A stretch of 64,000 nucleotides of DNA from Janibacter hoylei PVAS-1 (lineage in GTDB: Bacteria > Actinomycetota > Actinomycetes > Actinomycetales > Dermatophilaceae): NCBI RefSeq assembly GCF_000297495.1, contig NZ_ALWX01000022.1, positions 1-64,000 on the forward strand, given 5' to 3'. Below the pieces are notes generated by a model. The model saw only the letters and a program-made list of their open reading frames with translations. It was not told the DNA's origin and did not search any database. Both the position numbers and the translations under genes were made by a program. Below, piece after piece: positions 1 through 64,000 of this stretch. Position 1 is the stretch's first letter. Each line of letters opens with the position of its first letter.

Positions 1-849
1 ACCCTGGGTCCGTCCGTCGGCGACGCCGAGGCCGGTGTGCCGGGTGGCGCCCGGGCCGAGCTCGTCGACGCGCTGGCGCGCAGCGCCGGTGTGCCGACGG
101 TCGTCGACGCGGTCGCGCGGGATTTCCGGCTCGAGGCCTCGGCTCGCACCGGCTGGCCCTTCACCCGCTGGGTGCGGGCGCTGCGCCCGGCGCCGCTGCG
201 ACGTCTCCGACTGGACCGTGAGGCCGACGGCGCACCCGACATCCGGGAGCACGACGTGCGGGCCGTGCTCGGCCGCTCGTCCATCCCACCACCGGCGCCC
301 GCTGCCCGGGCCGCCGTCGACCTGGCGGCCCGCCGCATCGGCACCGCTGCGGGTGAGGGGCTGCCGACACGGTGGGCCGACGCCGTCGCCGACGCCGCCC
401 GTCCGGTCGACGGGGACCTGGCCGATGCCCTCGACCAGGCCGTGGTCCGGACCCCGCTGCGGGGACGCAGGCCGCTGTGGTGGGCCGTCGCCGGGCTGCT
501 GCAGGTGCTGCTCGCGGTCGCAGCCGTCGCCGGCCTGCTGTGGCTCGTCGTCGTGGCCCTGGCCGGGTGGCTGCAGCTGCCCGAGATCCCCACGGCCGAC
601 GTCGGCCCCTTCGCGACACCCTTCCTCCTGCTCGTCGGAGGGCTGCTCGGCGGCCTGCTGCTGGCGGCCGTCTGCCGGTGGTTGGCCGCCATCGGTGCTC
701 GCAAGCGGGCCCACGCCGTCGACAAGCGGTTGCGTCGAGCCATCGGTGAGGTGGGTGACGAGCGGGTCATCGAGCCGGTCGAGGCCGTGCTCGCCGATCA
801 CGGTCGCACCCGGCAGGGCCTCGAGCGGGCTCTCGGCCGGACGCGCTAG
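1..849 (+). CDS. C-terminal part of a GTPase-type membrane protein (5' end outside window)
   Basis: The frame is open from base 1, so the gene begins before the window; 282 residues are visible. A basic, helical N-terminal part contains a FTRWVRALRPAPLRRLRL stretch. It is followed by two hydrophobic segments at about visible residues 158-190 and 205-228, and a charged helical tail ending RQGLERALGRTR. I associate this arrangement with actinobacterial Era/YfjP-like GTPases whose C-terminal half anchors in the membrane, and these commonly lie before ssb. The G domain itself is not in view, so the GTPase assignment rests on family recall and context. It may instead be an unrelated two-TM protein. 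Confidence 0.55.
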   Translation, partial: TLGPSVGDAEAGVPGGARAELVDALARSAGVPTVVDAVARDFRLEASARTGWPFTRWVRALRPAPLRRLRLDREADGAPDIREHDVRAVLGRSSIPPPAPAARAAVDLAARRIGTAAGEGLPTRWADAVADAARPVDGDLADALDQAVVRTPLRGRRPLWWAVAGLLQVLLAVAAVAGLLWLVVVALAGWLQLPEIPTADVGPFATPFLLLVGGLLGGLLLAAVCRWLAAIGARKRAHAVDKRLRRAIGEVGDERVIEPVEAVLADHGRTRQGLERALGRTR

Positions 850-1020
850 GGGGCCTGCGGGAGCCTCCCTGCGGCGACGCCCTGATCCTCGTCCCCATGC
901 TCGCGCGCCGGGCCCACGTCGTCCACATCCTGCGCCGGGCGCGGCTGTGCTCCCTTCGCCTCGGTGAGGCTGGACGCACGGGCCCACCGACCGTGGTGGG
1001 CGGGGAGTGAGGACAGCATC

Positions 1021-1569
1021 ATGAACGAAGTCGAGATCACCGTCGCCGGCCGGGTCGTCGCCGACCCCGAGCACCGCGTCACGGGCAACGGACGCACCTT
1101 CACGACCTTCCGGGTCGCGTCGACGGTGCGCCGGCGCAACCGTGAGGGCGTCTTCGTCGACGTGTCGACGAGCTTCTACAACGTCGCCGCCTTCCGGTCC
1201 CTCGGGATGAACTCGCACGTGTCGCTGCGCAAGGGGGACCCGGTCGTCGTGCGGGGTCGCCTGACGATCAACACCTGGCAGCGCGCCGACGAGTCGTGGG
1301 GCAGCTCGGCCGACATCGAGGCGATCAACCTCGGGCACGACCTGACCTTCGGGACGACGGAGTACGCCAAGGCCGCCGGCCGTGGAGTCGTCGACAGCCT
1401 CGCCGAGCAGGCGGGCGCTGACGGCTTGGCCCGCATGACCGAGCGGATGGAGCGGTCCGAGGGGCCGAGCTGGGCCGTGCCCGAGGCGGGGCCGACGGGG
1501 GCCGACGTGGACGGAGACGAGGCGACCCACGACGAGGAGGCCGAGGTGGGGGTGCCGTCACCGACCTGA
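1021..1569 (+). CDS. ssb: Single-stranded DNA-binding protein
   Basis: The product coats single-stranded DNA in replication, recombination and repair. The 182-residue product begins MNEVEITVAGRV and carries one OB-fold (about residues 3-110) with typical SSB strands: FTTFRVAST, then FYNVAAF, then VVVRGRLTINTW. The tail is acidic and low-complexity (DGDEATHDEEAEVGVPSPT), lacking the classical DDDIPF ending, so this may be a secondary actinobacterial SSB rather than the rpsF-rplI-linked one. I chose ATG 1021 because a GGGGAGTGAGGA stretch precedes it; a longer in-frame extension from 964 has no family resemblance. ettA follows 49 bp downstream. Confidence 0.88.
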   Translation: MNEVEITVAGRVVADPEHRVTGNGRTFTTFRVASTVRRRNREGVFVDVSTSFYNVAAFRSLGMNSHVSLRKGDPVVVRGRLTINTWQRADESWGSSADIEAINLGHDLTFGTTEYAKAAGRGVVDSLAEQAGADGLARMTERMERSEGPSWAVPEAGPTGADVDGDEATHDEEAEVGVPSPT

Positions 1570-1618
1570 GGGCAGCGACCGATTCGGGCGCGGGGGCAGG
1601 AGTGGATAGCCTGCCCCC

Positions 1619-3301
<1,683 letters not shown>

Positions 3302-3364
3302 GTCACCGCTGCACGACCACGGGCGCTCGCCCCCACCACGGGGACGGGCGCCGGTCGCGTCGCG

Positions 3365-3838
3365 TCAGCGCAGCTCGGCCTCGACGAGGTCGGCCGCCCG
3401 GGCAGCGCGCGGGCGGCCGCCGCGGCGGTGTCCAGCCGTCGGGCCACGCCGAGCTCGACGAGGGTGTCGGCGAGCAGGATCGCCAGCTGTGGCACCCACC
3501 GGCGCGCCTCCAGGCCCGTCGGGAGGTCACCGATCGCGTCGAGGTCGGTGCGCCGTCCGACCTGGAGGACGAGGTGCCAGCCCGGACGACCGCCGAAGGC
3601 CGTGACGCACTCCCTGTAGAAGTCCGGCCGGTCGGTGTAGCTCGACCCGGTCGGCGTGGGGCTGCATGGCGCGTGGGACGAGGGCGAGGGCCCGCGGCGG
3701 GACGCCGGCGAGGTCGCGCTGGGCCGGGTCGTTGACGCCCTCGAGACGGTGCCCGCGCCGGACGAGCTCGCCCAGGATCTCGAGACTGGGCAGGGTGTGG
3801 CTGACGGCGTCGACGCCGAACATGACGATGTGGGCCAT
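3365..3838 (-). pseudogene. Decayed MGT-family (macrolide-type) glycosyltransferase
   Basis: Only islands of a UDP-glycosyltransferase of about 400 residues remain. The start [20 protein letters not shown] and GELVRRGHR match the family N-terminus. In another frame comes the acceptor/donor hinge, [19 protein letters not shown], followed by [13 protein letters not shown]. The strand resumes with [12 protein letters not shown] and closes with [10 protein letters not shown] before the stop. The segments between, including the donor-sugar THAGMGS-type signature and most of the N-terminal domain, are missing. About 158 codons' worth of DNA remains, with at least three deletions and a frame change. 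Family assignment comes from the spaced motifs; the sequence cannot encode an active enzyme. Confidence 0.7.
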
Positions 3839-3863
3839 GCCCCGTTGGTGGCCGGGCAGCAGG

Positions 3864-4448
3864 TCAGGGCGGCACCGAATTGCCGCCGCCCAGCGGGCAC
3901 GAGTGCTCCGCGACGTAGTGCGGGCGACCGCCGCGCTGCTCTCGGGAGACGAACACGGTCACCTCGTGGGCGCACCACGCGGGGCCGACGTAGTCGCCCA
4001 GGGTCGCGAGCCACGGCGTGGCGTCGACGGGGTGCCGGGACCGGGCCAGGGTCAGGTGGGGCGTGTACGGACCGCCTGCGGTCGGGGCGCCGGCAGCGCT
4101 GCAGGCCCGTCGGGTGCGCAGGGCCAGGTCAGTGAGGTCGTCGAGGGCGCCGGGGGCGTCGGCGCCGAGTCCGAGCCACGCCACGCGCGCCTCGTGGGTG
4201 TCCGGGAAGAACCCGGCCCCGACGAGGCGCAGGTGCAGGGGAGGGGAGGCGGTCGCCTCACGGGTGATCGCGTGGACGACGTCGTCGAGCCCGTCGCCCG
4301 GGACCTCTGCCATGAAGGCCAGCGTGACGTGCCACAGGTGCGGTGGCGTCCAGCGCAGCACTGGCTCACCTGCACGGCGGGGCACGAGGAAGGCCTCGAG
4401 GTGGGCCCGGGCCGGCTCGGACGGGACGATCGCGGCGAAGACACGCAC
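3864..4448 (-). CDS. thpR: RNA 2',3'-cyclic phosphodiesterase (2H phosphoesterase, LigT/ThpR family)
   Basis: ThpR enzymes hydrolyse 2',3'-cyclic phosphodiester ends of RNA. The 194-residue product has the two signature tetrapeptides of the 2H superfamily, HVTL ([12 protein letters not shown], about residue 43) and HLTL ([10 protein letters not shown], about residue 131), whose histidines form the active site. The GTG start gives V-R-V-F-A-A-I, matching the usual MR(L/V)F(V/I)A family start. Longer upstream frames run antisense into the next gene. The gene is divergent from the pentapeptide-repeat gene 61 bp away and lies next to the decayed glycosyltransferase. Confidence 0.85.
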
Positions 4449-4509
4449 GCCGCCATCGTCCCTCACCGTCGGGCCACACGCGGTCACCAGCGCCGGTAGC
4501 GTGCGCGGC

Positions 4510-5115
4510 ATGGCGTCACTCGTGGAGCAGCTGGACGGACGCACCCACGTCGTGGGGGAGGTCTTCGCCGGCGGGCTCGGCGAGGAGGAGCGTCTCACCG
4601 GGGTCGAGCTGGTCGACTGCACCTTCCGCGACGCGTCGTGGGCCGGGTCGACCCTCGCCGGCGTGCACCTCGACGGGTGCAGGTTCGAGCAGGTCGACCT
4701 CTCCCGGGTGCGGCTGCCCGATGCGGTCGTCGACGGGTGCACCTTCACCGGCTGCAAGGCACTCGCGACCTCGTGGGCGATGCAACGGTCGCCGGTCATC
4801 GCGCCCGACCCGAGTCGCTGGGTCGACTGCCAGCTGTCGTTGGGCGGCTTCGGCGGTCTCGACCTGACCGGCGCCGCCTTCGAGCGGTGCGTCCTCGACG
4901 AGGCCGACTTCGACGACGCGGTCCTGCGCGAGGTCGTCTTCGACGAGTGCTCCCTGGCCGGTGCCAGGCTCGTGAGGGCGGACCTGCGTGACGCCGACCT
5001 GCGCTCGGCGCGCGACTACGTCGTCGACGCGCGTGAGACGCGGGTCGAGGGCCTGCGCGTGGACCCGGCGGGGGCGCTGGGCCTGCTCACCCCCTTCGGC
5101 GTCGTCGTCGACTGA
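4510..5115 (+). CDS. Pentapeptide-repeat protein
   Basis: The 201-residue product is built largely of A(D/N)LXX-like pentapeptides, for example VHLDGCRFEQVDLSRVRL, FERCVLDEADFDD and ARLVRADLRDADLRSA. These predict a right-handed quadrilateral beta-helix interrupted by a non-repeat segment (about residues 85-105). Members such as MfpA and Qnr mimic DNA and protect gyrase from fluoroquinolones, and AlbG protects it from a peptide toxin. The sequence alone does not show whether this one binds gyrase. The ATG lies 61 bp from the divergent thpR start. It is a soluble cytoplasmic protein with no signal peptide. Confidence 0.8.
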   Translation: MASLVEQLDGRTHVVGEVFAGGLGEEERLTGVELVDCTFRDASWAGSTLAGVHLDGCRFEQVDLSRVRLPDAVVDGCTFTGCKALATSWAMQRSPVIAPDPSRWVDCQLSLGGFGGLDLTGAAFERCVLDEADFDDAVLREVVFDECSLAGARLVRADLRDADLRSARDYVVDARETRVEGLRVDPAGALGLLTPFGVVVD

Positions 5116-5120
5116 CCGGC

Positions 5121-6000
5121 TCAGCGGCGCTCGTCGGCCTGTTGGCTCGACCAGGCGCGGTCGGCCGCCATGATGCTCGCCGGCGAGTCGAGGTCGACGC
5201 CGGCGCGGGTCGCTGCGCGCCGCACCCGTGGTGAGTCGAGGTCGGGGCGCCGCACCGTCTTGGGCGTGATGCGTCGGTCCGCTTCGGCACGTGGTCGCTG
5301 GCGGGCCGTCTGCTCGGCGGCGCCGGCATCTGCGCGTGCTGTCGTCGCGGGAGTCACCGTGACCGCGGCGCCCGTGAGGGGTGCGCCGGCGAGGGGGGCT
5401 GTACCCGTCGCGGTGACCGGCGGTGTTGGGGTGGTAGCTCTCGCTGATCGGGTTGCTCAGGCCGTTGACCCACTCGGGGTCGTCGCACACCGCGTGGCCG
5501 GTGAAGCGGGAGGTCGGGTCGACGAAGGTGAAGCCTGCAGACGTGGCTGCCGTCCGCAGCCGGGCGTTGAGCAGGTCGGCCGTGCCATTGAGCCGGGTCT
5601 GCTCCTCCGGCGCGAACCAGGTGAGGGCGTTGCAGTCCTCGCCCATGAAGAGGCGCGGGTAGCCCACGACGACGACGCTGGCGCTGGGCGCCTTGGTGCG
5701 GATGGAGCCGAAGAGCGTGGAGAGCCGGCCCGGCAGGGTCGAGGTGATCGTGGACTGCGCGGTGTCGATCGCGCCGTTGCAGTCGCTCGACCAGCCCGGC
5801 AGAGCGCACTCGGTGAGCACATCGGCGAAGCCCGCGTCGTTGCCGCCGACGGAGATGCTCACCCGGTCGGTCGAGGACGACAGGGCCCCAGCTGAGTCGC
5901 CGCGACGTCGGCTGTCGTCCAGGTAGCTGCCGGTGCCGGTGCCGGAGGAGTAGGAGTCGCCGAGGGCGACGTAGCGGTCGCCCGGGGCGCGTCGGGTGTC
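5121..6000 (-). pseudogene. Decayed SGNH/GDSL-type secreted hydrolase
   Basis: Recognisable blocks of a streptomycete-type SGNH esterase are present: block I YVALGDSYSSGTGT, SSSTDRVSISVGGNDAGFAD (block III) and SNPISESYHPNTAGH with the catalytic His. Several things are wrong. No start codon or signal peptide precedes block I, and the frame runs back into the tetR 3' end. About 30 family residues are missing between SYLD and TADVAATQL. A one-base loss follows at QLG/GALSSS. An extra G in the run at 5393-5398 separates the His block from the tail. The last two could be sequence errors, but the missing signal peptide and internal deletion point to true decay. Confidence 0.7.
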
Positions 6001-6610
6001 AGTCCCCGCGGGCGCCGACGAGACGCAGTGCGAGGGCGCCGTAGGTCTGCGCGATCGAAGCCGGCGTGGTTCGCTTGATGCCGGGGTGGTACCAGCGGGC
6101 GACGTCGACGACGAGGGAGAGTGCGGCGAGGGCCGTGGCCCGCACGTCGCTCACCGCGAACTCGCCGGTTGCCACACCGTCGCTGATGATCGCCTCGACG
6201 ACGCCGTCGATCTCCCTCCGCAGGGTGAGCACCTCGCGCTGGTGGTCGGGGGAGAGGTGGCGGAACTCGTACTGGACGATGCGGGCGACCTGGTGCTGCT
6301 CGGCGTGCCAGCGGGCGAAGGCCGAGATGACCTCCTGCAGGGCGTCGGTCGGGGAGCCCGCCTCGGCGGCGGCCGCGGCGAGGGCATCGCGGGCACCCTC
6401 GTGCCCGACGCGACTGAGCTGGAAGAGCAGGTCCTCCTTGCTCGCGAAGTGGACGTAGACCCCAGCGGGTGACAGGCCGGCGCGCGAGGCGATGTCGCGC
6501 GTGGTGGTGGCGTGGAATCCCTTGTCGGCGAAGGCATCCGCTGCGGCCTCGAAGAGCCGCACGACGGTGGGGTTGTCATGCGCCGGGAGCGAAGGGGTAG
6601 GCGTCGTCAC
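5999..6610 (-). CDS. TetR-family regulator, probably of the adjacent acyl-CoA dehydrogenase
   Basis: The N-terminal helix-turn-helix is clear (AFADKGFHATTTRDIASRAG followed by LSPAGVYVHFASKEDL), with a variable ligand-binding C-terminal half of about 130 residues. The GTG start gives 203 residues beginning V-T-T-P-T-P-S. A longer start at 6667 would put a perfect operator-like palindrome inside the coding region, so the shorter form is preferred. The gene is divergent from an acyl-CoA dehydrogenase, with the palindrome between them. By family and context it is likely a repressor responding to an acyl-CoA or fatty acid; the ligand is inference. Confidence 0.82.
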   Translation of the reverse strand: MTTPTPSLPAHDNPTVVRLFEAAADAFADKGFHATTTRDIASRAGLSPAGVYVHFASKEDLLFQLSRVGHEGARDALAAAAAEAGSPTDALQEVISAFARWHAEQHQVARIVQYEFRHLSPDHQREVLTLRREIDGVVEAIISDGVATGEFAVSDVRATALAALSLVVDVARWYHPGIKRTTPASIAQTYGALALRLVGARGD

Positions 6611-6637
6611 GTTGACAGCATGCCTCTTGGCGACGAC

Positions 6638-6655
6638 ACTAAGCAAGCGCTTAGT
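6638..6655. promoter_or_regulatory. Putative TetR operator
   Basis: ACTAAGC-AAGC-GCTTAGT is a perfect 7-bp inverted repeat with a 4-bp centre. It lies between the divergent TetR gene and the acyl-CoA dehydrogenase, 35 bp upstream of the latter's ATG. Position and symmetry suit autoregulation plus control of the dehydrogenase. Many TetR regulators of fatty-acid catabolism bind sites of this general size. No binding evidence is available here. Confidence 0.65.
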
Positions 6656-6690
6656 GCGATGTCGCACACCACGTCCCAGGAGAGGTGACC

Positions 6691-7845
6691 ATGCCCCGCA
6701 ACATCTACGACGAGGACCACGAGTCCTTCCGTTCCTCCGTCAAGGAGTTCGTCGACCGCACGCTCGTGCCGCGCGCGGAGTCGATGATCGCCGAGCACAC
6801 CATCCCTCGTGAGGTGTGGCTCGAGGCCGGCAAGCAGGGCTTCTTCGGCCTGACGATCCCCGAGGAGTTCGGCGGCGCCGGCATCGACGACTACCGCTTC
6901 AACGCGGTCCTGGCCGAGGAGCTCGCCAAGTTCAACGTCGCGGTGTCCTCGTGCTTCGGCATCCACGCCGACATCACCGCTCCGTACATCGTCGCCCTGG
7001 GCACCGAGGAGCAGAAGCAGCGCTGGCTGCCGCAGGTCGCCACCGGCGAGAAGATCCTCTCCATCGGCATGACCGAGCCCAACGGTGGCTCCGACCTCGC
7101 CGCACTGAAGTCCACGGCGGTCAAGGCCGACGACGGCTCCGGCGACTGGATCATCAACGGCTCCAAGACCTTCATCACCAACGGTCACCAGTGCGACCTC
7201 GCGGTCGTCGCGATCCGGACCGACCCCTCCAAGGGCGCCAAGGGCATCTCCCTCTTCGTCCTCGAGAAGGAGGACGAGGGCTTCACCAAGGGCCAGCCCC
7301 TGGACAAGGTCGGCCAGCCCGAGTCCGACACCTCCGAGCTCTTCTTCGACAACGTGCGTGTCCCCGCCGACCGCCTGCTCGGGCCCGAGGGCATGGGCTT
7401 CATCTCGATGATGCAGAAGCTCCCGCAGGAGCGCCTCGGCAATGCCGTGGGCTGCGTCGCGCACGCCCAGCAGATCCTCGAGGAGACGATCGAGTACACC
7501 AAGGAGCGCAAGGCCTTCGGTCAGCCGATCGGCTCCTTCCAGCACAACAAGTTCAAGATCGCCGAGCTCGTCACGAGCCTCGAGGTCGCCCAGGCCTACG
7601 TCGACGACTGCGTCGCCGCGCACGCCGAGGGCAAGCTCTCCGCCGTCGACGCCGCCAAGGCGAAGTGGTGGGCCGCCGAGACCCAGAGCAAGGTCCTCGA
7701 CGAGTGCGTGCAGCTGCACGGTGGCTACGGCTACATGAACGAGTACCGCGTGGCCCGCGCCTGGCGCGATGCCCGGATCAACAAGATCTGGGCGGGCACC
7801 AACGAGATCATGAAGGAGCTCATCGGCCGCGACCTGGGCCTGTGA
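6691..7845 (+). CDS. Acyl-CoA dehydrogenase, long-chain (LCAD) type
   Basis: This FAD enzyme catalyses the first step of fatty-acid beta-oxidation, alpha,beta-dehydrogenation of acyl-CoA, passing electrons to ETF. The 384-residue product shows the flavin/substrate motifs MTEPNGGSDLAAL and FITNGHQCDLAVVAI, the helix QERLGNAVGCVAHAQQILEE with TIEYTKERKAFGQPIG, and the C-terminal IWAGTNEIMKELIGRDLG. The C-terminal motif has A-G-T where short-chain enzymes have catalytic E-G-T. LCAD and isovaleryl-CoA types carry the catalytic Glu on the EETIEY helix instead, which fits here. AGGAGA lies 7 bp before the ATG; an in-frame GTG at 6685 is the alternative start. Confidence 0.92.
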   Translation: MPRNIYDEDHESFRSSVKEFVDRTLVPRAESMIAEHTIPREVWLEAGKQGFFGLTIPEEFGGAGIDDYRFNAVLAEELAKFNVAVSSCFGIHADITAPYIVALGTEEQKQRWLPQVATGEKILSIGMTEPNGGSDLAALKSTAVKADDGSGDWIINGSKTFITNGHQCDLAVVAIRTDPSKGAKGISLFVLEKEDEGFTKGQPLDKVGQPESDTSELFFDNVRVPADRLLGPEGMGFISMMQKLPQERLGNAVGCVAHAQQILEETIEYTKERKAFGQPIGSFQHNKFKIAELVTSLEVAQAYVDDCVAAHAEGKLSAVDAAKAKWWAAETQSKVLDECVQLHGGYGYMNEYRVARAWRDARINKIWAGTNEIMKELIGRDLGL

Positions 7846-7950
7846 CGCCAGACGCATGCGAGGTCGTGGGCGACGAAGGAGCCTGCGGCTGCGCGGAGTC
7901 GGCGGAGCAGGCCCCAAGAATCGGTCTGTGACACCGGGCTAGCGCCACAC

Positions 7951-7985
7951 GGCAGGCCCACCCCGTGAGACGGGGTGGGCCTGCC
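7951..7985 (+). terminator. Strong hairpin terminator after acyl-CoA dehydrogenase
   Basis: A perfect 15-bp stem (GGCAGGCCCACCCCG / CGGGGTGGGCCTGCC) with a TGAGA loop is followed by TTCGTCTT. It lies about 105 bp after the dehydrogenase stop and before the promoter region of the mog operon. The U-tract is weak, as is common in high-GC genomes. Confidence 0.75.
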
Positions 7986-8042
7986 TTCGTCTTCCCTGCG
8001 TGATTTGAGACACTGGGAGACCAGCGAGGCGAAAGGAGCCCG

Positions 8043-8534
8043 GTGAGCACCACAGCGCACGTCATCACGGTCTCGAACCGGGTGAGCGCCGGCGAGCGGG
8101 AGGACCTGTCGGGTCGCACCGCGGTCGAGCTCCTGGAGGCGGCCGGCCTCGAGACGACGACGAGTGTCGTTCCGGACGGCGCGGACGAGGTCGAGTCCGT
8201 CCTGCGCGCCTCCATCGCGGCGGGGTACCGCCTGATCATCACCAGCGGTGGTACCGGCGTGACGCCCACCGACCGGACGCCGGAGGGCACGGCCCCGGTC
8301 CTGGACCGGGAAGTCCCCGGTCTCGCCGAGCTGCTGCGGGCCGAGGGCTCGCGGCACACTCCCTTCGCCGCGATCTCCCGTGGACTGGTCGGTGTCGTGG
8401 ACGCCTCCCCGGACCACCCGGGTGCCCTCGTCGTCAACCTCCCCGGCAGCCCCACGGGGGTCCGTGAGGGCCTGGACGTGCTCCTGCCCCTCGTCGAGCA
8501 CGTCCTCGACCAGATCGCCGGAGGCGACCACTGA
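8043..8534 (+). CDS. mog: Molybdopterin adenylyltransferase / MoaB-like protein
   Basis: The enzyme adenylylates molybdopterin before MoeA inserts molybdate. The 163-residue product shows MogA/MoaB family motifs: TSGGTGVTPTDRTPE around residues 73-87 and NLPGSPTGVREGLD near the C-terminus. The N-terminus begins HVITVSNRVSAGE. It opens a three-gene operon, mog-moaE-moaA. Its TGA shares bases with the moaE start (TGATG), implying translational coupling. In actinobacteria this short form is often called MoaB; MogA and MoaB are hard to separate by sequence alone. Confidence 0.88.
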   Translation: MSTTAHVITVSNRVSAGEREDLSGRTAVELLEAAGLETTTSVVPDGADEVESVLRASIAAGYRLIITSGGTGVTPTDRTPEGTAPVLDREVPGLAELLRAEGSRHTPFAAISRGLVGVVDASPDHPGALVVNLPGSPTGVREGLDVLLPLVEHVLDQIAGGDH

Positions 8535-8968
8535 TGGCACACACCGCGTGGATCGCCACCGACCCGATCGACCTGACGGCCATGCTCGCGAGCGTGAGCG
8601 GGCCGTCCCACGGAGCCGTCGCGAGCTTCGTCGGGCAGGTGCGCGACCACGACCCCGAGGCCACGGGCGAGGTGGTGGCGCTGCGCTACACCTGCCACCC
8701 GGACGCCCAGCGCTTCATCGAGGAGATCGTCTCGGCGACGATCGTCCGGCACGACCCGCAGGGCTTGGCCGAGGTGCAGGCGACCCACCGCGTCGGTGAC
8801 CTCGACGTCGGTGACCTGGCGCTCGTCGTCACCGTGGGCAGCGCCCACCGGGGTCTCGCCTTCACCCTCTGCCGCGCCGTCGTCGAGGCGGTCAAGCACG
8901 AGCTGCCGGTGTGGAAGCAGCAGTTCGAGGCCGATGGCTCGCACGCCTGGTCGGGGCTGAGCTGCTGA
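8534..8968 (+). CDS. moaE: Molybdopterin synthase catalytic subunit
   Basis: MoaE and MoaD convert cyclic pyranopterin monophosphate into molybdopterin, with MoaD as the sulfur donor. The 144-residue product has the family landmarks GAVASFVGQVRDHDPEA, LRYTCHPDAQRFIEEI, GSAHRGLAF and the C-terminal HELPVWKQQFEADGSHAW with the catalytic Lys. It overlaps both neighbours by one base (TGATG at each end), so mog, moaE and moaA form a tightly coupled unit. Its partner moaD is the last gene of the convergent operon. Confidence 0.93.
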   Translation: MAHTAWIATDPIDLTAMLASVSGPSHGAVASFVGQVRDHDPEATGEVVALRYTCHPDAQRFIEEIVSATIVRHDPQGLAEVQATHRVGDLDVGDLALVVTVGSAHRGLAFTLCRAVVEAVKHELPVWKQQFEADGSHAWSGLSC

Positions 8969-9966
8969 TGTCCCGCCCGCTGATCGATCCCCACGGTCGC
9001 GTCCACCGCGACCTGCGGGTCTCGCTGACCGACAAGTGCAACCTGCGCTGCACCTACTGCATGCCGGCCGAGGGCCTGCCCTGGCTGCCCAAGGACGAGC
9101 TGCTCACGACCCCCGAGCTGCTCACCCTCGTCGAGGCGGCGGTCACGGCGGGCATCACCGAGGTGCGTCTCACGGGTGGCGAGCCGCTCGTGCGCCCCGA
9201 TGTCGTCGAGATCGTCTCGGGCATCGCGGCGATGGAGGGCCCGCAGGGCCGTCCCGAGGTGTCGATGACGACCAATGGTCTGGGCCTGGCCAAGATCGCG
9301 CCGGCGCTCAAGGAGGCCGGTCTGACCCGGGTCAACGTCAGTCTCGACACGCTGCACCCAGAGCGCTTCCACGAGATCACGCGTCGTGACCGCTTCGACG
9401 ACGTCGTCGCCGGCATGGCGGCCGCCCACGAGGCCGGGCTGCGGCCGGTCAAGGTCAACTCGGTGCTCCAGCGTGGCATCAACGACGACGAGGTCGTCGA
9501 CCTGACGCGGTGGGCGGTCGAGCGCGGCTACGAGCTGCGCTTCATCGAGCAGATGCCGTTGGACGCCCAGCACAGCTGGGAGCGTACGGAGATGATCACC
9601 GGGCAGGAGATCCTCGCGTCGCTGCGTGCCGAGTTCGACCTCGAGGAGCTGCCCGGGCGAGGGGCCGCCCCGGCCGAGCGCTTCCGCATCGACGGCGGCC
9701 CGGCGACGGTGGGTGTCGTCGCCTCGGTGACGATGCCCTTCTGCGGGTCGTGCGACCGGCTGCGCCTCACGGCCGACGGCCAGCTGCGCAACTGCCTCTT
9801 CGCCAACGGCGAGACGGACCTGCGTGGGCCGCTGCGCTCCGGCGCGACGGAGGAGGAGATCCATGCTCTCGTGCACGAGTGCCTGGCGCTCAAGCTGCCC
9901 GGCCACGGGATCAACGAGCCCGGCTTCCTCCAGCCGCCGCGTCCGATGAGCGCCATCGGCGGATGA
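8968..9966 (+). CDS. moaA: GTP 3',8-cyclase (radical SAM)
   Basis: MoaA carries out the first step of molybdenum-cofactor synthesis, cyclising GTP by radical SAM chemistry. The 332-residue protein carries the N-terminal [4Fe-4S] motif CNLRCTYC (about residues 25-32) and the SAM-associated TGGEPL. A C-terminal second cluster site includes CGSCDRLRLTADGQLRNC. It ends in the conserved Gly-Gly (MSAIGG), needed for activity with MoaC. ATG 8968 overlaps the moaE stop. The stop lies one base from the moaD stop on the other strand, so the two cofactor operons meet tail to tail. Confidence 0.95.
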   Translation: MSRPLIDPHGRVHRDLRVSLTDKCNLRCTYCMPAEGLPWLPKDELLTTPELLTLVEAAVTAGITEVRLTGGEPLVRPDVVEIVSGIAAMEGPQGRPEVSMTTNGLGLAKIAPALKEAGLTRVNVSLDTLHPERFHEITRRDRFDDVVAGMAAAHEAGLRPVKVNSVLQRGINDDEVVDLTRWAVERGYELRFIEQMPLDAQHSWERTEMITGQEILASLRAEFDLEELPGRGAAPAERFRIDGGPATVGVVASVTMPFCGSCDRLRLTADGQLRNCLFANGETDLRGPLRSGATEEEIHALVHECLALKLPGHGINEPGFLQPPRPMSAIGG

Positions 9967-9967
9967 C

Positions 9968-10213
9968 TCACCCCCCGGCGAAGGGGGGCAGCACGTCGAT
10001 CGTCGCTCCGGCGGTGACCGGTGTGGAGTCGTCGTCGACGTAGCGGCCGGCGTGCAGCACGGAGCACCGCTCGAGGACCTCGCTCAGCCGATCCCCGTGC
10101 GCCCGACGGGCAGCCGCGAGCACCTCTCCGACTGTGGCGCCGTCGAGCTGCTCCTCGTCGGTGCCGGCCGCCTCGGCGGCGCCGGCGAAGTACCGGATCG
10201 TCGTGCTGCTCAT
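9968..10213 (-). CDS. moaD: Molybdopterin synthase sulfur-carrier subunit
   Basis: This 81-residue ubiquitin-like protein ends VLPPFAGG. The C-terminal Gly-Gly becomes the thiocarboxylate that donates sulfur to molybdopterin. The N-terminus MSSTTIRYFAGAAEAAG is typical of MoaD. It is the last gene of the minus-strand cofactor operon, overlapping the upstream DUF6457 gene by ATGA. It would be activated by the MoeB-rhodanese protein at the head of the same operon and used by MoaE from the facing operon. Confidence 0.92.
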   Translation of the reverse strand: MSSTTIRYFAGAAEAAGTDEEQLDGATVGEVLAAARRAHGDRLSEVLERCSVLHAGRYVDDDSTPVTAGATIDVLPPFAGG

Positions 10214-10500
10214 GCCTGCTCCGTCCTCGACGCCGGGGGCAGCGTCGACTCGAGGTGCGATCGTAGGGAGTCCAGGTCGACCGGGCGGCCCTGCTCCTGC
10301 AGGCGCCCGACGGCCAGGCCGAGGATGTAGGCGCCGACCGGCGCCATGGGCCGCTCGAAGTCGTGCGCGATGGTCTTCGTCATCGCGAGGATGCTGCGCA
10401 CGTCGACGGCCTCGGGGTCGAGCCCCAGTGCGGCGCAGGCGTGCTCGATCCAGTCGGCCCAGCGCTCCTCGGCCGGTCCGTCGTCGGTCCGGGTGCTCAT
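10210..10500 (-). CDS. DUF6457-family small protein in molybdenum-cofactor operon
   Basis: The 96-residue protein (RWADWIEHACAALGLDP, SILAMTKTIAHDFERPMAPV, AYILGLAVGRLQEQG) is all-helical by appearance. It matches the family I know as DUF6457, which is seen beside mobA in actinobacteria. Function is unknown; a helper of MobA or of molybdenum insertion is only an inference from constant neighbourhood. It overlaps mobA upstream and moaD downstream by 4 bp each, so it is translated as part of the operon. Confidence 0.78.
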   Translation of the reverse strand: MSTRTDDGPAEERWADWIEHACAALGLDPEAVDVRSILAMTKTIAHDFERPMAPVGAYILGLAVGRLQEQGRPVDLDSLRSHLESTLPPASRTEQA

Positions 10501-11147
10501 CGCTCGTCCTCCTGCTGGGTGGGCTCGTCACGGGGCTCGAGCCGTTGGGCCCACGCGGCGAGGTCGGCCCAGGTGTCGATGTCGGCGACGTCGGCGCGGC
10601 TCGCCGGCACGGTGACGAGGGTCGCCTCGGCGAAGAGCTCGTGGAGGGCCCGGTCGCGCGGTGAACCCAGCCGCTCGAGGCCGCGGCGCAGCGTGCTCGT
10701 GCGGTGGATACCGAGCAACCACTGGGGGCGGTCGTCGGCGTCGGCCAAGCACCAGCCGTCGTGGTCATCGGTCGTGACGTCCGTGCTGCGGACCGCCCAC
10801 GACCACGCGGCGAGCAGTCGACCCAGCGCGGGGAGGGGGTTGGCCAGGTCGCACGACGCGACCAGGGTCCACTCGGCGGCTCCGCCGGCGGCGTCCAGGG
10901 CCGACAGCCCGGCGGCGACGCCTGCGACGGGTCCGCCCCGGGGCGGGTCCTCGAGCGTGCGGTGGACACCGTCGGGGACGGCGACGTCACCGACGACGGT
11001 GATGGTGTCCGCGTCGGCCACGGCGACGAGCACCCGGTCGAGCAGGCGCTGGCCGTCGAGCTCGAGGTCGGCCTTGCTCGCGCCGCCGAGGCGGGAGCCG
11101 GTGCCGCCGGCGAGGATCACCGCGTCAAAGGGGGTGGGCTCGCTCAT
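10497..11147 (-). CDS. mobA: Molybdenum cofactor guanylyltransferase (MobA-like NTP transferase)
   Basis: MobA transfers GMP to molybdopterin to form the guanine dinucleotide cofactor used by DMSO-reductase-family enzymes. The 216-residue product begins FDAVILAGGTGSRLGGASKADLELDG, including the nucleotide-binding LAGGxGxRxGGxxK motif, and continues with LEDPPRGGPVAGVAAGLSAL and VASCDLANPL. The stop is immediately coupled to the DUF6457 start. A MocA (cytidylyl) activity cannot be excluded from sequence alone. Confidence 0.85.
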   Translation of the reverse strand: MSEPTPFDAVILAGGTGSRLGGASKADLELDGQRLLDRVLVAVADADTITVVGDVAVPDGVHRTLEDPPRGGPVAGVAAGLSALDAAGGAAEWTLVASCDLANPLPALGRLLAAWSWAVRSTDVTTDDHDGWCLADADDRPQWLLGIHRTSTLRRGLERLGSPRDRALHELFAEATLVTVPASRADVADIDTWADLAAWAQRLEPRDEPTQQEDER

Positions 11148-11623
11148 GCGCCCTCCCGCATCCACGTGCCGCTGCGGCCGCCGGTCTTCGTCAGCAGCCT
11201 GATGTCGGTGATGTGGGCGCTGCGGTCGCGACCCTTGACCATGTCGACGACGGCCAGCGCGGCGACCGAGACGCTCGTCAGGGCCTCCATCTCGACGCCC
11301 GTGCGGTCCGCGGTCCGGACGGTCGCGGTGATGTCGACGCCGTCGTCGGTGATCGCCAGGTCGACGACGGCTCCGTGCACGCCGATGACGTGCGCGAGGG
11401 GCAGCAGCTCGGGTGTCTTCTTCGCCGCCTGGATGCCGGCGATGCGGGCGACGGCGAGGACGTCCCCCTTCGGTACGGAGCCGTCCCGCAGGAGCGCGAC
11501 GGTCTCTGCTGAGGTCACCACGCGGCCTGCGGCGGTGGCCGATCGGATCGTCGGCTGCTTGTCGGTGACATCGACCATGCGGGCGTGGCCCGCGGTGTCG
11601 AGGTGGGTCAGCGGGTGGTCCAT
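11144..11623 (-). CDS. moaC: Cyclic pyranopterin monophosphate synthase
   Basis: MoaC rearranges the MoaA product to cyclic pyranopterin monophosphate. The 159-residue protein contains MVDVTDKQPTIRSATAAGRV near the N-terminus, then AAKKTPELLPLAHVI (active-site His/Lys region), VEMEALTSVSVAALAVVDMVK and a C-terminal LLTKTGGRSGTW. These are near-invariant in the family. It overlaps mobA downstream by ATGA and follows moeA by a zero-length junction (moeA stop at 11624). Confidence 0.95.
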   Translation of the reverse strand: MDHPLTHLDTAGHARMVDVTDKQPTIRSATAAGRVVTSAETVALLRDGSVPKGDVLAVARIAGIQAAKKTPELLPLAHVIGVHGAVVDLAITDDGVDITATVRTADRTGVEMEALTSVSVAALAVVDMVKGRDRSAHITDIRLLTKTGGRSGTWMREGA

Positions 11624-12859
11624 CTACAGGCTCCTGACCCCGACGAGGTCGCCGGGCTCGACGGTGTCGGTCTCCTCGTCGACGACGGCCAGCGCGTGGG
11701 CGCCACCGAGCGAGGTGGCCATGTGCGAGGCGGATCCCCGCCGGTGGGCCGGGGTGGCGACGAGGCGTCCCTCGTCGTCGCTCGTGAGGCGCACGGGGAC
11801 GAACTGCCGGCGTCCCTCGGGGGATCGCCAGCCGGTGCCGGCGACCGCGAGCGTCGCACCGCCGGGTGCCTCGCGGCCGAGCAGGCGGTCGATCACGGGC
11901 CGGCCGAAGACCTCGAAGGAGATCGCGGTGCTCACCGGGTTGCCGGGGAAGGCCAGCACGGGCACGCCGTGCCACCGGGCCCAGCCCTGTGGCTTGCCGG
12001 GTTGCATGCGCACGTGGCGGAAAACCCCGTCCGCGGACTCCTGCAGGACGATGCGGGAGACGTCGAAGTCACCCACGCTCACCCCGCCGGTGAGGATGAT
12101 CAGGTCGCTGCCCCGTGCGAGCTCGTCGAGGCCCGAGGTGAAGGCCGCCCGCTCGTCCCCGAGGACGACGGGTCCGCGCACCTCGACCCCGAGCTCGGTG
12201 AGGGTGGCGGCGAGGTGGGTGCCGTTGGACTCGAAGATCTGGCCCCGCTCCAGCGCCCCACCGGGGGCGACGAGCTCGTCACCGGTGGCTGCGACGGCGA
12301 CGACCGGGCGGCGTCGCACGGAGACGGCGGCGGTGCCGGCGGCCGCGAGCGTGCCGAGCACGCGTGCGGTGACCGTCACCCCGGCGTCGGCGACGACGTC
12401 ATCGGCCCGCACGTCCTCGCCGGCGCCGCGCAGGTGCTGTCCGGGCTCGACGGTCCCGGTGATGGTCACGCTGTCGTGGCCGCCGTCGGTGAGCTCGACC
12501 GGGACGATCGTGTCGGCGTCCGTGGGCACGGGTGCGCCGGTCATGATGCGCACGCACTCGCCGGCGGCGAGGGCGGGGTCGAGCGAGGATCCGGCGGCGA
12601 CCGCACCGACGACGCGCAGCGTGCTCGTCCCGTCGGTGAGGTCGGCGTGGCGCACGGCGTAGCCGTCCATGCCCGAGTTGGCGAAGGCGGGCACATCACC
12701 GCGGGCCCGCACCGGCTCGGCGAGGACCCGGCCGAGGGCCTGGGCCAGGGGGACCTGCTCGGTGTCCGTGAGTGGCCCGCTGCCGGCGAGCAGGTCGGTG
12801 AGCAGCTCCTCGCGGTACTCGTCGACGGTCAGCAGGACGCGGGCGGTGGGGCCGGTCAT
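11624..12859 (-). CDS. moeA: Molybdopterin molybdenumtransferase
   Basis: MoeA inserts molybdate into adenylylated molybdopterin. The 411-residue protein has PAFANSGMDGYAVR, GECVRIMTGAPVP, the MoCF-domain motif TGGVSVGDFD and LAFPGNPVSTAI, followed by the small C-terminal beta domain. ATG 12859 overlaps the moeBR stop (ATGA). A longer open frame upstream of this ATG is the shadow of the rhodanese domain. The mog product from the facing operon supplies its substrate. Confidence 0.94.
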   Translation of the reverse strand: MTGPTARVLLTVDEYREELLTDLLAGSGPLTDTEQVPLAQALGRVLAEPVRARGDVPAFANSGMDGYAVRHADLTDGTSTLRVVGAVAAGSSLDPALAAGECVRIMTGAPVPTDADTIVPVELTDGGHDSVTITGTVEPGQHLRGAGEDVRADDVVADAGVTVTARVLGTLAAAGTAAVSVRRRPVVAVAATGDELVAPGGALERGQIFESNGTHLAATLTELGVEVRGPVVLGDERAAFTSGLDELARGSDLIILTGGVSVGDFDVSRIVLQESADGVFRHVRMQPGKPQGWARWHGVPVLAFPGNPVSTAISFEVFGRPVIDRLLGREAPGGATLAVAGTGWRSPEGRRQFVPVRLTSDDEGRLVATPAHRRGSASHMATSLGGAHALAVVDEETDTVEPGDLVGVRSL

Positions 12860-14017
12860 GAGTGGGACTCCTGGGCGAGCGGGACCGGGTCGGGCCAGGC
12901 GAGCATGCCGCCGTCGAGGACGTGCAGCTGCACGAAGCCGCGGGCACGCAGCGTGGTCGCCGCGAGTCGGGCCCGCGCCCCGGAGTGGCACACGAGCACG
13001 ATGTCACGGTCGGTCGGCAGCCCGGCGCTGGAGGCCGGGTCACCCGTGAGGGTCGGCACGGGGATGTGGACGGCGCCGGGGACGCTGCCGGCAGCCAGCT
13101 CGTGCGCCTCACGCACGTCGAGGACGAAGGGGGCGTGCGCCCCGGAGAGCTGGTCGGCCAGGTCGGCAGAGGAGACGAGGGGGGGTGCCCCCGGGCTCGG
13201 CGTCCTCGACCGTGGCGGGCAGGACCGCCTGGGGGCGGGTGCGTGGCCCGCGAGCGACGAGGGGCAGCTCGCGCTGGGTGGCGGCGAGCACGTCGACGAA
13301 GAGCAGCCGGCCGAGGAGGGGCGCACCGACACCGGTGATGAGCTTGATCGCCTCGGTCGCCATCATCGAGCCGACCTGGCCGACAAGTGGTCCGACAACG
13401 CCGGCGTCACCGCAGGCGGGCACCGACCCGGGGGCCGGTGGTCGCGGGAAGAGGTCGCGCAGCCCCGGGGCGGGGTGGCCCTCCGGCGCTGCGGTCCAGA
13501 AGACGGTGAGGTGGGCCTCGGTGCGGTAGACGGCTGCCCAGACGAGAGGGACACCGAGCTCGTCGCAGGCGTCGGCCACCGCGTAGCGGGTCTCGAAGTT
13601 GTCGCTGCCGTCGAGCACGATGTCGTGGTCGGCGAGCATCGCGGCGGCATTGTCGGCAGTGAGGTGGTCGGTGATCCCAACGATCTCGACGTCGGGGTTG
13701 ACGGCCCGCACCCGCTCGAGGGCGCTGTCGACCTTGGGCCGACCCACGTCGGCGCTCGAGTGGATGACCTGCCGCTGCAGGTTGGTCTCGTCGACCACGT
13801 CGTCGTCGACGACGGTGATCCGACCGACGCCGGCCGCAGCCAGGTAGAGCAGCGAGGGGGAGCCGAGTCCACCGGCCCCGATGACGGCGACGCGGGCCGC
13901 GAGGAGGCGACGCTGGCCCCCTTCGCCGATGGCGGGCATGAGCAGATGGCGCGAGTAGCGGCTCACCTGCTCCCCGGTCAGCGCCGGTCCGGGGGCAACG
14001 AGCGGTGGGAGGCCCAT
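12856..14017 (-). CDS. moeB: MoeB/MoeZ adenylyltransferase-rhodanese fusion (frameshifted in this sequence)
   Basis: The protein adenylylates the MoaD C-terminus and delivers sulfur through its rhodanese domain. Residues 1 to about 280 are E1-like: VAVIGAGGLGSPSLLYLAAA, DETNLQRQVIHS, LDGSDNFETRYAVADACDEL. The rhodanese domain follows (FVLDVREAHELAAG, VLVCHSGARARLA, with the catalytic Cys in VCHSGAR). The frame breaks at the seven-G run 13179-13185. With six, TPPRL becomes TPLVSSADLADQL and a 386-residue protein results, so I treat the break as a probable sequence error. Start M-G-L-P-P-L (ATG 14017) or an in-frame GTG at 14035. It heads the operon. Confidence 0.88.
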
Positions 14018-14083
14018 GTACCGACCGTAGTTCACCAGTGCTGCGGGTCGCTGCCCGGTCTCATCGCGCCGTGCGACCCCCGC

Positions 14084-15031
14084 TCAGCCCACGGGCTTGA
14101 TCCGCACCATGGCCTCCTGGGCGATGGTCGCGACGAGGACACCCTCCTCGGTGAAGACCTTGCCGACCATGAGCCCGCGACCGGAGCGGGTCGAGGGCGA
14201 CTCCTGGTCGTAGAGCAGCCAGGCGCCCGGGTCGACGGGGCGGTGGAACCAGATGGTGTGGTCGATGGTCGCCGGCGTCAGCCCGGGCTCGGACCAGGTC
14301 AGACCGTGGGCCCGCAGCATGCTGTCGATCGGCGTGTAGTCCGAGGCGAAGGCGAGGACGGCACACCGGGTCAGCTGGTCGTGGGGGAGCTGGGCGATGG
14401 TCCGGAACCACACCCGCTGGTGACCGTCCTGCTCGGGGGCCGGCGCCATCATGATGTCGCCGTCGACGTAGCGGTGGTCGACGGGCCGGGTGGCGACGTA
14501 CTTGGCGCGCGGGTGGTCGATGGCGCCGTAGCTGTCGCCGATCGACTCGAGCTCGTCGGGGCCGGGCACGTCGGGAGCCTCGACCTGGTGGTCGAGGCCG
14601 TCGGAGGGGTCCTGGAAGGACGCGGTCATCGACAGGATCGGGCGTCCGTGCTGCAGCGCGTGGACACGACGGGTCGAGAAGGAGCGGCCGTCGCGCATCC
14701 GCTCGACGGCGAAGCGGATCGGCAGGTCCGAGTCCCCGGGACGCATGAAGTAGGCATGCAGCGAGTGCGGCATCCGGTGCGGCATCTCGGGGAGGACGGT
14801 GCGCCCGGCCGCCATGAGCGCCTGCGCGAGCACCTGTCCGCCGAAGACCCGCCCGTGCGGCATGGCGATGCTCTCGCCCTCGAAGACGTCGGCCGAGCTC
14901 GCGCCGAGCTCGCCCACCCCGTCGGCCCCCTCGACGCGGATGGTCGCGTGACCGACCTCCTGGAGCTCGAGCGTCGCCAGAGCGGTGCTCAGGTTGATGC
15001 GCTGTGCCTGCTCGACGGAGTCTGCGGCCAT
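14084..15031 (-). CDS. tesB: Acyl-CoA thioesterase II
   Basis: TesB hydrolyses acyl-CoA to free fatty acid and CoA. The 315-residue product is a double hotdog. The first domain contains GRVFGGQVLAQALMAAGRTV and SLHAYFMRPGDSDLPI; the second contains FASDYTPIDSMLRAHGL, TIDHTIWFHRPVDPGAWLLY and a closing GLMVGKVFTEEGVLVATIAQ, all TesB landmarks. GAGGAGCACC precedes ATG 15031. An in-frame extension upstream lacks family support. The gene stands alone between the cofactor operon and recQ, on the same strand as both. Confidence 0.93.
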   Translation of the reverse strand: MAADSVEQAQRINLSTALATLELQEVGHATIRVEGADGVGELGASSADVFEGESIAMPHGRVFGGQVLAQALMAAGRTVLPEMPHRMPHSLHAYFMRPGDSDLPIRFAVERMRDGRSFSTRRVHALQHGRPILSMTASFQDPSDGLDHQVEAPDVPGPDELESIGDSYGAIDHPRAKYVATRPVDHRYVDGDIMMAPAPEQDGHQRVWFRTIAQLPHDQLTRCAVLAFASDYTPIDSMLRAHGLTWSEPGLTPATIDHTIWFHRPVDPGAWLLYDQESPSTRSGRGLMVGKVFTEEGVLVATIAQEAMVRIKPVG

Positions 15032-15123
15032 GGTGCTCCTCGGTGTCACGTGGTCAACGGACCGAGCCTAGGCGAGAGGGGTGCCCGGGGTCAGCATCGG
15101 TCTACCGTGCGGACCGCGCGGGC

Positions 15124-17238
15124 TCACCCGTCGACGGCGAGGGCGAAGGGGAGGACCTCCCGTGCTCCGGCCCGACGCAGGGCCCGAGCCGCCGTGGTCA
15201 TCGTCCACCGGGAGTGGACGACGTCGTCGACGAGGAGGACCGGTCCGGTGAGGCCCGGGAGCTGGTGGGCGAGCTCGGGGTCGACGGTCAGCCGCTCCCA
15301 CACCCCGGCGAGGCGGTAGGCGGAGTTGCCGCCGGGCTCGCCCACGGGTCCGCCCTCGACGGGGGTGAGCGCACCGAGCACCGGCAGCCGGCCGATCTGC
15401 CCGAGCTGATCGGCGAGCGAGGTGACGAGTGTCGGACGAGACCGCGAGGGGACGACGACGATGCCGGCGGGGCGGGTCTGCCACCCCCACTCGGCGAGCA
15501 CCCGGACGACGGCGCGGACCACCTCGTCCGGTACCGGCTGGTCCTCGGAGAGGAGCTCGCGCAGCCGTGGGCCCCAGCCGAGGTCGGTGACGCGCGCCAG
15601 GGCGCGGCCGGGCGACATGGCCTCGTCGGCGGGGATGCGTCCCTTGACCGGGACCCCGAGACGGTCCATGCCGCTGGGCCACTGGGCCCGCGGGTCGAGG
15701 TCGACACCGGTCCGGTCGAGCGTGGAGCGGGCCGAGCCGAGTGCGTCGTCGGCCACCTCGGCGTCGATCCAGGGCCCGGCGCAGCGGTCGCATCGGCCGC
15801 AGTCCTGTGCGCTCGCGTCGTCGAGGGTGCGCTGGAGGAAGGCCATCCGGCATCCGGTGGTGTCGATGTAGTCGAGCATGTGCTGCTGCTCGGCCTCACG
15901 GGCGGCGGCGACCCGCTCGTAGCGCTCCGCGTCGTAGACCCACGGTTGGCCGGTGCCGATCCAGCCACCGCTCACCCGCTGGACTGCGCCGTCGACGTCG
16001 AGCACCTTGAGCAGCAGCTCCAACCGCGTGCGGCGGATGTCGACGATCGTCTCGAGGGCACCCGTCGACAGGGGACGGCCGGCCTCGGCGAGCGCGGTGA
16101 TGACGGCGGCGGCCTGGTCCTCGCGGGGCATGGACGAGGAGGCGAAGTGCTTCCAGATCGACACGTCGTCGTGCCCGGGCAGCAGGACCACGTCGGCCCG
16201 CTCCGTGGCGCGGCCGGCGCGACCGACCTGCTGGTAGTAGGCGACGGGCGACGAGGGGGCACCGAGGTGGACGACGAACCCGAGGTCGGGCTTGTCGAAG
16301 CCCATGCCGAGGGCGCTCGTCGCGACGAGGGCCTTGACCCGGTTGTGGCGCAGGGCCTCCTCCATCGACGCCCGCTCCTCCGCGTCGGACCGGCCGGTGT
16401 AGGCGGCGACCTCGTGGCCGGCGGCCTGCAGCGCGGCGGCGACGTCCTCGGCAGCGCTCACCGTCAGGGTGTAGATGATGCCGCTGCCCTCGAGCCGGCC
16501 GAGTTGGGTGGTGAGCCAGGCGAGGTGGCGGTCCATCCCGGACCGTGGGAGGACGGCCAGCCGGAGGCTGTCGCGGGCGAGCGGCCCGCGGACGGTGAGG
16601 ACCTCGCCCTCGGTGCCGGCTGCCAGCTGCTCGGCGACGTCGTGGACGACGCGCTCGTTGGCCGTCGCGGTCGTCGCGAGCACCGGGGTGCCCGCGGGGA
16701 GCTCGCCGAGCAGGTCCTTGATCCGGCGGTAGTCGGGGCGGAAGTCATGGCCCCAGTCGCTGACGCAGTGCGCCTCGTCGACGACGAGCAGACCGCACCG
16801 CCGGGTGAGGTCGGGCAACTGCTCGGCGCGGAACCGGGGGTTGTTGAGCCGCTCGGGGCTGACGAGCAGGACGTCGACCTCGTCGCGGGCGAGCCGGCCA
16901 CGGACCTCGTCCCACTCCTGGGCGTTGGCCGAGTTCATCGACACGGCGCGCACGCCGGCCCGCTCGGCGGCGGCGATCTGGTCGCGCATGAGCGCGAGCA
17001 GCGGCGAGACGATCAGCGCGGGGCCGGCTCCCTTCGCCCGCTGCAGGCGTGAGGCGACGAAGTAGACCGCGGACTTGCCCCACCCGGTGCGCTGGACGAC
17101 GAGCACCCGCCGCCCACCCCCGACGAGGGCCTCGATCGCCTCCAGCTGTCCGTCGCGGAAGGTGACGTCGTCGCGACCGACGAGCTGCCGCAGGACAGCG
17201 GTCGCGTCGTCGTGGAGGGAGCTGGTCTGTGTGGTCAT
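15124..17238 (-). CDS. recQ: RecQ-family DNA helicase with C-terminal phosphoribosyltransferase-like domain
   Basis: This is a 704-residue ATP-dependent 3'-5' helicase for recombination and repair. The Walker A region is QRTGWGKSAVYFVA (usually PTGGGKS, so slightly divergent). Walker B/DEAH is VVDEAHCVSDWGHDFRPDYR, then ATATANERV, YTGRSDAEER, ATSALGMGFDKPD and QQVGRAGRA. A zinc-type cluster (CRMAFLQR...CGRCDRC) marks the RQC region. There is no obvious HRDC. The last 120 or so residues instead end in LLVDDVVHSRWTMTTA, which resembles the PRPP-binding loop of type I phosphoribosyltransferases. Its role is unknown. ATG 17238 gives MTTQTSSLHDD. Confidence 0.88.
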   Translation of the reverse strand: MTTQTSSLHDDATAVLRQLVGRDDVTFRDGQLEAIEALVGGGRRVLVVQRTGWGKSAVYFVASRLQRAKGAGPALIVSPLLALMRDQIAAAERAGVRAVSMNSANAQEWDEVRGRLARDEVDVLLVSPERLNNPRFRAEQLPDLTRRCGLLVVDEAHCVSDWGHDFRPDYRRIKDLLGELPAGTPVLATTATANERVVHDVAEQLAAGTEGEVLTVRGPLARDSLRLAVLPRSGMDRHLAWLTTQLGRLEGSGIIYTLTVSAAEDVAAALQAAGHEVAAYTGRSDAEERASMEEALRHNRVKALVATSALGMGFDKPDLGFVVHLGAPSSPVAYYQQVGRAGRATERADVVLLPGHDDVSIWKHFASSSMPREDQAAAVITALAEAGRPLSTGALETIVDIRRTRLELLLKVLDVDGAVQRVSGGWIGTGQPWVYDAERYERVAAAREAEQQHMLDYIDTTGCRMAFLQRTLDDASAQDCGRCDRCAGPWIDAEVADDALGSARSTLDRTGVDLDPRAQWPSGMDRLGVPVKGRIPADEAMSPGRALARVTDLGWGPRLRELLSEDQPVPDEVVRAVVRVLAEWGWQTRPAGIVVVPSRSRPTLVTSLADQLGQIGRLPVLGALTPVEGGPVGEPGGNSAYRLAGVWERLTVDPELAHQLPGLTGPVLLVDDVVHSRWTMTTAARALRRAGAREVLPFALAVDG

Positions 17239-17328
17239 CGTGGTCAACCGTAGGTCAGCCCACCGACGACGAGCCGGCCGCCGACGGGGGATGGGGATGA
17301 CCGCGACGGTCGGTGGGAGGATGTGGAC

Positions 17329-17784
17329 ATGACGAGCGAGACCACCGAGCCGGGGGCCTTCACGGCCGAGATCGGCCTGCGCTGGGGCGACATGGACGCC
17401 TACGGCCACGTCAACAACGTCCAGTACCACCGGCTGCTCGAGGAGGCCCGGATCCGCGCCTTCGGCCGCTGGTTCCACGCCAGCGGTGGTGACAGCATGC
17501 TCCGCTCGGGGGTGCTCCTCGCCCGACAGGAGATCGAGTTCCTCGAGCAGCTCACCTATCGTCCCGAGCCGGTGCTCATCGACATGTGGGTCACCGCCGT
17601 CGGCGGAGCCAGCTGGGACATGGGCTACACCATCCGTGACGAGGACGTCGTCTTCGCCCGCGCCGAGTCGACCCTCGTCGCCTTCGACCTGGCCACGCAG
17701 GGTGCCCGTCGGCTGACCGACGACGAGCGCGCCGCCCTGAGCGCCCAGCTCGGCGGACCGGTGCCGATGCGACGGCGCCGATGA
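17329..17784 (+). CDS. Acyl-CoA thioesterase, 4HBT/hotdog family
   Basis: The 151-residue protein has the 4-hydroxybenzoyl-CoA-thioesterase fold signature LRWGDMDAYGHVNNVQYHRLLEEARI, with the Asp and HVNNV loop that form the active site, followed by VLLARQEIEFLEQLTYRPEPVL. The substrate cannot be read from sequence. GGGAGG lies 8 bp before ATG 17329; an in-frame GTG at 17323 is too close to that site. It overlaps the next gene by 4 bp. It is divergent from recQ. Confidence 0.87.
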   Translation: MTSETTEPGAFTAEIGLRWGDMDAYGHVNNVQYHRLLEEARIRAFGRWFHASGGDSMLRSGVLLARQEIEFLEQLTYRPEPVLIDMWVTAVGGASWDMGYTIRDEDVVFARAESTLVAFDLATQGARRLTDDERAALSAQLGGPVPMRRRR

Positions 17785-18410
17785 CCTCCCTTCGTCTCGT
17801 CGACGAGGAGAGCGCCGCCGACCTCGCGACCTACCTCGCCCGGGCCCGCCGCGTCGACGAAGGGGGCTTCGTCCGTCTCCAGGCCGTCGGCCCCGTGCTC
17901 GCGGCGTGGACCTGCGTGCTGCCGGGGCGCGGCCTGACCAACTCCGGGCTGGTGCTCGGTCTGCGGACCTTCGCGCTCGCGGAGCCCACGCAGCGCGATC
18001 TCACCGTGCCCATCGGTGCCGTGACCGACCGCCTCGCTCGCGGCGGTGTCGAGCTGCAGGACCCGCCGGTCCTGGCCTCGCCCGGGTGGTCGGCGGTCAG
18101 TCCGCCCCGGTCGGGCTGGGAGCGCGTCGGTCAGGTGCCCGACACGGCGCTGCAGGACCACGCTCGCGACGGGATCGCCGAGATCGCCCGCGGGGTGCCG
18201 GAGGGGGCCGGCTCCGCCGCCGTCGCCGACCTGCGCGCCCGCGTCTGGATGCGGCTGACCGACACGGTGCCCCCGGTGCCTGCGGGCACCGCCTTCGCGC
18301 TCCACGCGCTCGGCTTCCTGCGGCCCGCGCCGGAGGCCCGGGCCGAGGTGCACGCGCTCGGGCCGTGGACCCGGGTCTCGACCGACCGGGGCTTCGTCAT
18401 CGCCCGCTGA
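17781..18410 (+). CDS. Conserved actinobacterial protein of unknown function
   Basis: I do not recognise a named domain in this 209-residue soluble protein. It is Ala/Arg/Val-rich, lacks signal peptide and TM segments, and contains LGLRTFALAEPTQRDLTVPIG, WSAVSPPRSGWERVG and a C-terminal TAFALHALGFLRP. It overlaps the thioesterase gene by ATGA, so the two are co-translated. This suggests a linked role, though nothing in the sequence defines it. Codon use is like its neighbours. Confidence 0.75.
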   Translation: MTSLRLVDEESAADLATYLARARRVDEGGFVRLQAVGPVLAAWTCVLPGRGLTNSGLVLGLRTFALAEPTQRDLTVPIGAVTDRLARGGVELQDPPVLASPGWSAVSPPRSGWERVGQVPDTALQDHARDGIAEIARGVPEGAGSAAVADLRARVWMRLTDTVPPVPAGTAFALHALGFLRPAPEARAEVHALGPWTRVSTDRGFVIAR

Positions 18411-18442
18411 CCCGGTCGTCGGCGCCCCCATAGGCTGGGGGC

Positions 18443-19231
18443 GTGGACGATCACCTCGCCGACCTGCCCACCGACATCGACGACGCGGCCCTCGCGGCGG
18501 CCCTGACCCGGCAGGCGGCGATGCTCGCCGCCCGCATGCGCTCGGAGGGCCTGCGCGCGCAGCACAAGACCTCGATCTCCGACGTCGTCACGGCCGCTGA
18601 CCACGCGGCCGAGGAGCTCGTCGAGAGCACCCTGCGTCGCCTGCGCCCCGACGACGGCATCGTCGGGGAGGAAGGCGCCGAGGCGCCGTCCCGCTCCGGC
18701 CGGACCTGGGTCATCGACCCGGTCGACGGGACCTACAACTTCCTCTCCGGGCTCGGCACCTGGTGCAGCGCGCTCGCCCTGCGCGACGGCGAGGGCCTCG
18801 TGCTCGGCGCCGTCCACCAGCCAGCGGTCGACGAGTCGTGGATCGGCGGTCGTGGCCTGCCGACGCGCCTCAACGGCACCGCGGTGGGTGAGCTGGCCGA
18901 CCTGCCGCTGGCCGAGGTCGCCATGGCGACCTATCTCCACCCCGCCGTCCTGCCCGACGACTCCCTGCGCGAGCCCTGGCTCGCGGCGCTCTCCGGCGCG
19001 GCCACCGTGCGGATGTTCGGCTCCGGCTCGTGCGACCTCGCGGCCGTCGCGGCCGGGCGCCTCGGCGTCTGGGCCCAGCAGTCGGTCCCCGAGTGGGACT
19101 GGCTGCCCGGCGCAGCGCTCGTCACCGCCGCCGGCGGGCGCGCCGATCAGGTCGAGGCCCGCGGGCACGTGTGGAGCGTCGCCGGTCGGCCGACGGCCGT
19201 GGGCCAGGTCGCCGCGGCGCTGCAGTCCTGA
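18443..19231 (+). CDS. Inositol monophosphatase-family phosphatase
   Basis: The 262-residue protein has the Mg-dependent IMPase motifs DVVTAADHAAEELV, GIVGEEGAEAP, the metal site WVIDPVDGTYNF (about residues 91-102) and the C-terminal EWDWLPGAALVTAAGG. Actinobacterial members include inositol-1-phosphatase (for mycothiol and phosphoinositides) and histidinol-phosphatase HisN; the sequence does not decide between them. The GTG start follows GGCTGGGGGC. It lies 32 bp after the hypothetical gene, possibly in the same transcript. Confidence 0.88.
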   Translation: MDDHLADLPTDIDDAALAAALTRQAAMLAARMRSEGLRAQHKTSISDVVTAADHAAEELVESTLRRLRPDDGIVGEEGAEAPSRSGRTWVIDPVDGTYNFLSGLGTWCSALALRDGEGLVLGAVHQPAVDESWIGGRGLPTRLNGTAVGELADLPLAEVAMATYLHPAVLPDDSLREPWLAALSGAATVRMFGSGSCDLAAVAAGRLGVWAQQSVPEWDWLPGAALVTAAGGRADQVEARGHVWSVAGRPTAVGQVAAALQS

Positions 19232-19275
19232 CGCGCAGCTGCGGGTCCCGAGGCAGCGGCGCCGGCCGCACACCG

Positions 19276-20074
19276 TCACGGGCGAAGCGGGTGGCCCCGC
19301 TCCGCGAGCACGTCCCGCAGGATGTCGATGCGGTCGGTGACGATGCCGTCGACCCCGAGGTCGAGCAGCCGGTGCATCTCGTCGGGGTCGTCGATGGTCC
19401 ACACGTGCACCTGCTTGCCCAGCGCGTGCGCGGCGGCGACGAGGCGGGGCGTGACGAGGGTGATGCTCGCCCGTCCGACCCGCTGCGAGACCGGGATCTG
19501 CAGCGCCTGCGAGGGGGAGCGGAGCAGGCGGGTCACCACGCGGGGCAGCAGCCGTGTGAGCGCGACGTCGCGCGGCCCGGCCGAGGTGGCCAGGCGTGGG
19601 CCGAGGTCGCGGCGCACGAGCCGGAGCCGGGCGTCGTCGAAGGACCCGATGCACACCCGGTCGGTGGCGTCATGGCGGCGGATGGCGTCGACGAGCGGCC
19701 CGATGGCCCCCGGCGCCTTGATGTCGATGTTGAAGCGTGCTTGGGGGGAAGGTCTCGAAGAGCTCGTCCAGCGTGGGGACGGCGTCAAGGCCGTGGATGC
19801 GGGCTGCGGAGATTTCGCTCCAGGGCAGCTCGGCGATGGCACCGCAGGCGTCGGTCACCCGGTCGAGCACGTCGTCGTGGAAGGCGACGAGCTGCCCGTC
19901 GGCCGTCGCGTGAACGTCGGTCTCGAGGTAGCGGTAGCCGAGGTCGACGGCCTGCCGGAAGGCGTGGACGGTGTTTTCGCGACCGACGTTGGGGGCGTAG
20001 GTCGAGCCGCCCCGGTGCGCGAGCGCGAGCGGCGTCGCCTGGTCAAAGTAGGGGTAGTCGCTCGCGGACCTCAC
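19276..20074 (-). CDS. Glycerophosphodiester phosphodiesterase (frameshifted in this sequence)
   Basis: GDPD enzymes release glycerol-3-phosphate from glycerophosphodiesters. The N-terminal part has LALAHRGG with the catalytic His, ENTVHAFRQAVDLGYRYLET and DVHATADGQLVAFHDD. The C-terminal part has FNIDIKAP, CIGSFDDARLRLVR, KQVHVWTIDDPDEM and LLDLGVDGIVTDRID. These lie in two frames joined at the six-G run 19743-19748. With five Gs, TFPQARFNIDIK reads through and a 265-residue protein of normal length results. There is no signal peptide, so it is cytoplasmic. The start is a GTG (M-R-S-A-S-D-Y). Confidence 0.85.
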
Positions 20075-20120
20075 GTGGTCACGCTACTCGTCGGGACGGG
20101 CACCCCGTCGTCCCCAGGGC

Positions 20121-20465
20121 TCAGTGCTCGGCGACGCAGAACTCGTTGCCGTCGGGGTCGGCCATCGTCACCCACCGGAAGTCGCCCATCCGGCGCGGCT
20201 CGACGACCGAGGCGCCGACGCCGGTGAGCCGCTCGACCTCGGCATCGAGGTCAGATGCCCCGAGGTCGAGGTGCAGCCGGTTCTTCCCCGGCGTCGGGTC
20301 GTCGACCCGCTGGAAGGAGAGCATCGGGCCACCGGGCAGCTGGACGGTGACGAACCACCCGTCGTTGGTCTCGCGGACCTCTCCGCCCGTCTGCTCGGCC
20401 CACCAGGTGCCGAGCCGCAGGGCGTCCGTCGTGTCGGTCGTGATCATGCCGAGCGTGAGGGTCAT
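20121..20465 (-). CDS. VOC (glyoxalase/bleomycin-resistance-like) family protein
   Basis: The 114-residue single-domain protein shows the VOC pattern: MLSFQRVDDPTPGKNRLHLD, LGASDLDAEVERLTGVGASV and the C-terminal WVTMADPDGNEFCVAE with the metal-ligand Glu. Members are metal-dependent lyases, dioxygenases or drug-binding proteins, and no specific substrate can be inferred. It is a monocistronic-looking gene between GDPD and the hydrolase operon on the same strand. Confidence 0.85.
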   Translation of the reverse strand: MTLTLGMITTDTTDALRLGTWWAEQTGGEVRETNDGWFVTVQLPGGPMLSFQRVDDPTPGKNRLHLDLGASDLDAEVERLTGVGASVVEPRRMGDFRWVTMADPDGNEFCVAEH

Positions 20466-20505
20466 GCCCCGACCGTAGCGACGGCCTCTGACTGCGGTCG
20501 AGACC

Positions 20506-21057
20506 TCAGTCGATGAAGGCGTCGATCCGCTCGATCGTCGCCGCCGTCACCGCCGCCTCGTACCCGGGGAGGTCGGGGTCGGTGAAGAGGTGGCCGTGGC
20601 CGGGTGCCACGTGGTCCTCGAAGGGAGCCCCGCTCGCCTCGACCGCCGCCCCCAGCAGGGACACGTCCGATGGGGCGATCCACGGGTCGTCGGCGTGGCG
20701 GTGCACCTGCACCGGCACGCCGGACCAGTCGTGCCGCGGGGCCGCGACGGAGTGGAGCAGGATCGCGGCGCGGGCGCGTGGACGACGTGCGGCGAGCCGC
20801 TGGGCGAACCACGCGCCGAGCGAAAATCCGGCGAGCACCGTCACCGGCGGTAGGGCCGCGGCGAGCTCGCGGACGGTCTCGAAGTACTCGGGGTGGGCGT
20901 CGCGGTGCGCGATGCCCGGCGCCTCCTCGTCGAAGACGTGCCCCTCGTAGTAGTCGGGGACGGTCACCTCGTGGCCGCACTCGCGCAGCAGGTCGGCGAA
21001 GGCGTGCACGCCCGGCCGCAGCCCGAGGGCGGAGTGCAGGAGCAGGACGTCGGCCAT
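20506..21057 (-). CDS. Dienelactone hydrolase-like alpha/beta hydrolase
   Basis: The 183-residue alpha/beta hydrolase begins MADVLLLHSALGLRPGV, with the oxyanion region HSALG. It carries the nucleophile elbow AGFSLGAWFAQ; Ser replaces the Cys of classical dienelactone hydrolase. DDPWIAP supplies a likely acid and GHGHLF the His. The start ATG shares bases with the stop of the upstream GH13 gene (TGATG), suggesting co-translation. The substrate is unknown. Confidence 0.82.
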   Translation of the reverse strand: MADVLLLHSALGLRPGVHAFADLLRECGHEVTVPDYYEGHVFDEEAPGIAHRDAHPEYFETVRELAAALPPVTVLAGFSLGAWFAQRLAARRPRARAAILLHSVAAPRHDWSGVPVQVHRHADDPWIAPSDVSLLGAAVEASGAPFEDHVAPGHGHLFTDPDLPGYEAAVTAATIERIDAFID

Positions 21058-22749
21058 CAGGGCAGCTCGGCCCAGACGGCCGTGTCGGCGGGGACCCGTC
21101 CGTCGACGAGCTCGCCGGAGGCGACGAGGACGCTGGCGCCCTCGGGCAGCCCGATCTGCTCGGTGGAGAGGTTGGCCACGACGAGGGTGCGGGCCCCGTC
21201 CGGTGCGGTGGCGACGTAGCCGAGGACGTCGTCGCCCGGCCCCTCGACCTCGGCGAGGGCCGCCAGCCCGAGGCGCCGCTCGCGGCGCAGCCGCAGGAGG
21301 GTGCGGTAGAGCTCGAGCGTCGACCCCTCGACCCCGGTCTGGGCGTCGACCGCCAGGTCGGAGTAGGCCGCCGGCTGAGGCAGCCACGCGGCACCGGTGG
21401 GGGAGAAGCCCAGGGCGGGGGGCGCCCTGCTCCCAGGCCATGGGGACACGGCAGCCGTCACGCCCGAGCTCCACTCCGCCGGTCCGGGCGAAGGTCGGGT
21501 CCTGGCGCACCTCGTCGGGCAGGCTCGTGTGCTCGGGCAGGCCGAGCTCCTCGCCCTGGTAGACGTAGGCGCCGCCGGGGAGGGCGAGCATGAGCGTCGT
21601 CGCCGCACGGGCCCGGCGCAGGCCGCGCTCGGCGTCCGGCTGCGGGTCGTCGGCGCCGATCCCGTTGGGGCGGGGTCGACCGTCGGGCAGCCCGAAGCGG
21701 CTCGCGTGGCGCAGCACGTCGTGGTTGCTCAACACCCAGGTCGACGGGGCACCGACGGAGTCGTTGGCCGCGAGCGAGCGGCGGATCGCCGCGCCCAGCG
21801 GACCGGCCTGCCACTGGGTCTCGAGGAAGTCGAAGTTGAAGGCCTGGTGGAACTCGTCGGAGCGCACGTAGCGGGCGAGCCGGTCGGCGGGGTTGACCCA
21901 GGCCTCCGCGCACATGATCCGGGCCGGTTCGCCGTAGCCGTCGAGCAGCTCGCGCCATGCCCGGTAGATCTCGTGGACCCCGTCCTGGTCCCAGTAGGGG
22001 GCCTCGTGGGTCACCTCCATGAGCCCGCCGGGGTGCTTGCCGAAGCTCGGGAAGGTCTGGTCCTTGACGAGGCCGTGGGCGACGTCGACGCGAAATCCGT
22101 CGACCCCGCGGTCGAGCCAGAAGCGCAGCGTCGTCTCGAAGTCCTCGCGCACCTGCGGGTTGGTCCAGTCGAGGTCGGGCTGGCTCGGGTCGAAGAGGTG
22201 GAGGTACCACTGCCCGGGGGAGCCGTCGGGCTCGGTCACCCGGGTCCAGGCGCCGCCGCCGAAGTTGGCCAGCCAGTCCGTCGGGGGCTGCGACCCGTCG
22301 TCGCCGAGCCCGTCCCGGAAGACGTAGCGGGCCCGCTCGGGGCTGCCGGGGCCGGCGGCCAGGGCCTGCTGGAACCACGCGTGGTCGGAGGAGGTGTGGT
22401 TGGGCACGAGGTCGACGACGACGCGCAGCCCGAGCTCGTGGGCCCGGGCGATCATCGTGTCCGCGTCGGCGAGGGTGCCGAAGAGCGGGTCGACGTCGCG
22501 GTGGTCGGCGACGTCGTAGCCGGCGTCGCGCTGGGGCGACCGGTAGAAGGGGGAGAGCCACACCGCGTCGACACCGAGGTCACGCAGGTGCTCCAGCCGG
22601 GAGGTGATGCCCGGCAGGTCGCCGACGCCGTCGCCGTCGCCGTCGGCCCACGAGCGCGGGTAGATCTGGTAGATCACGGCATCGCGCCACCACGGGCTGT
22701 CCGCGGGGTCGGCGGCGTGGATCTCGTGGGTCGGCAGGGTCGCGGTCAC
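21057..22749 (-). CDS. GH13 alpha-glucosidase (frameshifted in this sequence)
   Basis: It hydrolyses alpha-glucosidic bonds of malto-/isomalto-oligosaccharides or sucrose. The (beta/alpha)8 GH13 motifs are VVVDLVPNHTSSDHAWF (region I), GFRVDVAHGL (region II, nucleophile Asp), IMCAEAWV (region III, Glu) and LSNHDVLRH (region IV). N-terminal DAVIYQIYPRSWADGDGDGVGDL is typical of GH13 oligo-1,6-/alpha-glucosidases. The frame breaks at the six-G run 21417-21422. With five Gs, EQGAPALGFSPTGAAWLPQP reads on to a 563-residue protein, the normal length. The start GTG overlaps the globin stop; the stop overlaps the hydrolase start. Confidence 0.88.
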
Positions 22750-23150
22750 AGGCGCTGTCCGTCCTCGTCGGCGTTGACGAGCGTGTCGGCGGCTCGTCGG
22801 AAGTAGTCGCGCATCGCGGCGTCGTGGGCCTCGGGCAGCTCGAGGCTGTCCATGGCCGCCATCATGTGCCGCATCCACCGGTCACGCATGTCCGGGGTGA
22901 CGGCATAGGGCACGTGCCGCATGCGCAGTCGGGGGTGCCCGCGCTCCTGGCTGTAGGTGCCGGGCCCGCCGAAGTACTGCTCGAGGAACATCCGCAGCCG
23001 CACCTCCGCCGGCCCGAGGTCCTCCTCGGGGTAGAGGGCTCGCAGCGGCTCGTCGCCGGCCACGCCCTCGTAGAAGGCACGCACGAGGCGCACGAAGGTC
23101 TCGTGCCCCCCGACCTGCTCGTAGAAGCTGTCTCCGGGCTGGGCGAACAT
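22746..23150 (-). CDS. glbO: Truncated haemoglobin, group II (GlbO type)
   Basis: This 134-residue 2-over-2 globin has FYEQVGGHETFVRLVRAFYE, FLEQYFGGPGTYSQERGHPR and LRMRHVPYAVTPDMRDRWMR. The family proximal His is in LRMRH and the conserved Trp is the G8 position in RDRW. Group II globins bind O2/NO and are near-universal in actinobacteria. ATG 23150 is chosen; an upstream in-frame GTG (23180) is possible. Its last codons overlap the GH13 start, an unusual but clear coupling of a globin with a glucosidase. Confidence 0.9.
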   Translation of the reverse strand: MFAQPGDSFYEQVGGHETFVRLVRAFYEGVAGDEPLRALYPEEDLGPAEVRLRMFLEQYFGGPGTYSQERGHPRLRMRHVPYAVTPDMRDRWMRHMMAAMDSLELPEAHDAAMRDYFRRAADTLVNADEDGQRL

Positions 23151-23194
23151 GCCCGTCAGTCTGTCAGGTGCGCCCACCACTGCCCGAGGGGCGG

Positions 23195-24112
23195 TCAGAT
23201 CTGGTGCTGCCCGCCGACGGTCGGGATCGGCGGCCCGGCGATGCCTTCGCGGTCGAAGACCTCCTTGACCCGGCGGCGGATCTCGCGCTGGATGCCCCAG
23301 TTCTGGTCGGGGGCGCAGCGCGCGAGGATGCGCACGGTGACGGTGCCGCCGGTGATCGACTCGACGCCGAGGACCTGCAGCTCCTCGCGCAGCACCTGCG
23401 ACCAGTGGGGTTCCTTGTCGATCTTCGCGACCTCGGTACGGATGATGCCGATGACACGCTCGACGTCCTCGCGGTAGTTGAAGGGGATGTCGACGAGGAC
23501 CGTCGACCAGCCCTGGCTGCGGTTGCCGATCCGGATGATCTCGCCGTTGCGGACGTACCAGACGACCCCGTCGGGGTCGCGCAGGCGGGTGACGCGCAGC
23601 GTGACCTCCTCGACGGTGCCGACGGCCTCACCGGTGTCGATGAGGTCGCCGACGCCGTACTGGTCCTCGAGGATCATGAAGATGCCGGAGAGGAAGTCCT
23701 TGACGAGGGCCTGCGCGCCGAAGCCCAGCGCGACACCGCCGACACCGGCGGAGGCCAGCAGCGGCGCGAGTGGGATCCCGCACAGCGACATCACGGTGAG
23801 CACGGTGATGACCGCGATGGCGAAGGTCGCGATGGACCGCAGCAGCGAGCCCATCGTCAGGGTCCGCTGGCGGTAGCGCTCCCGCGCCGTCGTCGCGTCG
23901 CGGTTCGCGCCGCGGCGCTCCCGCTTGGCGCGGGAGGCCTCGCTCCGGGCGATCGAGGCCGAGACGGCTCGGGTGATCGCCCGGTGGGCGAGCCACCGCG
24001 CGAGGAAGGCCACCGCGATGGTCACGACGATCTTCAGCGGCGCGCCGAGCAGCCAGTCCGCGGTGGACTCCCAGGTCAGGTCGACGGCGGGCAACGAGGA
24101 CATGTCGATCAT
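23195..24112 (-). CDS. mscS: MscS-type mechanosensitive channel
   Basis: This small-conductance channel relieves osmotic down-shock. The 305-residue protein has an N-terminal TM segment (LLGAPLKIVVTIAVAFLARW), a charged loop, a second TM (ATFAIAVITVLTVMSLCG) and the pore helix ASAGVGGVALGFGAQALVKD. The MscS beta domain follows (DQYGVGDLIDTGEAVGTVEE), then the cytoplasmic cage domain. Its start codon overlaps the pepN stop by ATGA, which is a tight junction for genes of unrelated function. Confidence 0.92.
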   Translation of the reverse strand: MIDMSSLPAVDLTWESTADWLLGAPLKIVVTIAVAFLARWLAHRAITRAVSASIARSEASRAKRERRGANRDATTARERYRQRTLTMGSLLRSIATFAIAVITVLTVMSLCGIPLAPLLASAGVGGVALGFGAQALVKDFLSGIFMILEDQYGVGDLIDTGEAVGTVEEVTLRVTRLRDPDGVVWYVRNGEIIRIGNRSQGWSTVLVDIPFNYREDVERVIGIIRTEVAKIDKEPHWSQVLREELQVLGVESITGGTVTVRILARCAPDQNWGIQREIRRRVKEVFDREGIAGPPIPTVGGQHQI

Positions 24113-26673
24113 CCGACCGAGTCTGCGTCACGCTCCTGAGCAGCAACTGCACGCGCGACCGCGTCCCGGCTCTCGGCGACGGTGCGGCGCAGCCCCGCCG
24201 GCGCGTCCGGGTGCTCGTCGAGCCAGGCCTGCGTCGTCGCGAGCAGCTCCGGGCCGGCGAGGGTCATCGGGTAGAAGCCGATGACGATGCCCTCGGCGAT
24301 GGCGTGGGTCCGCGCGGACCACACCTCCTCGAGCACGTCGTGGTACCGCTGGACGAAGGGGGTGAGCAGCGCCGGGTCCGCCGTGCGGCCGAAGCCGAGC
24401 CCGTGGGCGTCGACGACCGAGTTGGGGGTGTCGGTGGCGACGACCCCCGCCTGCCAGGCGGCCTCCTTGGCCTCGGCGGTCGGGATGCTCGCGGCGGCGC
24501 GGGCGGCACGCTCACGACCGGTGGCGGTGTTGTCCCCCTTCGCCTCCGTGGCCACGGCGTCCGCGTCGGCCTCGCCGGCGGCGGCCAGGCCGGTGAGCAG
24601 GGTCCACCGCATGTCGGTGTCGACGGCCAGGCCCTCGAGCGGGGCGCTGCCGTCGAGCAGGCCCGCGACGAAGGCGGTGTCGTCGCCGGGGGCGAGCAGA
24701 CCCGCGTGACCGGTGACGAGCTGCAGCTGGGCGTCGCTGCCCGGCGCAGCGCGCCGAGCGAGCTCGGCGAGGTGGGCGACGACCTGCTGACGGGTCGTCT
24801 CGCGGTGCTCGGGGGAGCTGTAGGTGAGCACGGCGGTCGAGACCTGACCGATGAGCGCTCGCAGCAGCACCGAGTCGCTCAGCCCGTCGAGCACGGGCAG
24901 GACGAGCTCGACGTAGGAGCGGGCGGCCATCTCGCCGTCGCGCGTCATGTCCCACGCCGAGGCGAGGGCCAGCGACGCGGGCAGCGAGTCGGCGAAGGCC
25001 GTTGGGTGCGCGAGCAGCGTCGCGAGAGAGCGCTCGTCGAGCCGCAGCTTGGCGTACGTCAGGTCGTCGTCGTTGAGCAGCAGCAGGTCGGGCTGGCGCT
25101 GCCCCACGAGCTGGGCGAGCGGCGTGTGCTCGCCGTCGACGTCCACCTCGATGCGCTCGCGGCGCTGCAGCACACCGTCGACGAGGTCGTAGAGACCGAC
25201 GGCCAGACGGTGCGGGCGCAGCGTCTCGAAGCCCTCGGCGAAGGTCTGCTCGATGACGGCGTCGACGTAGTAGCCGCGGTCGTCGACCTCGACGAGCGGA
25301 CGCAGGGTGTTGACCCCGGCGGTCTCGAGCCACAGCTTCGACCAGGCGCGCAGGTCGCGCCCCGAGGTCGCCTCGAGCTCGTCGAGGAGGTCGTCGAGCG
25401 TCGTGTTGCCCCAGGCGTGCTTGGCGAAGTACGCGCGCAGCCCGTCGCGGAAGGGCTCCCGGCCGACGTAGGCGACGAGCTGCTTGAGCACGGACGCACC
25501 CTTGGCGTAGGTGATGCCGTCGAAGTTGACCTCGACGTCGGCGAGGTCGCGGATCGGGGCGACGATCGGGTGGGTCGAGCTCAGCTGGTCCTGGCGGTAG
25601 GCCCAGGCCTTCTCATGGGTGCAGAAGGTCGTCCACGCGTCGGCCCACTCGGTGGCCTCGGCCTGGCAGGTCGTCGAGGCCCACTCGGCGAAGGACTCGT
25701 TGAGCCACAGGTCGTTCCACCACTTCATCGTCACGAGGTTGCCGAACCACATGTGGGCCAGCTCGTGGAGCACGGTGAGGGCGCGACGCTCGACGAGGGC
25801 GTCGGGCACCTTGGAGCGGAAGACGTACATCTCGTGGAAGGTCACGCAGCCCGCGTTCTCCATCGCGCCCATGTTGTACTCCGGCGTGAAGACCTGGTCG
25901 TACTTCGTGAAGGGGTAGGCGCGGTCGAACTCCTCCTCGAAGAAGGCGAAGCCCGCCTTCGTCAGGGCGAAGAGGTTGTCGGCGTCGAGGTACTGGGTGA
26001 GCGACTTGCGGCAGAAGATGCCGAGCGGCACCTCCTTGTCCCGCGAGGTGAGCGAGTCGCGGACGACGTCGTAGGGGCCGGCGACGAGGGCGGTGATGTA
26101 GCTGCTCATCCGCTCCGTCGGCGCGAAGGCCCACTGCGCCAGGTCCCGCCCCGCTGCGTCCTGCACGAGGGTCGGCTCGGGGGTCGGGCTGTTGCCGATG
26201 ACCTGCCAGTGCGCCGGCGCGGTGACGGTGAGGGTGAAGCTCGCCTTGAGGTCCGGCTGCTCGAAGACCGGGTACATCCGGCGGCTGTCGGGCACCTCGA
26301 ACTGCGTGTAGAGGTAGACCTCGCCGTCGACCGGGTCGACGAAGCGGTGCAGGCCCTCGCCGGTGTTCATGTAGCGACCGGTCGCCGCGATCGTCACGAC
26401 GTTGTCCTCGGCGAGGTCGTCGAGGCGGATGCGGTGGTCGGCGAAGACCGCGGCGGCGTCCAGCTGCGTGCCGTTGAGCTCGACCGACTCCACGGACTCA
26501 CCGATGAAGTCGACGAAGGTGGCGGACCCTCCCTTCGCCGTGAAGTGGATCGTGCTCGTCGTGGCGAAGGTCGTCTCCGACGTCGTCAGGTCGAGGGTGA
26601 TCTCGTGACGGTCGACCGTGACGAGCGAGGCCCGCTCGGCGGCCTCCTCACGGGTGAGGTTCTTCCCGGGCAC
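24109..26673 (-). CDS. pepN: Aminopeptidase N (M1 zinc metallopeptidase)
   Basis: PepN removes N-terminal residues from peptides in the cytoplasm. At 854 residues it is a typical actinobacterial PepN. Substrate-anchoring GAMEN lies in EYNMGAMENAGCVTFHEM. The zinc site is LHELAHMWFGNLVTMKWWNDLWLNESFAEW (HExxH plus a downstream Glu), followed by a long C-terminal alpha-helical ERAP1-like domain. There is no signal peptide. ATG 26673 begins MPGKNLTREEAAERASLVTV, matching the family N-terminus. Its stop is coupled to mscS. Confidence 0.95.
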   Translation of the reverse strand: MPGKNLTREEAAERASLVTVDRHEITLDLTTSETTFATTSTIHFTAKGGSATFVDFIGESVESVELNGTQLDAAAVFADHRIRLDDLAEDNVVTIAATGRYMNTGEGLHRFVDPVDGEVYLYTQFEVPDSRRMYPVFEQPDLKASFTLTVTAPAHWQVIGNSPTPEPTLVQDAAGRDLAQWAFAPTERMSSYITALVAGPYDVVRDSLTSRDKEVPLGIFCRKSLTQYLDADNLFALTKAGFAFFEEEFDRAYPFTKYDQVFTPEYNMGAMENAGCVTFHEMYVFRSKVPDALVERRALTVLHELAHMWFGNLVTMKWWNDLWLNESFAEWASTTCQAEATEWADAWTTFCTHEKAWAYRQDQLSSTHPIVAPIRDLADVEVNFDGITYAKGASVLKQLVAYVGREPFRDGLRAYFAKHAWGNTTLDDLLDELEATSGRDLRAWSKLWLETAGVNTLRPLVEVDDRGYYVDAVIEQTFAEGFETLRPHRLAVGLYDLVDGVLQRRERIEVDVDGEHTPLAQLVGQRQPDLLLLNDDDLTYAKLRLDERSLATLLAHPTAFADSLPASLALASAWDMTRDGEMAARSYVELVLPVLDGLSDSVLLRALIGQVSTAVLTYSSPEHRETTRQQVVAHLAELARRAAPGSDAQLQLVTGHAGLLAPGDDTAFVAGLLDGSAPLEGLAVDTDMRWTLLTGLAAAGEADADAVATEAKGDNTATGRERAARAAASIPTAEAKEAAWQAGVVATDTPNSVVDAHGLGFGRTADPALLTPFVQRYHDVLEEVWSARTHAIAEGIVIGFYPMTLAGPELLATTQAWLDEHPDAPAGLRRTVAESRDAVARAVAAQERDADSVG

Positions 26674-26746
26674 GTGTTGCTCCTTTGCCGTACGACTTTT
26701 CGCTCATGCTGTCACAGCGCCGCGGCGCGTCTGAGACGATGGCGTC

Positions 26747-27349
26747 ATGACGCAGACCGTGGAGATGTGGTTCGACCCGCTGTGCCCGTGGGCGTGGATG
26801 ACGAGCCGGTGGCTCATGGAGGTCGAGGAGGTCCGGGACGTCTCTGTGACGTGGTCGCAGATGAGCCTGTCCGTCCTCAACGAAGGGCGTGACCTCCCCG
26901 ACGAGTACCGCGAGATGATGGACCGTGGCTGGGCCCCGGTCCGGGTCATCGCGGCCGCCCGCAAGGCGCACGGCGACGAGGTGACCAAGCCGCTGTACGA
27001 CGCCATCGGGACCCGCCTGCACCTCGGCGGCGAGCGCGACTTCGTCGCCGCCACCGCGGCCGCGCTCGCCGAGGTCGGGCTGCCGGCCGAGCTCATCGAG
27101 GCCGCCGACACCGACGAGCACGACGCCTTCCTCCGCGAGAGCCACGACCGCGCCATCGCCCTCGTCGGTGACGACGTCGGCACCCCGGTGATCTCCGTGG
27201 AGGGCGTCGCCTTCTTCGGCCCCGTCGTCTCGCCCGCGCCGAAGGGGGAGGCCGCCGGCCGCCTCTTCGACGGATGCGTGCTCGTCGCCGGGACCGACGG
27301 CTTCTTCGAGCTCAAGCGCTCCCGCACCCGCGACCCGATCTTCGACTGA
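26747..27349 (+). CDS. DsbA-family thioredoxin-fold protein, Rv2466c (mycothiol-dependent reductase)-like
   Basis: The 200-residue protein begins VEMWFDPLCPWAWMTSRWL. The DsbA-like fold carries the Rv2466c-type WFDPLCPW active site, but with Ala where the second Cys of CPWC would be, so it has a single active-site Cys. The cis-Pro loop is GTPVISVEGVAFFGPVVSP. M. tuberculosis Rv2466c is a mycothiol-dependent nitroreductase; a monothiol version would need mycothiol to resolve the intermediate, which is inference. It is followed 11 bp later by rpiB on the same strand, so co-transcription is likely. Confidence 0.85.
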   Translation: MTQTVEMWFDPLCPWAWMTSRWLMEVEEVRDVSVTWSQMSLSVLNEGRDLPDEYREMMDRGWAPVRVIAAARKAHGDEVTKPLYDAIGTRLHLGGERDFVAATAAALAEVGLPAELIEAADTDEHDAFLRESHDRAIALVGDDVGTPVISVEGVAFFGPVVSPAPKGEAAGRLFDGCVLVAGTDGFFELKRSRTRDPIFD

Positions 27350-27360
27350 GAGGTACTGAC

Positions 27361-27828
27361 TTGCGCGTCCACATCGGTGGCGACCACGCCGCATTCGAAC
27401 TGCACCAGGAGCTGCTGACCTTCCTCGCCGACGAGGGGCACGAGGTCACCGACCACGGTCCCTTCGAGTACGACGCCGTCGACGACTACCCGGTCTTCGT
27501 CATCCGTGCGGCCCAGGCCGTTGCGGCCGACCCGGGCAGCCGCGGCATCGTCCTCGGCGGCTCCGGCAACGGCGAGCAGATGGCGGCCAACAAGGTCGCC
27601 GGCATCCGAGCGGCGTTGTGCTACAACGCCGAGCTGGCCAAGCTGGCCCGCGAGCACAACGACGCCCAGATCCTGTCGATGGGCGGCCGGATGCAGTCCG
27701 TCGAGGAGTCCAAGGAGATGGTGCGCGTCTTCCTCGCGACCGACTTCACCGGCGAGGAGCGTCACCAGCGGCGCATCGACATGATCTCGGCCTTCGAGGC
27801 CGACGGCACGGTCCCGCCGCTGCCCTGA
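27361..27828 (+). CDS. rpiB: Ribose-5-phosphate isomerase B
   Basis: The enzyme interconverts ribose-5-P and ribulose-5-P in the pentose-phosphate pathway. The 155-residue product begins RVHIGGDHAAFELHQELLTF and carries IVLGGSGNGEQMAANKVAGI, AALCYNAELAKLAREHNDAQ and LSMGGRM, as in LacA/RpiB proteins; the family also includes sugar-phosphate isomerases of other specificity. The start is TTG with GAGAGG 7 bp upstream. A strong terminator follows. Confidence 0.92.
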   Translation: MRVHIGGDHAAFELHQELLTFLADEGHEVTDHGPFEYDAVDDYPVFVIRAAQAVAADPGSRGIVLGGSGNGEQMAANKVAGIRAALCYNAELAKLAREHNDAQILSMGGRMQSVEESKEMVRVFLATDFTGEERHQRRIDMISAFEADGTVPPLP

Positions 27829-27846
27829 CCACACGTCCCATAGCAG

Positions 27847-27884
27847 GTGAGACCCCCCCGCGCGGCGAGCCCGGGGGGTCTCAC
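27847..27884 (+). terminator. Intrinsic terminator after rpiB
   Basis: GTGAGACCCCCC pairs with GGGGGGTCTCAC, separated by a 14-nt GC-rich loop. TTTGGTT follows. It lies 19 bp after the rpiB stop, so it is well placed to end the DsbA-like/rpiB transcript. Confidence 0.85.
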
Positions 27885-27981
27885 TTTGGTTGCAAGGCTT
27901 CCCAGACAGGCGAATCGGTGCCTAAGGTGCGGTCACGGTGCCACGAGACGCCGTGACGACCGACAGGGGAGGGGCCGCCGA

Positions 27982-29068
27982 GTGTCCGCGATCTTGCCCG
28001 GTCGGCTCCCTGCGTGGGCCGAGGGACGGCGGATGACGCGCACCCTGCCCGCGGTGGAGGGCACACCGCTGCTCGTCGCGGTGCTGACCGCCCTCGTCCT
28101 CGTCGCCCTGGCCCACCACACCTGGCCCGACGCCGTCCCGCTCGTCACGCTCGTGCCCCCCCTGCCTCGTCGCGACGACCCTGTGCCCGATCCGCGAGGT
28201 CCGACTGGTCTTCGGCGTGGTCCTCGCCTACGTCGCCTACTCGGTCGTGGTCGGTCAGGGCAGCTGGACCCGGCAGCTGCCGCTGCTCATCTCCCTCGGC
28301 CTGCTCTACGTGCTGGCGACCTCGCGGGCCAGCCACGGCGTGGCCACCTTTGCCGGTGACCGGATGCTCGGCGACCTGCGGACCCGCCTGCTGAAGATGG
28401 GCGAGATCCCCGCGCTCGAGCGCGGCTGGCACGCCGAGCGATCCTTCGCGACGGCCCACGGCAATGCCTTCGCCGGTGACTTCAACGTGACGACCCGCAG
28501 CCGCTGCGGTCGCAGCCTCGAGGTCGTGCTGGCCGACGTCAGCGGCAAGGGGCAGGAGGCCGGCACCCGCGCGCTCGTCCTCGCGGGCGCACTCGGCGGG
28601 GTCATCGGCACGACCGAGCCCCAGCACGTGCTGCCGATGGCCAACGAGTTCCTCGAGCGGGACGGCTGGGACGAGGGCTTCGCGACCGCCGTGCACGTCT
28701 GCCTCGACATGGCCACGGGCGAGGTGCTCGTGGCCTCGGCCGGCCACCCGCCGGCGATGCACTACGACGCCGGGAGCGGCCGCTGGTCGGCGCTCGACGA
28801 GGCACGTGGCCCGGCCCTGGGCTTCGTGGCCGGAGCCACCTACCCGCAGTCGCGTGCCGTGCTGCAGCGCGGTGACGCGCTGCTCGTCTACACCGACGGC
28901 ATCATCGAGTCGCGCGTGCGCGACCTCGACGACGGCATCGACTGGATGCTCGGTGAGGCCGAGGCGCGGCTGCGCGAGGGTTTCGCGGGTCTGACCAAGC
29001 GGCTCGTGGCGGGCGGACGCGCCGGCGACGAGGACGACCGCGCCGCCGTGCTCATCTGGCGCGACTGA
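27982..29068 (+). CDS. SpoIIE/RsbU-type PP2C serine phosphatase, membrane-anchored (frameshifted in this sequence)
   Basis: This is a likely signalling phosphatase acting on an STAS-type anti-anti-sigma factor. N-terminal TM segments (TPLLVAVLTALVLVALAH; VVLAYVAYSVVVG; LPLLISLGLLYVLAT) precede a cytoplasmic SpoIIE domain. The domain has FAGDFNVTTR and VVLADVSGKGQEAG (metal-binding Asp residues), VASAGHPPAM and LLVYTDGIIESR. The frame breaks at the seven-C run 28156-28162. With six Cs, LVPPCLVATTLCPIREVRLVF is continuous and a 361-residue protein results. The start is GTG (V-S-A-I-L-P-G), with an internal ATG at 28033 as alternative. Confidence 0.85.
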
Positions 29069-29100
29069 CCCCCTTCGTCGGGGCCGTATCCTTGAGCGCC

Positions 29101-29820
29101 GTGACCTCCTCCGAGCCCGACCCGCACAAGCTGCCCCTGACCGACACCCCGCGCACGGCGGACGGTCGGTACCGGGCGACCGTGCGCACCTTCACCCCGC
29201 GCTGGCGGATGTCGCCGCGAGTCGAGGAGCTCATGGAGCGGCTGCTGCCGCGCTACGCCGTCCCGACGACGCCCCTGGACCCGACGCAGGTCTTCGGCCG
29301 CGACCTGCCCGTCGTGCTGGAGATCGGGTCCGGCTACGGCGAAGCCGCGGTCGCCTACGCCCGCGAGCACCCCGAGAACGGGATCATCGCGGCCGAGGTG
29401 CACGTGCCGGGCGTGGCCACGCTCATGGAAAAGGCCGAGCGCGAGGGCCTGGACAACGTGCGGACCTTCCGCGGCGACGCCCTGGAGTACCTCATCGAGT
29501 GCGTCGGCCGCGACCAGCTCGAGGCCGTGCACCTCTTCTTCCCCGACCCGTGGCCCAAGGCGCGCCACGCCAAGCGGCGCTTCGTCCAGCAGGACACCCT
29601 CGACCTGGTGCTCGAGCGGCTGCGGCCCGGTGGCCACCTGCTCGTCGCTACCGACCACGCGAGCTATGCCGAGCACGTGCGTGAGCAGCTCTCGCAGCAC
29701 CCCCGGGTCGCGGTGGTCGAGGGGGAGCGGCCGGCCTGGCGGCCCAGCGCGGGCTTCGAGGACAAGGGCCGTGCGGCCGGCCGGGCGATCCACGAGTTCC
29801 GGGTCACCGAGGCGGGCTGA
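29101..29820 (+). CDS. trmB: tRNA (guanine-N7-)-methyltransferase
   Basis: TrmB makes m7G46 in tRNA. The 239-residue protein has the SAM motif VLEIGSGYGEAAVAYAREHP, VHVPGVATLMEKAEREG, the hallmark LFFPDPWPKARHAKRRFVQ and LRPGGHLLVATDHASYAEHV. A basic N-terminus (RATVRTFTPRWRMSPRVEEL) is typical. GTG 29101 is chosen; a TTG at 29092 adds three residues. The gene starts 32 bp after the phosphatase stop. Confidence 0.94.
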   Translation: MTSSEPDPHKLPLTDTPRTADGRYRATVRTFTPRWRMSPRVEELMERLLPRYAVPTTPLDPTQVFGRDLPVVLEIGSGYGEAAVAYAREHPENGIIAAEVHVPGVATLMEKAEREGLDNVRTFRGDALEYLIECVGRDQLEAVHLFFPDPWPKARHAKRRFVQQDTLDLVLERLRPGGHLLVATDHASYAEHVREQLSQHPRVAVVEGERPAWRPSAGFEDKGRAAGRAIHEFRVTEAG

Positions 29821-29862
29821 CCGCGACGGGGCCGGTCGAGGACCACCCGGTCGGCGGGTGCG

Positions 29863-30081
29863 TCACCAGGTGTGGGCGACGTCGATGACGAGGCGGGTCG
29901 AGTCACCGGGGCCGGTGAGCTCGGTGACCTTGAAGGGCAGCCGGGCGCGCGTGCCGACGCCGATCGTCGTCTGCCCCTCCCAGCTGCCGCCCCACGCCAC
30001 CTGGCGGAGGGTGCGGTAGGACGATCCCGGCGGCGTTGACGTCACCCGGTTGCCCGGAGAAGGGGGACCAAGCGACACCAA
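29863..30081 (-). pseudogene. C-terminal remnant of an AMIN-like-domain protein
   Basis: A short frame ends SYRTLRQVAWGGSWEGQTTI followed by GVGTRARLPFKVTELTG and STRLVIDVAHTW. This resembles the last repeat of secreted actinobacterial AMIN-like proteins, a domain thought to bind cell-envelope polysaccharide. The signal peptide, Ser/Thr-rich linker and most of the domain are missing. The upstream 15 or so residues look like unrelated filler. It fills most of the otherwise non-coding stretch between trmB and tRNA-Gly. I regard it as a decayed gene; the family call is tentative. Confidence 0.45.
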
Positions 30082-30110
30082 CGACGCCGGGCTGTCCGCG
30101 CATCAGAAAA

Positions 30111-30154
30111 GTCCTGAGCCGCGACACCGTGTCAACGATGTCGCGACTCAGGAC
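30111..30154 (-). terminator. Terminator of tRNA-Gly
   Basis: On the minus strand, GTCCTGAGTCGCGACA pairs with TGTCGCGGCTCAGGAC (one mismatch, 12-nt loop) and is followed by TTTTCTGATG. It lies 5 bp beyond the tRNA 3' end. Confidence 0.85.
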
Positions 30155-30159
30155 ACTGG

Positions 30160-30230
30160 AGCGGGCGACGGGAATCGAACCCGCGTAGCCAGTTTGGAAG
30201 ACTGGGGCTCTACCATTGAGCTACGCCCGC
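30160..30230 (-). tRNA. tRNA-Gly (anticodon TCC)
   Basis: Read on the minus strand, the cloverleaf has acceptor arms GCGGGCG/CGCCCGC, a D-loop TAGCTCAATGGTAGAGC and an anticodon stem-loop CCAGTCTTCCAAACTGG with TCC. The T-arm is CGGGTTCGATTCCCG and the discriminator T. CCA is not encoded. It would read GGA codons. Confidence 0.95.
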
Positions 30231-30318
30231 GCGCTCGCCACCGACTGCGCTGCACGGGTGGAAGAGCAGGGGCTAGCCTAGACCCCGCTCGCGGCCCGGT
30301 CACAATCGGGACGCGTCA

Positions 30319-30392
30319 CGGGGTATGGCGCAGGTTGGTAGCGCGTCCGCTTTGGGAGCGGAAGGTCGTCGGTTCGAATCCGGCTACCCCGA
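30319..30392 (+). tRNA. tRNA-Pro (anticodon TGG)
   Basis: It has acceptor arms CGGGGTA/TACCCCG, D-arm GGCGCAGGTTGGTAGCGC, anticodon stem-loop TCCGCTTTGGGAGCGGA with TGG, and T-arm TCGGTTCGAATCCGG. The discriminator is A and no CCA is encoded. It would read CCA and wobble Pro codons. It is divergently arranged with tRNA-Gly. No integrase or attachment duplication is visible. Confidence 0.95.
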
Positions 30393-30416
30393 CCGCTGGC
30401 TGCTGCAGCCGCTGGC

Positions 30417-30938
30417 TCAGTACTGCTGGTAGCCGGGCGTGCTCGCTCCGCCGAAGGCCTCCGACAGGCCCGAGTGGACGCCCTCGGCGTGCAGCCCGCG
30501 CTCGAGCCTGGCCGTGATGCGCTGGGTCGGCCACACGTGCCAGGCCATCGACAGCAGCGCCCAGAAGCCTCCGACGAGGTAGGCCCACGCGCTGCCGGTG
30601 GCGAAGGCCCACACGAGGGACAGGATCGCCGGCGCCTCGGTGATCGCGAAGCGGGTGATGGTCGTCTGCTGCATCGCGTCGAGGGCCAGGGACAGCGCCG
30701 CCTCGGGCTCGGTGCTGCGCGGGATCGCCGGGGCGCGGTAGCCGACGGCCTCGGCGACGGCGAAGGCGGCGACGTTGAGCCCGAAGAGCACGGCAGCGGT
30801 GAAGGCGGACGGGTACTCGTCGGTCCCGAGCACCACCACGGCGACGACCGCGAAGAGGGGGAGCGCGCCGATGAGGCTCCCGGCGAGGATGCGCAGGGAC
30901 TGGACGCGTGCGGCGGGTTGCGCAGGTGTGCTGGTCAT
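30417..30938 (-). CDS. Small integral membrane protein of unknown function
   Basis: The 173-residue protein has four predicted TM segments: LRILAGSLIGALPLFAVVAV, AAVLFGLNVAAFAVAEAVG, RFAITEAPAILSLVWAFATG and AWAYLVGGFWALLSMAWHVW. It ends in a cytoplasmic tail (SEAFGGASTPGYQQY). A similar four-TM family is frequent in actinobacteria, but I know no function. ATG 30938 is preferred over an in-frame upstream start because it immediately precedes the Pro/Ala-rich N-terminus. Confidence 0.75.
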   Translation of the reverse strand: MTSTPAQPAARVQSLRILAGSLIGALPLFAVVAVVVLGTDEYPSAFTAAVLFGLNVAAFAVAEAVGYRAPAIPRSTEPEAALSLALDAMQQTTITRFAITEAPAILSLVWAFATGSAWAYLVGGFWALLSMAWHVWPTQRITARLERGLHAEGVHSGLSEAFGGASTPGYQQY

Positions 30939-31201
30939 GCGCCCGAACCTAGCGGGGACCGGCCGGCTGCAGGCCCAGGGCTGTGGACAGTCCTGACCGT
31001 TCGCCCGCGCGGTCGAGCCGGCGCTCGAGCGCGCGGATGCCAAGGTAGGCGTGCATTCGGCTTGCGGGCGGTCAGCGGATACAGTGGATCTCCGTGTCCC
31101 GGACCACCGGGACGGTGCGTGCGCGCCCGAGAGTCGTCCAACCGACGCGAAGGCCTGCGCCCCAACCCCCTTCGTCGTCCAGATCGTGTGGAGTGCCTGC
31201 A

Positions 31202-32561
31202 GTGAAGAGTGCCGTCGAGAACCTCAGCCCGACCCGGGTCAAGCTGACCGTCGAGGTCCCGAGCGAGGAGCTCCAGCCGCACGTCGACGCGGCCCTGAAG
31301 ACCATCGGGAGCCAGATCCAGGTCCCCGGCTTCCGCGCCGGCAAGGTGCCCGCTCGGATCATCGAGCAGCGCGTCGGCAAGGGCGCGGTCATCCAGGAGG
31401 CCGTCAACGAGGCCCTGCCCGAGTTCTTCGGCAAGGCCGTCGACGAGACCGGTGTCAGCCCGATCGGCCAGCCCGAGGTCGACATCACCGAGGTGCCGAT
31501 GGCTGACGGAGAGCAGCTGAAGTTCACCGTCGAGGTCGACGTGCGCCCCGAGATCACGCTGCCCGACTACGACGGCATCGAGATCACGGTCGACAACCTC
31601 GAGGTCACCGACGAGGACGTCGAGGCCAAGCTCACCGAGCTGCGCGAGCGCTTCGGCACCCTCGTGGGCGTCGACCGCGCCGTCGAGACCGGCGACTTCG
31701 TCTCCATCGACCTCAAGGCCGAGATCGACGGCGACGAGATCGACTCCGTCGAGGGCGTCTCCTACGAGGTCGGCTCCGGCAACATGCTCCAGGGCATCGA
31801 CGAGGCCCTCGTCGGCATGACCGCCGGCGAGACCAAGGACTTCACCGCCCCCCCTCGCCGGTGGCGACCAGGCCGGCCAGGACGCCAGCTGCACCGTGAC
31901 GGTCCAGTCGGTCAAGGTCCGCGAGCTGCCCGAGGTCGACGACGACTTTGCCCAGATGGCCTCCGAGTTCGACACCGCCGACGAGCTGCGTGCCGACCTC
32001 ACCAAGCAGGCCGAGCAGGCCAAGAAGTTCGAGCAGGGCATCCAGGCCCGCGACAAGGTCCTCGACCACCTGCTCAACAACACCGAGATCCCGCTGCCCG
32101 AGGGCATCGTCGAGGCCGAGATCCACCAGCACCTCGAGCAGGAGGGGCGCCTCGAGGACGACGAGCACCGCGCCGAGGTCGACGAGTCGACCCGCAAGAC
32201 GCTCACGACGCAGTTCCTGCTCGACGCCCTCGCCACGGCCGAGGAGATCGAGGTCGGCCAGCCCGAGCTCATCGAGTACCTCGTCATGCAGTCGCAGCAG
32301 TACGGCATGGACCCCAACCAGTTCGCCCAGCTGCTCGACCAGCAGGGCCAGGTCGAGGCCATGGTCGGTGAGGTCGCCCGCCGCAAGGCGCTCGCCGCCG
32401 CGCTCGACAAGGCCAAGATCGTCGACGCCGACGGCAACGCGATCGACCTCGACGACATCGTCCCCGAGTCCGAGCGCGCCGTCACCGACGTCGAGGACCT
32501 CGACGCCGACGACGAGGGCACCGAGGCCGTCGAGGCGGAGACCGCCGACGAGCAGGCCTGA
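31202..32561 (+). CDS. tig: Trigger factor (frameshifted in this sequence)
   Basis: Tig is a ribosome-associated chaperone and peptidyl-prolyl isomerase. The N-terminal ribosome-binding domain begins [20 protein letters not shown] and includes the signature [23 protein letters not shown]-type domain follows ([14 protein letters not shown]), then the helical arms ([20 protein letters not shown]) and an acidic tail. The frame breaks at the seven-C run 31848-31854. Six Cs restore [21 protein letters not shown] and a 452-residue protein. Since tig is conserved and the rest is intact, I take this as a sequence error. The start is GTG 31202 behind GGAG. Confidence 0.92.
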
Positions 32562-32573
32562 CCCCAGCACCCC

Positions 32574-32619
32574 GACGAAGGGGGTCGCCGCCGGATGACC
32601 GGTGGCGACCCCCTTCGTC
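32574..32619 (+). terminator. Terminator after tig
   Basis: A perfect 16-bp stem (GACGAAGGGGGTCGCC / GGCGACCCCCTTCGTC) with a 14-nt loop lies 12 bp after the tig stop. The stem is built from the CGAAGGGGG/CCCCCTTCG motif that recurs across the window. The U-tract is weak. Confidence 0.8.
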
Positions 32620-32637
32620 CGTCCCGAGGAGCGTCGG

Positions 32638-33814
32638 ATGCAGGCCGCAGACGTGACCACCGCCCGCAACGCCGTGCTGGCGACCTTCGCCGTGAGCGGC
32701 TTCGCCTTCGCGTCGTGGGCCTCGCGCATCCCCGCGATCCGGGAGCAGCTCGACCTCACGCCCGGTGAGCTGGGGCGCACCCTGCTCGTCGGTGCGCTCG
32801 GGTCGGTGCTCGCCCTGCCGCTGGCCGGGCGGGTCATCACCGCCGTCGGCGCCGCCCGCACGGTGATGATCGGTGTCGTCACCGTGGTCGTCGGACTGCT
32901 CTCGGTGGGGCTGGCCGTCGACGTCCTGGGCGACGTCGCAGTGACCGCCGCCGCGATCTTCGTCGTCTCCGTCGGCATCTCGCTGTGGGACGTCGCGATG
33001 AACCACGAGGGTGCCGCCGTCGAGCAGCGCCTCGGGCGCACGATCATGCCGGTCTTCCACGCCTTCTTCTCCGGCGGCACCGTGCTCGGCGCGCTCGTCG
33101 CGGCGGGGGTGGTGCGTCTGGGCGCGCCGGTGCTCGGCCACCTCGCCGGGGCCGCGGCGCTCGCCCTCGTCGCGGGGCTGCTCGCCCCGCGACGGTTCCT
33201 GCCGCGCCTGCTCGAGGTCGGCGAGGGGGGGTCCGGCGCCCGAGCGACCCCGCAGCGCCTGGCTCGAGCCGCGCACGCTCCTCATCGGGCTCGTCGTGCT
33301 CGTCGCGGCCCTCACCGAGGGCACCGCCAACGACTGGATCGCGCTCGCGGTGACCGAGGGTCACGACCAGCCGGAGGAGGTGGGGGTGCTCGCCTTCGCG
33401 ACCTTCCTCGCGGCGATGACCGCCGGGCGCCTGCTCGGGGTGCGTCTGCTCGATCGCTACGACCGGGTGCTCGTGCTGCGGGTGCTCTTCGCCCTCGCCG
33501 TCCTCGGCTCCATGCTCGTCGTCCTCGGCACCACGGCGACCGCCTTCGTCGGGGTTGTCCTGTGGGGCGTCGGGGCGAGCCTGGGCTTCCCGACCGGCAT
33601 GAGTGCGGCCGCGGACGACCCGGCGCGGGCGGCGGCCCGCCTGTCGGTCGTCTCGACGATCGGCTACCTGGCCTTCATCGTCGGTCCGCCCGTGCTCGGG
33701 ATGATCGGTGATCACACGGGGGTGCTGCGTTCGCTGCTCGTCGTCGGCCTGCTCGCCGTCCCCGCCTTCGTCGCCGTGCCGGCGGTGCGGGAGCGGGAGT
33801 CGGCCCGGACCTGA
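32638..33814 (+). CDS. MFS transporter (frameshifted in this sequence)
   Basis: This is a twelve-TM major-facilitator permease of about 391 residues. The first half includes AVLATFAVSGFAFASWASRI followed by PAIREQL, the loop-2 region LLVGALGSVLALPLAGRVIT, and NHEGAAVEQRLGRTIMPVFH, typical of the sugar/drug-type YbjJ-like family. The second half continues LLIGLVVLVAALTEGTANDW. They are joined at the seven-G run 33225-33231; six Gs give EGGPAPERPRSAWLEP. GAGGAG precedes ATG 32638. The substrate is unknown. Confidence 0.85.
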
Positions 33815-33816
33815 AT

Positions 33817-33840
33817 CCGCATTACCCTAGGGTGATGCGG
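33817..33840. repeat. 24-bp near-palindrome around CCCTAGGG
   Basis: CCGCATTACCCT and AGGGTGATGCGG form 12-bp arms with one mismatch, centred on CCCTAGGG, the same core as the ATTTCCCTAGGGAAAT repeats. It lies 2 bp after the MFS stop and 38 bp before the thioesterase ATG. It could be a terminator for one gene, an operator for the next, or both. Confidence 0.6.
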
Positions 33841-33878
33841 TTGTACGAGTGTTCAACCCCGCCCCACGAGGAGGACGC

Positions 33879-34595
33879 ATGACCGACGGGACCTTCGTCT
33901 CCCCCTTCGCCGTCGAGGACCCGGAGGCGCTGGCCGCGACCGAGCGCGTCCAGGCCGAGCTCGCCCGCACCACGGGCCGGCTCGTCGACGCCGTCGTGCG
34001 CACCCGCGTCGACGACGCGACGCTCGCCGAGGTCACCGCGCAGGTCGAGGCGCTCGCCGGGCGGCTCCTGGAGGTCGCCCAGGAGGGGCCGCTCGGTGTC
34101 GAGACGGCCAGCGACGGGCGGCTGCGCGACCACGGCAACCCCATGGTCGGGATGCGCAACCCCATCGCGCCGCCGCTGCGGGTGACCGGCGACGACACCG
34201 GGCGCACGACGTGCACCTTCACCCTCGGCGCGGCCTACGAGGGCCCGCCGGGGTGCGTCCACGGCGGCATCGTGGCCGCCGTCCTCGACCAGGTCGCAGG
34301 CTCCGTCCCCGCGCGGCTCGGCAAGCCCGGTCTGACCGCCTACCTCAACACGACCTACCGCCGCCCCACGCTCCTGGGGCGCGAGCTCGTCTGCAGCGCG
34401 TGGGTCGAGCGCGTCGACGGGTGGAAGACCTTCGTCCGCGGCGACATCCGCGACGACCAGGGCCGGGTGACCGCCGAGGTCGAGGCCCTCTTCGTCGTGC
34501 CGCGCTGGGCCCGGGAGCACGTGTCGACGCCGGCCGCGGACGCCATCGACGTCCCCTCCGCGGGCGAGGAGACGCCGGGGTCGAGCACCCCGTAG
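33879..34595 (+). CDS. PaaI-type acyl-CoA thioesterase (hotdog fold)
   Basis: The 238-residue protein has a helical N-terminal extension (about residues 1-85) and a hotdog domain. The domain includes GNPMVGMRNPIAPPLRV, AAYEGPPGCVHGGIVAAVLD with the HGG active-site loop, and LTAYLNTTYRRPTLL. PaaI/THEM4-like proteins hydrolyse acyl-CoA; the substrate is unknown. GAGGAGGA precedes the ATG. It ends 9 bp before the next gene on the same strand. Confidence 0.85.
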   Translation: MTDGTFVSPFAVEDPEALAATERVQAELARTTGRLVDAVVRTRVDDATLAEVTAQVEALAGRLLEVAQEGPLGVETASDGRLRDHGNPMVGMRNPIAPPLRVTGDDTGRTTCTFTLGAAYEGPPGCVHGGIVAAVLDQVAGSVPARLGKPGLTAYLNTTYRRPTLLGRELVCSAWVERVDGWKTFVRGDIRDDQGRVTAEVEALFVVPRWAREHVSTPAADAIDVPSAGEETPGSSTP

Positions 34596-34604
34596 CGTGG
34601 CGGC

Positions 34605-36861
34605 ATGACGTCCCCTGACGAGGTCGTGCCCGAGCCGGAGCAGCCGGTGGCCCTCGAGGTGGAGGACCGGGGCGAGCCCGACTTCGCCCGGATCTTCTTC
34701 CCGGCCCGGCCACGGGCTCTGCGGCCCCGAGCCCGCCTGCGCCCGCAGGGCGCACCCTCGGCCGACCAGGTGCGCTCGGGCGAGCCGCTCGGGTCCAACC
34801 CCGTCTACGTCGAGTGGTTGCGGGGGCAGTCGATGCTGCAGGACGCGAAGGAGATCGCGGCGCAGCTCACCGGGCTGGGCTCGATGTGGCAGAACCCGTA
34901 CGCGCAGCCGGACCCGCGGGCCGCGGTCGAGACCGCCTCCGTGTGGTTCACCGCCTACCCGATCTCGATGATCACGCCGGCCGGCGCCTCCTTCCTCGGC
35001 TCGCTCGCCGACCCGCACCTGTGGCGCACCTTCGAGCGGATCGGTATCCACGCCCTGCACACCGGGCCGGTCAAGCGGGCCGGCGGGCTGTCGGGGTGGA
35101 GCCCGACGCCGAGCGTCGACGGTCACTTCGACCGGGTGTCCACCCACATCGACGAGCTCTTCGGCAGCGAGGAGGACTACCGGGAGATGTGCCGGGTCGC
35201 CGCGGAGCACGAGGGCACCGTCATCGACGACATCGTCCCCGGCCACACCGGCAAGGGCGCCGACTTCCGCCTCGCCGAGCTCGGCGTCGACGACTACCCG
35301 GGCATTTACCACATGGTCGCGATCCCGCAGGAGGACTGGCACCTCCTGCCCGACGTGCCGGCCGGCCGCGACTCGGTCAACCTCCACGAGGCCGCCGAGG
35401 CGGCGCTCGCCGAGGCCGGCCACATCATCGGCGCCCTGCAACGGGTGATCTTCCACGTCCCCGGCCTGAAGGACACCAACTGGTCGGCCACCGCCCCCGT
35501 GACCGGCCCCGACGGCGTGACCCGACGCTGGGTCTACTTGCACTACTTCAAGGAGGGGCAGCCGTCGATCAACTGGCTCGACCCCACCTTCGCCGGGATG
35601 CGGCTGGTCATCGGCGACGCGCTGCACAGCCTCGGCGACCTCGGCTCGGGCGGACTGCGGCTGGACGCCAACGGCTTCCTCGGCGTGGAGCGCTCGCTCG
35701 AGGGGCCGGCCTGGTCGGAGGGTCACCCGCTCTCGCTGGCGGCCAACCAGCTGATCGGGTCGATGGTGCGCAAGGTCGGCGGCTTCACCTTCCAGGAGCT
35801 CAACCTGTCGATCGAGGACATCCGCGACACCGCCACCGGCGGGGCCGACCTCTCCTACGACTTCGTCACCCGGCCCGCCTACCACCACGCCCTGGCGACG
35901 GGGGAGACCGAGTTCCTCCGGCTCTGCCTGCGGCAGGCGATGGATCTCGGGGTCGACGCCGCCGGCCTCGTCCACGCCCTGCAGAACCACGACGAGCTGA
36001 CCTACGAGCTCGTCCACTTCGCCAGCCGGCACCGCGACGACGACTTCACCTTCCGCGGGCGGACGACGAAGGGGGCCCAGCTCGCCGAGACGATCCGGCA
36101 GGAGCTCACCGACGCCCTGACGGGCGAGGCGGCGCCCTACAACCTCGTCTTCACGACCAACGGCATCGCCTCGACGACGGCCTCCGTCGTCACCGCCGCG
36201 CTCGGGCTGCGCGACCTCGACGCCCTGACGGAGACGGACGTCGAGCGGGTCCGGCGGGCCCACCTGCTGCTCGCGATGTTCAACGCGCTCCAGCCCGGGG
36301 TCTTCGCCCTGTCCGGATGGGACCTCGTCGGGGCGCTGCCGGTGCCGGTCGACGACATCGCCGAGCTCGTCCGCGAGGGTGACACGCGCTGGATCCACCG
36401 GCCCGCCTACGACCTGCTCGACGTGGCGCCTCAGGCCAGTGCCTCGGCCTCGGGCATGCCCCGGGCCCGCACCCTCCACGGCCCGATCGACGCCCAGCTC
36501 GACGACCCGACATCCTTCGTCTCCCGGCTGCGGGACCTGCTCCACCTGCGCGGGTACTTCGCCATCGCGACGACCCGCCAGGTCGACGTGCCCGACGTCG
36601 CCCACCCCGCGATGCTCGTCATGGTCCACGCCTACGAGCAGGTGCCCGGTCAGCTGCAGGTGACCGTGCTCAACTTCGGCGAGGAGCCGATCAGCGGCAC
36701 GGTGATCAGCGAGCACCTCGAGCCCGGCTCCCGCCTGATGGACATGGGCGACGGGTCGGCCTTCGGCGAGGTCGACCAACTGCACGGTTTCCACGTCGAG
36801 CTCGACGGCTTCGCCGGCCTCGCCCTCCTCGTCCACCGCCCCCAGATCCGAACTTGCCTAG
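34605..36861 (+). CDS. GH13-family alpha-glucan/trehalose-metabolism enzyme (stop lost by frameshift in this sequence)
   Basis: This large GH13-type protein resembles maltose alpha-D-glucosyltransferase (trehalose synthase)-like sequences. It has [20 protein letters not shown] (region I), [14 protein letters not shown] (region II, Asp), [12 protein letters not shown] (region III, Glu) and [14 protein letters not shown] (region IV). The C-terminal beta domain ends [12 protein letters not shown]. No stop follows in frame; the open frame continues over a thousand bases into clpP1 in a wrong frame. Removing one C from the five-C run 36839-36843 gives HRPRSELA and a TAG at 36859-36861, a 751-residue protein. 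The exact reaction is not decided. Confidence 0.78.
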
Positions 36862-36987
36862 GTTTCTGTCATCCGCCGGGGAATGTTCGCAGGCGCCTCG
36901 TCAGGATCCTCGGCGGATCCGGGCGGAGGGGACGAAGGAGGAGTTCCGCACCTGTTTGCGCAGGTCAGGGTGGGTTACCGTCGGGAC

Positions 36988-37119
36988 GTGACCCACGACC
37001 CGAACCGGCGCCGCGTCCAGATCCGCCCCCTCGGCGGTGCACCCGGGTGCCTCGCGATGATCCTCTTCTCGATACTCGCGAGCGTCGTCCTCACCGTGCT
37101 CCTCAACCTCGTCTTCTGA
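36988..37119 (+). CDS. Small single-TM protein upstream of clpP1
   Basis: A 43-residue product from a GTG: a basic start ([20 protein letters not shown]) then one hydrophobic helix, [20 protein letters not shown]. Short proteins of this kind (basic, GGxGCL, one TM) are widespread in actinobacteria without known function. It follows the GH13 gene by about 125 bp. Assignment rests on the signal-like composition and family impression. The ribosome-binding site is weak. Confidence 0.55.
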
Positions 37120-37246
37120 GGTCGGAGTCACGGCCACGGCCGCGGCACCGCACCACCCTTCGCCAGTCCCCCTTCGCCCGTCGCCCTCCGACGACGACTC
37201 GAGCGACGACCACCAGGACGACGACAACACCTGAGCCGTGGCCGAC

Positions 37247-37264
37247 GTTGCGCTCAGGGCGAAC
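37247..37264 (+). promoter_or_regulatory. Putative ClgR-binding site upstream of clpP1
   Basis: GTTGCGCTCAGGGCGAAC matches the CGCT-N3/4-GCGAAC pattern described for ClgR, the activator of clpP1P2/clpC in Corynebacterium, Mycobacterium and Streptomyces. It lies about 95 bp before the chosen clpP1 start. The rest of 37120-37359 holds no gene that I can support. Confidence 0.6.
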
Positions 37265-37359
37265 ACGTGCGGGAGGCGGGAAACATGCGCAGGGAGCGGG
37301 CGTTAGGGTCAGTGAAAGTCGTGAACCACGAGAGCAACCGCCCCACGGCGGAGAAGCGA

Positions 37360-37989
37360 GTGAGCGTGAGCAACAGCAGCGAGATCGTCGCGGCCGGCCC
37401 GCAGGGCGGGATGGGTCTCGACGACCACATCTACCAGCGCCTCCTCAAGGAGCGCATCATCTTCCTCGGCTCGGATGTGCGAGACGACAACGCCAACGCC
37501 ATCTGCGCGCAGATGCTCCTCCTCGCCGCGGAGGACCCGGAGAAGGACATCTGGCTGTACATCAACAGCCCCGGTGGCTCCATCTCCGCCGGCATGGCGA
37601 TCTACGACACGATGAAGTGGATCCCCAACGACGTCGCGACCGTCGCGATGGGCCTGGCCGCCTCGATGGGCCAGTTCCTCCTCTCCGCCGGCACCCAGGG
37701 CAAGCGGTACGCGACGCCCCACGCCCGCGTGATGATGCACCAGCCCTCGGGCGGCATCGGCGGCACCGCCTCGGACATCAAGATCCAGGCCGAGCAGATG
37801 CTCTTCGTCAAGACGCAGATGGCCGAGCTCATCGCCGAGCACACCGGGCAGAGCGTCGAGCAGATCCACAAGGACTCCGACCGCGACCGCTGGTTCGGCG
37901 CCCAGGAGGCCAAGGAGTACGGCTTCGTCGACCACGTCTTCGAGCGCTCCGACCAGGCCGGCCGGGCCGACAACCCGGTCAGCGACTGA
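37360..37989 (+). CDS. clpP1: ATP-dependent Clp protease proteolytic subunit 1
   Basis: ClpP1 is one of two serine-protease subunits that co-assemble in actinobacteria. The core has [20 protein letters not shown], the nucleophile loop [31 protein letters not shown] with the catalytic His, and [12 protein letters not shown]. Of several possible GTG starts (37315, 37324, 37360, 37366) I chose 37360, since GGAG lies 5-6 bp upstream. Earlier starts would place the poorly conserved [10 protein letters not shown] stretch in the protein. clpP2 follows after 31 bp. Confidence 0.94.
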
Positions 37990-38020
37990 GCCCCGACCCG
38001 CGAGCCCTCCAGGAGACACC

Positions 38021-38695
38021 ATGAACTTCGACGCCCAGCTGCGCACCCACCAGCCCGGGGGTGCCCCCCTTCGCCCGGGGCCGTCCAACCGCTACGTCCT
38101 GCCCAACTTCGAGGAGCGCACCTCGTACGGCATGAAGCGGATGGATCCGTACACCAAGCTCTTCGAGGACCGGATCATCTTCCTCGGCGTGCAGGTCGAC
38201 GACGCCTCGGCCGACGACATCATCGCCCAGCTCCTCGTCCTCGAGTCGATGGAGCCCGAGCGCGACATCCTCATGTACATCAACAGCCCCGGTGGCTCGT
38301 TCACCGCCATGACGGCGATCTACGACACCATGCAGTACATCCGCCCGGACATCCAGACCTTCGTCATCGGTCAGGCTGCCTCCGCCGCGGCGGTGCTCCT
38401 CGGTGCCGGCGCCCCGGGCAAGCGCTTCGCCCTGCCCAATGCGCGCGTGCTCATCCACCAGCCGGCCCTCGCCGGCGGTGAGTACGGCCAGGCCTCCGAC
38501 ATCGAGATCCAGGCCAACGAGGTGCTGCGCATGCGCACCTGGCTCGAGGAGACCTGGGCCAAGCACTCGGGCAAGACCGCCGAGGAGGTCCGCGAGGACA
38601 TCGAGCGCGACAAGATCCTCTCGGCCGCGGAGGCCAAGGAGTACGGCCTCATCGACGAGGTGCTCACCCCGCGCAAGGCCTCCCTGGAGGACTGA
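38021..38695 (+). CDS. clpP2: ATP-dependent Clp protease proteolytic subunit 2
   Basis: This is the second ClpP subunit, 224 residues. It has [20 protein letters not shown], nucleophile [20 protein letters not shown] and [20 protein letters not shown], ending with [16 protein letters not shown]. The N-terminus [20 protein letters not shown] is the usual actinobacterial ClpP2 propeptide-like region. AGGAGA precedes the ATG. It is co-transcribed with clpP1; ClpX is encoded downstream beyond a large inverted repeat. Confidence 0.95.
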
Positions 38696-38713
38696 GCGCG
38701 CCGCGCACGGCGT

Positions 38714-38801
38714 GTCGTCCTGCAGTTCGCGCGACACCACCACGAAGGGCCCCGGGAAGCCGGGGCCCTTCGTCGTGCCCGACCCTGAACTGCAGGACGA
38801 C
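38714..38801 (+). terminator. Nested double hairpin after clpP2
   Basis: The outer arms GTCGTCCTGCAGTTC / GAACTGCAGGACGAC form a perfect 15-bp pair. They enclose an inner perfect 14-bp stem, ACGAAGGGCCCCGG / CCGGGGCCCTTCGT, with a GAAG loop. The whole lies 18 bp after the clpP2 stop. It is a strong candidate terminator or RNA-processing/attenuation element between clpP2 and clpX. The remainder up to 38962 is the clpX leader. Confidence 0.75.
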
Positions 38802-38962
38802 ATGCGGGAGCGACCGGTCTGACCGGCCCGTTCCGCTGTCAGCGGAACGGCGCGACGCGCCCCCGTCGGACGGTGTCCAATGGGTCCTGAGACGGACCGC
38901 TTTGGGTACCGTCGAGGCACGCGGCCCACCGTGGTCGACCCGGGATCGAGAGGACACCTGAC

Positions 38963-40240
38963 GTGGCACGAGTCGGAGAGAGCGGCGATCTGCTCAAGTG
39001 CTCCTTCTGCGGCAAGTCCCAGAAGCAGGTCAAGAAGCTCATCGCCGGGCCCGGGGTGTACATCTGCGACGAGTGCATCGACCTGTGCAACGAGATCATC
39101 GAGGAGGAGCTCACCGACGGCGGTGACCTCGGCCTCGACGAGCTGCCCAAGCCGCGCGAGATCTTCGACTTCCTCGAGACCTACATCATCGGCCAGGACA
39201 CGGCGAAGAAGGCGCTCGCCGTCGCCGTCTACAACCACTACAAGCGCATCCAGGCAGACGAGGGCGCCGCCGCCAAGCGCGACGAGGACCACGTCGACAT
39301 CGCGAAGTCCAACATCCTGCTCATCGGCCCGACCGGCTGCGGCAAGACCTACCTCGCCCAGACCCTCGCGCGGATGCTCAACGTCCCCTTCGCCATCGCC
39401 GACGCGACGGCCCTGACGGAGGCCGGCTACGTCGGCGAAGACGTCGAAAACATCCTGCTCAAGCTCATCCAGGCCGCGGACTACGACACCAAGAAGGCCG
39501 AGCAGGGGATCATCTACATCGACGAGATCGACAAGGTGGCCCGCAAGTCCGAAAATCCGTCGATCACCCGTGACGTCTCCGGCGAGGGCGTGCAGCAGGC
39601 GCTGCTGAAGATCCTCGAGGGCACGACGGCGTCGGTGCCTCCGCAGGGCGGGCGCAAGCACCCGCACCAGGAGTTCATCCAGATCGACACGACCAATGTC
39701 CTCTTCATCGTCGGCGGGGCCTTCGCCGGGTTGGAAAAGATCATCGAGTCGCGCGTCGGCAAGAAGGGGCTGGGCTTCGGCTCCGAGCTGCACAAGGCGA
39801 CCGACCTCGCCCAGGCGATCACCGACGTCATGCCCGAGGACCTGATGAAGTTCGGCCTCATCCCCGAGTTCATCGGCCGCCTGCCGATCATCACGACCGT
39901 CACGCCGCTCGACCGCGAGGCGCTCGTCCAGATCCTCGCCGAGCCGAAGAACGCGCTCGTCAAGCAGTACCGCAAGATGTTTGCCATCGACGGGGTCGAG
40001 CTCGAGTTCACCGACGACGCCCTCGAGGCGATCGCCGACTCCGCGATCTCCCGCGCCACGGGTGCCCGCGGGCTGCGCGCGATCCTCGAGGAGGTCCTCA
40101 TGCCGGTCATGTTCGACACCCCGAGCGACGACGGCATCAAGCAGATCGTCGTCACCGCCGAGGTCGTCCGCGACAACGTCCTGCCGACGATCGTGCGCCA
40201 CGAGGAGAGCGGCAAGCGCAAGCACAAGCGCTCCGCCTGA
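38963..40240 (+). CDS. clpX: Clp protease ATP-binding subunit ClpX
   Basis: ClpX is an AAA+ unfoldase that feeds substrates to ClpP. The 425-residue protein has an N-terminal zinc-binding domain with Cys at 13, 16, 35 and 38 (CSFC and CDEC) and Walker A GPTGCGKT near residue 122. It continues with [19 protein letters not shown], Walker [11 protein letters not shown], pore-loop [18 protein letters not shown] (sensor region) and sensor-2 [10 protein letters not shown]. The start is GTG. It is the third gene of the clp cluster. Confidence 0.97.
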
Positions 40241-40251
40241 CCCACCTCGCC

Positions 40252-40324
40252 GGCTGAGGAGACTGCCCGCGGCCGCCTACGCCCACCACGCTGGCTGAGG
40301 AGGCCGCCCGCGGCGGTCTCGAAG
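40252..40324. repeat. Two copies of a dispersed hairpin repeat (CTTCGAGAC...CCTCCTCAG family)
   Basis: Between clpX and the next gene, GGCTGAGGAG(A) occurs twice (about 40252 and 40293). Each is followed by GC-rich hairpin sequence, and the second ends GGCGGTCTCGAAG. Read on the minus strand the second copy is CTTCGAGACCGCC...GGCCTCCTCAGCCAG. Related copies lie at 47068-47100 and inside ileS at 49194-49224. I recall similar short intergenic repeats from Intrasporangiaceae-type genomes. Confidence 0.6.
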
Positions 40325-40335
40325 CCTGACAAGAT

Positions 40336-41073
40336 GTGGCTGTGAGCGCCCCCTACCGACTCGTCCAGGGTTCCTCGGGTCCCCGGCAGCAGAGCCCGAC
40401 GACCTGCGGGTCCGCTTGCGCCACGGTCGCCCGCATGCTCGTCGACGCTCCCTTCGCCCGCTGGATCACCGCCGGTGAGGGCCAGCCCGTCCCCGGGGCC
40501 GAAGGGAGCACCCAGGCCGAGCGCTTCGCCGCCTGGGAGCGCACCGTCCACGCCCGGACCAATGGCTGGCGCGGGTCGAGCGGCACCCTGGCGCTGGGCT
40601 GGCCACGGGCGCTCGGGACGCCACCGTGGGGACTGCGTCGTGAGCTCGAGCAGGGTGCCTCGCGCGTGGGGACGCGCTACCGCCTCGTGTCCGTGCGTGG
40701 GCACTCCGAGGAGTCGCTGCGCGCCCGCTACCGCCGCCTGCTCGACCTCGTCGTCGACGGGGAGCCGGCGGCGCTCTACGTCGGCAGCCGCCTGCTGCCG
40801 CGGCACGTCACGCTCGTGCTGCCGGGGCAGCGAGCCGATGCGCTCGACGTCTACGAGCCGGCCAGCGGGAGCGTGCAGCTCCTCGACGAAGACGCCTTCG
40901 CCCGGCGTCGGCTGCGCTTGGGCGGGTGGTCGGTGCCGTGGATCCTCGTCCAGCCCACCGGTCACCGCCGGGTGGTCGACGGGTCACCGGCGACCAGCCC
41001 GTGGCGGGTGCCCCGGCTGGCCCCCGAGCCCTCGCCCGACCTGCTGCGGGAGGCCGACCCCGACTCGGTGTGA
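40336..41073 (+). CDS. Papain-like (C39-type) fold protein, possible cysteine peptidase
   Basis: The 245-residue protein begins [20 protein letters not shown]. The [10 protein letters not shown] segment resembles the Gln-oxyanion/Cys start of C39-like peptidases. Later RHVTLVLPG offers the His and [10 protein letters not shown] the Asp. There is no signal peptide or TM. A central Arg-rich region ([17 protein letters not shown]) lacks known motifs. It is monocistronic, facing valS. The Cys/His/Asp pattern is suggestive; substrate and activity are unknown. The start is GTG 40336 or 40342. Confidence 0.65.
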
Positions 41074-41091
41074 GCGGGGCCGGCCCGGCCG

Positions 41092-43710
41092 TCAGTTCTT
41101 CGGCGGCTTGACGAAGGGGATGAGCTCGACGTCGCGCAGCGTGACCTCGTCACCCTCGACGTAGTCGAAGCTGCCCGTCAGGCGCCCCGCGGCCCGCAGG
41201 TCGGCCTCGTCGGCGCGCACCCGCTCAGCGGTCGCCGCCGGGGCGACGAGGGTCGCCGAGGTGATCTCGCTGCGCATGCCGACCTTGGCGTCGGACTTGG
41301 CCTTGCGCACCTGGCTCAGTGCGGTGCCGACGGCCGTGAGGACCTGTGGGTCGCCGGCCTCGGAGAGCGCCAGCTCGCTGGCCTCGGGCCAGGTCGCGCG
41401 GTGCACCGAGCCCTCCTGCCACCATGACCAGACCTCCTCGGTCGCGTAGGGCAGCACCGGGGCGAGCAGGCGCAGCAGCACCGACAGGGCCAGTCGCAGC
41501 GCGGCCCGGGCCGAGGGGTCGCCGCCGTGGGCGCGGTCCTTGACCAGCTCGATGTAGTCGTCGCAGAAGGTCCAGAAGAAGGTCTCGGTGACGTCGAGCG
41601 ATCGGGTGTAGTCCCACGACTCGAAGCCTTTGGTCGCGTCCTTGACCACCTGCTCGAGCGCGGCGATCATCGCCCGGTCGAGCGGCTCGGTGATGACCGA
41701 CGACAAACCCTGCCGGTCGGCCAGCTCGGGCTCGCCGAAGCCGAGGGCGAACTTGCTCGCGTTGAGCAGCTTGATGGCCAGACGGCGGCCGATCTTCATC
41801 TGCCCGGTGTCGTAGGCCGCGTCGGTGCCCAGACGACCCGAGGCGGCCCAGTAGCGGACCGCGTCCGCGCTGTGCTCGACGACGACGTCCTCGGGCGTGA
41901 CGACATTGCCCTTGGACTTGCTCATCTTCTTGCGGTCGGGGTCGAGGATCCACCCGGAGATCGCGGCGTTCTTCCACGGCGCGGTGCCGTGCTCGAAGTG
42001 GGCGCGCACGACGGTCGCGAAGAGCCAGGTCCGGATGATGTCGTGGCCCTGCGGGCGCACGTCCATCGGGAAGACCTTGGCGAAGAGGTCGCTCTCGCCG
42101 CGCTCGCCGGCGAGCCAGTCACCGGCGATCTGCGGGGACAGCGAGGAGGTCGCCCACGTGTCCATGACATCGGGGTCGCCGGTGAAGCCACCCGGCTGGT
42201 CGCGCTGGTCCTCGGTGTACCCGGCGGGCACCTGTGCCATCGGGTCGATGGGCAGCTGGTCCTCGGTCGGGACGAGGGGGGTGTCGTACTGCGGCTGGCC
42301 GTCGCCGTCGAGGGCGTACCAGACGGGGATCGGGATGCCGAAGAAGCGTTGGCGGGAGATCAGCCAGTCGCCGTTGAGGCCGGCGACCCAGTTCTTGTAC
42401 CGCGACTTCATGAAGTCGGGGTGGAAGTCGATCTCGTCGCCGCGGGCCTGCAGTGCCTGGTTGAGGTCGGCGTCGCGCCCACCGTTGCGGATGTACCACT
42501 GGCGCGAGGTGACGATCTCCAGTGGCTTCTCGCCGCGCTCGTAGAAGTTGGCCTTGCGCTGGGTCTTCTGCGGCTCGCCGTCGAGGTCACCGCTGGCGCG
42601 CAGCGCCTCGACGACGACCTCACGGGCCGAGTGCACGGTCTTGCCGGACATCTGCGCGAAGGTGGCGGCGCCCCCTTCGCTGTGGATCCACTCCGGGGTC
42701 TCGCCGAGCACGCGACCGGCGCGGGTGATGATCGAGCGGGTCGGCAGCTGCAGCTCACGCCACCAGATGACGTCGGTGAGGTCACCGAAGGTGCAGCACA
42801 TGGCGATGCCGGCGCCCTTGTCCATCTCGGCCGAGGGGTGCGCCACGACGGGCACCTCGACGCCGAAGATCGGGGAGGTGACGGTCGAGCCGAAGAGGCC
42901 CTGGTAGCGCTCGTCGTCGGGGTGGGCGATGAGCGCGACGCAGGCCGGGAGCAGCTCGGGGCGGGTGGTCTCGATGTGCACCGGCCCGTCGGGGCCGTGG
43001 AAGGCGACGCGGTGGTAGGCGCCGGGGTAGTCACGGGCCTCGAGCTCGGCCTGCGCCACGGCGGTCTGGAAGGTGACGTCCCACAGGCCGGGCGCCTCGG
43101 CGGTGTAGGCCTCGCCGCGGTCGAGGTTGCGCAGGAAGGCGGTCTGGGCCGTCGCGCGGGAGCGGTCGTCGATGGTGCGGTACTGGATGCCCCAGTCGAG
43201 GCTGAAGCCGAGGCGGCGGAAGAGGGACTCGAAGGCCTCCTCGTCCTTGACCGTCAGCTCGTCGCACAGCTCGATGAAGTTCTGCCGGCTGATCGGCACC
43301 TGGTCGGCGGCCTTGATCGACTTCGTCGTCCCCTCGAAGGGGGGAGTGAAGTCGGGGTCGTAGGGCAGCGAGGAGTCACCGCGGACGCCGTAGTAGTTCT
43401 GGACCCGCTTTTCGGTCGGCAGGCCGTTGTCGTCCCAGCCGATCGGGTAGAAGACGTTGTAGCCCCGCATCCGCTTGTAACGGGCCATGCAGTCGGTGTG
43501 GGTGTAGCTGAAGACGTGCCCCATGTGCAGCGACCCGCTCGCGGTCGGCGGCGGGGTGTCGATGGAGAAGACCTGCTCCCGGGCGCCCGCGCGGTCGAAG
43601 GCGTAGGTGTCCTGCTCGCGCCATACGGCGCCCCACCGGTCCTCGAGGCCGTCCAGCGAAGGACGGTCCGGGATGCGGGTGGCGTCGGGGGCGGGGGAGT
43701 GCTCGGTCAT
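41092..43710 (-). CDS. valS: Valyl-tRNA synthetase
   Basis: It charges tRNA-Val. The 872-residue class I synthetase has the HIGH-box GSLHMGHVFSYTHTD, GWDDNGLPTEKRVQNYYG, the editing (CP1) domain with IETTRPELLPACVALIAH, and KMSKSKGNVVTPEDVV. The C-terminal anticodon-binding domain follows, with only a short tail and no long ValRS coiled-coil. This shorter form is the alternative ValRS type found in several actinobacteria. It is divergent from plsC, with an 85-bp gap. Confidence 0.95.
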   Translation of the reverse strand: MTEHSPAPDATRIPDRPSLDGLEDRWGAVWREQDTYAFDRAGAREQVFSIDTPPPTASGSLHMGHVFSYTHTDCMARYKRMRGYNVFYPIGWDDNGLPTEKRVQNYYGVRGDSSLPYDPDFTPPFEGTTKSIKAADQVPISRQNFIELCDELTVKDEEAFESLFRRLGFSLDWGIQYRTIDDRSRATAQTAFLRNLDRGEAYTAEAPGLWDVTFQTAVAQAELEARDYPGAYHRVAFHGPDGPVHIETTRPELLPACVALIAHPDDERYQGLFGSTVTSPIFGVEVPVVAHPSAEMDKGAGIAMCCTFGDLTDVIWWRELQLPTRSIITRAGRVLGETPEWIHSEGGAATFAQMSGKTVHSAREVVVEALRASGDLDGEPQKTQRKANFYERGEKPLEIVTSRQWYIRNGGRDADLNQALQARGDEIDFHPDFMKSRYKNWVAGLNGDWLISRQRFFGIPIPVWYALDGDGQPQYDTPLVPTEDQLPIDPMAQVPAGYTEDQRDQPGGFTGDPDVMDTWATSSLSPQIAGDWLAGERGESDLFAKVFPMDVRPQGHDIIRTWLFATVVRAHFEHGTAPWKNAAISGWILDPDRKKMSKSKGNVVTPEDVVVEHSADAVRYWAASGRLGTDAAYDTGQMKIGRRLAIKLLNASKFALGFGEPELADRQGLSSVITEPLDRAMIAALEQVVKDATKGFESWDYTRSLDVTETFFWTFCDDYIELVKDRAHGGDPSARAALRLALSVLLRLLAPVLPYATEEVWSWWQEGSVHRATWPEASELALSEAGDPQVLTAVGTALSQVRKAKSDAKVGMRSEITSATLVAPAATAERVRADEADLRAAGRLTGSFDYVEGDEVTLRDVELIPFVKPPKN

Positions 43711-43795
43711 GGGGTGGATCTTCCCACTGCGGGGTGTGACCAGACCAATCGGTCAGACCCTGACGCGACCACCTACGAGACCGTAGGGTGCAGTC

Positions 43796-44560
43796 ATGCG
43801 CCGACCTGAGCCCCTGTACCGCGCGATCATCATCGTCGCGCGGACCATCTTCCTCATCAACGGCTACCGCTTCACCATCAAGGGCGACCGCAACGTCCCC
43901 AAGCGCGGCGGCGCGGTCATGGCGATCAACCACACCGGCTACATCGACTTCGTGCTGGCCGGCCTGGGGGCGCGGCGCAGCAACCGGTGGGTGCGCTTCA
44001 TGGCGAAGAAGTCGATCTGGCAGCACAAGGTGGCCGGGTTCTTCATGCGGGGACTGAAGCACATCCCGGTCGACCGCCACGCGGGTGGGGCGGCCTTCAA
44101 GGAGGCCGTGGCCAAGCTCAAGGACGGCGAGGTCGTCGGGGTCTACCCGGAGGCGACGATGTCGCGCTCCTTCGAGATCAAGGAGCTCAAGAGCGGCACC
44201 GCCCGCATGGCGCAGGAGGCGGGTGTCCCGATCCTCCCGACGATCGTGTGGGGCGCGCACCGGATCTGGACCAAGGACGTCCCCAAGCGGCTGGGCCGCA
44301 CCAACTTCCCGATCCACATCACCATCGGCGACCCGATTCACGTCGGGCCCGACGACGATGTCAACGAGGTGACCGAGCGGCTGCGCGAGGTCATGAAGCA
44401 GCTCCTCGACGAGACGATCGCGCGGTACCCGGAGCTCACGGGTGACGAGCTGCGCTTCCACCCGGCCCGTCTTGGTGGCACCGCGCCGACGTACGAGGAC
44501 GCCTGGGCGAAGGACCACCGCGACATGACCCGCACCAAGGACCAGTTCACCAAGGACTGA
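43796..44560 (+). CDS. plsC: 1-acyl-sn-glycerol-3-phosphate acyltransferase-type PlsC protein
   Basis: It acylates lysophosphatidic acid or a related acceptor in phospholipid synthesis. The 254-residue protein has the NHX4D catalytic motif MAINHTGYIDFVLAG, the acyl/phosphate-binding YPEATMSRSFEIKELKSGT and PTIVWGAHRIW. The first hydrophobic stretch (AIIIVARTIFLING) may associate with the membrane. Actinobacteria carry several PlsC paralogues, so the exact acceptor is uncertain. The tandem palindromes lie just downstream. Confidence 0.88.
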   Translation: MRRPEPLYRAIIIVARTIFLINGYRFTIKGDRNVPKRGGAVMAINHTGYIDFVLAGLGARRSNRWVRFMAKKSIWQHKVAGFFMRGLKHIPVDRHAGGAAFKEAVAKLKDGEVVGVYPEATMSRSFEIKELKSGTARMAQEAGVPILPTIVWGAHRIWTKDVPKRLGRTNFPIHITIGDPIHVGPDDDVNEVTERLREVMKQLLDETIARYPELTGDELRFHPARLGGTAPTYEDAWAKDHRDMTRTKDQFTKD

Positions 44561-44570
44561 CCGTCGCCCC

Positions 44571-44633
44571 CCGGACCTGCGTATTTCCCTAGGGAAATCA
44601 CACCGGACCTGCGTATTTCCCTAGGGAAATACG
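44571..44633. repeat. Tandem 28-bp repeat containing the palindrome ATTTCCCTAGGGAAAT (2 copies)
   Basis: Identical 28-bp units at 44571-44598 and 44603-44630 each end in the perfect 16-bp palindrome ATTTCCCTAGGGAAAT. In the second copy the palindrome extends to 22 bp (44612-44633). They lie between the convergent ends of plsC and the ABC exporter. The AT-rich arms contrast with the surrounding GC content. Three more copies are at 57770-57848. Confidence 0.9.
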
Positions 44634-44661
44634 GCCGGGGGCGAAGGGGGAGCCCCGCACC

Positions 44662-46524
44662 TCACGCGGTGAGGGCGACCTCGGCCTCCCGACGGTCACC
44701 CTGCCGAGGTTCGTCCCCGGCGAGCCGGGCGTAGGCGCCGCGCCGCCGCAGCAGGCTCAGGTGCTCACCGCGCTCGACGACCCGCCCGCCGGCGAAGACG
44801 AGGATCTCGTCGGCCGCCTCGATGGTGCTCAGCCGGTGGGCGATGGTGATCGTCGTGCGGCCGCGGGCCAGGGCGTCGAGGGCCGCCTGCAGCTCGCGCT
44901 CGGTGTCGTTGTCCAGGGCGCTCGTCGCCTCGTCGAGGACGAGCACGGCCGGGTCGCGCAGGAGGGTGCGGGCGATGGCGATGCGCTGCTTTTCGCCGCC
45001 GGAGAAGCGGTGCCCGCGGGCGCCGACGACCGTGTCGAGCCCGTCGGGCAGGCTCGCGACGAGGTCGGCGGCTTGCGCGGTCGCGAGGGCCTGCCACAGC
45101 TGGGCCTCGGTGGCGTCGGGGTCGGCGAGCAGGAGGTTGGCCCGCACGGTGTCGTGGGCGAGGTAGGTCTCCTGGGTGACGATGCCGATGACGTGGGTCA
45201 GGGTCTGCGGGTCGATGTCGCGCAGGTCGACGCCGTCGACGGTGATCCGCCCGGTGCTCGGGTCGGCGAGCCGGACGAGCAGCGAGGCGAGGGTCGACTT
45301 CCCGCTGCCGGTGGCGCCGACGAGCGCGAGGTGGGAGCCGGCGGGGATGGTCGCGTCGATGCCGTCGAGGGCGAGCCGGTCGCCGTCGGGGTAGCCGTAG
45401 CCGACCCCTTCGATGCGCACGTCGCCGCGCACGGTCGCCGGGTCGAGGTCGACCGGCGCCGCCGGGGGAGCGACGTCGGGCTCGAGGTCGAGGTAGCCGA
45501 AGACGCGGCTGAAGAGGGCCATCGAGGCCACCCACGAGGCGCCGACGTTGAGCAGCCCCATGATCGGCCGGAAGATGCCCGACTGCAGCGTGGTGAAGGC
45601 GATGATCGTGCCGATCGTCATGCCGCCGCTCGTCGCGGGGAAGCCGGCGGCGAGGTAGATCAGCGCCGGGATCGCGGCGAAGACGATCGACATCGTCGCC
45701 ATCCGCCAGCGGCCGGCGAGCTCGCTGCGCACCTCGAGGCCGACGAGGTCGGTCGAGGTGGTGGTGAACTCGCGGGCCCCGCGCTCGGCGGTTCCGAGGG
45801 TCTTGGACAGCAGGGCGCCGCTCACGGAGAGCTCTTCGGTCACCTGGGCCTGCAGGTCCGCGAGGCGCCGCTGACGTCGTGAGGTGATCTCGCGGCGGGT
45901 CAGCGCCACCTTGCGCGTGGTCCAGATGGCCGGAGGGAGCACGAGGAGGGAGAGGAGGGACAGCCGCCAGCTCAGGGCGACCATGGCGACGGCGGTCGCG
46001 ACGGCGGTCGTGAGGTTGGAGGCGATCGACACGGCGGTGCTCGTGACGATCGACTGCATGCCGGCGACGTCCTGGGTGATGCGTGACTGGATCTCGCCGG
46101 AGCGGGTCCGGGTGAAAAAGCTCATCGACTGGCGCTGCAGGTGGGTGAAGACGTCGGTGCGCAGGCGGTGCATGACGGCCTGGCCGACGCGCGTGGAGAT
46201 CCACGTCTGCTGCACGCCGATGAGCGCGGTCGCGATGGTCACGAGGAGCATGCCGCCGACGGCGAGCAGGAGCAGCCGGACGTCCTGGTGCGGCAGTGCG
46301 TCGTCGATGACGGTCCGCAGGAGGAAGGGGGAGGCCATCGAGACCAGCGAGCTGGCGACGATGAGGGCCACGACCGCGGCGACCTGCCAGCGGTAGGGGC
46401 GGAAGTAGGCGATGACCCGGCGCGCGCTCACGGGGCTCTCGGCGAGCTGGGCGCGGTCTCGGGGGTCGATGCGGCGGGGTCCGTGCCCGCCGCCGGTCTT
46501 GGGGGAAATCATCGGGGTGTCCAT
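44662..46524 (-). CDS. ABC exporter (fused TMD-NBD, MsbA/MDR type)
   Basis: The 620-residue half-transporter has an N-terminal six-TM ABC-type-I domain (residues about 45-330). Its ATPase domain has Walker A GATGSGKST near residue 405, the signature FSGGEKQRIA near 510, Walker B VLVLDEATSALD near 528 and H-loop IAHRLST. It presumably works as a homodimer exporting a drug or lipid. It is divergent from a MarR regulator with a palindrome between, so it is likely an inducible efflux system. The substrate is unknown. Confidence 0.9.
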   Translation of the reverse strand: MDTPMISPKTGGGHGPRRIDPRDRAQLAESPVSARRVIAYFRPYRWQVAAVVALIVASSLVSMASPFLLRTVIDDALPHQDVRLLLLAVGGMLLVTIATALIGVQQTWISTRVGQAVMHRLRTDVFTHLQRQSMSFFTRTRSGEIQSRITQDVAGMQSIVTSTAVSIASNLTTAVATAVAMVALSWRLSLLSLLVLPPAIWTTRKVALTRREITSRRQRRLADLQAQVTEELSVSGALLSKTLGTAERGAREFTTTSTDLVGLEVRSELAGRWRMATMSIVFAAIPALIYLAAGFPATSGGMTIGTIIAFTTLQSGIFRPIMGLLNVGASWVASMALFSRVFGYLDLEPDVAPPAAPVDLDPATVRGDVRIEGVGYGYPDGDRLALDGIDATIPAGSHLALVGATGSGKSTLASLLVRLADPSTGRITVDGVDLRDIDPQTLTHVIGIVTQETYLAHDTVRANLLLADPDATEAQLWQALATAQAADLVASLPDGLDTVVGARGHRFSGGEKQRIAIARTLLRDPAVLVLDEATSALDNDTERELQAALDALARGRTTITIAHRLSTIEAADEILVFAGGRVVERGEHLSLLRRRGAYARLAGDEPRQGDRREAEVALTA

Positions 46525-46557
46525 GTGGGCCCCTTTCGTTCGATCCGTTCGCGATGC

Positions 46558-46570
46558 TGAGGTTACCTCA
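46558..46570. promoter_or_regulatory. Putative MarR operator
   Basis: TGAGGTTACCTCA (6-bp arms, one central base) lies between the divergent ABC-exporter and marR genes. It is followed closely by the related CACTATGAGGGG. It is suitably placed to control both. Confidence 0.55.
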
Positions 46571-46607
46571 CTATGAGGGGAGAGGCAAGTCGGCTAGCGT
46601 GCTCACC

Positions 46608-47051
46608 ATGACGCAGCGCACGGCCGGGCAGAGCTCGGAGGACCTCGGGGAGCAGCTGCTGCGGGTGGCCCGCGGCCTGCGGCGAGCGTGGATGGTCGAC
46701 CTCTCGGAGCACGACCTGTCACCCCACGAGTCGCGCGCCCTGCGCGTCGCCGCCGATCGTGAGGAGTCGCCGCGGCTGCGCGACCTGGCTGATGCCCTGC
46801 GCATCGCCCCGCGGTCCGTCACCGACGTCGTCGACGCGCTCGAGCGCAAGGGTTATGTCGTCCGCGAGCCGGACCCGCACGACCGTCGGGCGAGCGTGGT
46901 CGTCGTCACCGACGCCGGGCGGCAGGTGCGGGCGGCGGTGCACGAGGCCCGTCGGCGCAGCGTCGGTGACCAGATGGGGGCGCTCACGGCGACCCAGCGC
47001 GCGGCGCTCGCCGACGCGCTGACGAGGCTCGAGGAGGGGCTGAGCTGCTGA
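46608..47051 (+). CDS. MarR-family regulator
   Basis: The 147-residue winged-helix protein contains LSPHESRALRVAADREESPR, then LADALRIAPRSVTDVVDALE and the wing KGYVVREPDPHDRRASVVVV. The DxRA-like wing is diagnostic of MarR. ATG 46608 is chosen over an upstream in-frame ATG (46554) that would lie within the operator. It probably represses the divergent exporter and itself; the ligand is unknown. Confidence 0.88.
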   Translation: MTQRTAGQSSEDLGEQLLRVARGLRRAWMVDLSEHDLSPHESRALRVAADREESPRLRDLADALRIAPRSVTDVVDALERKGYVVREPDPHDRRASVVVVTDAGRQVRAAVHEARRRSVGDQMGALTATQRAALADALTRLEEGLSC

Positions 47052-47067
47052 GGGGGCGTCGAGACGG

Positions 47068-47100
47068 CCCTTCAAGACGGCTCGTTCCTTGCCTCCTCAG
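47068..47100 (+). repeat. Dispersed hairpin-repeat copy downstream of marR
   Basis: CCCTTCAAGACGGCTCGTTC followed by CTTGCCTCCTCAG matches the CTTCGAGACGGTCGC...CCTCCTCAG form at 49194-49224 with a few changes. It lies between the convergent marR and NUDIX-like genes. Confidence 0.55.
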
Positions 47101-47131
47101 GGGCCGGGGTGTGGGCTCAGCCAGCGGGAGT

Positions 47132-47671
47132 TCAGAAGGAGCTGTGGCCCAGGTGGGCCAGCGCCTGACGCAGCAGCGCTCCTTGGCCACCAGCCATCTC
47201 GGCCTGCAGTCCGGTCTCGGCGGCCTCGTCGAGGGTGAGCCAGGCGAGGTCGAGGGCGTCCTGCTGCGGCGCGCAGTCGCCGCGCACCGGGACGATGAAG
47301 CTCAGCGCGACGGCGTGCTGGCGCGGGTCGTGGAAGGGCGTGACCCCCGGCGTCGGGAAGAACTCGGCAACCGTGAAGGGGATCGGCGAGGCCGGCACGC
47401 TCGGCAGGGCCATCGGGCCGAGGTCCTTCTCGAGGTGACGCACGAGGGCGTCGCGCACGCGCTCGTGGTAGTTGACCCGGCCGGCGATGAGCTCGCGCTC
47501 CATCATGCCGCTCTCGCTGGCCCGCAGCAGCAGCCCGACCGCGGTGACATCGCCGTTGTCGGCGACCCGCACCGGCACCGCCGCGACGTAGAGGATCGGC
47601 ACGCGGCCGCGCACGTTGTCGAGCTCCTCGCGGCTGAGCCACGCTTCCTGACGGTCGAGGTCGGTCGGCAT
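47132..47671 (-). CDS. NUDIX-like DUF4916 family protein
   Basis: The 179-residue protein has YVAAVPVRVADNGDVTAVGL and LIAGRVNYHERVRDALVRHL, where the NUDIX box would sit but with a weakened catalytic REUXEE pattern. AEFFPTPGVTPFHDPRQHAV and VRGDCAPQQDALDLAWLTLD follow. This matches the family I recall as DUF4916, which keeps a NUDIX fold. Catalytic activity is uncertain. It is divergent from the T-box/ileS transcript. Confidence 0.75.
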   Translation of the reverse strand: MPTDLDRQEAWLSREELDNVRGRVPILYVAAVPVRVADNGDVTAVGLLLRASESGMMERELIAGRVNYHERVRDALVRHLEKDLGPMALPSVPASPIPFTVAEFFPTPGVTPFHDPRQHAVALSFIVPVRGDCAPQQDALDLAWLTLDEAAETGLQAEMAGGQGALLRQALAHLGHSSF

Positions 47672-47715
47672 GCGGCCATCCTCGCACGCGGTTTCGGCCC
47701 TCCACCGGGGCGCCC

Positions 47716-47954
47716 TACACTGGTGGCACAGGCGCCTGAGCCGTCATCAGCGGCGAGCCTTCCGGAAGAACGGGAGCCCAGCTCCTCACTAGACCCGGAC
47801 GGGTGGTCACGACACGACCGGTGGACCAAGGAGCGGTCTACTCCCTTCGTCGCGAAGGGGGTGGGCAAGCGGGGTGGTACCGCGGAGGCCGACCGGCCGC
47901 CGTCCTCGTGGCAGTAGCCGAGTTGACCCGCCGAGTACCCCCGGAGCCGCAGCG
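47716..47954 (+). promoter_or_regulatory. T-box riboswitch (translational, Ile) in the ileS leader
   Basis: The leader contains the T-box sequence GGGTGGTACCGCGG (47872-47885), whose UGGU pairs with uncharged tRNA ends. A short Stem I has ATC (47746-47748) in position for the Ile specifier and AGCCTTCCGGAAGAACGGGA beyond it, which is the actinobacterial ultrashort ileS pattern. A CCCTTCG-TCG-CGAAGGG hairpin (47843-47859) may be Stem III. No terminator precedes the start, and the GGAG site lies close to the 3' structure, so control is expected at translation initiation. Confidence 0.9.
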
Positions 47955-50900
47955 ATGACCTACCCCAAGGTCTCCACCACCGACGCGACGACCGTCGCCT
48001 CCTCCCCGAGCTTCCCCGAGCTGGAGCAGCACGTCCTGAGCTACTGGGAGGCCGACGGGACCTTCCAGGCCTCCATCGACGCGCGCGAGCCCGGCGAGGA
48101 CGGCGGCAACGAGTTCGTCTTCTACGACGGACCCCCCTTCGCCAATGGCCTGCCGCACTACGGCCACCTGCTCACCGGCTACGTCAAGGACGTCGTCCCG
48201 CGCTACCAGACGATGCGCGGCAAGCGGGTCGAGCGGCGCTTCGGCTGGGACACCCACGGTCTGCCCGCCGAGCTCGAGGCGATGCGTCAGCTCGGGCTGA
48301 AGACCACGGACGAGATCCGCGAGCTGGGCGTCGAGAAGTTCAACGAGGCCTGCCGCGAGTCGGTGCTGAAGTACACCGGCGAGTGGCGCGACTACGTGAC
48401 CCGACAGGCGCGCTGGGTCGACTTCGACAACGACTACAAGACGCTCAACCCCGGCTTCATGGAGTCGGTCATGTGGGCCTTCAAGTCCATGTACGACCAG
48501 GGGCTGGTCTACGAGGGCTTCCGCGTGCTGCCGTACTGCTGGCAGGACGAGACGCCGCTGTCCAACCACGAGCTGCGCATGGACGACGACGTCTACCAGC
48601 AGCGCCAGGACCCGGCCGTCACCGTCGGCCTGCGGATGGACTCCACCGGTGAGGACCCGGTCCTCGACGGTGCCCACCTGCTCGTGTGGACGACGACCCC
48701 GTGGACCCTGCCGAGCCACCTGGCCGTCATGGTCGGCTCCGAGATCGACTACGTCGTCGTCGAGGCGCCGGTCCCCGGTGTCGAGGGAGCCACGGCCAAG
48801 TACGTCCTCGCCGAGGCGCGCCTGGGCCACTACGCCCGCGAGCTCGGCGACGAGCCGACGGTCCTCGGCCGCTACACCGGAGCCCAGCTGATCGGCCGCA
48901 CCTACACCCCGCCGATGTCCTACTACGTCGGCCACGAGGGCGCCTTCCGCGTCGTCGCCGCCGACGACGCCGTGACGACGACCGACGGTTCCGGTCTCGT
49001 CCACACCGCCGGTGCCTTCGGTGAGGTCGACAAGGAGGTCACCGACCGCGAGGGCATCGCCGCCGTCATGCCGGTGGCCAAGGACGGTCGCTTCACCGCG
49101 CCGGTCACCGACTACGAGGGCATGCTCGTCTTCGATGCCAACGGCCCGATCATCGACGCGCTCAAGGCCGCCACGAGGTCGCTGGGCGAGGCCCTTCGAG
49201 ACGGTCGCTTCGCGACCTCCTCAGGGACCGATGGAGGGGCGGCGACGGACAGCGTCAGCCCCGGCACGATCCTGCTGCGCCGCGAGTCCTACGAGCACTC
49301 CTACCCGCACTGCTGGCGCTGCCGGCAGCCGCTGATCTACAAGGGCGTCGAGTCGTGGTTCGTCGAGGTCACGGCGATCAAGGACAAGATGCTCGCCAAC
49401 AACGAGCAGATCACCTGGACGCCCGACCACGTCAAGCACGGCCAGTTCGGCAAGTGGCTCGACAACGCGCGTGACTGGTCGATCACCCGCAACCGCTTCT
49501 GGGGCTCCCCGGTGCCGGTGTGGAAGTCCGACGACCCTGCCTACCCGCGGATCGACGTCTACGGCTCCTTCGAGGAGATCGAGCGCGACTTCGGGCAGCT
49601 GCCGCTCGGCGTCGACGGCCAGCCGGACCTGCACCGACCCTTCGTCGACGAGCTGACCCGTCCCAACCCCGACGACCCGACGGGCCAGAGCACCATGCGC
49701 CGCGTCGAGGACGTGCTGGACGTGTGGTTCGACTCGGGCTCGATGAGCTATGCCCAGGTGCACTACCCCTTCGACAACGCGGAGTGGTTCGAGCAGCACT
49801 TCCCGGCCGACTTCATCGTCGAGTACATCGGGCAGACGCGCGGCTGGTTCTACACGCTGCACATCCTCGCGACCGCGCTCTTCGACAAGCCGGCCTTCAA
49901 GTCGGTCATCAGCCACGGCATCGTCCTGGGCAGCGACGGGCAGAAGATGTCCAAGTCGCTGCGGAACTACCCGGACGTCTCCGAGGTCTTCGACCGCGAC
50001 GGCGCCGATGCGATGCGCTGGTTCCTCATGAGCAGCCCGATCCTGCGCGGCGGCAACCTCGTCGTCACCGAGCAGGGCATCCGCGAGGGCGTGCGGCAGG
50101 TGCTCATCCCGCTGTGGAACAGCTACTCCTTCTTCGCCCTCTACGCCAACGCCCTCGGCGAGGGCTACGAGGCGAAGTGGTCGACGGGCTCCACCGACCC
50201 GCTCGACCGCTACCTGCTCGCCAAGCTGCGCGAGTTCGTCGAGGCCGCGACCGCGCGCCTGGACGCCTACGACATCGCCGGCGCCTGCGACAGCACCCGC
50301 TCCTTCACCGACGTGCTGACGAACTGGTACATCCGGCGCAGCCGGGAGCGCTTCTGGGCCACCGGTGACGACCGTGCGGATGCCGAGGCCGCCTGCGACA
50401 CGCTCTACACGGCACTCGAGGTGCTCTGCCGCGTCGCCGCCCCCCTTCTGCCGCTGACGACCGAAGAGGTCTGGCGTGGGCTGACAGGGGAGCGGTCGGT
50501 GCACCTGGCGGACTGGCCGCAGGCGCAGGACCTGCCGGCCGACCACGAGCTCGTCGTCGCCATGGACACCGCCCGCGCGGTGTGCAGCTCGGCCAGCGCC
50601 CTGCGCAAGGCCAACAAGCTGCGCAACCGGCTGCCGCTGCGCGACCTGACGGTCGTCGTGCCCGACGCGGCGAAGCTCGCGGACTTCGGCGCGATCGTCG
50701 CCGACGAGGTCAACGTGCGCCAGGTGAGCCTGCTCGACATCGACGACCCGGCGGCGGCCGACTTCGGCGTGAGCCAGAAGCTCACCGTCAACGCCCGCGC
50801 GGCCGGCCCGCGCCTGGGCAAGCAGGTCCAGGTCGCGATCAAGGGCAGCAAGTCGGGCGACTGGTCCGTCGCCGACGACGGGACCGTGACCTCCGGCGGC

Positions 50901-51311
50901 ATCGCTCTGGTCGAGGGCGAGTACACGCTCGAGACCGTCGCGGCCGATGACGAAGGGAGCCACCGCGCCACCGCGATGCTCCCCGCCGGCGTGGGCGGCT
51001 TCATCGTCCTCGACACCGAGGTCACCGACGAGCTGGCCGCCGAGGGCCTGGCGCGCGATGTCATCCGTGCCGTCCAGGAGGCGCGCAAGCAGGCCGGGCT
51101 CGAGGTCTCCGACCGGATCAGCCTGACGATCACCGGCTCGCAGCAGGTGTGGGAGGCGACGGTCGCCCACCAGGGCCTCATCGTCGACGAGACCCTCGCC
51201 GGGCAGTTCGGCTCCGCTCCCTCCCTCGAGGCGCTGCCGCTCGGCGACGGCGTCGTCGAGACCGAGCTCTCCGGCAGCGAGAGGGTCCGGGTCAAGGTCA
51301 CGCGCCTGTGA
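47955..51311 (+). CDS. ileS: Isoleucyl-tRNA synthetase with an unusual repeat-like insertion
   Basis: It charges tRNA-Ile. The 1118-residue class I synthetase has [20 protein letters not shown] (HIGH box), editing-domain motifs [14 protein letters not shown] and [31 protein letters not shown], and [13 protein letters not shown]. The [11 protein letters not shown] form and length suit the eukaryote-like IleS2 type. Around residues 405-438, about 30 residues (including [19 protein letters not shown]) interrupt the usual LKA[11 protein letters not shown] segment. Their DNA matches a dispersed intergenic repeat. ATG 47955 follows CCGGAGCCGCAGCG under T-box control. Confidence 0.95.
49194..49224 (+). 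repeat. Dispersed hairpin-repeat copy inside ileS
   Basis: CTTCGAGACGGTCGCTTCGC followed by GACCTCCTCAG lies within the ileS reading frame. GGTCGC-TTC-GCGACC forms the hairpin. Related intergenic copies are at 47068-47100 and 40252-40324. The reading frame is maintained. Confidence 0.65.
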
Positions 51312-51318
51312 GCCGCCG

Positions 51319-51684
51319 ATGATCAACGGGATCCTCTGGGTCCTCGGCTGCCAGCTCGTCGGGGAGGTCTTCGTCCGGAGCCTCGGCCTGTCGATCCCCG
51401 GGCCGGTCGTGGGGATGGTGCTGCTCTTCGTGGTGCTGTCCGTGCGCCGGCCGGGGGAGGTCTCGGGCACGTTGCGCTTCTCCGACGGGCTGCTGCGACA
51501 CCTGCAGCTCTTCTTCGTCCCGGTGACCGTCGGGATCATGGTCCACGCCTCCGAGCTGGGGAGCCAGTGGCTGCCGGTCACCGGTGGTCTCGTCCTGTCG
51601 TGGCTGCTCGGCCTGGTGACCGTCGCCGGTCTCGCCTCGTGGCTGCAGCGGCGGCGGGGAGTGTGGGTGAGCTCGCCTGACTGA
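51319..51684 (+). CDS. lrgA: LrgA/CidA-type holin-like membrane protein
   Basis: The 121-residue protein has four predicted TM segments: LWVLGCQLVGEVFVRSLGL, GPVVGMVLLFVVLSV, LFFVPVTVGIMVHASEL and GGLVLSWLLGLVTVAGLASW. GLSIPGPVVGMVLLF and FFVPVTVGIM are LrgA/CidA hallmarks. These proteins modulate murein hydrolase activity or export of small metabolites. It overlaps lrgB and starts 7 bp after ileS, probably in a shared transcript. Confidence 0.88.
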   Translation: MINGILWVLGCQLVGEVFVRSLGLSIPGPVVGMVLLFVVLSVRRPGEVSGTLRFSDGLLRHLQLFFVPVTVGIMVHASELGSQWLPVTGGLVLSWLLGLVTVAGLASWLQRRRGVWVSSPD

Positions 51685-52381
51685 GGCCCTGGACTGGCTG
51701 CGCGACTCGCCCCTGACGTGGGTCTTCGTCACCCTGCTCGCCTACCGGGCGGGGCTGTGGGTGCGCGATCGCACCGGCGGTCACCCGCTCGCCCAGCCGG
51801 TGCTCGTCGCCGCCGCGCTGCTCATCACGTTGCTGGCGGTGCTCGGCATCGACTACGACACCTACATGACCGGCGGCACGCTCATCCACGTCGTGCTCGG
51901 CCCGGCGACCGTCGCGCTCGCGGTGCCGCTGCACCGGCAGGCGCACCACCTGCGCGAGATGGCCCTGCCCCTGGCGATCGCCCTGCCGACGGGCGCCCTC
52001 GTCTCGATCGGGTCGGCCGCGCTCACCGTGCGGGCGCTCGGCGGCTCCGAGGTGCTCGAGCACACGATCGCGCCCAAGGCGGCGACGACCCCGGTGGCCA
52101 TCGCGATCGCCGACCACATCGGGGGAGTGCCGGCGCTCGTCGCCGCCTTCACCATGCTCGCCGGCATGCTCGGGGCGGTCTTCGGCCCGTGGCTGCTGGA
52201 CTCTCTTCGCGTCGACGACCGGCGGGTGCGTGGTCTGGCCATGGGGGCGGTCTCCCACGGCGTCGGGACCTCCCGGTCGCTGCACGACCACGCCACCGAG
52301 GGCGCCTTCGCCGGCCTCGCCATGGGCCTGACCGCGCTGCTGACGAGCGTGCTCGTCCCGCTCGTCATCGCCCTGCTCTGA
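51677..52381 (+). CDS. lrgB: LrgB/CidB-family membrane protein
   Basis: The partner of LrgA is an integral membrane protein of about 234 residues. It has GIDYDTYMTGGTLIHVVLGPAT (split by TM), APKAATTPVAIAIADHIGG and AVSHGVGTSRSLHDHATEGA, all LrgB signatures. The family N-terminus (TEALDWLRDSPLTWVFVTLL) is present, but no ATG/GTG/TTG precedes it. The only codon in register after the upstream stop is CTG 51677, overlapping the lrgA end. Otherwise the protein would start at GTG 51761 and lose its first TM. I list the longer form. Confidence 0.82.
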   Translation: MTEALDWLRDSPLTWVFVTLLAYRAGLWVRDRTGGHPLAQPVLVAAALLITLLAVLGIDYDTYMTGGTLIHVVLGPATVALAVPLHRQAHHLREMALPLAIALPTGALVSIGSAALTVRALGGSEVLEHTIAPKAATTPVAIAIADHIGGVPALVAAFTMLAGMLGAVFGPWLLDSLRVDDRRVRGLAMGAVSHGVGTSRSLHDHATEGAFAGLAMGLTALLTSVLVPLVIALL

Positions 52382-52387
52382 CTGGGC

Positions 52388-52891
52388 TCAGGCGGCGCCG
52401 TCGGCGGCGCTCGGCTCCATCGCCTCGCCCGTCTCGAGGACGGTCTTGATGCCGGATAGCACCCTGGGCCAGCCGCCGCCCCCTTCGTTGGTCGGGTCGG
52501 GGTTGCCGGCCACCTGCTCCGCCGTCGTGGGGCGGCCCGTGAGGTCGTGGGTGAGGGTCAGGCGGACCGAGCCGTGCGCGCTCGGCTCGATGTCCCAGGT
52601 GATGGTGCCCGGCTCCTCGTCCTCGATCCACACCGGTCCCCAGGTCTGGACGAGGCGGCGCGGCGGGTCGGCCTCGAGGACCTCGCCGGTGACGACGACG
52701 TCGGGCATGCCGACGGCCTTCATGTCCTCGCCGGCCCGGTGCTCGAAGTGGCCACCCGGCTGCAGGTCGTAGTCGACGTCGCCGGCGTAGCCGTAGAGCC
52801 GGCTGAACTCCGGGGACGTGATGGCCGCCCACACCCGCTCGGGCGTGGCGTTGATGAAGATGCGATGGATCTGGATCTCGGTGTCGCTCAT
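52388..52891 (-). CDS. SRPBCC (AHSA1-like) family protein
   Basis: The 167-residue START-like protein has IHRIFINATPERVWAAITSP, DYDLQPGGHFEHRAGEDMKA and LTHDLTGRPTTAEQVAGN. AHSA1/CalC-like proteins bind hydrophobic ligands or act as co-chaperones. Genes of this kind are often paired with an ArsR regulator, and here its ATG overlaps the ArsR stop by ATGA. The physiological ligand is unknown. Confidence 0.88.
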   Translation of the reverse strand: MSDTEIQIHRIFINATPERVWAAITSPEFSRLYGYAGDVDYDLQPGGHFEHRAGEDMKAVGMPDVVVTGEVLEADPPRRLVQTWGPVWIEDEEPGTITWDIEPSAHGSVRLTLTHDLTGRPTTAEQVAGNPDPTNEGGGGWPRVLSGIKTVLETGEAMEPSAADGAA

Positions 52892-53223
52892 GACTCGTCG
52901 TCCTCTAGGACTCGCTTGAGATCGAGCAGCGCGGAGGTCCGCGCCGCCGTGTACTTGCCGATCCACCGGTCGTGGATCGCGCGGATGGGGACGGCGTTGA
53001 GGTGGTGCAGCTTGGTCCGCCCCTGCTTGCGGGTGACGACGAGGTTCGCTTCCTCGAGCAGGCGCAAGTGCTTGGCCACCCCGAACCTCGTCATCTCCGT
53101 GTGCTCGCGCACGACCTCCTCGAGCTCAGACTGGCTGCGCCCGTCTCGCTCGAAGAGTGCGTCCAGCAGCACCCGGCGGATCGGGTCCGCCAGGGCCTTG
53201 AAGACGAGGTCGTCATCGCTCAC
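52888..53223 (-). CDS. ArsR-family regulator
   Basis: The 111-residue winged-helix repressor contains LVFKALADPIRRVLLDALFE, MTRFGVAKHLRLLEEANLVV and RKQGRTKLHHLN. No metal-binding Cys pair is visible, which fits the non-metal ArsR type linked to SRPBCC genes. GTG 53223 is preferred, because the alternative start at 53259 would place a perfect palindrome inside the coding region. It is first in a two-gene unit with the SRPBCC gene. Confidence 0.88.
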   Translation of the reverse strand: MSDDDLVFKALADPIRRVLLDALFERDGRSQSELEEVVREHTEMTRFGVAKHLRLLEEANLVVTRKQGRTKLHHLNAVPIRAIHDRWIGKYTAARTSALLDLKRVLEDDES

Positions 53224-53233
53224 GTCATCATCG

Positions 53234-53255
53234 TAGGTGACCAAATGGTCACCTA
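53234..53255. promoter_or_regulatory. Putative ArsR operator
   Basis: TAGGTGACC-AAAT-GGTCACCTA is a perfect 9-bp inverted repeat. It lies 11 bp upstream of the ArsR GTG and 22 bp before the divergent cupin gene, in position for autoregulation and possibly cupin control. Confidence 0.75.
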
Positions 53256-53276
53256 TCAAGACCTAAGGTGTGAGAC

Positions 53277-53615
53277 ATGGACACGACCCTGCACTCCGTC
53301 TCCGGCCTCGTCGACCTCGCGCCGACGAGCGAAGGGGGCCGCCCCGGCGTCAAGAAGGCGCTCGTCGGCCACGGCTGCCGCGTGGTGATGTTTCGCTTCG
53401 CGCCCGGTCAGGTGCTCGCGGAGCACACGGCGGCCTTCCCGATCCTCGTCCAGTGCCTCTCCGGCACCGTGGAGTTCGCCGCGGGGGAGCAGGTGGTGAC
53501 CCTCGGTCCCGGAGCCGTCGCCAACCTCGACGCGCGGGTGCCCCACGAGGTGCGGGGGGTCACCGATGCCGTCTTCCAGCTGGTCATGCTTGACCCGGCG
53601 GCGAGGCCGGACTGA
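53277..53615 (+). CDS. Single-domain cupin protein
   Basis: The 112-residue product has the two cupin motifs: FAPGQVLAEHTAAFPILVQC with LSGTVEFAAGE, and LGPGAVANLDARVPHEVRGV. Metal-ligand histidines are at H in AEH and VPH. The function could be sugar or small-molecule binding or quercetinase-like; nothing decides. It is divergent from arsR across the palindrome. The stretch 53616-53730 holds hairpin-forming sequence but no gene. Confidence 0.82.
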   Translation: MDTTLHSVSGLVDLAPTSEGGRPGVKKALVGHGCRVVMFRFAPGQVLAEHTAAFPILVQCLSGTVEFAAGEQVVTLGPGAVANLDARVPHEVRGVTDAVFQLVMLDPAARPD

Positions 53616-53730
53616 GCTGTCGACGGGCGCACGAGTCATCGACTGCCGCACCAGGTACTTCTCGCGCGTGATTCGATGACCCGCGCGCGAGTGGAAGTCC
53701 GGCGCGCCGGGTGGCGCGGGCTGACCGGGA

Positions 53731-54525
53731 TCAGGGCGCGAGGGTCTGCGGCCGCACGTGGGGCACCACCATCGGCGTGCCCGACTGCGGGTCGTCGACG
53801 ACGTCGCAGGCCAGACCGAAGACCTCGTCCACGAGTCCGCTCGTGAGCACCTGCGCGGGCGGACCGTCGCCGCGGATCCTCCCTTCGTGCATGACGACCA
53901 GACGTGAGGCGAAGCGCGCCGCCTGGTTGAGGTCGTGGAGCACGGCGACGATGGTGCGGCCCTCGCGGTTGAGCCCCGCGAAGAGCTCGAGCAGCTCGTA
54001 CTGGTGCGCGATGTCGAGGAAGGTCGTCGGCTCGTCGAGCAGGATCACCTCGGTGTCCTGCGCGAGGACCATCGCGACCCAGGCCCGCTGCCGCTGACCG
54101 CCGGAGAGGGTCGCCACGGGGGTGTCGGCGAGGTCGGTCAGGTGGGTGCGCTCGAGCGCCCCCGCGATCGCCCGGTCGTCGTCCGGCGACCACTGCCGCA
54201 GCAGGCTGTGGTGGGGGTGCCGGCCACGCGTCACGAGCTCGGCGACGGTGATCCCCTCGGGGGCATTGGCGCTCTGCGACAGCAGCGAGACCCGTTGCGC
54301 CGCAGCGCGTCCCCGCATCCGGTGCAGGTCCTCGCCGTCGAGCTCGACCCGGCCGTCTGAGGGCCGGTTGACCCGGCACAGCGTCTTGAGCAGCGTCGAC
54401 TTGCCGCAGCCGTTGGGGCCGACGACGACGACGAACTCGCCCCGCTCGATCGTCAGGTCGAGCGAAGGAATGACCGGCTCACCCCCGTAGCCGACGGTGA
54501 TCTGGCGGGCAGCGAGGAGGGTCAT
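53731..54525 (-). CDS. Iron-siderophore ABC transporter ATP-binding protein (FepC type)
   Basis: This ATPase drives ferric-siderophore import. The 264-residue product has Walker A VGPNGCGKSTLLKTL, Q-loop SLLSQSANAPEGITVAELVT, signature LSGGQRQRAWVAMVLAQDTE, Walker B ILLDEPTTFLDIAHQ and HDLNQAARFA. The ITVAELVxRGRxPH segment is characteristic of the FepC/FecE siderophore group. Its ATG overlaps the stop of the second permease. It is the last gene of a four-gene operon. Confidence 0.93.
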   Translation of the reverse strand: MTLLAARQITVGYGGEPVIPSLDLTIERGEFVVVVGPNGCGKSTLLKTLCRVNRPSDGRVELDGEDLHRMRGRAAAQRVSLLSQSANAPEGITVAELVTRGRHPHHSLLRQWSPDDDRAIAGALERTHLTDLADTPVATLSGGQRQRAWVAMVLAQDTEVILLDEPTTFLDIAHQYELLELFAGLNREGRTIVAVLHDLNQAARFASRLVVMHEGRIRGDGPPAQVLTSGLVDEVFGLACDVVDDPQSGTPMVVPHVRPQTLAP

Positions 54526-55539
54526 GTGGCCTTCTTCCATTCGCCGACGAGCAGGGCGCCGAGGTAGACGCCGCCGATCGCCAGGGTGAGGATGCCGACG
54601 GGCAGCCCGTCGAAGATCGGGACCTGCTGGGTCGCCAGGTCGGCCGCCGACAGCAGCAGGGCGCCAGTGACCGCGGAGAGCCCGAGCAGCGGGCGGGCGC
54701 TGCGGGCGAGCAGGCGGGTGATGTGCGGCGCGGTGAGGGCGACGAAGGCGATGGGGCCGGCGACCGCGACCGCCCCGCCGGCGAGCAGGACGGACAGGAC
54801 GACCGCCCTTCGGCGGATGGCACCGGAGTGCACCCCGAGGGAGGCGGCCACCTCGTCGCCCATCTCGGTCAGGCCGAGCGGGATCGACAGCAGCGCGAGC
54901 GGCACGACGGCCACGGCGAGCACGATCCAGATCGTCGCGACGTGGTCCCAGCCGCGGGCGTTGAGGCTGCCGTTGAGATAGGCCGACAGGACCGTCGCCT
55001 TGTCCCGCGCGACGACGTAGACGACGTACTGCGTGAAGGCGTAGGCCATCGCGGAGACACCGATGCCGGCGAGGATCATCCGCATCGGGTTGGACAGGCC
55101 GGTGCCGGTGCTCACCGCGACGAGACCGACGGCCAGTGCCGCGCCGAGGACCGAGCCGAGCACGATCGACGTCGCGCTCGGCATGAGCAGCCCGACGAAG
55201 GCCGCGCCGGCCCCCGCGCCGGCGCTCACGCCGATGACGTCGGGCGAGCCGAGCGGGTTGCGGGTCACGGACTGGAAGAGGGCACCGGAGGCCCCGAGCG
55301 CGGCGCCCGCCCCGAGGGCGACGAGCAGACGTGGGCCGCGCAGGTGGCCGAGGACGAAGCGGGCCTTGCCCGTCGCCTCGCCGCGGGCGACCTCGATGAT
55401 GCCCGAAGGGAGGTCCGTCAGCGCCATGCCGAGCCGCCCCATCGTCAGCGTGGCCAGGGCCGTCGCGACGACGAGCGCGACGAGCGCAAGCCCGAGGAGG
55501 GTCGACCGGCGGCGGGCCGGTGCCAGCCAGCGCGCTCAT
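54522..55539 (-). CDS. Iron-siderophore ABC permease, second (FepG/FecD type; frameshifted near start)
   Basis: The permease has a FecCD fold with nine or ten TM segments: LGAGAALGASGALFQSVTRN with PLGSPDVIGVSAGAGAGAAF, LGLTEMGDEVAASLGVHSGA and the coupling-helix region VAGPIAFVALTAPHITRLLA. The body is intact. The ATG overlapping the first permease's stop reads in a different frame from the body. Restoring one GC to GCGC near 55530 gives MSARWLAPARRRSTLLGLAL and a 339-residue protein. I treat this as a probable two-base sequence loss. Confidence 0.87.
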
Positions 55540-56559
55540 GCCTGGGCCCTGCGACCGAGGCGGCGCACCGCGAGCAGCAGGATCGGCGCGCCGACGAAGG
55601 CGGTGACGACCCCGACCATGAGCTCCTGCGGGCGCAGCAGCACCCGGCCGACGATGTCGGCGCCGAGCAGCACGACGGGCCCGACGAGCAGGCACCCGAT
55701 GAGCTGGCGACGCATGTCGAGCCCGAGCAGCCCGCGGACGATGTGGGGGACAGCCAGCCCGATGAAGGCGATCGGCCCGACCGCCGCGGTGGCCGCCGCG
55801 CACAGCAGGGTGGCCGCGCCGAGGGCCGCGGTGCGCACGAGCGTCGTGCTCACCCCGAGCCCGGCGGCCGTCTCCGAGCCGAGGGCCAGCGCGTTGAGAC
55901 TGCCTCGCGCACAGCAGGGCCAGCGCCAGACCGACGACGACGAAGGGGGTGACCGCCCGCAGCTGGTCGAGGCCGCCGTCGCCGAGCGAGCCGACGACCC
56001 AGAAGCGGTAGTTGTCGAAGTGTCGCGGCAGGGAGAGCGCCACGGCCTGGACGTAGGCGTTGAGCACGGCCGCGACGACCGCGCCGGCGAGGACGAGGCG
56101 CACCATGCTCGCGCCGCTGTCGCCGGCGGTGCCGATCGTGTGGACGACGAGGGCGGCGATGCCGCCGCCGAGCAGGGCCACCCAGGCGGCCGCGACCGAC
56201 CCGGTCGAGACGCCGAGCCAGACGCTCGCCGTCACCATCGCCGCGGCCGCACCTGCGTTGATGCCGAGCAGGCCGGGGTCGGCGAGCGGGTTGACGGTCA
56301 CGCCCTGCATGAGGGCGCCGGAGACGGCGAGGGCCGCGCCGATGACGACCGCGAGGATCGTGCGCTCGATCCTCGCGTCGAGGACATTGGCCAGGTGGGC
56401 GTCGGGGCGCCCCGTGAGGGCGTCGACGACCTGGGGGAGGGTGGTCGGCTTGGAGCCGACGGCTAGGGAGAGGAAGCAGACGAGTGCGAGCACGACGACG
56501 CACCCCACGAGGACCAGGGTGGTCCGTGGGGTGCGTCGCGCGGTCGTGCTCGAGGTCAC
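55536..56559 (-). CDS. Iron-siderophore ABC permease, first (FepD/FecC type; frameshifted)
   Basis: This FecCD permease begins TLVLVGCVVVLALVCFLSLA and has VVIGAALAVSGALMQGVTVN, PLADPGLLGINAGAAAAMVT and RFWVVGSLGDGGLDQLRAVT. It continues in another frame with TLVRTAALGAATLLC and VGPIAFIGLAVPHIVRGLLG. The break is near 55902. Adding CG to GTGCGCGAGG gives LLCARGSLNALALGSETAAG and a 341-residue protein. The GTG start lies 10 bp after the binding-protein stop. Confidence 0.87.
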
Positions 56560-56569
56560 TCGGCGGAGG

Positions 56570-57598
56570 CTACTTCTTCTCGGCCTTGGCGATGGCCTCG
56601 TCGATCATGTCCGGGTACGTCTCGAGGGCGTAGGGCACCGTGAGCGGGTTGATCATCGACGACGCGGTGACGAAGGAGTTGTCCGTGCTCGAGACGACCG
56701 CGCCGGCCTTGATGGCCGGGATCGAGGCGTAGAGCTTGTTGGACATCGCCTGCTTCTTGGCCTTCGGGTCGCTGTAGAAGGTGAAGATCAGGTCGCTGTC
56801 GTTCAGCTGGTCGGCGTTTTCGTACCCGATGACCGCGGAGTCGGTGCCCTCGGTCTCCTTCATCTTGTCGATCGCCGGGTCGCTCTTGAGGCCGAGCTTG
56901 CGGACCATGTCGGCGCGCTGCTCGGTCGGCTTGAAGACGCCGAGGGTGTCCGGCGTCGTGTAGACGTAGCTGAAGGTGTAGTTCTTCCAGTCGGGGTGCT
57001 TCGCGGCCTCGTCGGCCAGCTGCTTGTCGAGGTCCTCGACGAGCTCGGCCGCGTCCTCCTCCTGACCCAGGGCCCGGCCGATGATCTCGATCTGCTCGTC
57101 CCAGTCGATGCTCCATGCCTGGTCGGGGTAGGCGACGGTCGGGGCGATCTCGCTCAGCGAGTCGTACTGCTCCTGGGTGATGCCCGACCAGGGGGCGAGG
57201 ATGACGTCGGGCTCGAGCTCGAGGATCTTTTCCATGTCGAGCTCCTCGCCGGCGCCGACGAACTCGGGGAGCTTGCCCCCTTCGCCCTTGACGGCCTCGT
57301 TGACCCACGGGGTGTAGCCGGAGTCGTCGGCCGCCCAGGCGTACTCCTCCATGCCGACGGGGATGGTCCCGAGGGCGATGGAGGTCTCGGTGGAGCCCTG
57401 GCCGAGGGTGACGACCTTCTTCGGCTTCTCGGGGATCTCGGCGGTGCCGAGGGAGCTCTTGATGGAGACGGGGAAGGCGCCGTCGCCGGATCCCGACGTC
57501 GCGTCGCTGTCGGATGCGTCGGAGCCGCAGGCCGTCAGGGCCACGGTGGAGGTCAGCAGGAGCGCGACACCGGTGGTGCGCAGGCGGTTCAGGGGCAT
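56570..57598 (-). CDS. Iron-siderophore-binding lipoprotein
   Basis: This cell-surface receptor of the importer has a 342-residue precursor: lipoprotein signal MPLNRLRTTGVALLLTSTVA ending in the lipobox LTACG, a Ser/Asp linker, then a FepB/FhuD-type fold with KVVTLGQGSTETSIALGTIP, ILELEPDVILAPWSGITQEQ, YDSLSEIAPTVAYPDQAWSI and NSFVTASSMINPLTVPYALE. ATG 57598 follows AAGGATCACGAGC. A DtxR/IdeR-like box about 50 bp upstream suggests iron repression of the whole operon. Confidence 0.92.
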   Translation of the reverse strand: MPLNRLRTTGVALLLTSTVALTACGSDASDSDATSGSGDGAFPVSIKSSLGTAEIPEKPKKVVTLGQGSTETSIALGTIPVGMEEYAWAADDSGYTPWVNEAVKGEGGKLPEFVGAGEELDMEKILELEPDVILAPWSGITQEQYDSLSEIAPTVAYPDQAWSIDWDEQIEIIGRALGQEEDAAELVEDLDKQLADEAAKHPDWKNYTFSYVYTTPDTLGVFKPTEQRADMVRKLGLKSDPAIDKMKETEGTDSAVIGYENADQLNDSDLIFTFYSDPKAKKQAMSNKLYASIPAIKAGAVVSSTDNSFVTASSMINPLTVPYALETYPDMIDEAIAKAEKK

Positions 57599-57648
57599 GC
57601 TCGTGATCCTTGCGAAGGGGGAGTGCCGGCCACCTCGACCGGCCAACA

Positions 57649-57667
57649 TTAGGAGACCCTAACCTAA
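57649..57667 (-). promoter_or_regulatory. DtxR/IdeR-type iron box
   Basis: TTAGGAGACCCTAACCTAA matches the 19-bp actinobacterial iron-box consensus (TTAGGTTAGSCTAACCTAA) at 16 positions by my alignment; the right half is perfect. It lies about 50 bp upstream of the siderophore-binding-protein ATG, overlapping the expected promoter. Iron-loaded DtxR/IdeR would repress the importer. Confidence 0.85.
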
Positions 57668-57769
57668 CTCTTGGGTGCCTCGCGCACAGGTTCGCCGTCT
57701 ACGCCCCGTCGTGCCGGTGGGCGCGGTGCCCGTCCCGGTCGAAGATCATGATGACCTCGGCCCCTCCGC

Positions 57770-57848
57770 ATTTCCCTAGGAAAATGCGCACTCCTTCCGT
57801 ATTTCCCTAGGGAAATCTCCACCCTTCCGGTGATTTCCCTAGGGAAAT
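57770..57848. repeat. Three copies of the ATTTCCCTAGGGAAAT palindrome
   Basis: Copies lie at 57770-57785 (one change, ATTTCCCTAGGAAAAT, flanked by GC on both sides), 57801-57816 and 57833-57848 (both perfect). Centre-to-centre spacing is 31 and 32 bp, about three helical turns and the same as the pair at 44583/44615. The flanks share CTTCCGT/CTTCCGG before the second and third copies. They fill the gap between the iron-uptake promoter and folC. Confidence 0.9.
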
Positions 57849-58025
57849 GCGCCAGCACGACCTCGTCCCAGCTGCCGCCGCGTCGAGACCGACGCCATCG
57901 CCGCGGCCCTCGCCGCCCGCGCGGGATGGACCGTCGACGTGCACGACCGGCGTGAGCGACCCGCCGGCGCCGTGTCGACCCACCACGTGCACGACGTCGT
58001 GCTGCGGGCACGGAGGGCCGGCTGA
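57849..58025 (+). pseudogene. Possible C-terminal remnant of a methyltransferase-like gene
   Basis: An open frame without a start codon runs from the last palindrome to a TGA 20 bp before folC. It encodes RRVETDAIAAALAARAGWTV followed by DVHDRRERPAG and HVHDVVLRARRAG. The HDVVLRA-type ending recalls SAM-dependent methyltransferases, but the match is weak. The in-frame TAG lies in the palindrome itself. It may be a gene tail left at a deletion junction. Otherwise 57668-58045 holds only the palindromes. Confidence 0.35.
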
Positions 58026-58045
58026 CGGGTGCGACAATCGGGGCC

Positions 58046-59488
58046 ATGAGCCCCGCCCCCGATGCCGCCCAGCGGCAGGCCGCCGCCGATCTCGAGCTGC
58101 GTGAGCGCATGCGCCGCGTCGAGGAGGGCATCCTCGAGCGCGCTCCCGAGCACGACCTCGAGCCGAGCCTCGACCGCATCCGCGCCGTGCTCGACCTGCT
58201 CGGCGAGCCGCAGCGCACCTTCCCCGTCATCCACGTCACCGGCACCAACGGCAAGACCTCGACCGCCCGGATCGTCGAGTCGGTGCTGCGGGAGTCGGGC
58301 CTGAAGACCGGGCGCTTCACCTCGCCGCACCTGCAGGACATCCGCGAGCGGATCACCATCGGCGGCGAGCTCATCACCCGCCGGGCCTTCCTCGACGCGT
58401 GGGCCGACATCGCCCCCTTCGTCGACGCGGTGGACACCCGCTCGGTCTCCGAGGGCGGGCCGCGGATGACCTACTTCGAGGTGCTCGTCGCGCTCGCCTA
58501 CACGGCCTTCGCCGACGCGCCGGTCGACGTCGCGATCGTCGAGGTCGGCATGGGGGGGTCCTGGGACGCGACCAACGTCGTCGAGGCCGACGTCGCCGTC
58601 ATCACGCCCGTCGGCATCGACCACCAGCACTTCCTCGGCGACACCATCGAGGAGATCGCGACCGAGAAGTCCGGGATCATCCACCCCGACGCCATCGCCG
58701 TCAGCGCGCCGCAGGTGCCCGAGGTCCTCGAGATCCTGCGTGCCCGCGCCGACGAGGTCGGCGCCCGTCTCGTCGTCGAGGGCGAGGACTTCGGTGTCCT
58801 CGAGCGCGACGTCGCCGTCGGCGGCCAGATGATCTCGCTGCGCGGGCTGGCCGGCGACCACCCCGACCTGCTGCTCAACCTCCACGGAGCCCACCAGGCG
58901 AGCAATGCCGCGCTCGCGGTCGCGGCCGTCGAGGCCTTCCTCGGGGGAGGGGAGCAGCCCCTCGGCGAGGAGGTCCTCGCCGCGGGCCTCGCCGCCGCCA
59001 CCTCGCCCGGGCGGCTCGAGATCGTGCGTCGCAGCCCGACCGTCGTCGTCGACGCCGCGCACAACCCACACGGGGCCGCGGTCCTCGCCGAGACGCTCAA
59101 GGACTCCTTCACCTTCACCCACCTCGTCGGTGTCGTCTCGATCTTCAAGGACAAGGACGTCGTCGGGATCCTCGAGGCGCTCGAGCCGGCCCTCGACGAG
59201 GTCGTCGTCACCCGCTCGACCTCCCCGCGGGCCATGCGGCCCGAGCGGCTCGGCGAGATCGCCGCGGAGGTCTTCGGCGACCACCGCGTCACCGTCGTCG
59301 ACGCCCTGCCCGATGCCCTCGACCACGCGGCCCAGCTGGCGGACGAAGGGGGAGTCGCCGGCGGTGTGGTCGCCACCGGATCCATCGTCACCGTGGGCGA
59401 GGTGCGTCTGCTCCTCGGCGTCACCGACGTCGAGCGGCCCGTCGCGCCGCCGGTCGAGGTGCCCGTCGAGGTCGAGGACGAGGACTGA
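58046..59488 (+). CDS. folC: Bifunctional folylpolyglutamate/dihydrofolate synthase
   Basis: FolC adds glutamate to folates and makes dihydrofolate from dihydropteroate. The 480-residue Mur-ligase-type protein has P-loop VIHVTGTNGKTSTARIVESV, FTSPHLQDIRERITIGGELI, ALAYTAFADAPVDVAIVEVG with GMGGSWDATN, HQHFLGDTIEEIATEKSGII and VVVDAAHNPHGAAVLAETLK. The start is ATG 58046. DUF4233 follows after 16 bp, the usual actinobacterial arrangement. Confidence 0.95.
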   Translation: MSPAPDAAQRQAAADLELRERMRRVEEGILERAPEHDLEPSLDRIRAVLDLLGEPQRTFPVIHVTGTNGKTSTARIVESVLRESGLKTGRFTSPHLQDIRERITIGGELITRRAFLDAWADIAPFVDAVDTRSVSEGGPRMTYFEVLVALAYTAFADAPVDVAIVEVGMGGSWDATNVVEADVAVITPVGIDHQHFLGDTIEEIATEKSGIIHPDAIAVSAPQVPEVLEILRARADEVGARLVVEGEDFGVLERDVAVGGQMISLRGLAGDHPDLLLNLHGAHQASNAALAVAAVEAFLGGGEQPLGEEVLAAGLAAATSPGRLEIVRRSPTVVVDAAHNPHGAAVLAETLKDSFTFTHLVGVVSIFKDKDVVGILEALEPALDEVVVTRSTSPRAMRPERLGEIAAEVFGDHRVTVVDALPDALDHAAQLADEGGVAGGVVATGSIVTVGEVRLLLGVTDVERPVAPPVEVPVEVEDED

Positions 59489-59504
59489 CCTACCCTTGTC
59501 GACC

Positions 59505-59899
59505 GTGACGTCAGACCAGCAGCCGCGCCCGCGGGGCAAGTTCATGTGGCGGATGCTCGCCACCGTCGTCGGCGGTCAGGCGCTCGTCATCTTCTTCGGT
59601 GCCCTGACCAGCCGCGGCCTCGACCAGGAGCAGGCGCCCGTCGTGGCCGGCCTGACCCCCTTCGCCCTGTTGTGCGGCCTGGCCGTCCTCGCGCTCGTCT
59701 CCGCGGGACTCATGCGGCGGCCTTCGGGCCGGCGCTCGGATGGATCGTCCAGCTGCTGTCCATCCTCTCCGGAGTCTTCGTGACGATGATGTTCGCCGTC
59801 GGGGTGATCTTTGCGCTGCTGTACTTCTCCTGCGTCCGCATCGGCCGCCGCGTCGATCACGAGCAGGCCGAGCGGGCCGTGACCGAGCAGGAGAGCTGA
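59505..59899 (+). CDS. DUF4233 small membrane protein (frameshifted in this sequence)
   Basis: This four-TM protein lies next to folC, as in most actinobacteria; function is unknown. The first half is [20 protein letters not shown] then [20 protein letters not shown]. The second, in another frame, is [20 protein letters not shown] then [20 protein letters not shown]. Adding one G to the GGG at about 59726 gives RRPSGPALGW and a 131-residue protein of expected length. The start is GTG 59505. Confidence 0.8.
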
Positions 59900-59903
59900 C
59901 CAC

Positions 59904-60731
59904 GTGGACTACTTCACCGCGATCGTCCTGGGCCTCGTCCAGGGCCTGACCGAGTTCCTCCCCGTGAGCTCGAGCGCGCACGTCTCGATCGTCGGCCAGC
60001 TGATGGGTCAGGAGGACCCGGGCGCGGCCTTCACCGCGATCACCCAGCTCGGCACCGAGGCGGCCGTCGTCATCTACTTCTGGCGCGACATCACGACGAT
60101 CATCCGCAAGTGGTGCCTCTCGCTCGCGGGCAAGGTCGCCACGGACGACCCCGACGTGCGCATGGGGTGGCTGGTCATCATCGGCACGATCCCCATCGGC
60201 CTGCTCGGCGTCCTCTTCCAGGACCAGATCGAGACGACCCTGCGCAGCCTGTGGATCACGGCGACGATGCTCCTCGTCTTCGCGCTCGTCATCATGGCCG
60301 CCGAGCGGGTCGGCACCCAGCGACGCGAGCTGACCGACCTGACGTGGCGGCACGGCGTCGGCTACGGGCTCTTCCAGGCGCTCGCGCTCATCCCCGGCGT
60401 CTCCCGCAGCGGTGGCACCATCGCCGGTGGTCTCTTCATGGGGTACACCCGCAAGGCGGCTGCCCGCTACAGCTTCCTCCTCGCCATCCCGGCGGTCATC
60501 GCCTCCGGCGGCCTGCAGGTCGTCAAGATCGCCGGCGGCGAGGGCACCGGCGAGACCGGCTGGGGGCCGATCATCATCGCCACGGTCATCGCCTTCGCGG
60601 TCGGCTACGCCGTCATCGCGTGGTTCATGAAGTTCATCGAGACGCACACCTTCACGCCCTTCATGATCTACCGGATCCTCCTGGCGCTCGGCCTCTTCGC
60701 CCTGCTGGGTACGGGCACGATCTCGGCGTGA
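59904..60731 (+). CDS. uppP: Undecaprenyl-diphosphatase
   Basis: UppP recycles undecaprenyl-pyrophosphate, the cell-wall lipid carrier (BacA family; raises bacitracin tolerance). The 275-residue multi-TM protein has [20 protein letters not shown] (active-site Glu and Ser), the second motif [20 protein letters not shown] and a hydrophobic C-terminus. GTG 59904 follows GGAGAGCTGACCAC. Its position between DUF4233 and ndk is unusual but fits the wall-synthesis genes downstream. Confidence 0.95.
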
Positions 60732-60745
60732 CTACGCTGGGCCCC

Positions 60746-62227
<1,482 letters not shown>

Positions 62228-62228
<1 letters not shown>

Positions 62229-62999
62229 TGCGTCGCCGAGTCCTGCCGGTGCTGCTGGTGCTCACGGCCCTCGTGCTCCTGGCCGACCTCGCGGGGGGCG
62301 CCCCTCGGGCCGCTGCGCGGCGTCGGAGACCAGGTGCTCGGGCCGGTCGAGCGCCTCGTCGCGCCGGGGCCGGACGAGACCGACCGGCTCGAGCAGGACA
62401 ACCTGCGCCTCGACGAGCAGGTACGCCGCCTCGAGGACCGCGAGGGCGTGGGCGACGAGCTCGAGCGCCTCGACCCCGACCTCGAGTCCGTCACGGCCCG
62501 AGTCGTCGCCCTCGACCGCGCGGGCGCCTCCGGCCCCGAGCGGGTCACCGTCGACGTCGGCCGGCGCGACGGTGTGCGCGCCGACAGCGCGGTCATCGCC
62601 CCGGATGGTCTCGTCGGTCGCGTCGTGTCCGTGGGGGAGTGGACGAGCGACGTCGAGGTCATCGGTGCCGACTCCTCCGTCGGCGTCCGCACGGGCGCGA
62701 AGGGGGTCATCGGCACCCTGTCGGGGTCGCACCCCACGACGACCCACGCCGCGGACGAGCTCGTCATCACCCAGCTGACCCGGGACCGGGCCCGCGAGGG
62801 CGACGAGGTCGTCACCCTCGGCAGCCCCGGCCAGCGGCCCTACCCGCCGGGTGTCCCGGTCGGCACGGTGACCCGGGTGGAACGGGCCCCCGGCCAGCTG
62901 ACCGACACGGCCGTCGTCGAGCCCGCCGTCGACCTGGCGACCGTCGACGTCGTCGCCGTCGTCACCGGACCCGGGCGAGCCGCGGGCGGCTCGTCGTGA
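62228..62999 (+). CDS. mreC: Rod-shape-determining protein MreC (frameshifted in this sequence)
   Basis: This bitopic scaffold of the elongasome has an N-terminal TM (VLPVLLVLTALVLLADLAG), a coiled coil (ETDRLEQDNLRLDEQVRRLE), and periplasmic beta domains with VDVGRRDGVRADSAVIAPDG, LVGRVVSVGEWTSDVEVIGA and GVPVGTVTRVE. The six-G run at 62293-62298 breaks the frame; five Gs give DLAGAPLGPLRGVGDQVLGP and 256 residues. The ATG overlaps the mreB stop. Confidence 0.9.
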
Positions 63000-63484
63000 C
63001 CGGTCTGCGGTGGCCGGTGCGTCTGGTCCTGCTGGCCCTGGCGCTCGTCGCCGTGCTCGCCCTGGGCGCGCGCGGCGTCGTCACCCCACCCGACCTCGTC
63101 GTCCTCGTCGTCGTCGGCGTCGCCCTCGCCGCGGGCTCGGGAGCCGGTGCGCTCACCGGCCTCGTCGGCGGGTGGCTCGTGGATCTCGCGCCACCCGTCG
63201 GGGTCCCCCTCGGTCTCTCCGCCCTCGGGTACGCGGCGGCCGGGTGGCTCGCCGGCTACGCGCACCGTCGTGCCGGGCACCCCTGGTGGTGGTCCCTGCC
63301 GGTCGTCGTCGGCGCCTGCCTCGTCACCCGTGCCGCGCCGGCGCTCGTCGACCTCGGCAGCGCGCGCCCGGTCGCCTGGGGCGCCCTCGCCTGGCAGGTC
63401 ATCGCCACCGCGACGATCGGCCTGGTCCTCGTGACCCTCGTCGAGCGCGTCGAGGCCACCCTCGTGCAGCGGCGGTGGGCATGA
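62996..63484 (+). CDS. mreD: Rod-shape-determining protein MreD
   Basis: The 162-residue multi-TM protein includes LRWPVRLVLLALALVAVLAL, DLVVLVVVGVALAAGSGAGA, TGLVGGWLVDLAPPVGVPLG (family motif) and WGALAWQVIATATIGLVLVT. It is short and poorly conserved, as usual for MreD, but position between mreC and mrdA is decisive. It overlaps mreC by GTGA and mrdA by four bases. Confidence 0.9.
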   Translation: MTGLRWPVRLVLLALALVAVLALGARGVVTPPDLVVLVVVGVALAAGSGAGALTGLVGGWLVDLAPPVGVPLGLSALGYAAAGWLAGYAHRRAGHPWWWSLPVVVGACLVTRAAPALVDLGSARPVAWGALAWQVIATATIGLVLVTLVERVEATLVQRRWA

Positions 63485-64000
63485 AGCCTCGCGCCCCGCG
63501 GATGCAGGCGCGGATGCTCGCCTCCCTCGCCGTGCTCACCCTGCTCGCCGGTGTCCTCATCGGTCGCCTCGGTCAGCTGCAGCTGACCGACCACCCGGCA
63601 GGCGCCGACGGCGCGAGCGGTCCCGGCACCTCCCGCGTCACCCTGCCGGCCCTGCGCGGCCGCATCCTCGACCGCGAGGGTCGGCCGCTCGTCGACAATG
63701 CGGTGCGCACCGACGTGACGATCGACCGACGCGCTCTGGCCGACGCCGACGACGGTGGCCGAGCCACGGTGCGCCGCCTCGCGCAGGCGCTGGACCTCCC
63801 CTTCGACCGCATGTGGGGCCGCACGACCCTGTGCGGTGCGCCCGGAGCCGCCGACCCGCCGGACTGCTGGGCCGGCTCCGCCCTCGTGCCCGTGCCGCTC
63901 GCCGTCGACGTCGACCCGCAGGCCGCGGCGACGCTCACCGAGCGACCGGAGCTCTACCCGGGCGTCACCGTGACCAACCAGCCGGTGCGGGCCTACCCCC
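63481..64000 (+). CDS. mrdA: Penicillin-binding protein 2 (N-terminal part, runs off the window)
   Basis: This is the start of the elongasome transpeptidase. 173 residues are visible: a short cytoplasmic part, TM MLASLAVLTLLAGVLIGRLG, then the dimerisation-domain start LPALRGRILDREGRPLVDN, a class B PBP hallmark. A Cys-containing loop (TTLCGAPGAADPPDCWAGS) may be a local insertion. The transpeptidase SxxK domain lies beyond the window. ATG 63481 overlaps the mreD stop. Confidence 0.92.
   Translation, partial: MKPRAPRMQARMLASLAVLTLLAGVLIGRLGQLQLTDHPAGADGASGPGTSRVTLPALRGRILDREGRPLVDNAVRTDVTIDRRALADADDGGRATVRRLAQALDLPFDRMWGRTTLCGAPGAADPPDCWAGSALVPVPLAVDVDPQAAATLTERPELYPGVTVTNQPVRAYP

Follow-up and report, generated by a model that had tools for sequence, protein, structure and literature searches.

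Helically phased palindrome arrays at gene ends of Janibacter, spelled differently from species to species

Scattered through the genome of Janibacter hoylei PVAS-1 are short rows of a palindrome whose 14-bp core, TTTCCCTAGGGAAA, is this species' version of a family of dyads, GCAYNNCC-N4-GGNNRTGC, carried by a clade of Janibacter. Copies within a row stand mostly three or four helical turns apart, the rows gather close behind stop codons, and near relatives spell the same dyad in their own ways. Our explanation, which we put a little short of an even chance when taken whole, is that these are dispersed double-stranded sites for a putative dimeric protein that would line one face of the DNA and perhaps insulate the ends of genes.

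The repeat came from a single window, a 64,000-nucleotide stretch of the J. hoylei genome (G000; other G numbers denote the further genomes compared). Its first array is built on a 28-bp direct unit, CCGGACCTGCGTATTTCCCTAGGGAAAT, which occupies 44571–44598 on the plus strand and recurs, identical and offset by 32 bp, at 44603–44630. Inspection of the sequence places two unstranded dyads here, GTATTTCCCTAGGGAAATCA at 44581–44600 and, 32 bp further on, GTATTTCCCTAGGGAAATAC at 44613–44632. Each unit closes on a 16-bp palindrome (44583–44598 and 44615–44630), the second of which reaches 22 bp (44612–44633); the original prediction had described this tandem unit at 44571–44633 accurately, letters and coordinates alike. 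The three further copies it had placed at 57770–57848, about 32 bp apart, are there too. They start at 57770, 57801 and 57833 (offsets of 31 and 32 bp), within unstranded dyads at 57768–57787, 57799–57818 and 57831–57850, the first with one mismatch in its palindrome core. In all, the window holds four perfect copies of the palindrome, this one-mismatch copy (57770–57785) and a three-mismatch match at 33821, against a chance expectation of 0.01 copies (100 shuffles).

The genes on either side set the two arrays apart. A plus-strand acyltransferase gene (PF01553; 43796–44560) has its stop codon 20 bp ahead of the first dyad of array 1, and a minus-strand ABC transporter gene (PF00664 and PF00005; 44662–46524) converges from the other side to end 29 bp past the second. 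Array 2, on our reading of the open frames, lies between a minus-strand Peripla_BP_2 lipoprotein gene and a plus-strand Mur-ligase-type gene at 58046. These are divergent, so the location first described for the repeat, between convergent genes, fits array 1 only. Short reading-frame remnants, possibly a decayed gene, flank array 2 at 57664–58030, upstream of this Mur-ligase/folylpolyglutamate-type gene. Ahead of the lipoprotein gene, at 57640–57675, is a TTAGG..CCTAA-like sequence, which we take to resemble an iron-regulator box.

A genome-wide count, proposed from the outset as a check, returned 95 perfect copies of the core in G000 and none of a reversed-pattern control; with up to two mismatches the figures were 208 and 1. 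Among 149 genomes sampled from the family (Janibacter is placed in the Intrasporangiaceae), the exact core occurred in the window's own and in none of the 148 others; a few exact copies also occur in relatives such as G152 and G151. A scan for core pairs in contigs of 84,980 species, possibly without the window's genome, gave Candidatus Janibacter merdipullorum as its sole record, on a contig identical over 3,014 bp to G152:C53, of the same genus. Looser patterns reach further. GCATT-N10-AATGC is present in 12 of the 16 genus genomes (142 copies in G101, 116 in G151, 88 in G117, 58 in G132, 46 in G000, 25 in G153, 15 in G138, 6 in G152, 2 in G075 and 1 each in G149, G154 and G155; none in G144, G038, G126 and G150), with a reversed control of 0 in all. 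GCRYNNCC-TTAA-GGNNRYGC occurs 155 times in G138, 49 in G155, 4 in G152, 3 each in G151 and G153, 2 in G101 and once in G075, with 0 in the remaining nine of the 16 and in the control. By these strict patterns seven species hold 46–155 copies each. The carriers are the ten genomes with an acyltransferase identity of at least 88%; the six at 73–81% hold 0 or 1 copy of these patterns. Restriction of the copies to this one genome, a possibility raised at the start, is thus true of the exact letters (149 family genomes, a few relatives excepted) and untrue of the wider family under its other spellings.

We rejected an origin outside the genus: a scan of 396 genomes of the order, for the GCATT spelling only and with three Janibacter genomes included, found three non-Janibacter genomes with one match each, all with unlike centres. 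A viral or plasmid origin was likewise rejected. The core pair turned up on one AT-rich viral contig, where a roughly 50-bp direct repeat containing TTTCCCTAGGGAAA (L022:1900–2010) is unrelated by eye, and the degenerate dyad on 31 viral contigs, one site each and never in an array, which by eye is chance. One G138 array that we searched with had no match among plasmids or phages.

What varies between species is the lettering inside a common frame, GCA...CC-N4-GG...TGC. In the matches listed for each genome, the interior and centre read TTT and CTAG in G000, TTG with CTAC or GTAG in G151, and TTG with CAAC or GTTG in G153; G117 and G101 use TTG or TTC with CTAG or CTAT, G138 and G155 carry CGA and TCT in opposite halves of a TTAA-centred dyad, and G132 mixes TTT/CCGG and TTG types within the same arrays. 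Copies of the TTAA type survive as relics in G101, G151, G153, G152 and G075. The outer GCA and CC positions are 97–100% conserved in G138, where the interior is variable. The acyltransferases of G000, G151 and G153 are 98% identical, yet the array spellings of these three genomes differ at many places. Three species each spell their array differently at one place, which corresponds to the C15–C63 contig junction of G000, to L063 in G151 and to L236 in G138 (the last by eye). G151 also has a GGGG-rich dyad, GCATTCCCCCGGGGGAATGC, standing as a 45-bp direct repeat (L052:4814–4878) and unlike its other spellings.

The regularity that most suggests a protein is the spacing. We took 111 arrays of one to nine copies from G000, G151, G101, G117 and G138, counting distinct spacings once per array and accepting sites that scored at least 14/16 or lay within 70 bp of one that did (in G138, at most two mismatches per array). 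Of 119 distinct spacings, 112 fall within 1.6 bp of a multiple of 10.5 bp, where 34% would be expected for lengths of 20–109 bp. The classes are 30–33 bp (91 spacings), 40–45 bp (24) and 61–62 bp (2), with one spacing each of 20 and 36 bp; seven spacings are off phase, and the period is carried mainly by the 30–33 and 40–45 bp classes. G153, which had no part in our noticing the phase, has nine of nine spacings in phase. In G132 the figure is ten of 12 among the matches listed (46 and 86 bp are off), some of them seen before the phase was noticed. The three-turn spacing of the original prediction is correct, but spacings of four turns (41–42 bp) exist as well, mostly in related species.

Tandem duplication takes part, since the units of a given array are in many cases near-identical. 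Some likeness also extends between loci, whose spacers, even when trimmed, resemble one another more than shuffled letters do (0.52 vs 0.36 in G138, 0.43 vs 0.36 in the 42-bp class), and part of the constant spacing can therefore stem from descent of one unit. Shared descent leaves two things unexplained. One is the inverted pairs with long spacers in G151 and G117, set at 41–42 or 31–32 bp: those of G151 run CTAC..GTAG nine times and GTAG..CTAC never, and keep a constant spacing though they are not tandem duplicates. The other is the lack of spacings of 34–39 bp, except for one of 36.

The placement of the arrays was judged against genes called by a home-made codon-score script, some of whose calls are in the wrong frame, and without ten arrays that clashed with gene calls and two at sequence ends. 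The G000 stretches and 28 of the 40 from G138 had been chosen for holding sites; those from G101 and G117 were contiguous, as were 13 from G151, where seven more were chosen. Arrays occupy 49 of 284 convergent gaps, 41 of 778 tandem gaps and 9 of 343 divergent gaps (convergent versus divergent, P = 1.5e-10; tandem versus divergent, P = 0.06 only). Within tandem gaps, 33 of 45 arrays lie nearer the upstream stop, at a median of 14 bp from it and 61 bp from the next start. Among the 139 gene 3' ends that face an array, 61 are 1–15 bp away and 24 lie inside it; 19 place their stop codon exactly at a dyad, using the TAA or TAG of its centre, although several of these gene calls are doubtful. Orthologues back some of the stops within a dyad, among them those of an ABC ATPase gene that ends inside a site in both G151 (..TALP-stop) and G138 (..TARP-stop), and of genes whose tails are a few residues long in G101 (L099) and G138 (L229 and L244). 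Whether copies are always intergenic had been raised at the start; most are, but they are not always intergenic or convergent. Strict-pattern sites are missing from a 1.06-Mb arc of the G153 chromosome (G153:C1:1370394–2425778), which lies roughly opposite parB (P = 0.04, 16 random clusters). A chromosome-position rule was rejected because G138 carries arrays at the corresponding distance.

These features can be drawn together in one scheme. The unit would be the 20-bp dyad, read by a putative dimeric DNA-binding protein, and with sites three or four turns apart the bound dimers would share a face of the DNA and be able to touch. A dimer that recognises double-stranded DNA is favoured by the helical spacing, the outer dyad symmetry, the freely mixing half-sites and the inner pairing lost in G138. 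Arrays lengthen by tandem duplication of a 30–32-bp unit, as their near-identical units show, and would arise at new places, to be kept close behind stop codons and most often between convergent genes, where a row of bound dimers would stand in the way of RNA polymerase as a roadblock or insulator. It is the position of the arrays, behind stops and above all between convergent genes, that suggests such a boundary or roadblock role at gene ends. The spelling of the dyad would drift by species along with the assumed protein, older spellings being left behind as relics. Counted against a protein is that this analysis found none that binds the dyad; a look for regulators beside divergent arrays, covering four neighbour proteins in G138, gave no DNA-binding family.

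Also counted against the double-stranded-DNA reading is strong RNA folding, which an RNA role predicts as well. Folded as RNA, the window array reaches −49.8 kcal/mol (z −6.4), and arrays of five genomes fold better than their shuffles, with median z of −6.1, −9.0, −9.8 and −9.1 and, in G138, −4.8. Hairpins at transcript 3' ends, acting as terminators or as the 3'-end protectors proposed for REP elements, would account for this and for the arrays that lie directly behind stops; the two copies of an inverted pair can base-pair with each other in G151, G117 and G153, and one G101 site sits within a perfect hairpin with 23-bp arms (L104:11595–11645; −49.2 kcal/mol). We nevertheless regard RNA hairpins as an unlikely explanation. 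In G138, 97 of 112 copies lack all three inner stem pairs, three are perfect palindromes, and arrays run head to tail. Inner changes go uncompensated in G000 and G117 (pair 6–15 in G117 is GG five times, CC four, GC three and CG once), and neither the sites nor the flanks of G000 show compensatory changes. Steps of 10.5 bp have no RNA reason. Rfam covariance models run on the window, L234 and L052 matched two tRNAs only and nothing at the arrays.

Other signals were pursued and set aside. Outer-stem pairing showed no excess in G000. Further hairpins occur in 5 of 49 convergent gaps with an array and 70 of 203 without, but matching for free length removes the raw difference (8.4 expected, five seen), so there is no sign that arrays replace terminators, which counts against the boundary role. 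A Rho-type C-rich strand, looked for by eye and not counted, was inconsistent. Like intrinsic bidirectional terminators, the arrays are palindromic and lie by stop codons between convergent genes; unlike them, they carry the same core at scores of places, in phased copies that are mispaired in G138. One perfect G138 dyad, GCACGACCTTAAGGTCGTGC (L235:7608–7627), does lie between an A-run and a T-run as in a bidirectional intrinsic terminator. Hairpin-like stretches, CGAAGGGGG and CCCCCTTCG, recur beside arrays at G000, G138 and G151 loci and behind genes in the genus.

The arrays might instead be a purely selfish miniature element moved by a putative transposase, their phase reflecting its assembly on DNA and their 3'-end placement a tolerated insertion. 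Turnover between species speaks for it. Within 160 bp behind the acyltransferase gene, array 1 is absent from all 15 other species, seven of which have the same convergent neighbour (by eye), and this points to dispersal. Across 17 distinct locus comparisons, 12 showed nothing in the other species and two a TTAA-type remnant (by eye). Successive subfamilies with relics (the TTAA type, at 155 copies in G138, 49 in G155 and one to four in five others) and arrays that run into genes, supplying the stop codon at the dyad of 19 ends, are in keeping with such an element. In the remaining three, both species carry dyads at the corresponding place but spell them differently, so a selfish element would need repeated insertion or change in place. 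No target duplication was seen, at borders blurred by divergence, and the Y1 (HUH) domain of REP transposases (PF01797) was found in none of the 16 genus genomes and in five of 14 control genomes; the link to a transposase gene suggested at the start is, on that search for the Y1 domain, not supported for the REP type. We think a purely selfish element rather improbable. Contigs C15 and C63 of G000 both end inside one array, and the G151 orthologue (L063:11451–11544) shows them to be neighbours, so the arrays break short-read assemblies.

The closest described relatives share only part of this pattern. REP elements, as PMC3733652 describes them, are high-copy palindromic repeats of 20–40 bp whose families are specific to species; the copies often face opposite ways and lie mainly on the downstream side of genes, where reading frames are tandem or convergent. 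The Janibacter arrays are placed in the same way, downstream of genes in convergent and tandem gaps. They differ from REP/BIME of the GTAG and CGTC superfamilies in having no foot tag (neither GTAG nor CGTC appeared at the palindrome foot in flank counts of 61 G000, 39 G151, 11 G101 and 13 G117 sites, and GTAG is seen only in dyad centres), in genomes that lack the Y1/RAYT domain, in spacing by helical steps, and in that most G138 copies are unpaired inside. Among the defining REP/RAYT features checked, placement is shared, and the transposase gene and foot tag are lacking; on hairpin folding the strong predicted folds and the broken inner pairs of G138 point opposite ways. STAR elements of staphylococci, as PMC3532100 describes them, are interspersed intergenic direct repeats whose arrays grow and shrink at loci that differ by species; the Janibacter arrays are likewise interspersed intergenic repeats at species-specific loci, but, compared with that description, their unit is a dyad, helically phased, with a core spelled according to species. 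We found no published description of the repeat under the spellings searched or as a named repeat, and the original view that it is not a recognised element stands for the literature searched.

That the dyads organise the chromosome as centromere-like sites, in the manner of ParB/Noc, we consider very improbable. To our knowledge, tandem phased arrays and placement at stop codons are not ParB features. All 16 genomes have one strong ParB_N protein (PF02195) and no clade-wide second copy; weak extra matches in G038, G138, G151 and G155 do not correspond to array content, and canonical parS, GTTTCACGTGAAAC, already lies near parB in three copies each in G151 and G101. The likeness is in the letters: the dyads are dispersed 16-bp palindromes with a similar half-site, ATTTCCC, and ATTTCCC-TA-GGGAAAT differs by two central bases from the Noc consensus TATTTCCC-GGGAAATA as given in PMC7383237. 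The Janibacter sites depart from the exact Noc-binding site, TATTTCCCGGGAAATA, by two to four additional bases at the centre and, unlike Noc-binding sites or parS, form tandem arrays with no extra ParB/Noc protein.

We return, then, to phased sites for a dimeric protein. The original prediction had offered a protein-binding array or a replicating short repeat rather than chance. Chance is indeed the poorer explanation, and each option is partly right, with phase and dyad symmetry pointing to a protein and the absence of array 1 from all 15 other species to dispersal. The family is REP-like in placement and dispersal; its odd features are the helical phasing and the re-spelling from species to species. 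In its fullest form the idea is that a clade-specific Janibacter protein of fast-changing specificity lines gene 3' ends with phased rows, making transcription boundaries out of protein while all its sites in a genome are re-spelled in step, a possibility that we ourselves find doubtful. Close species with differing spellings offer a natural series in which to follow a repeat family, or the specificity of a DNA-binding protein, as it changes and rewrites a genome. Should transcription prove to be stopped or insulated by the arrays, bacteria would have a further kind of gene boundary, one made of protein.
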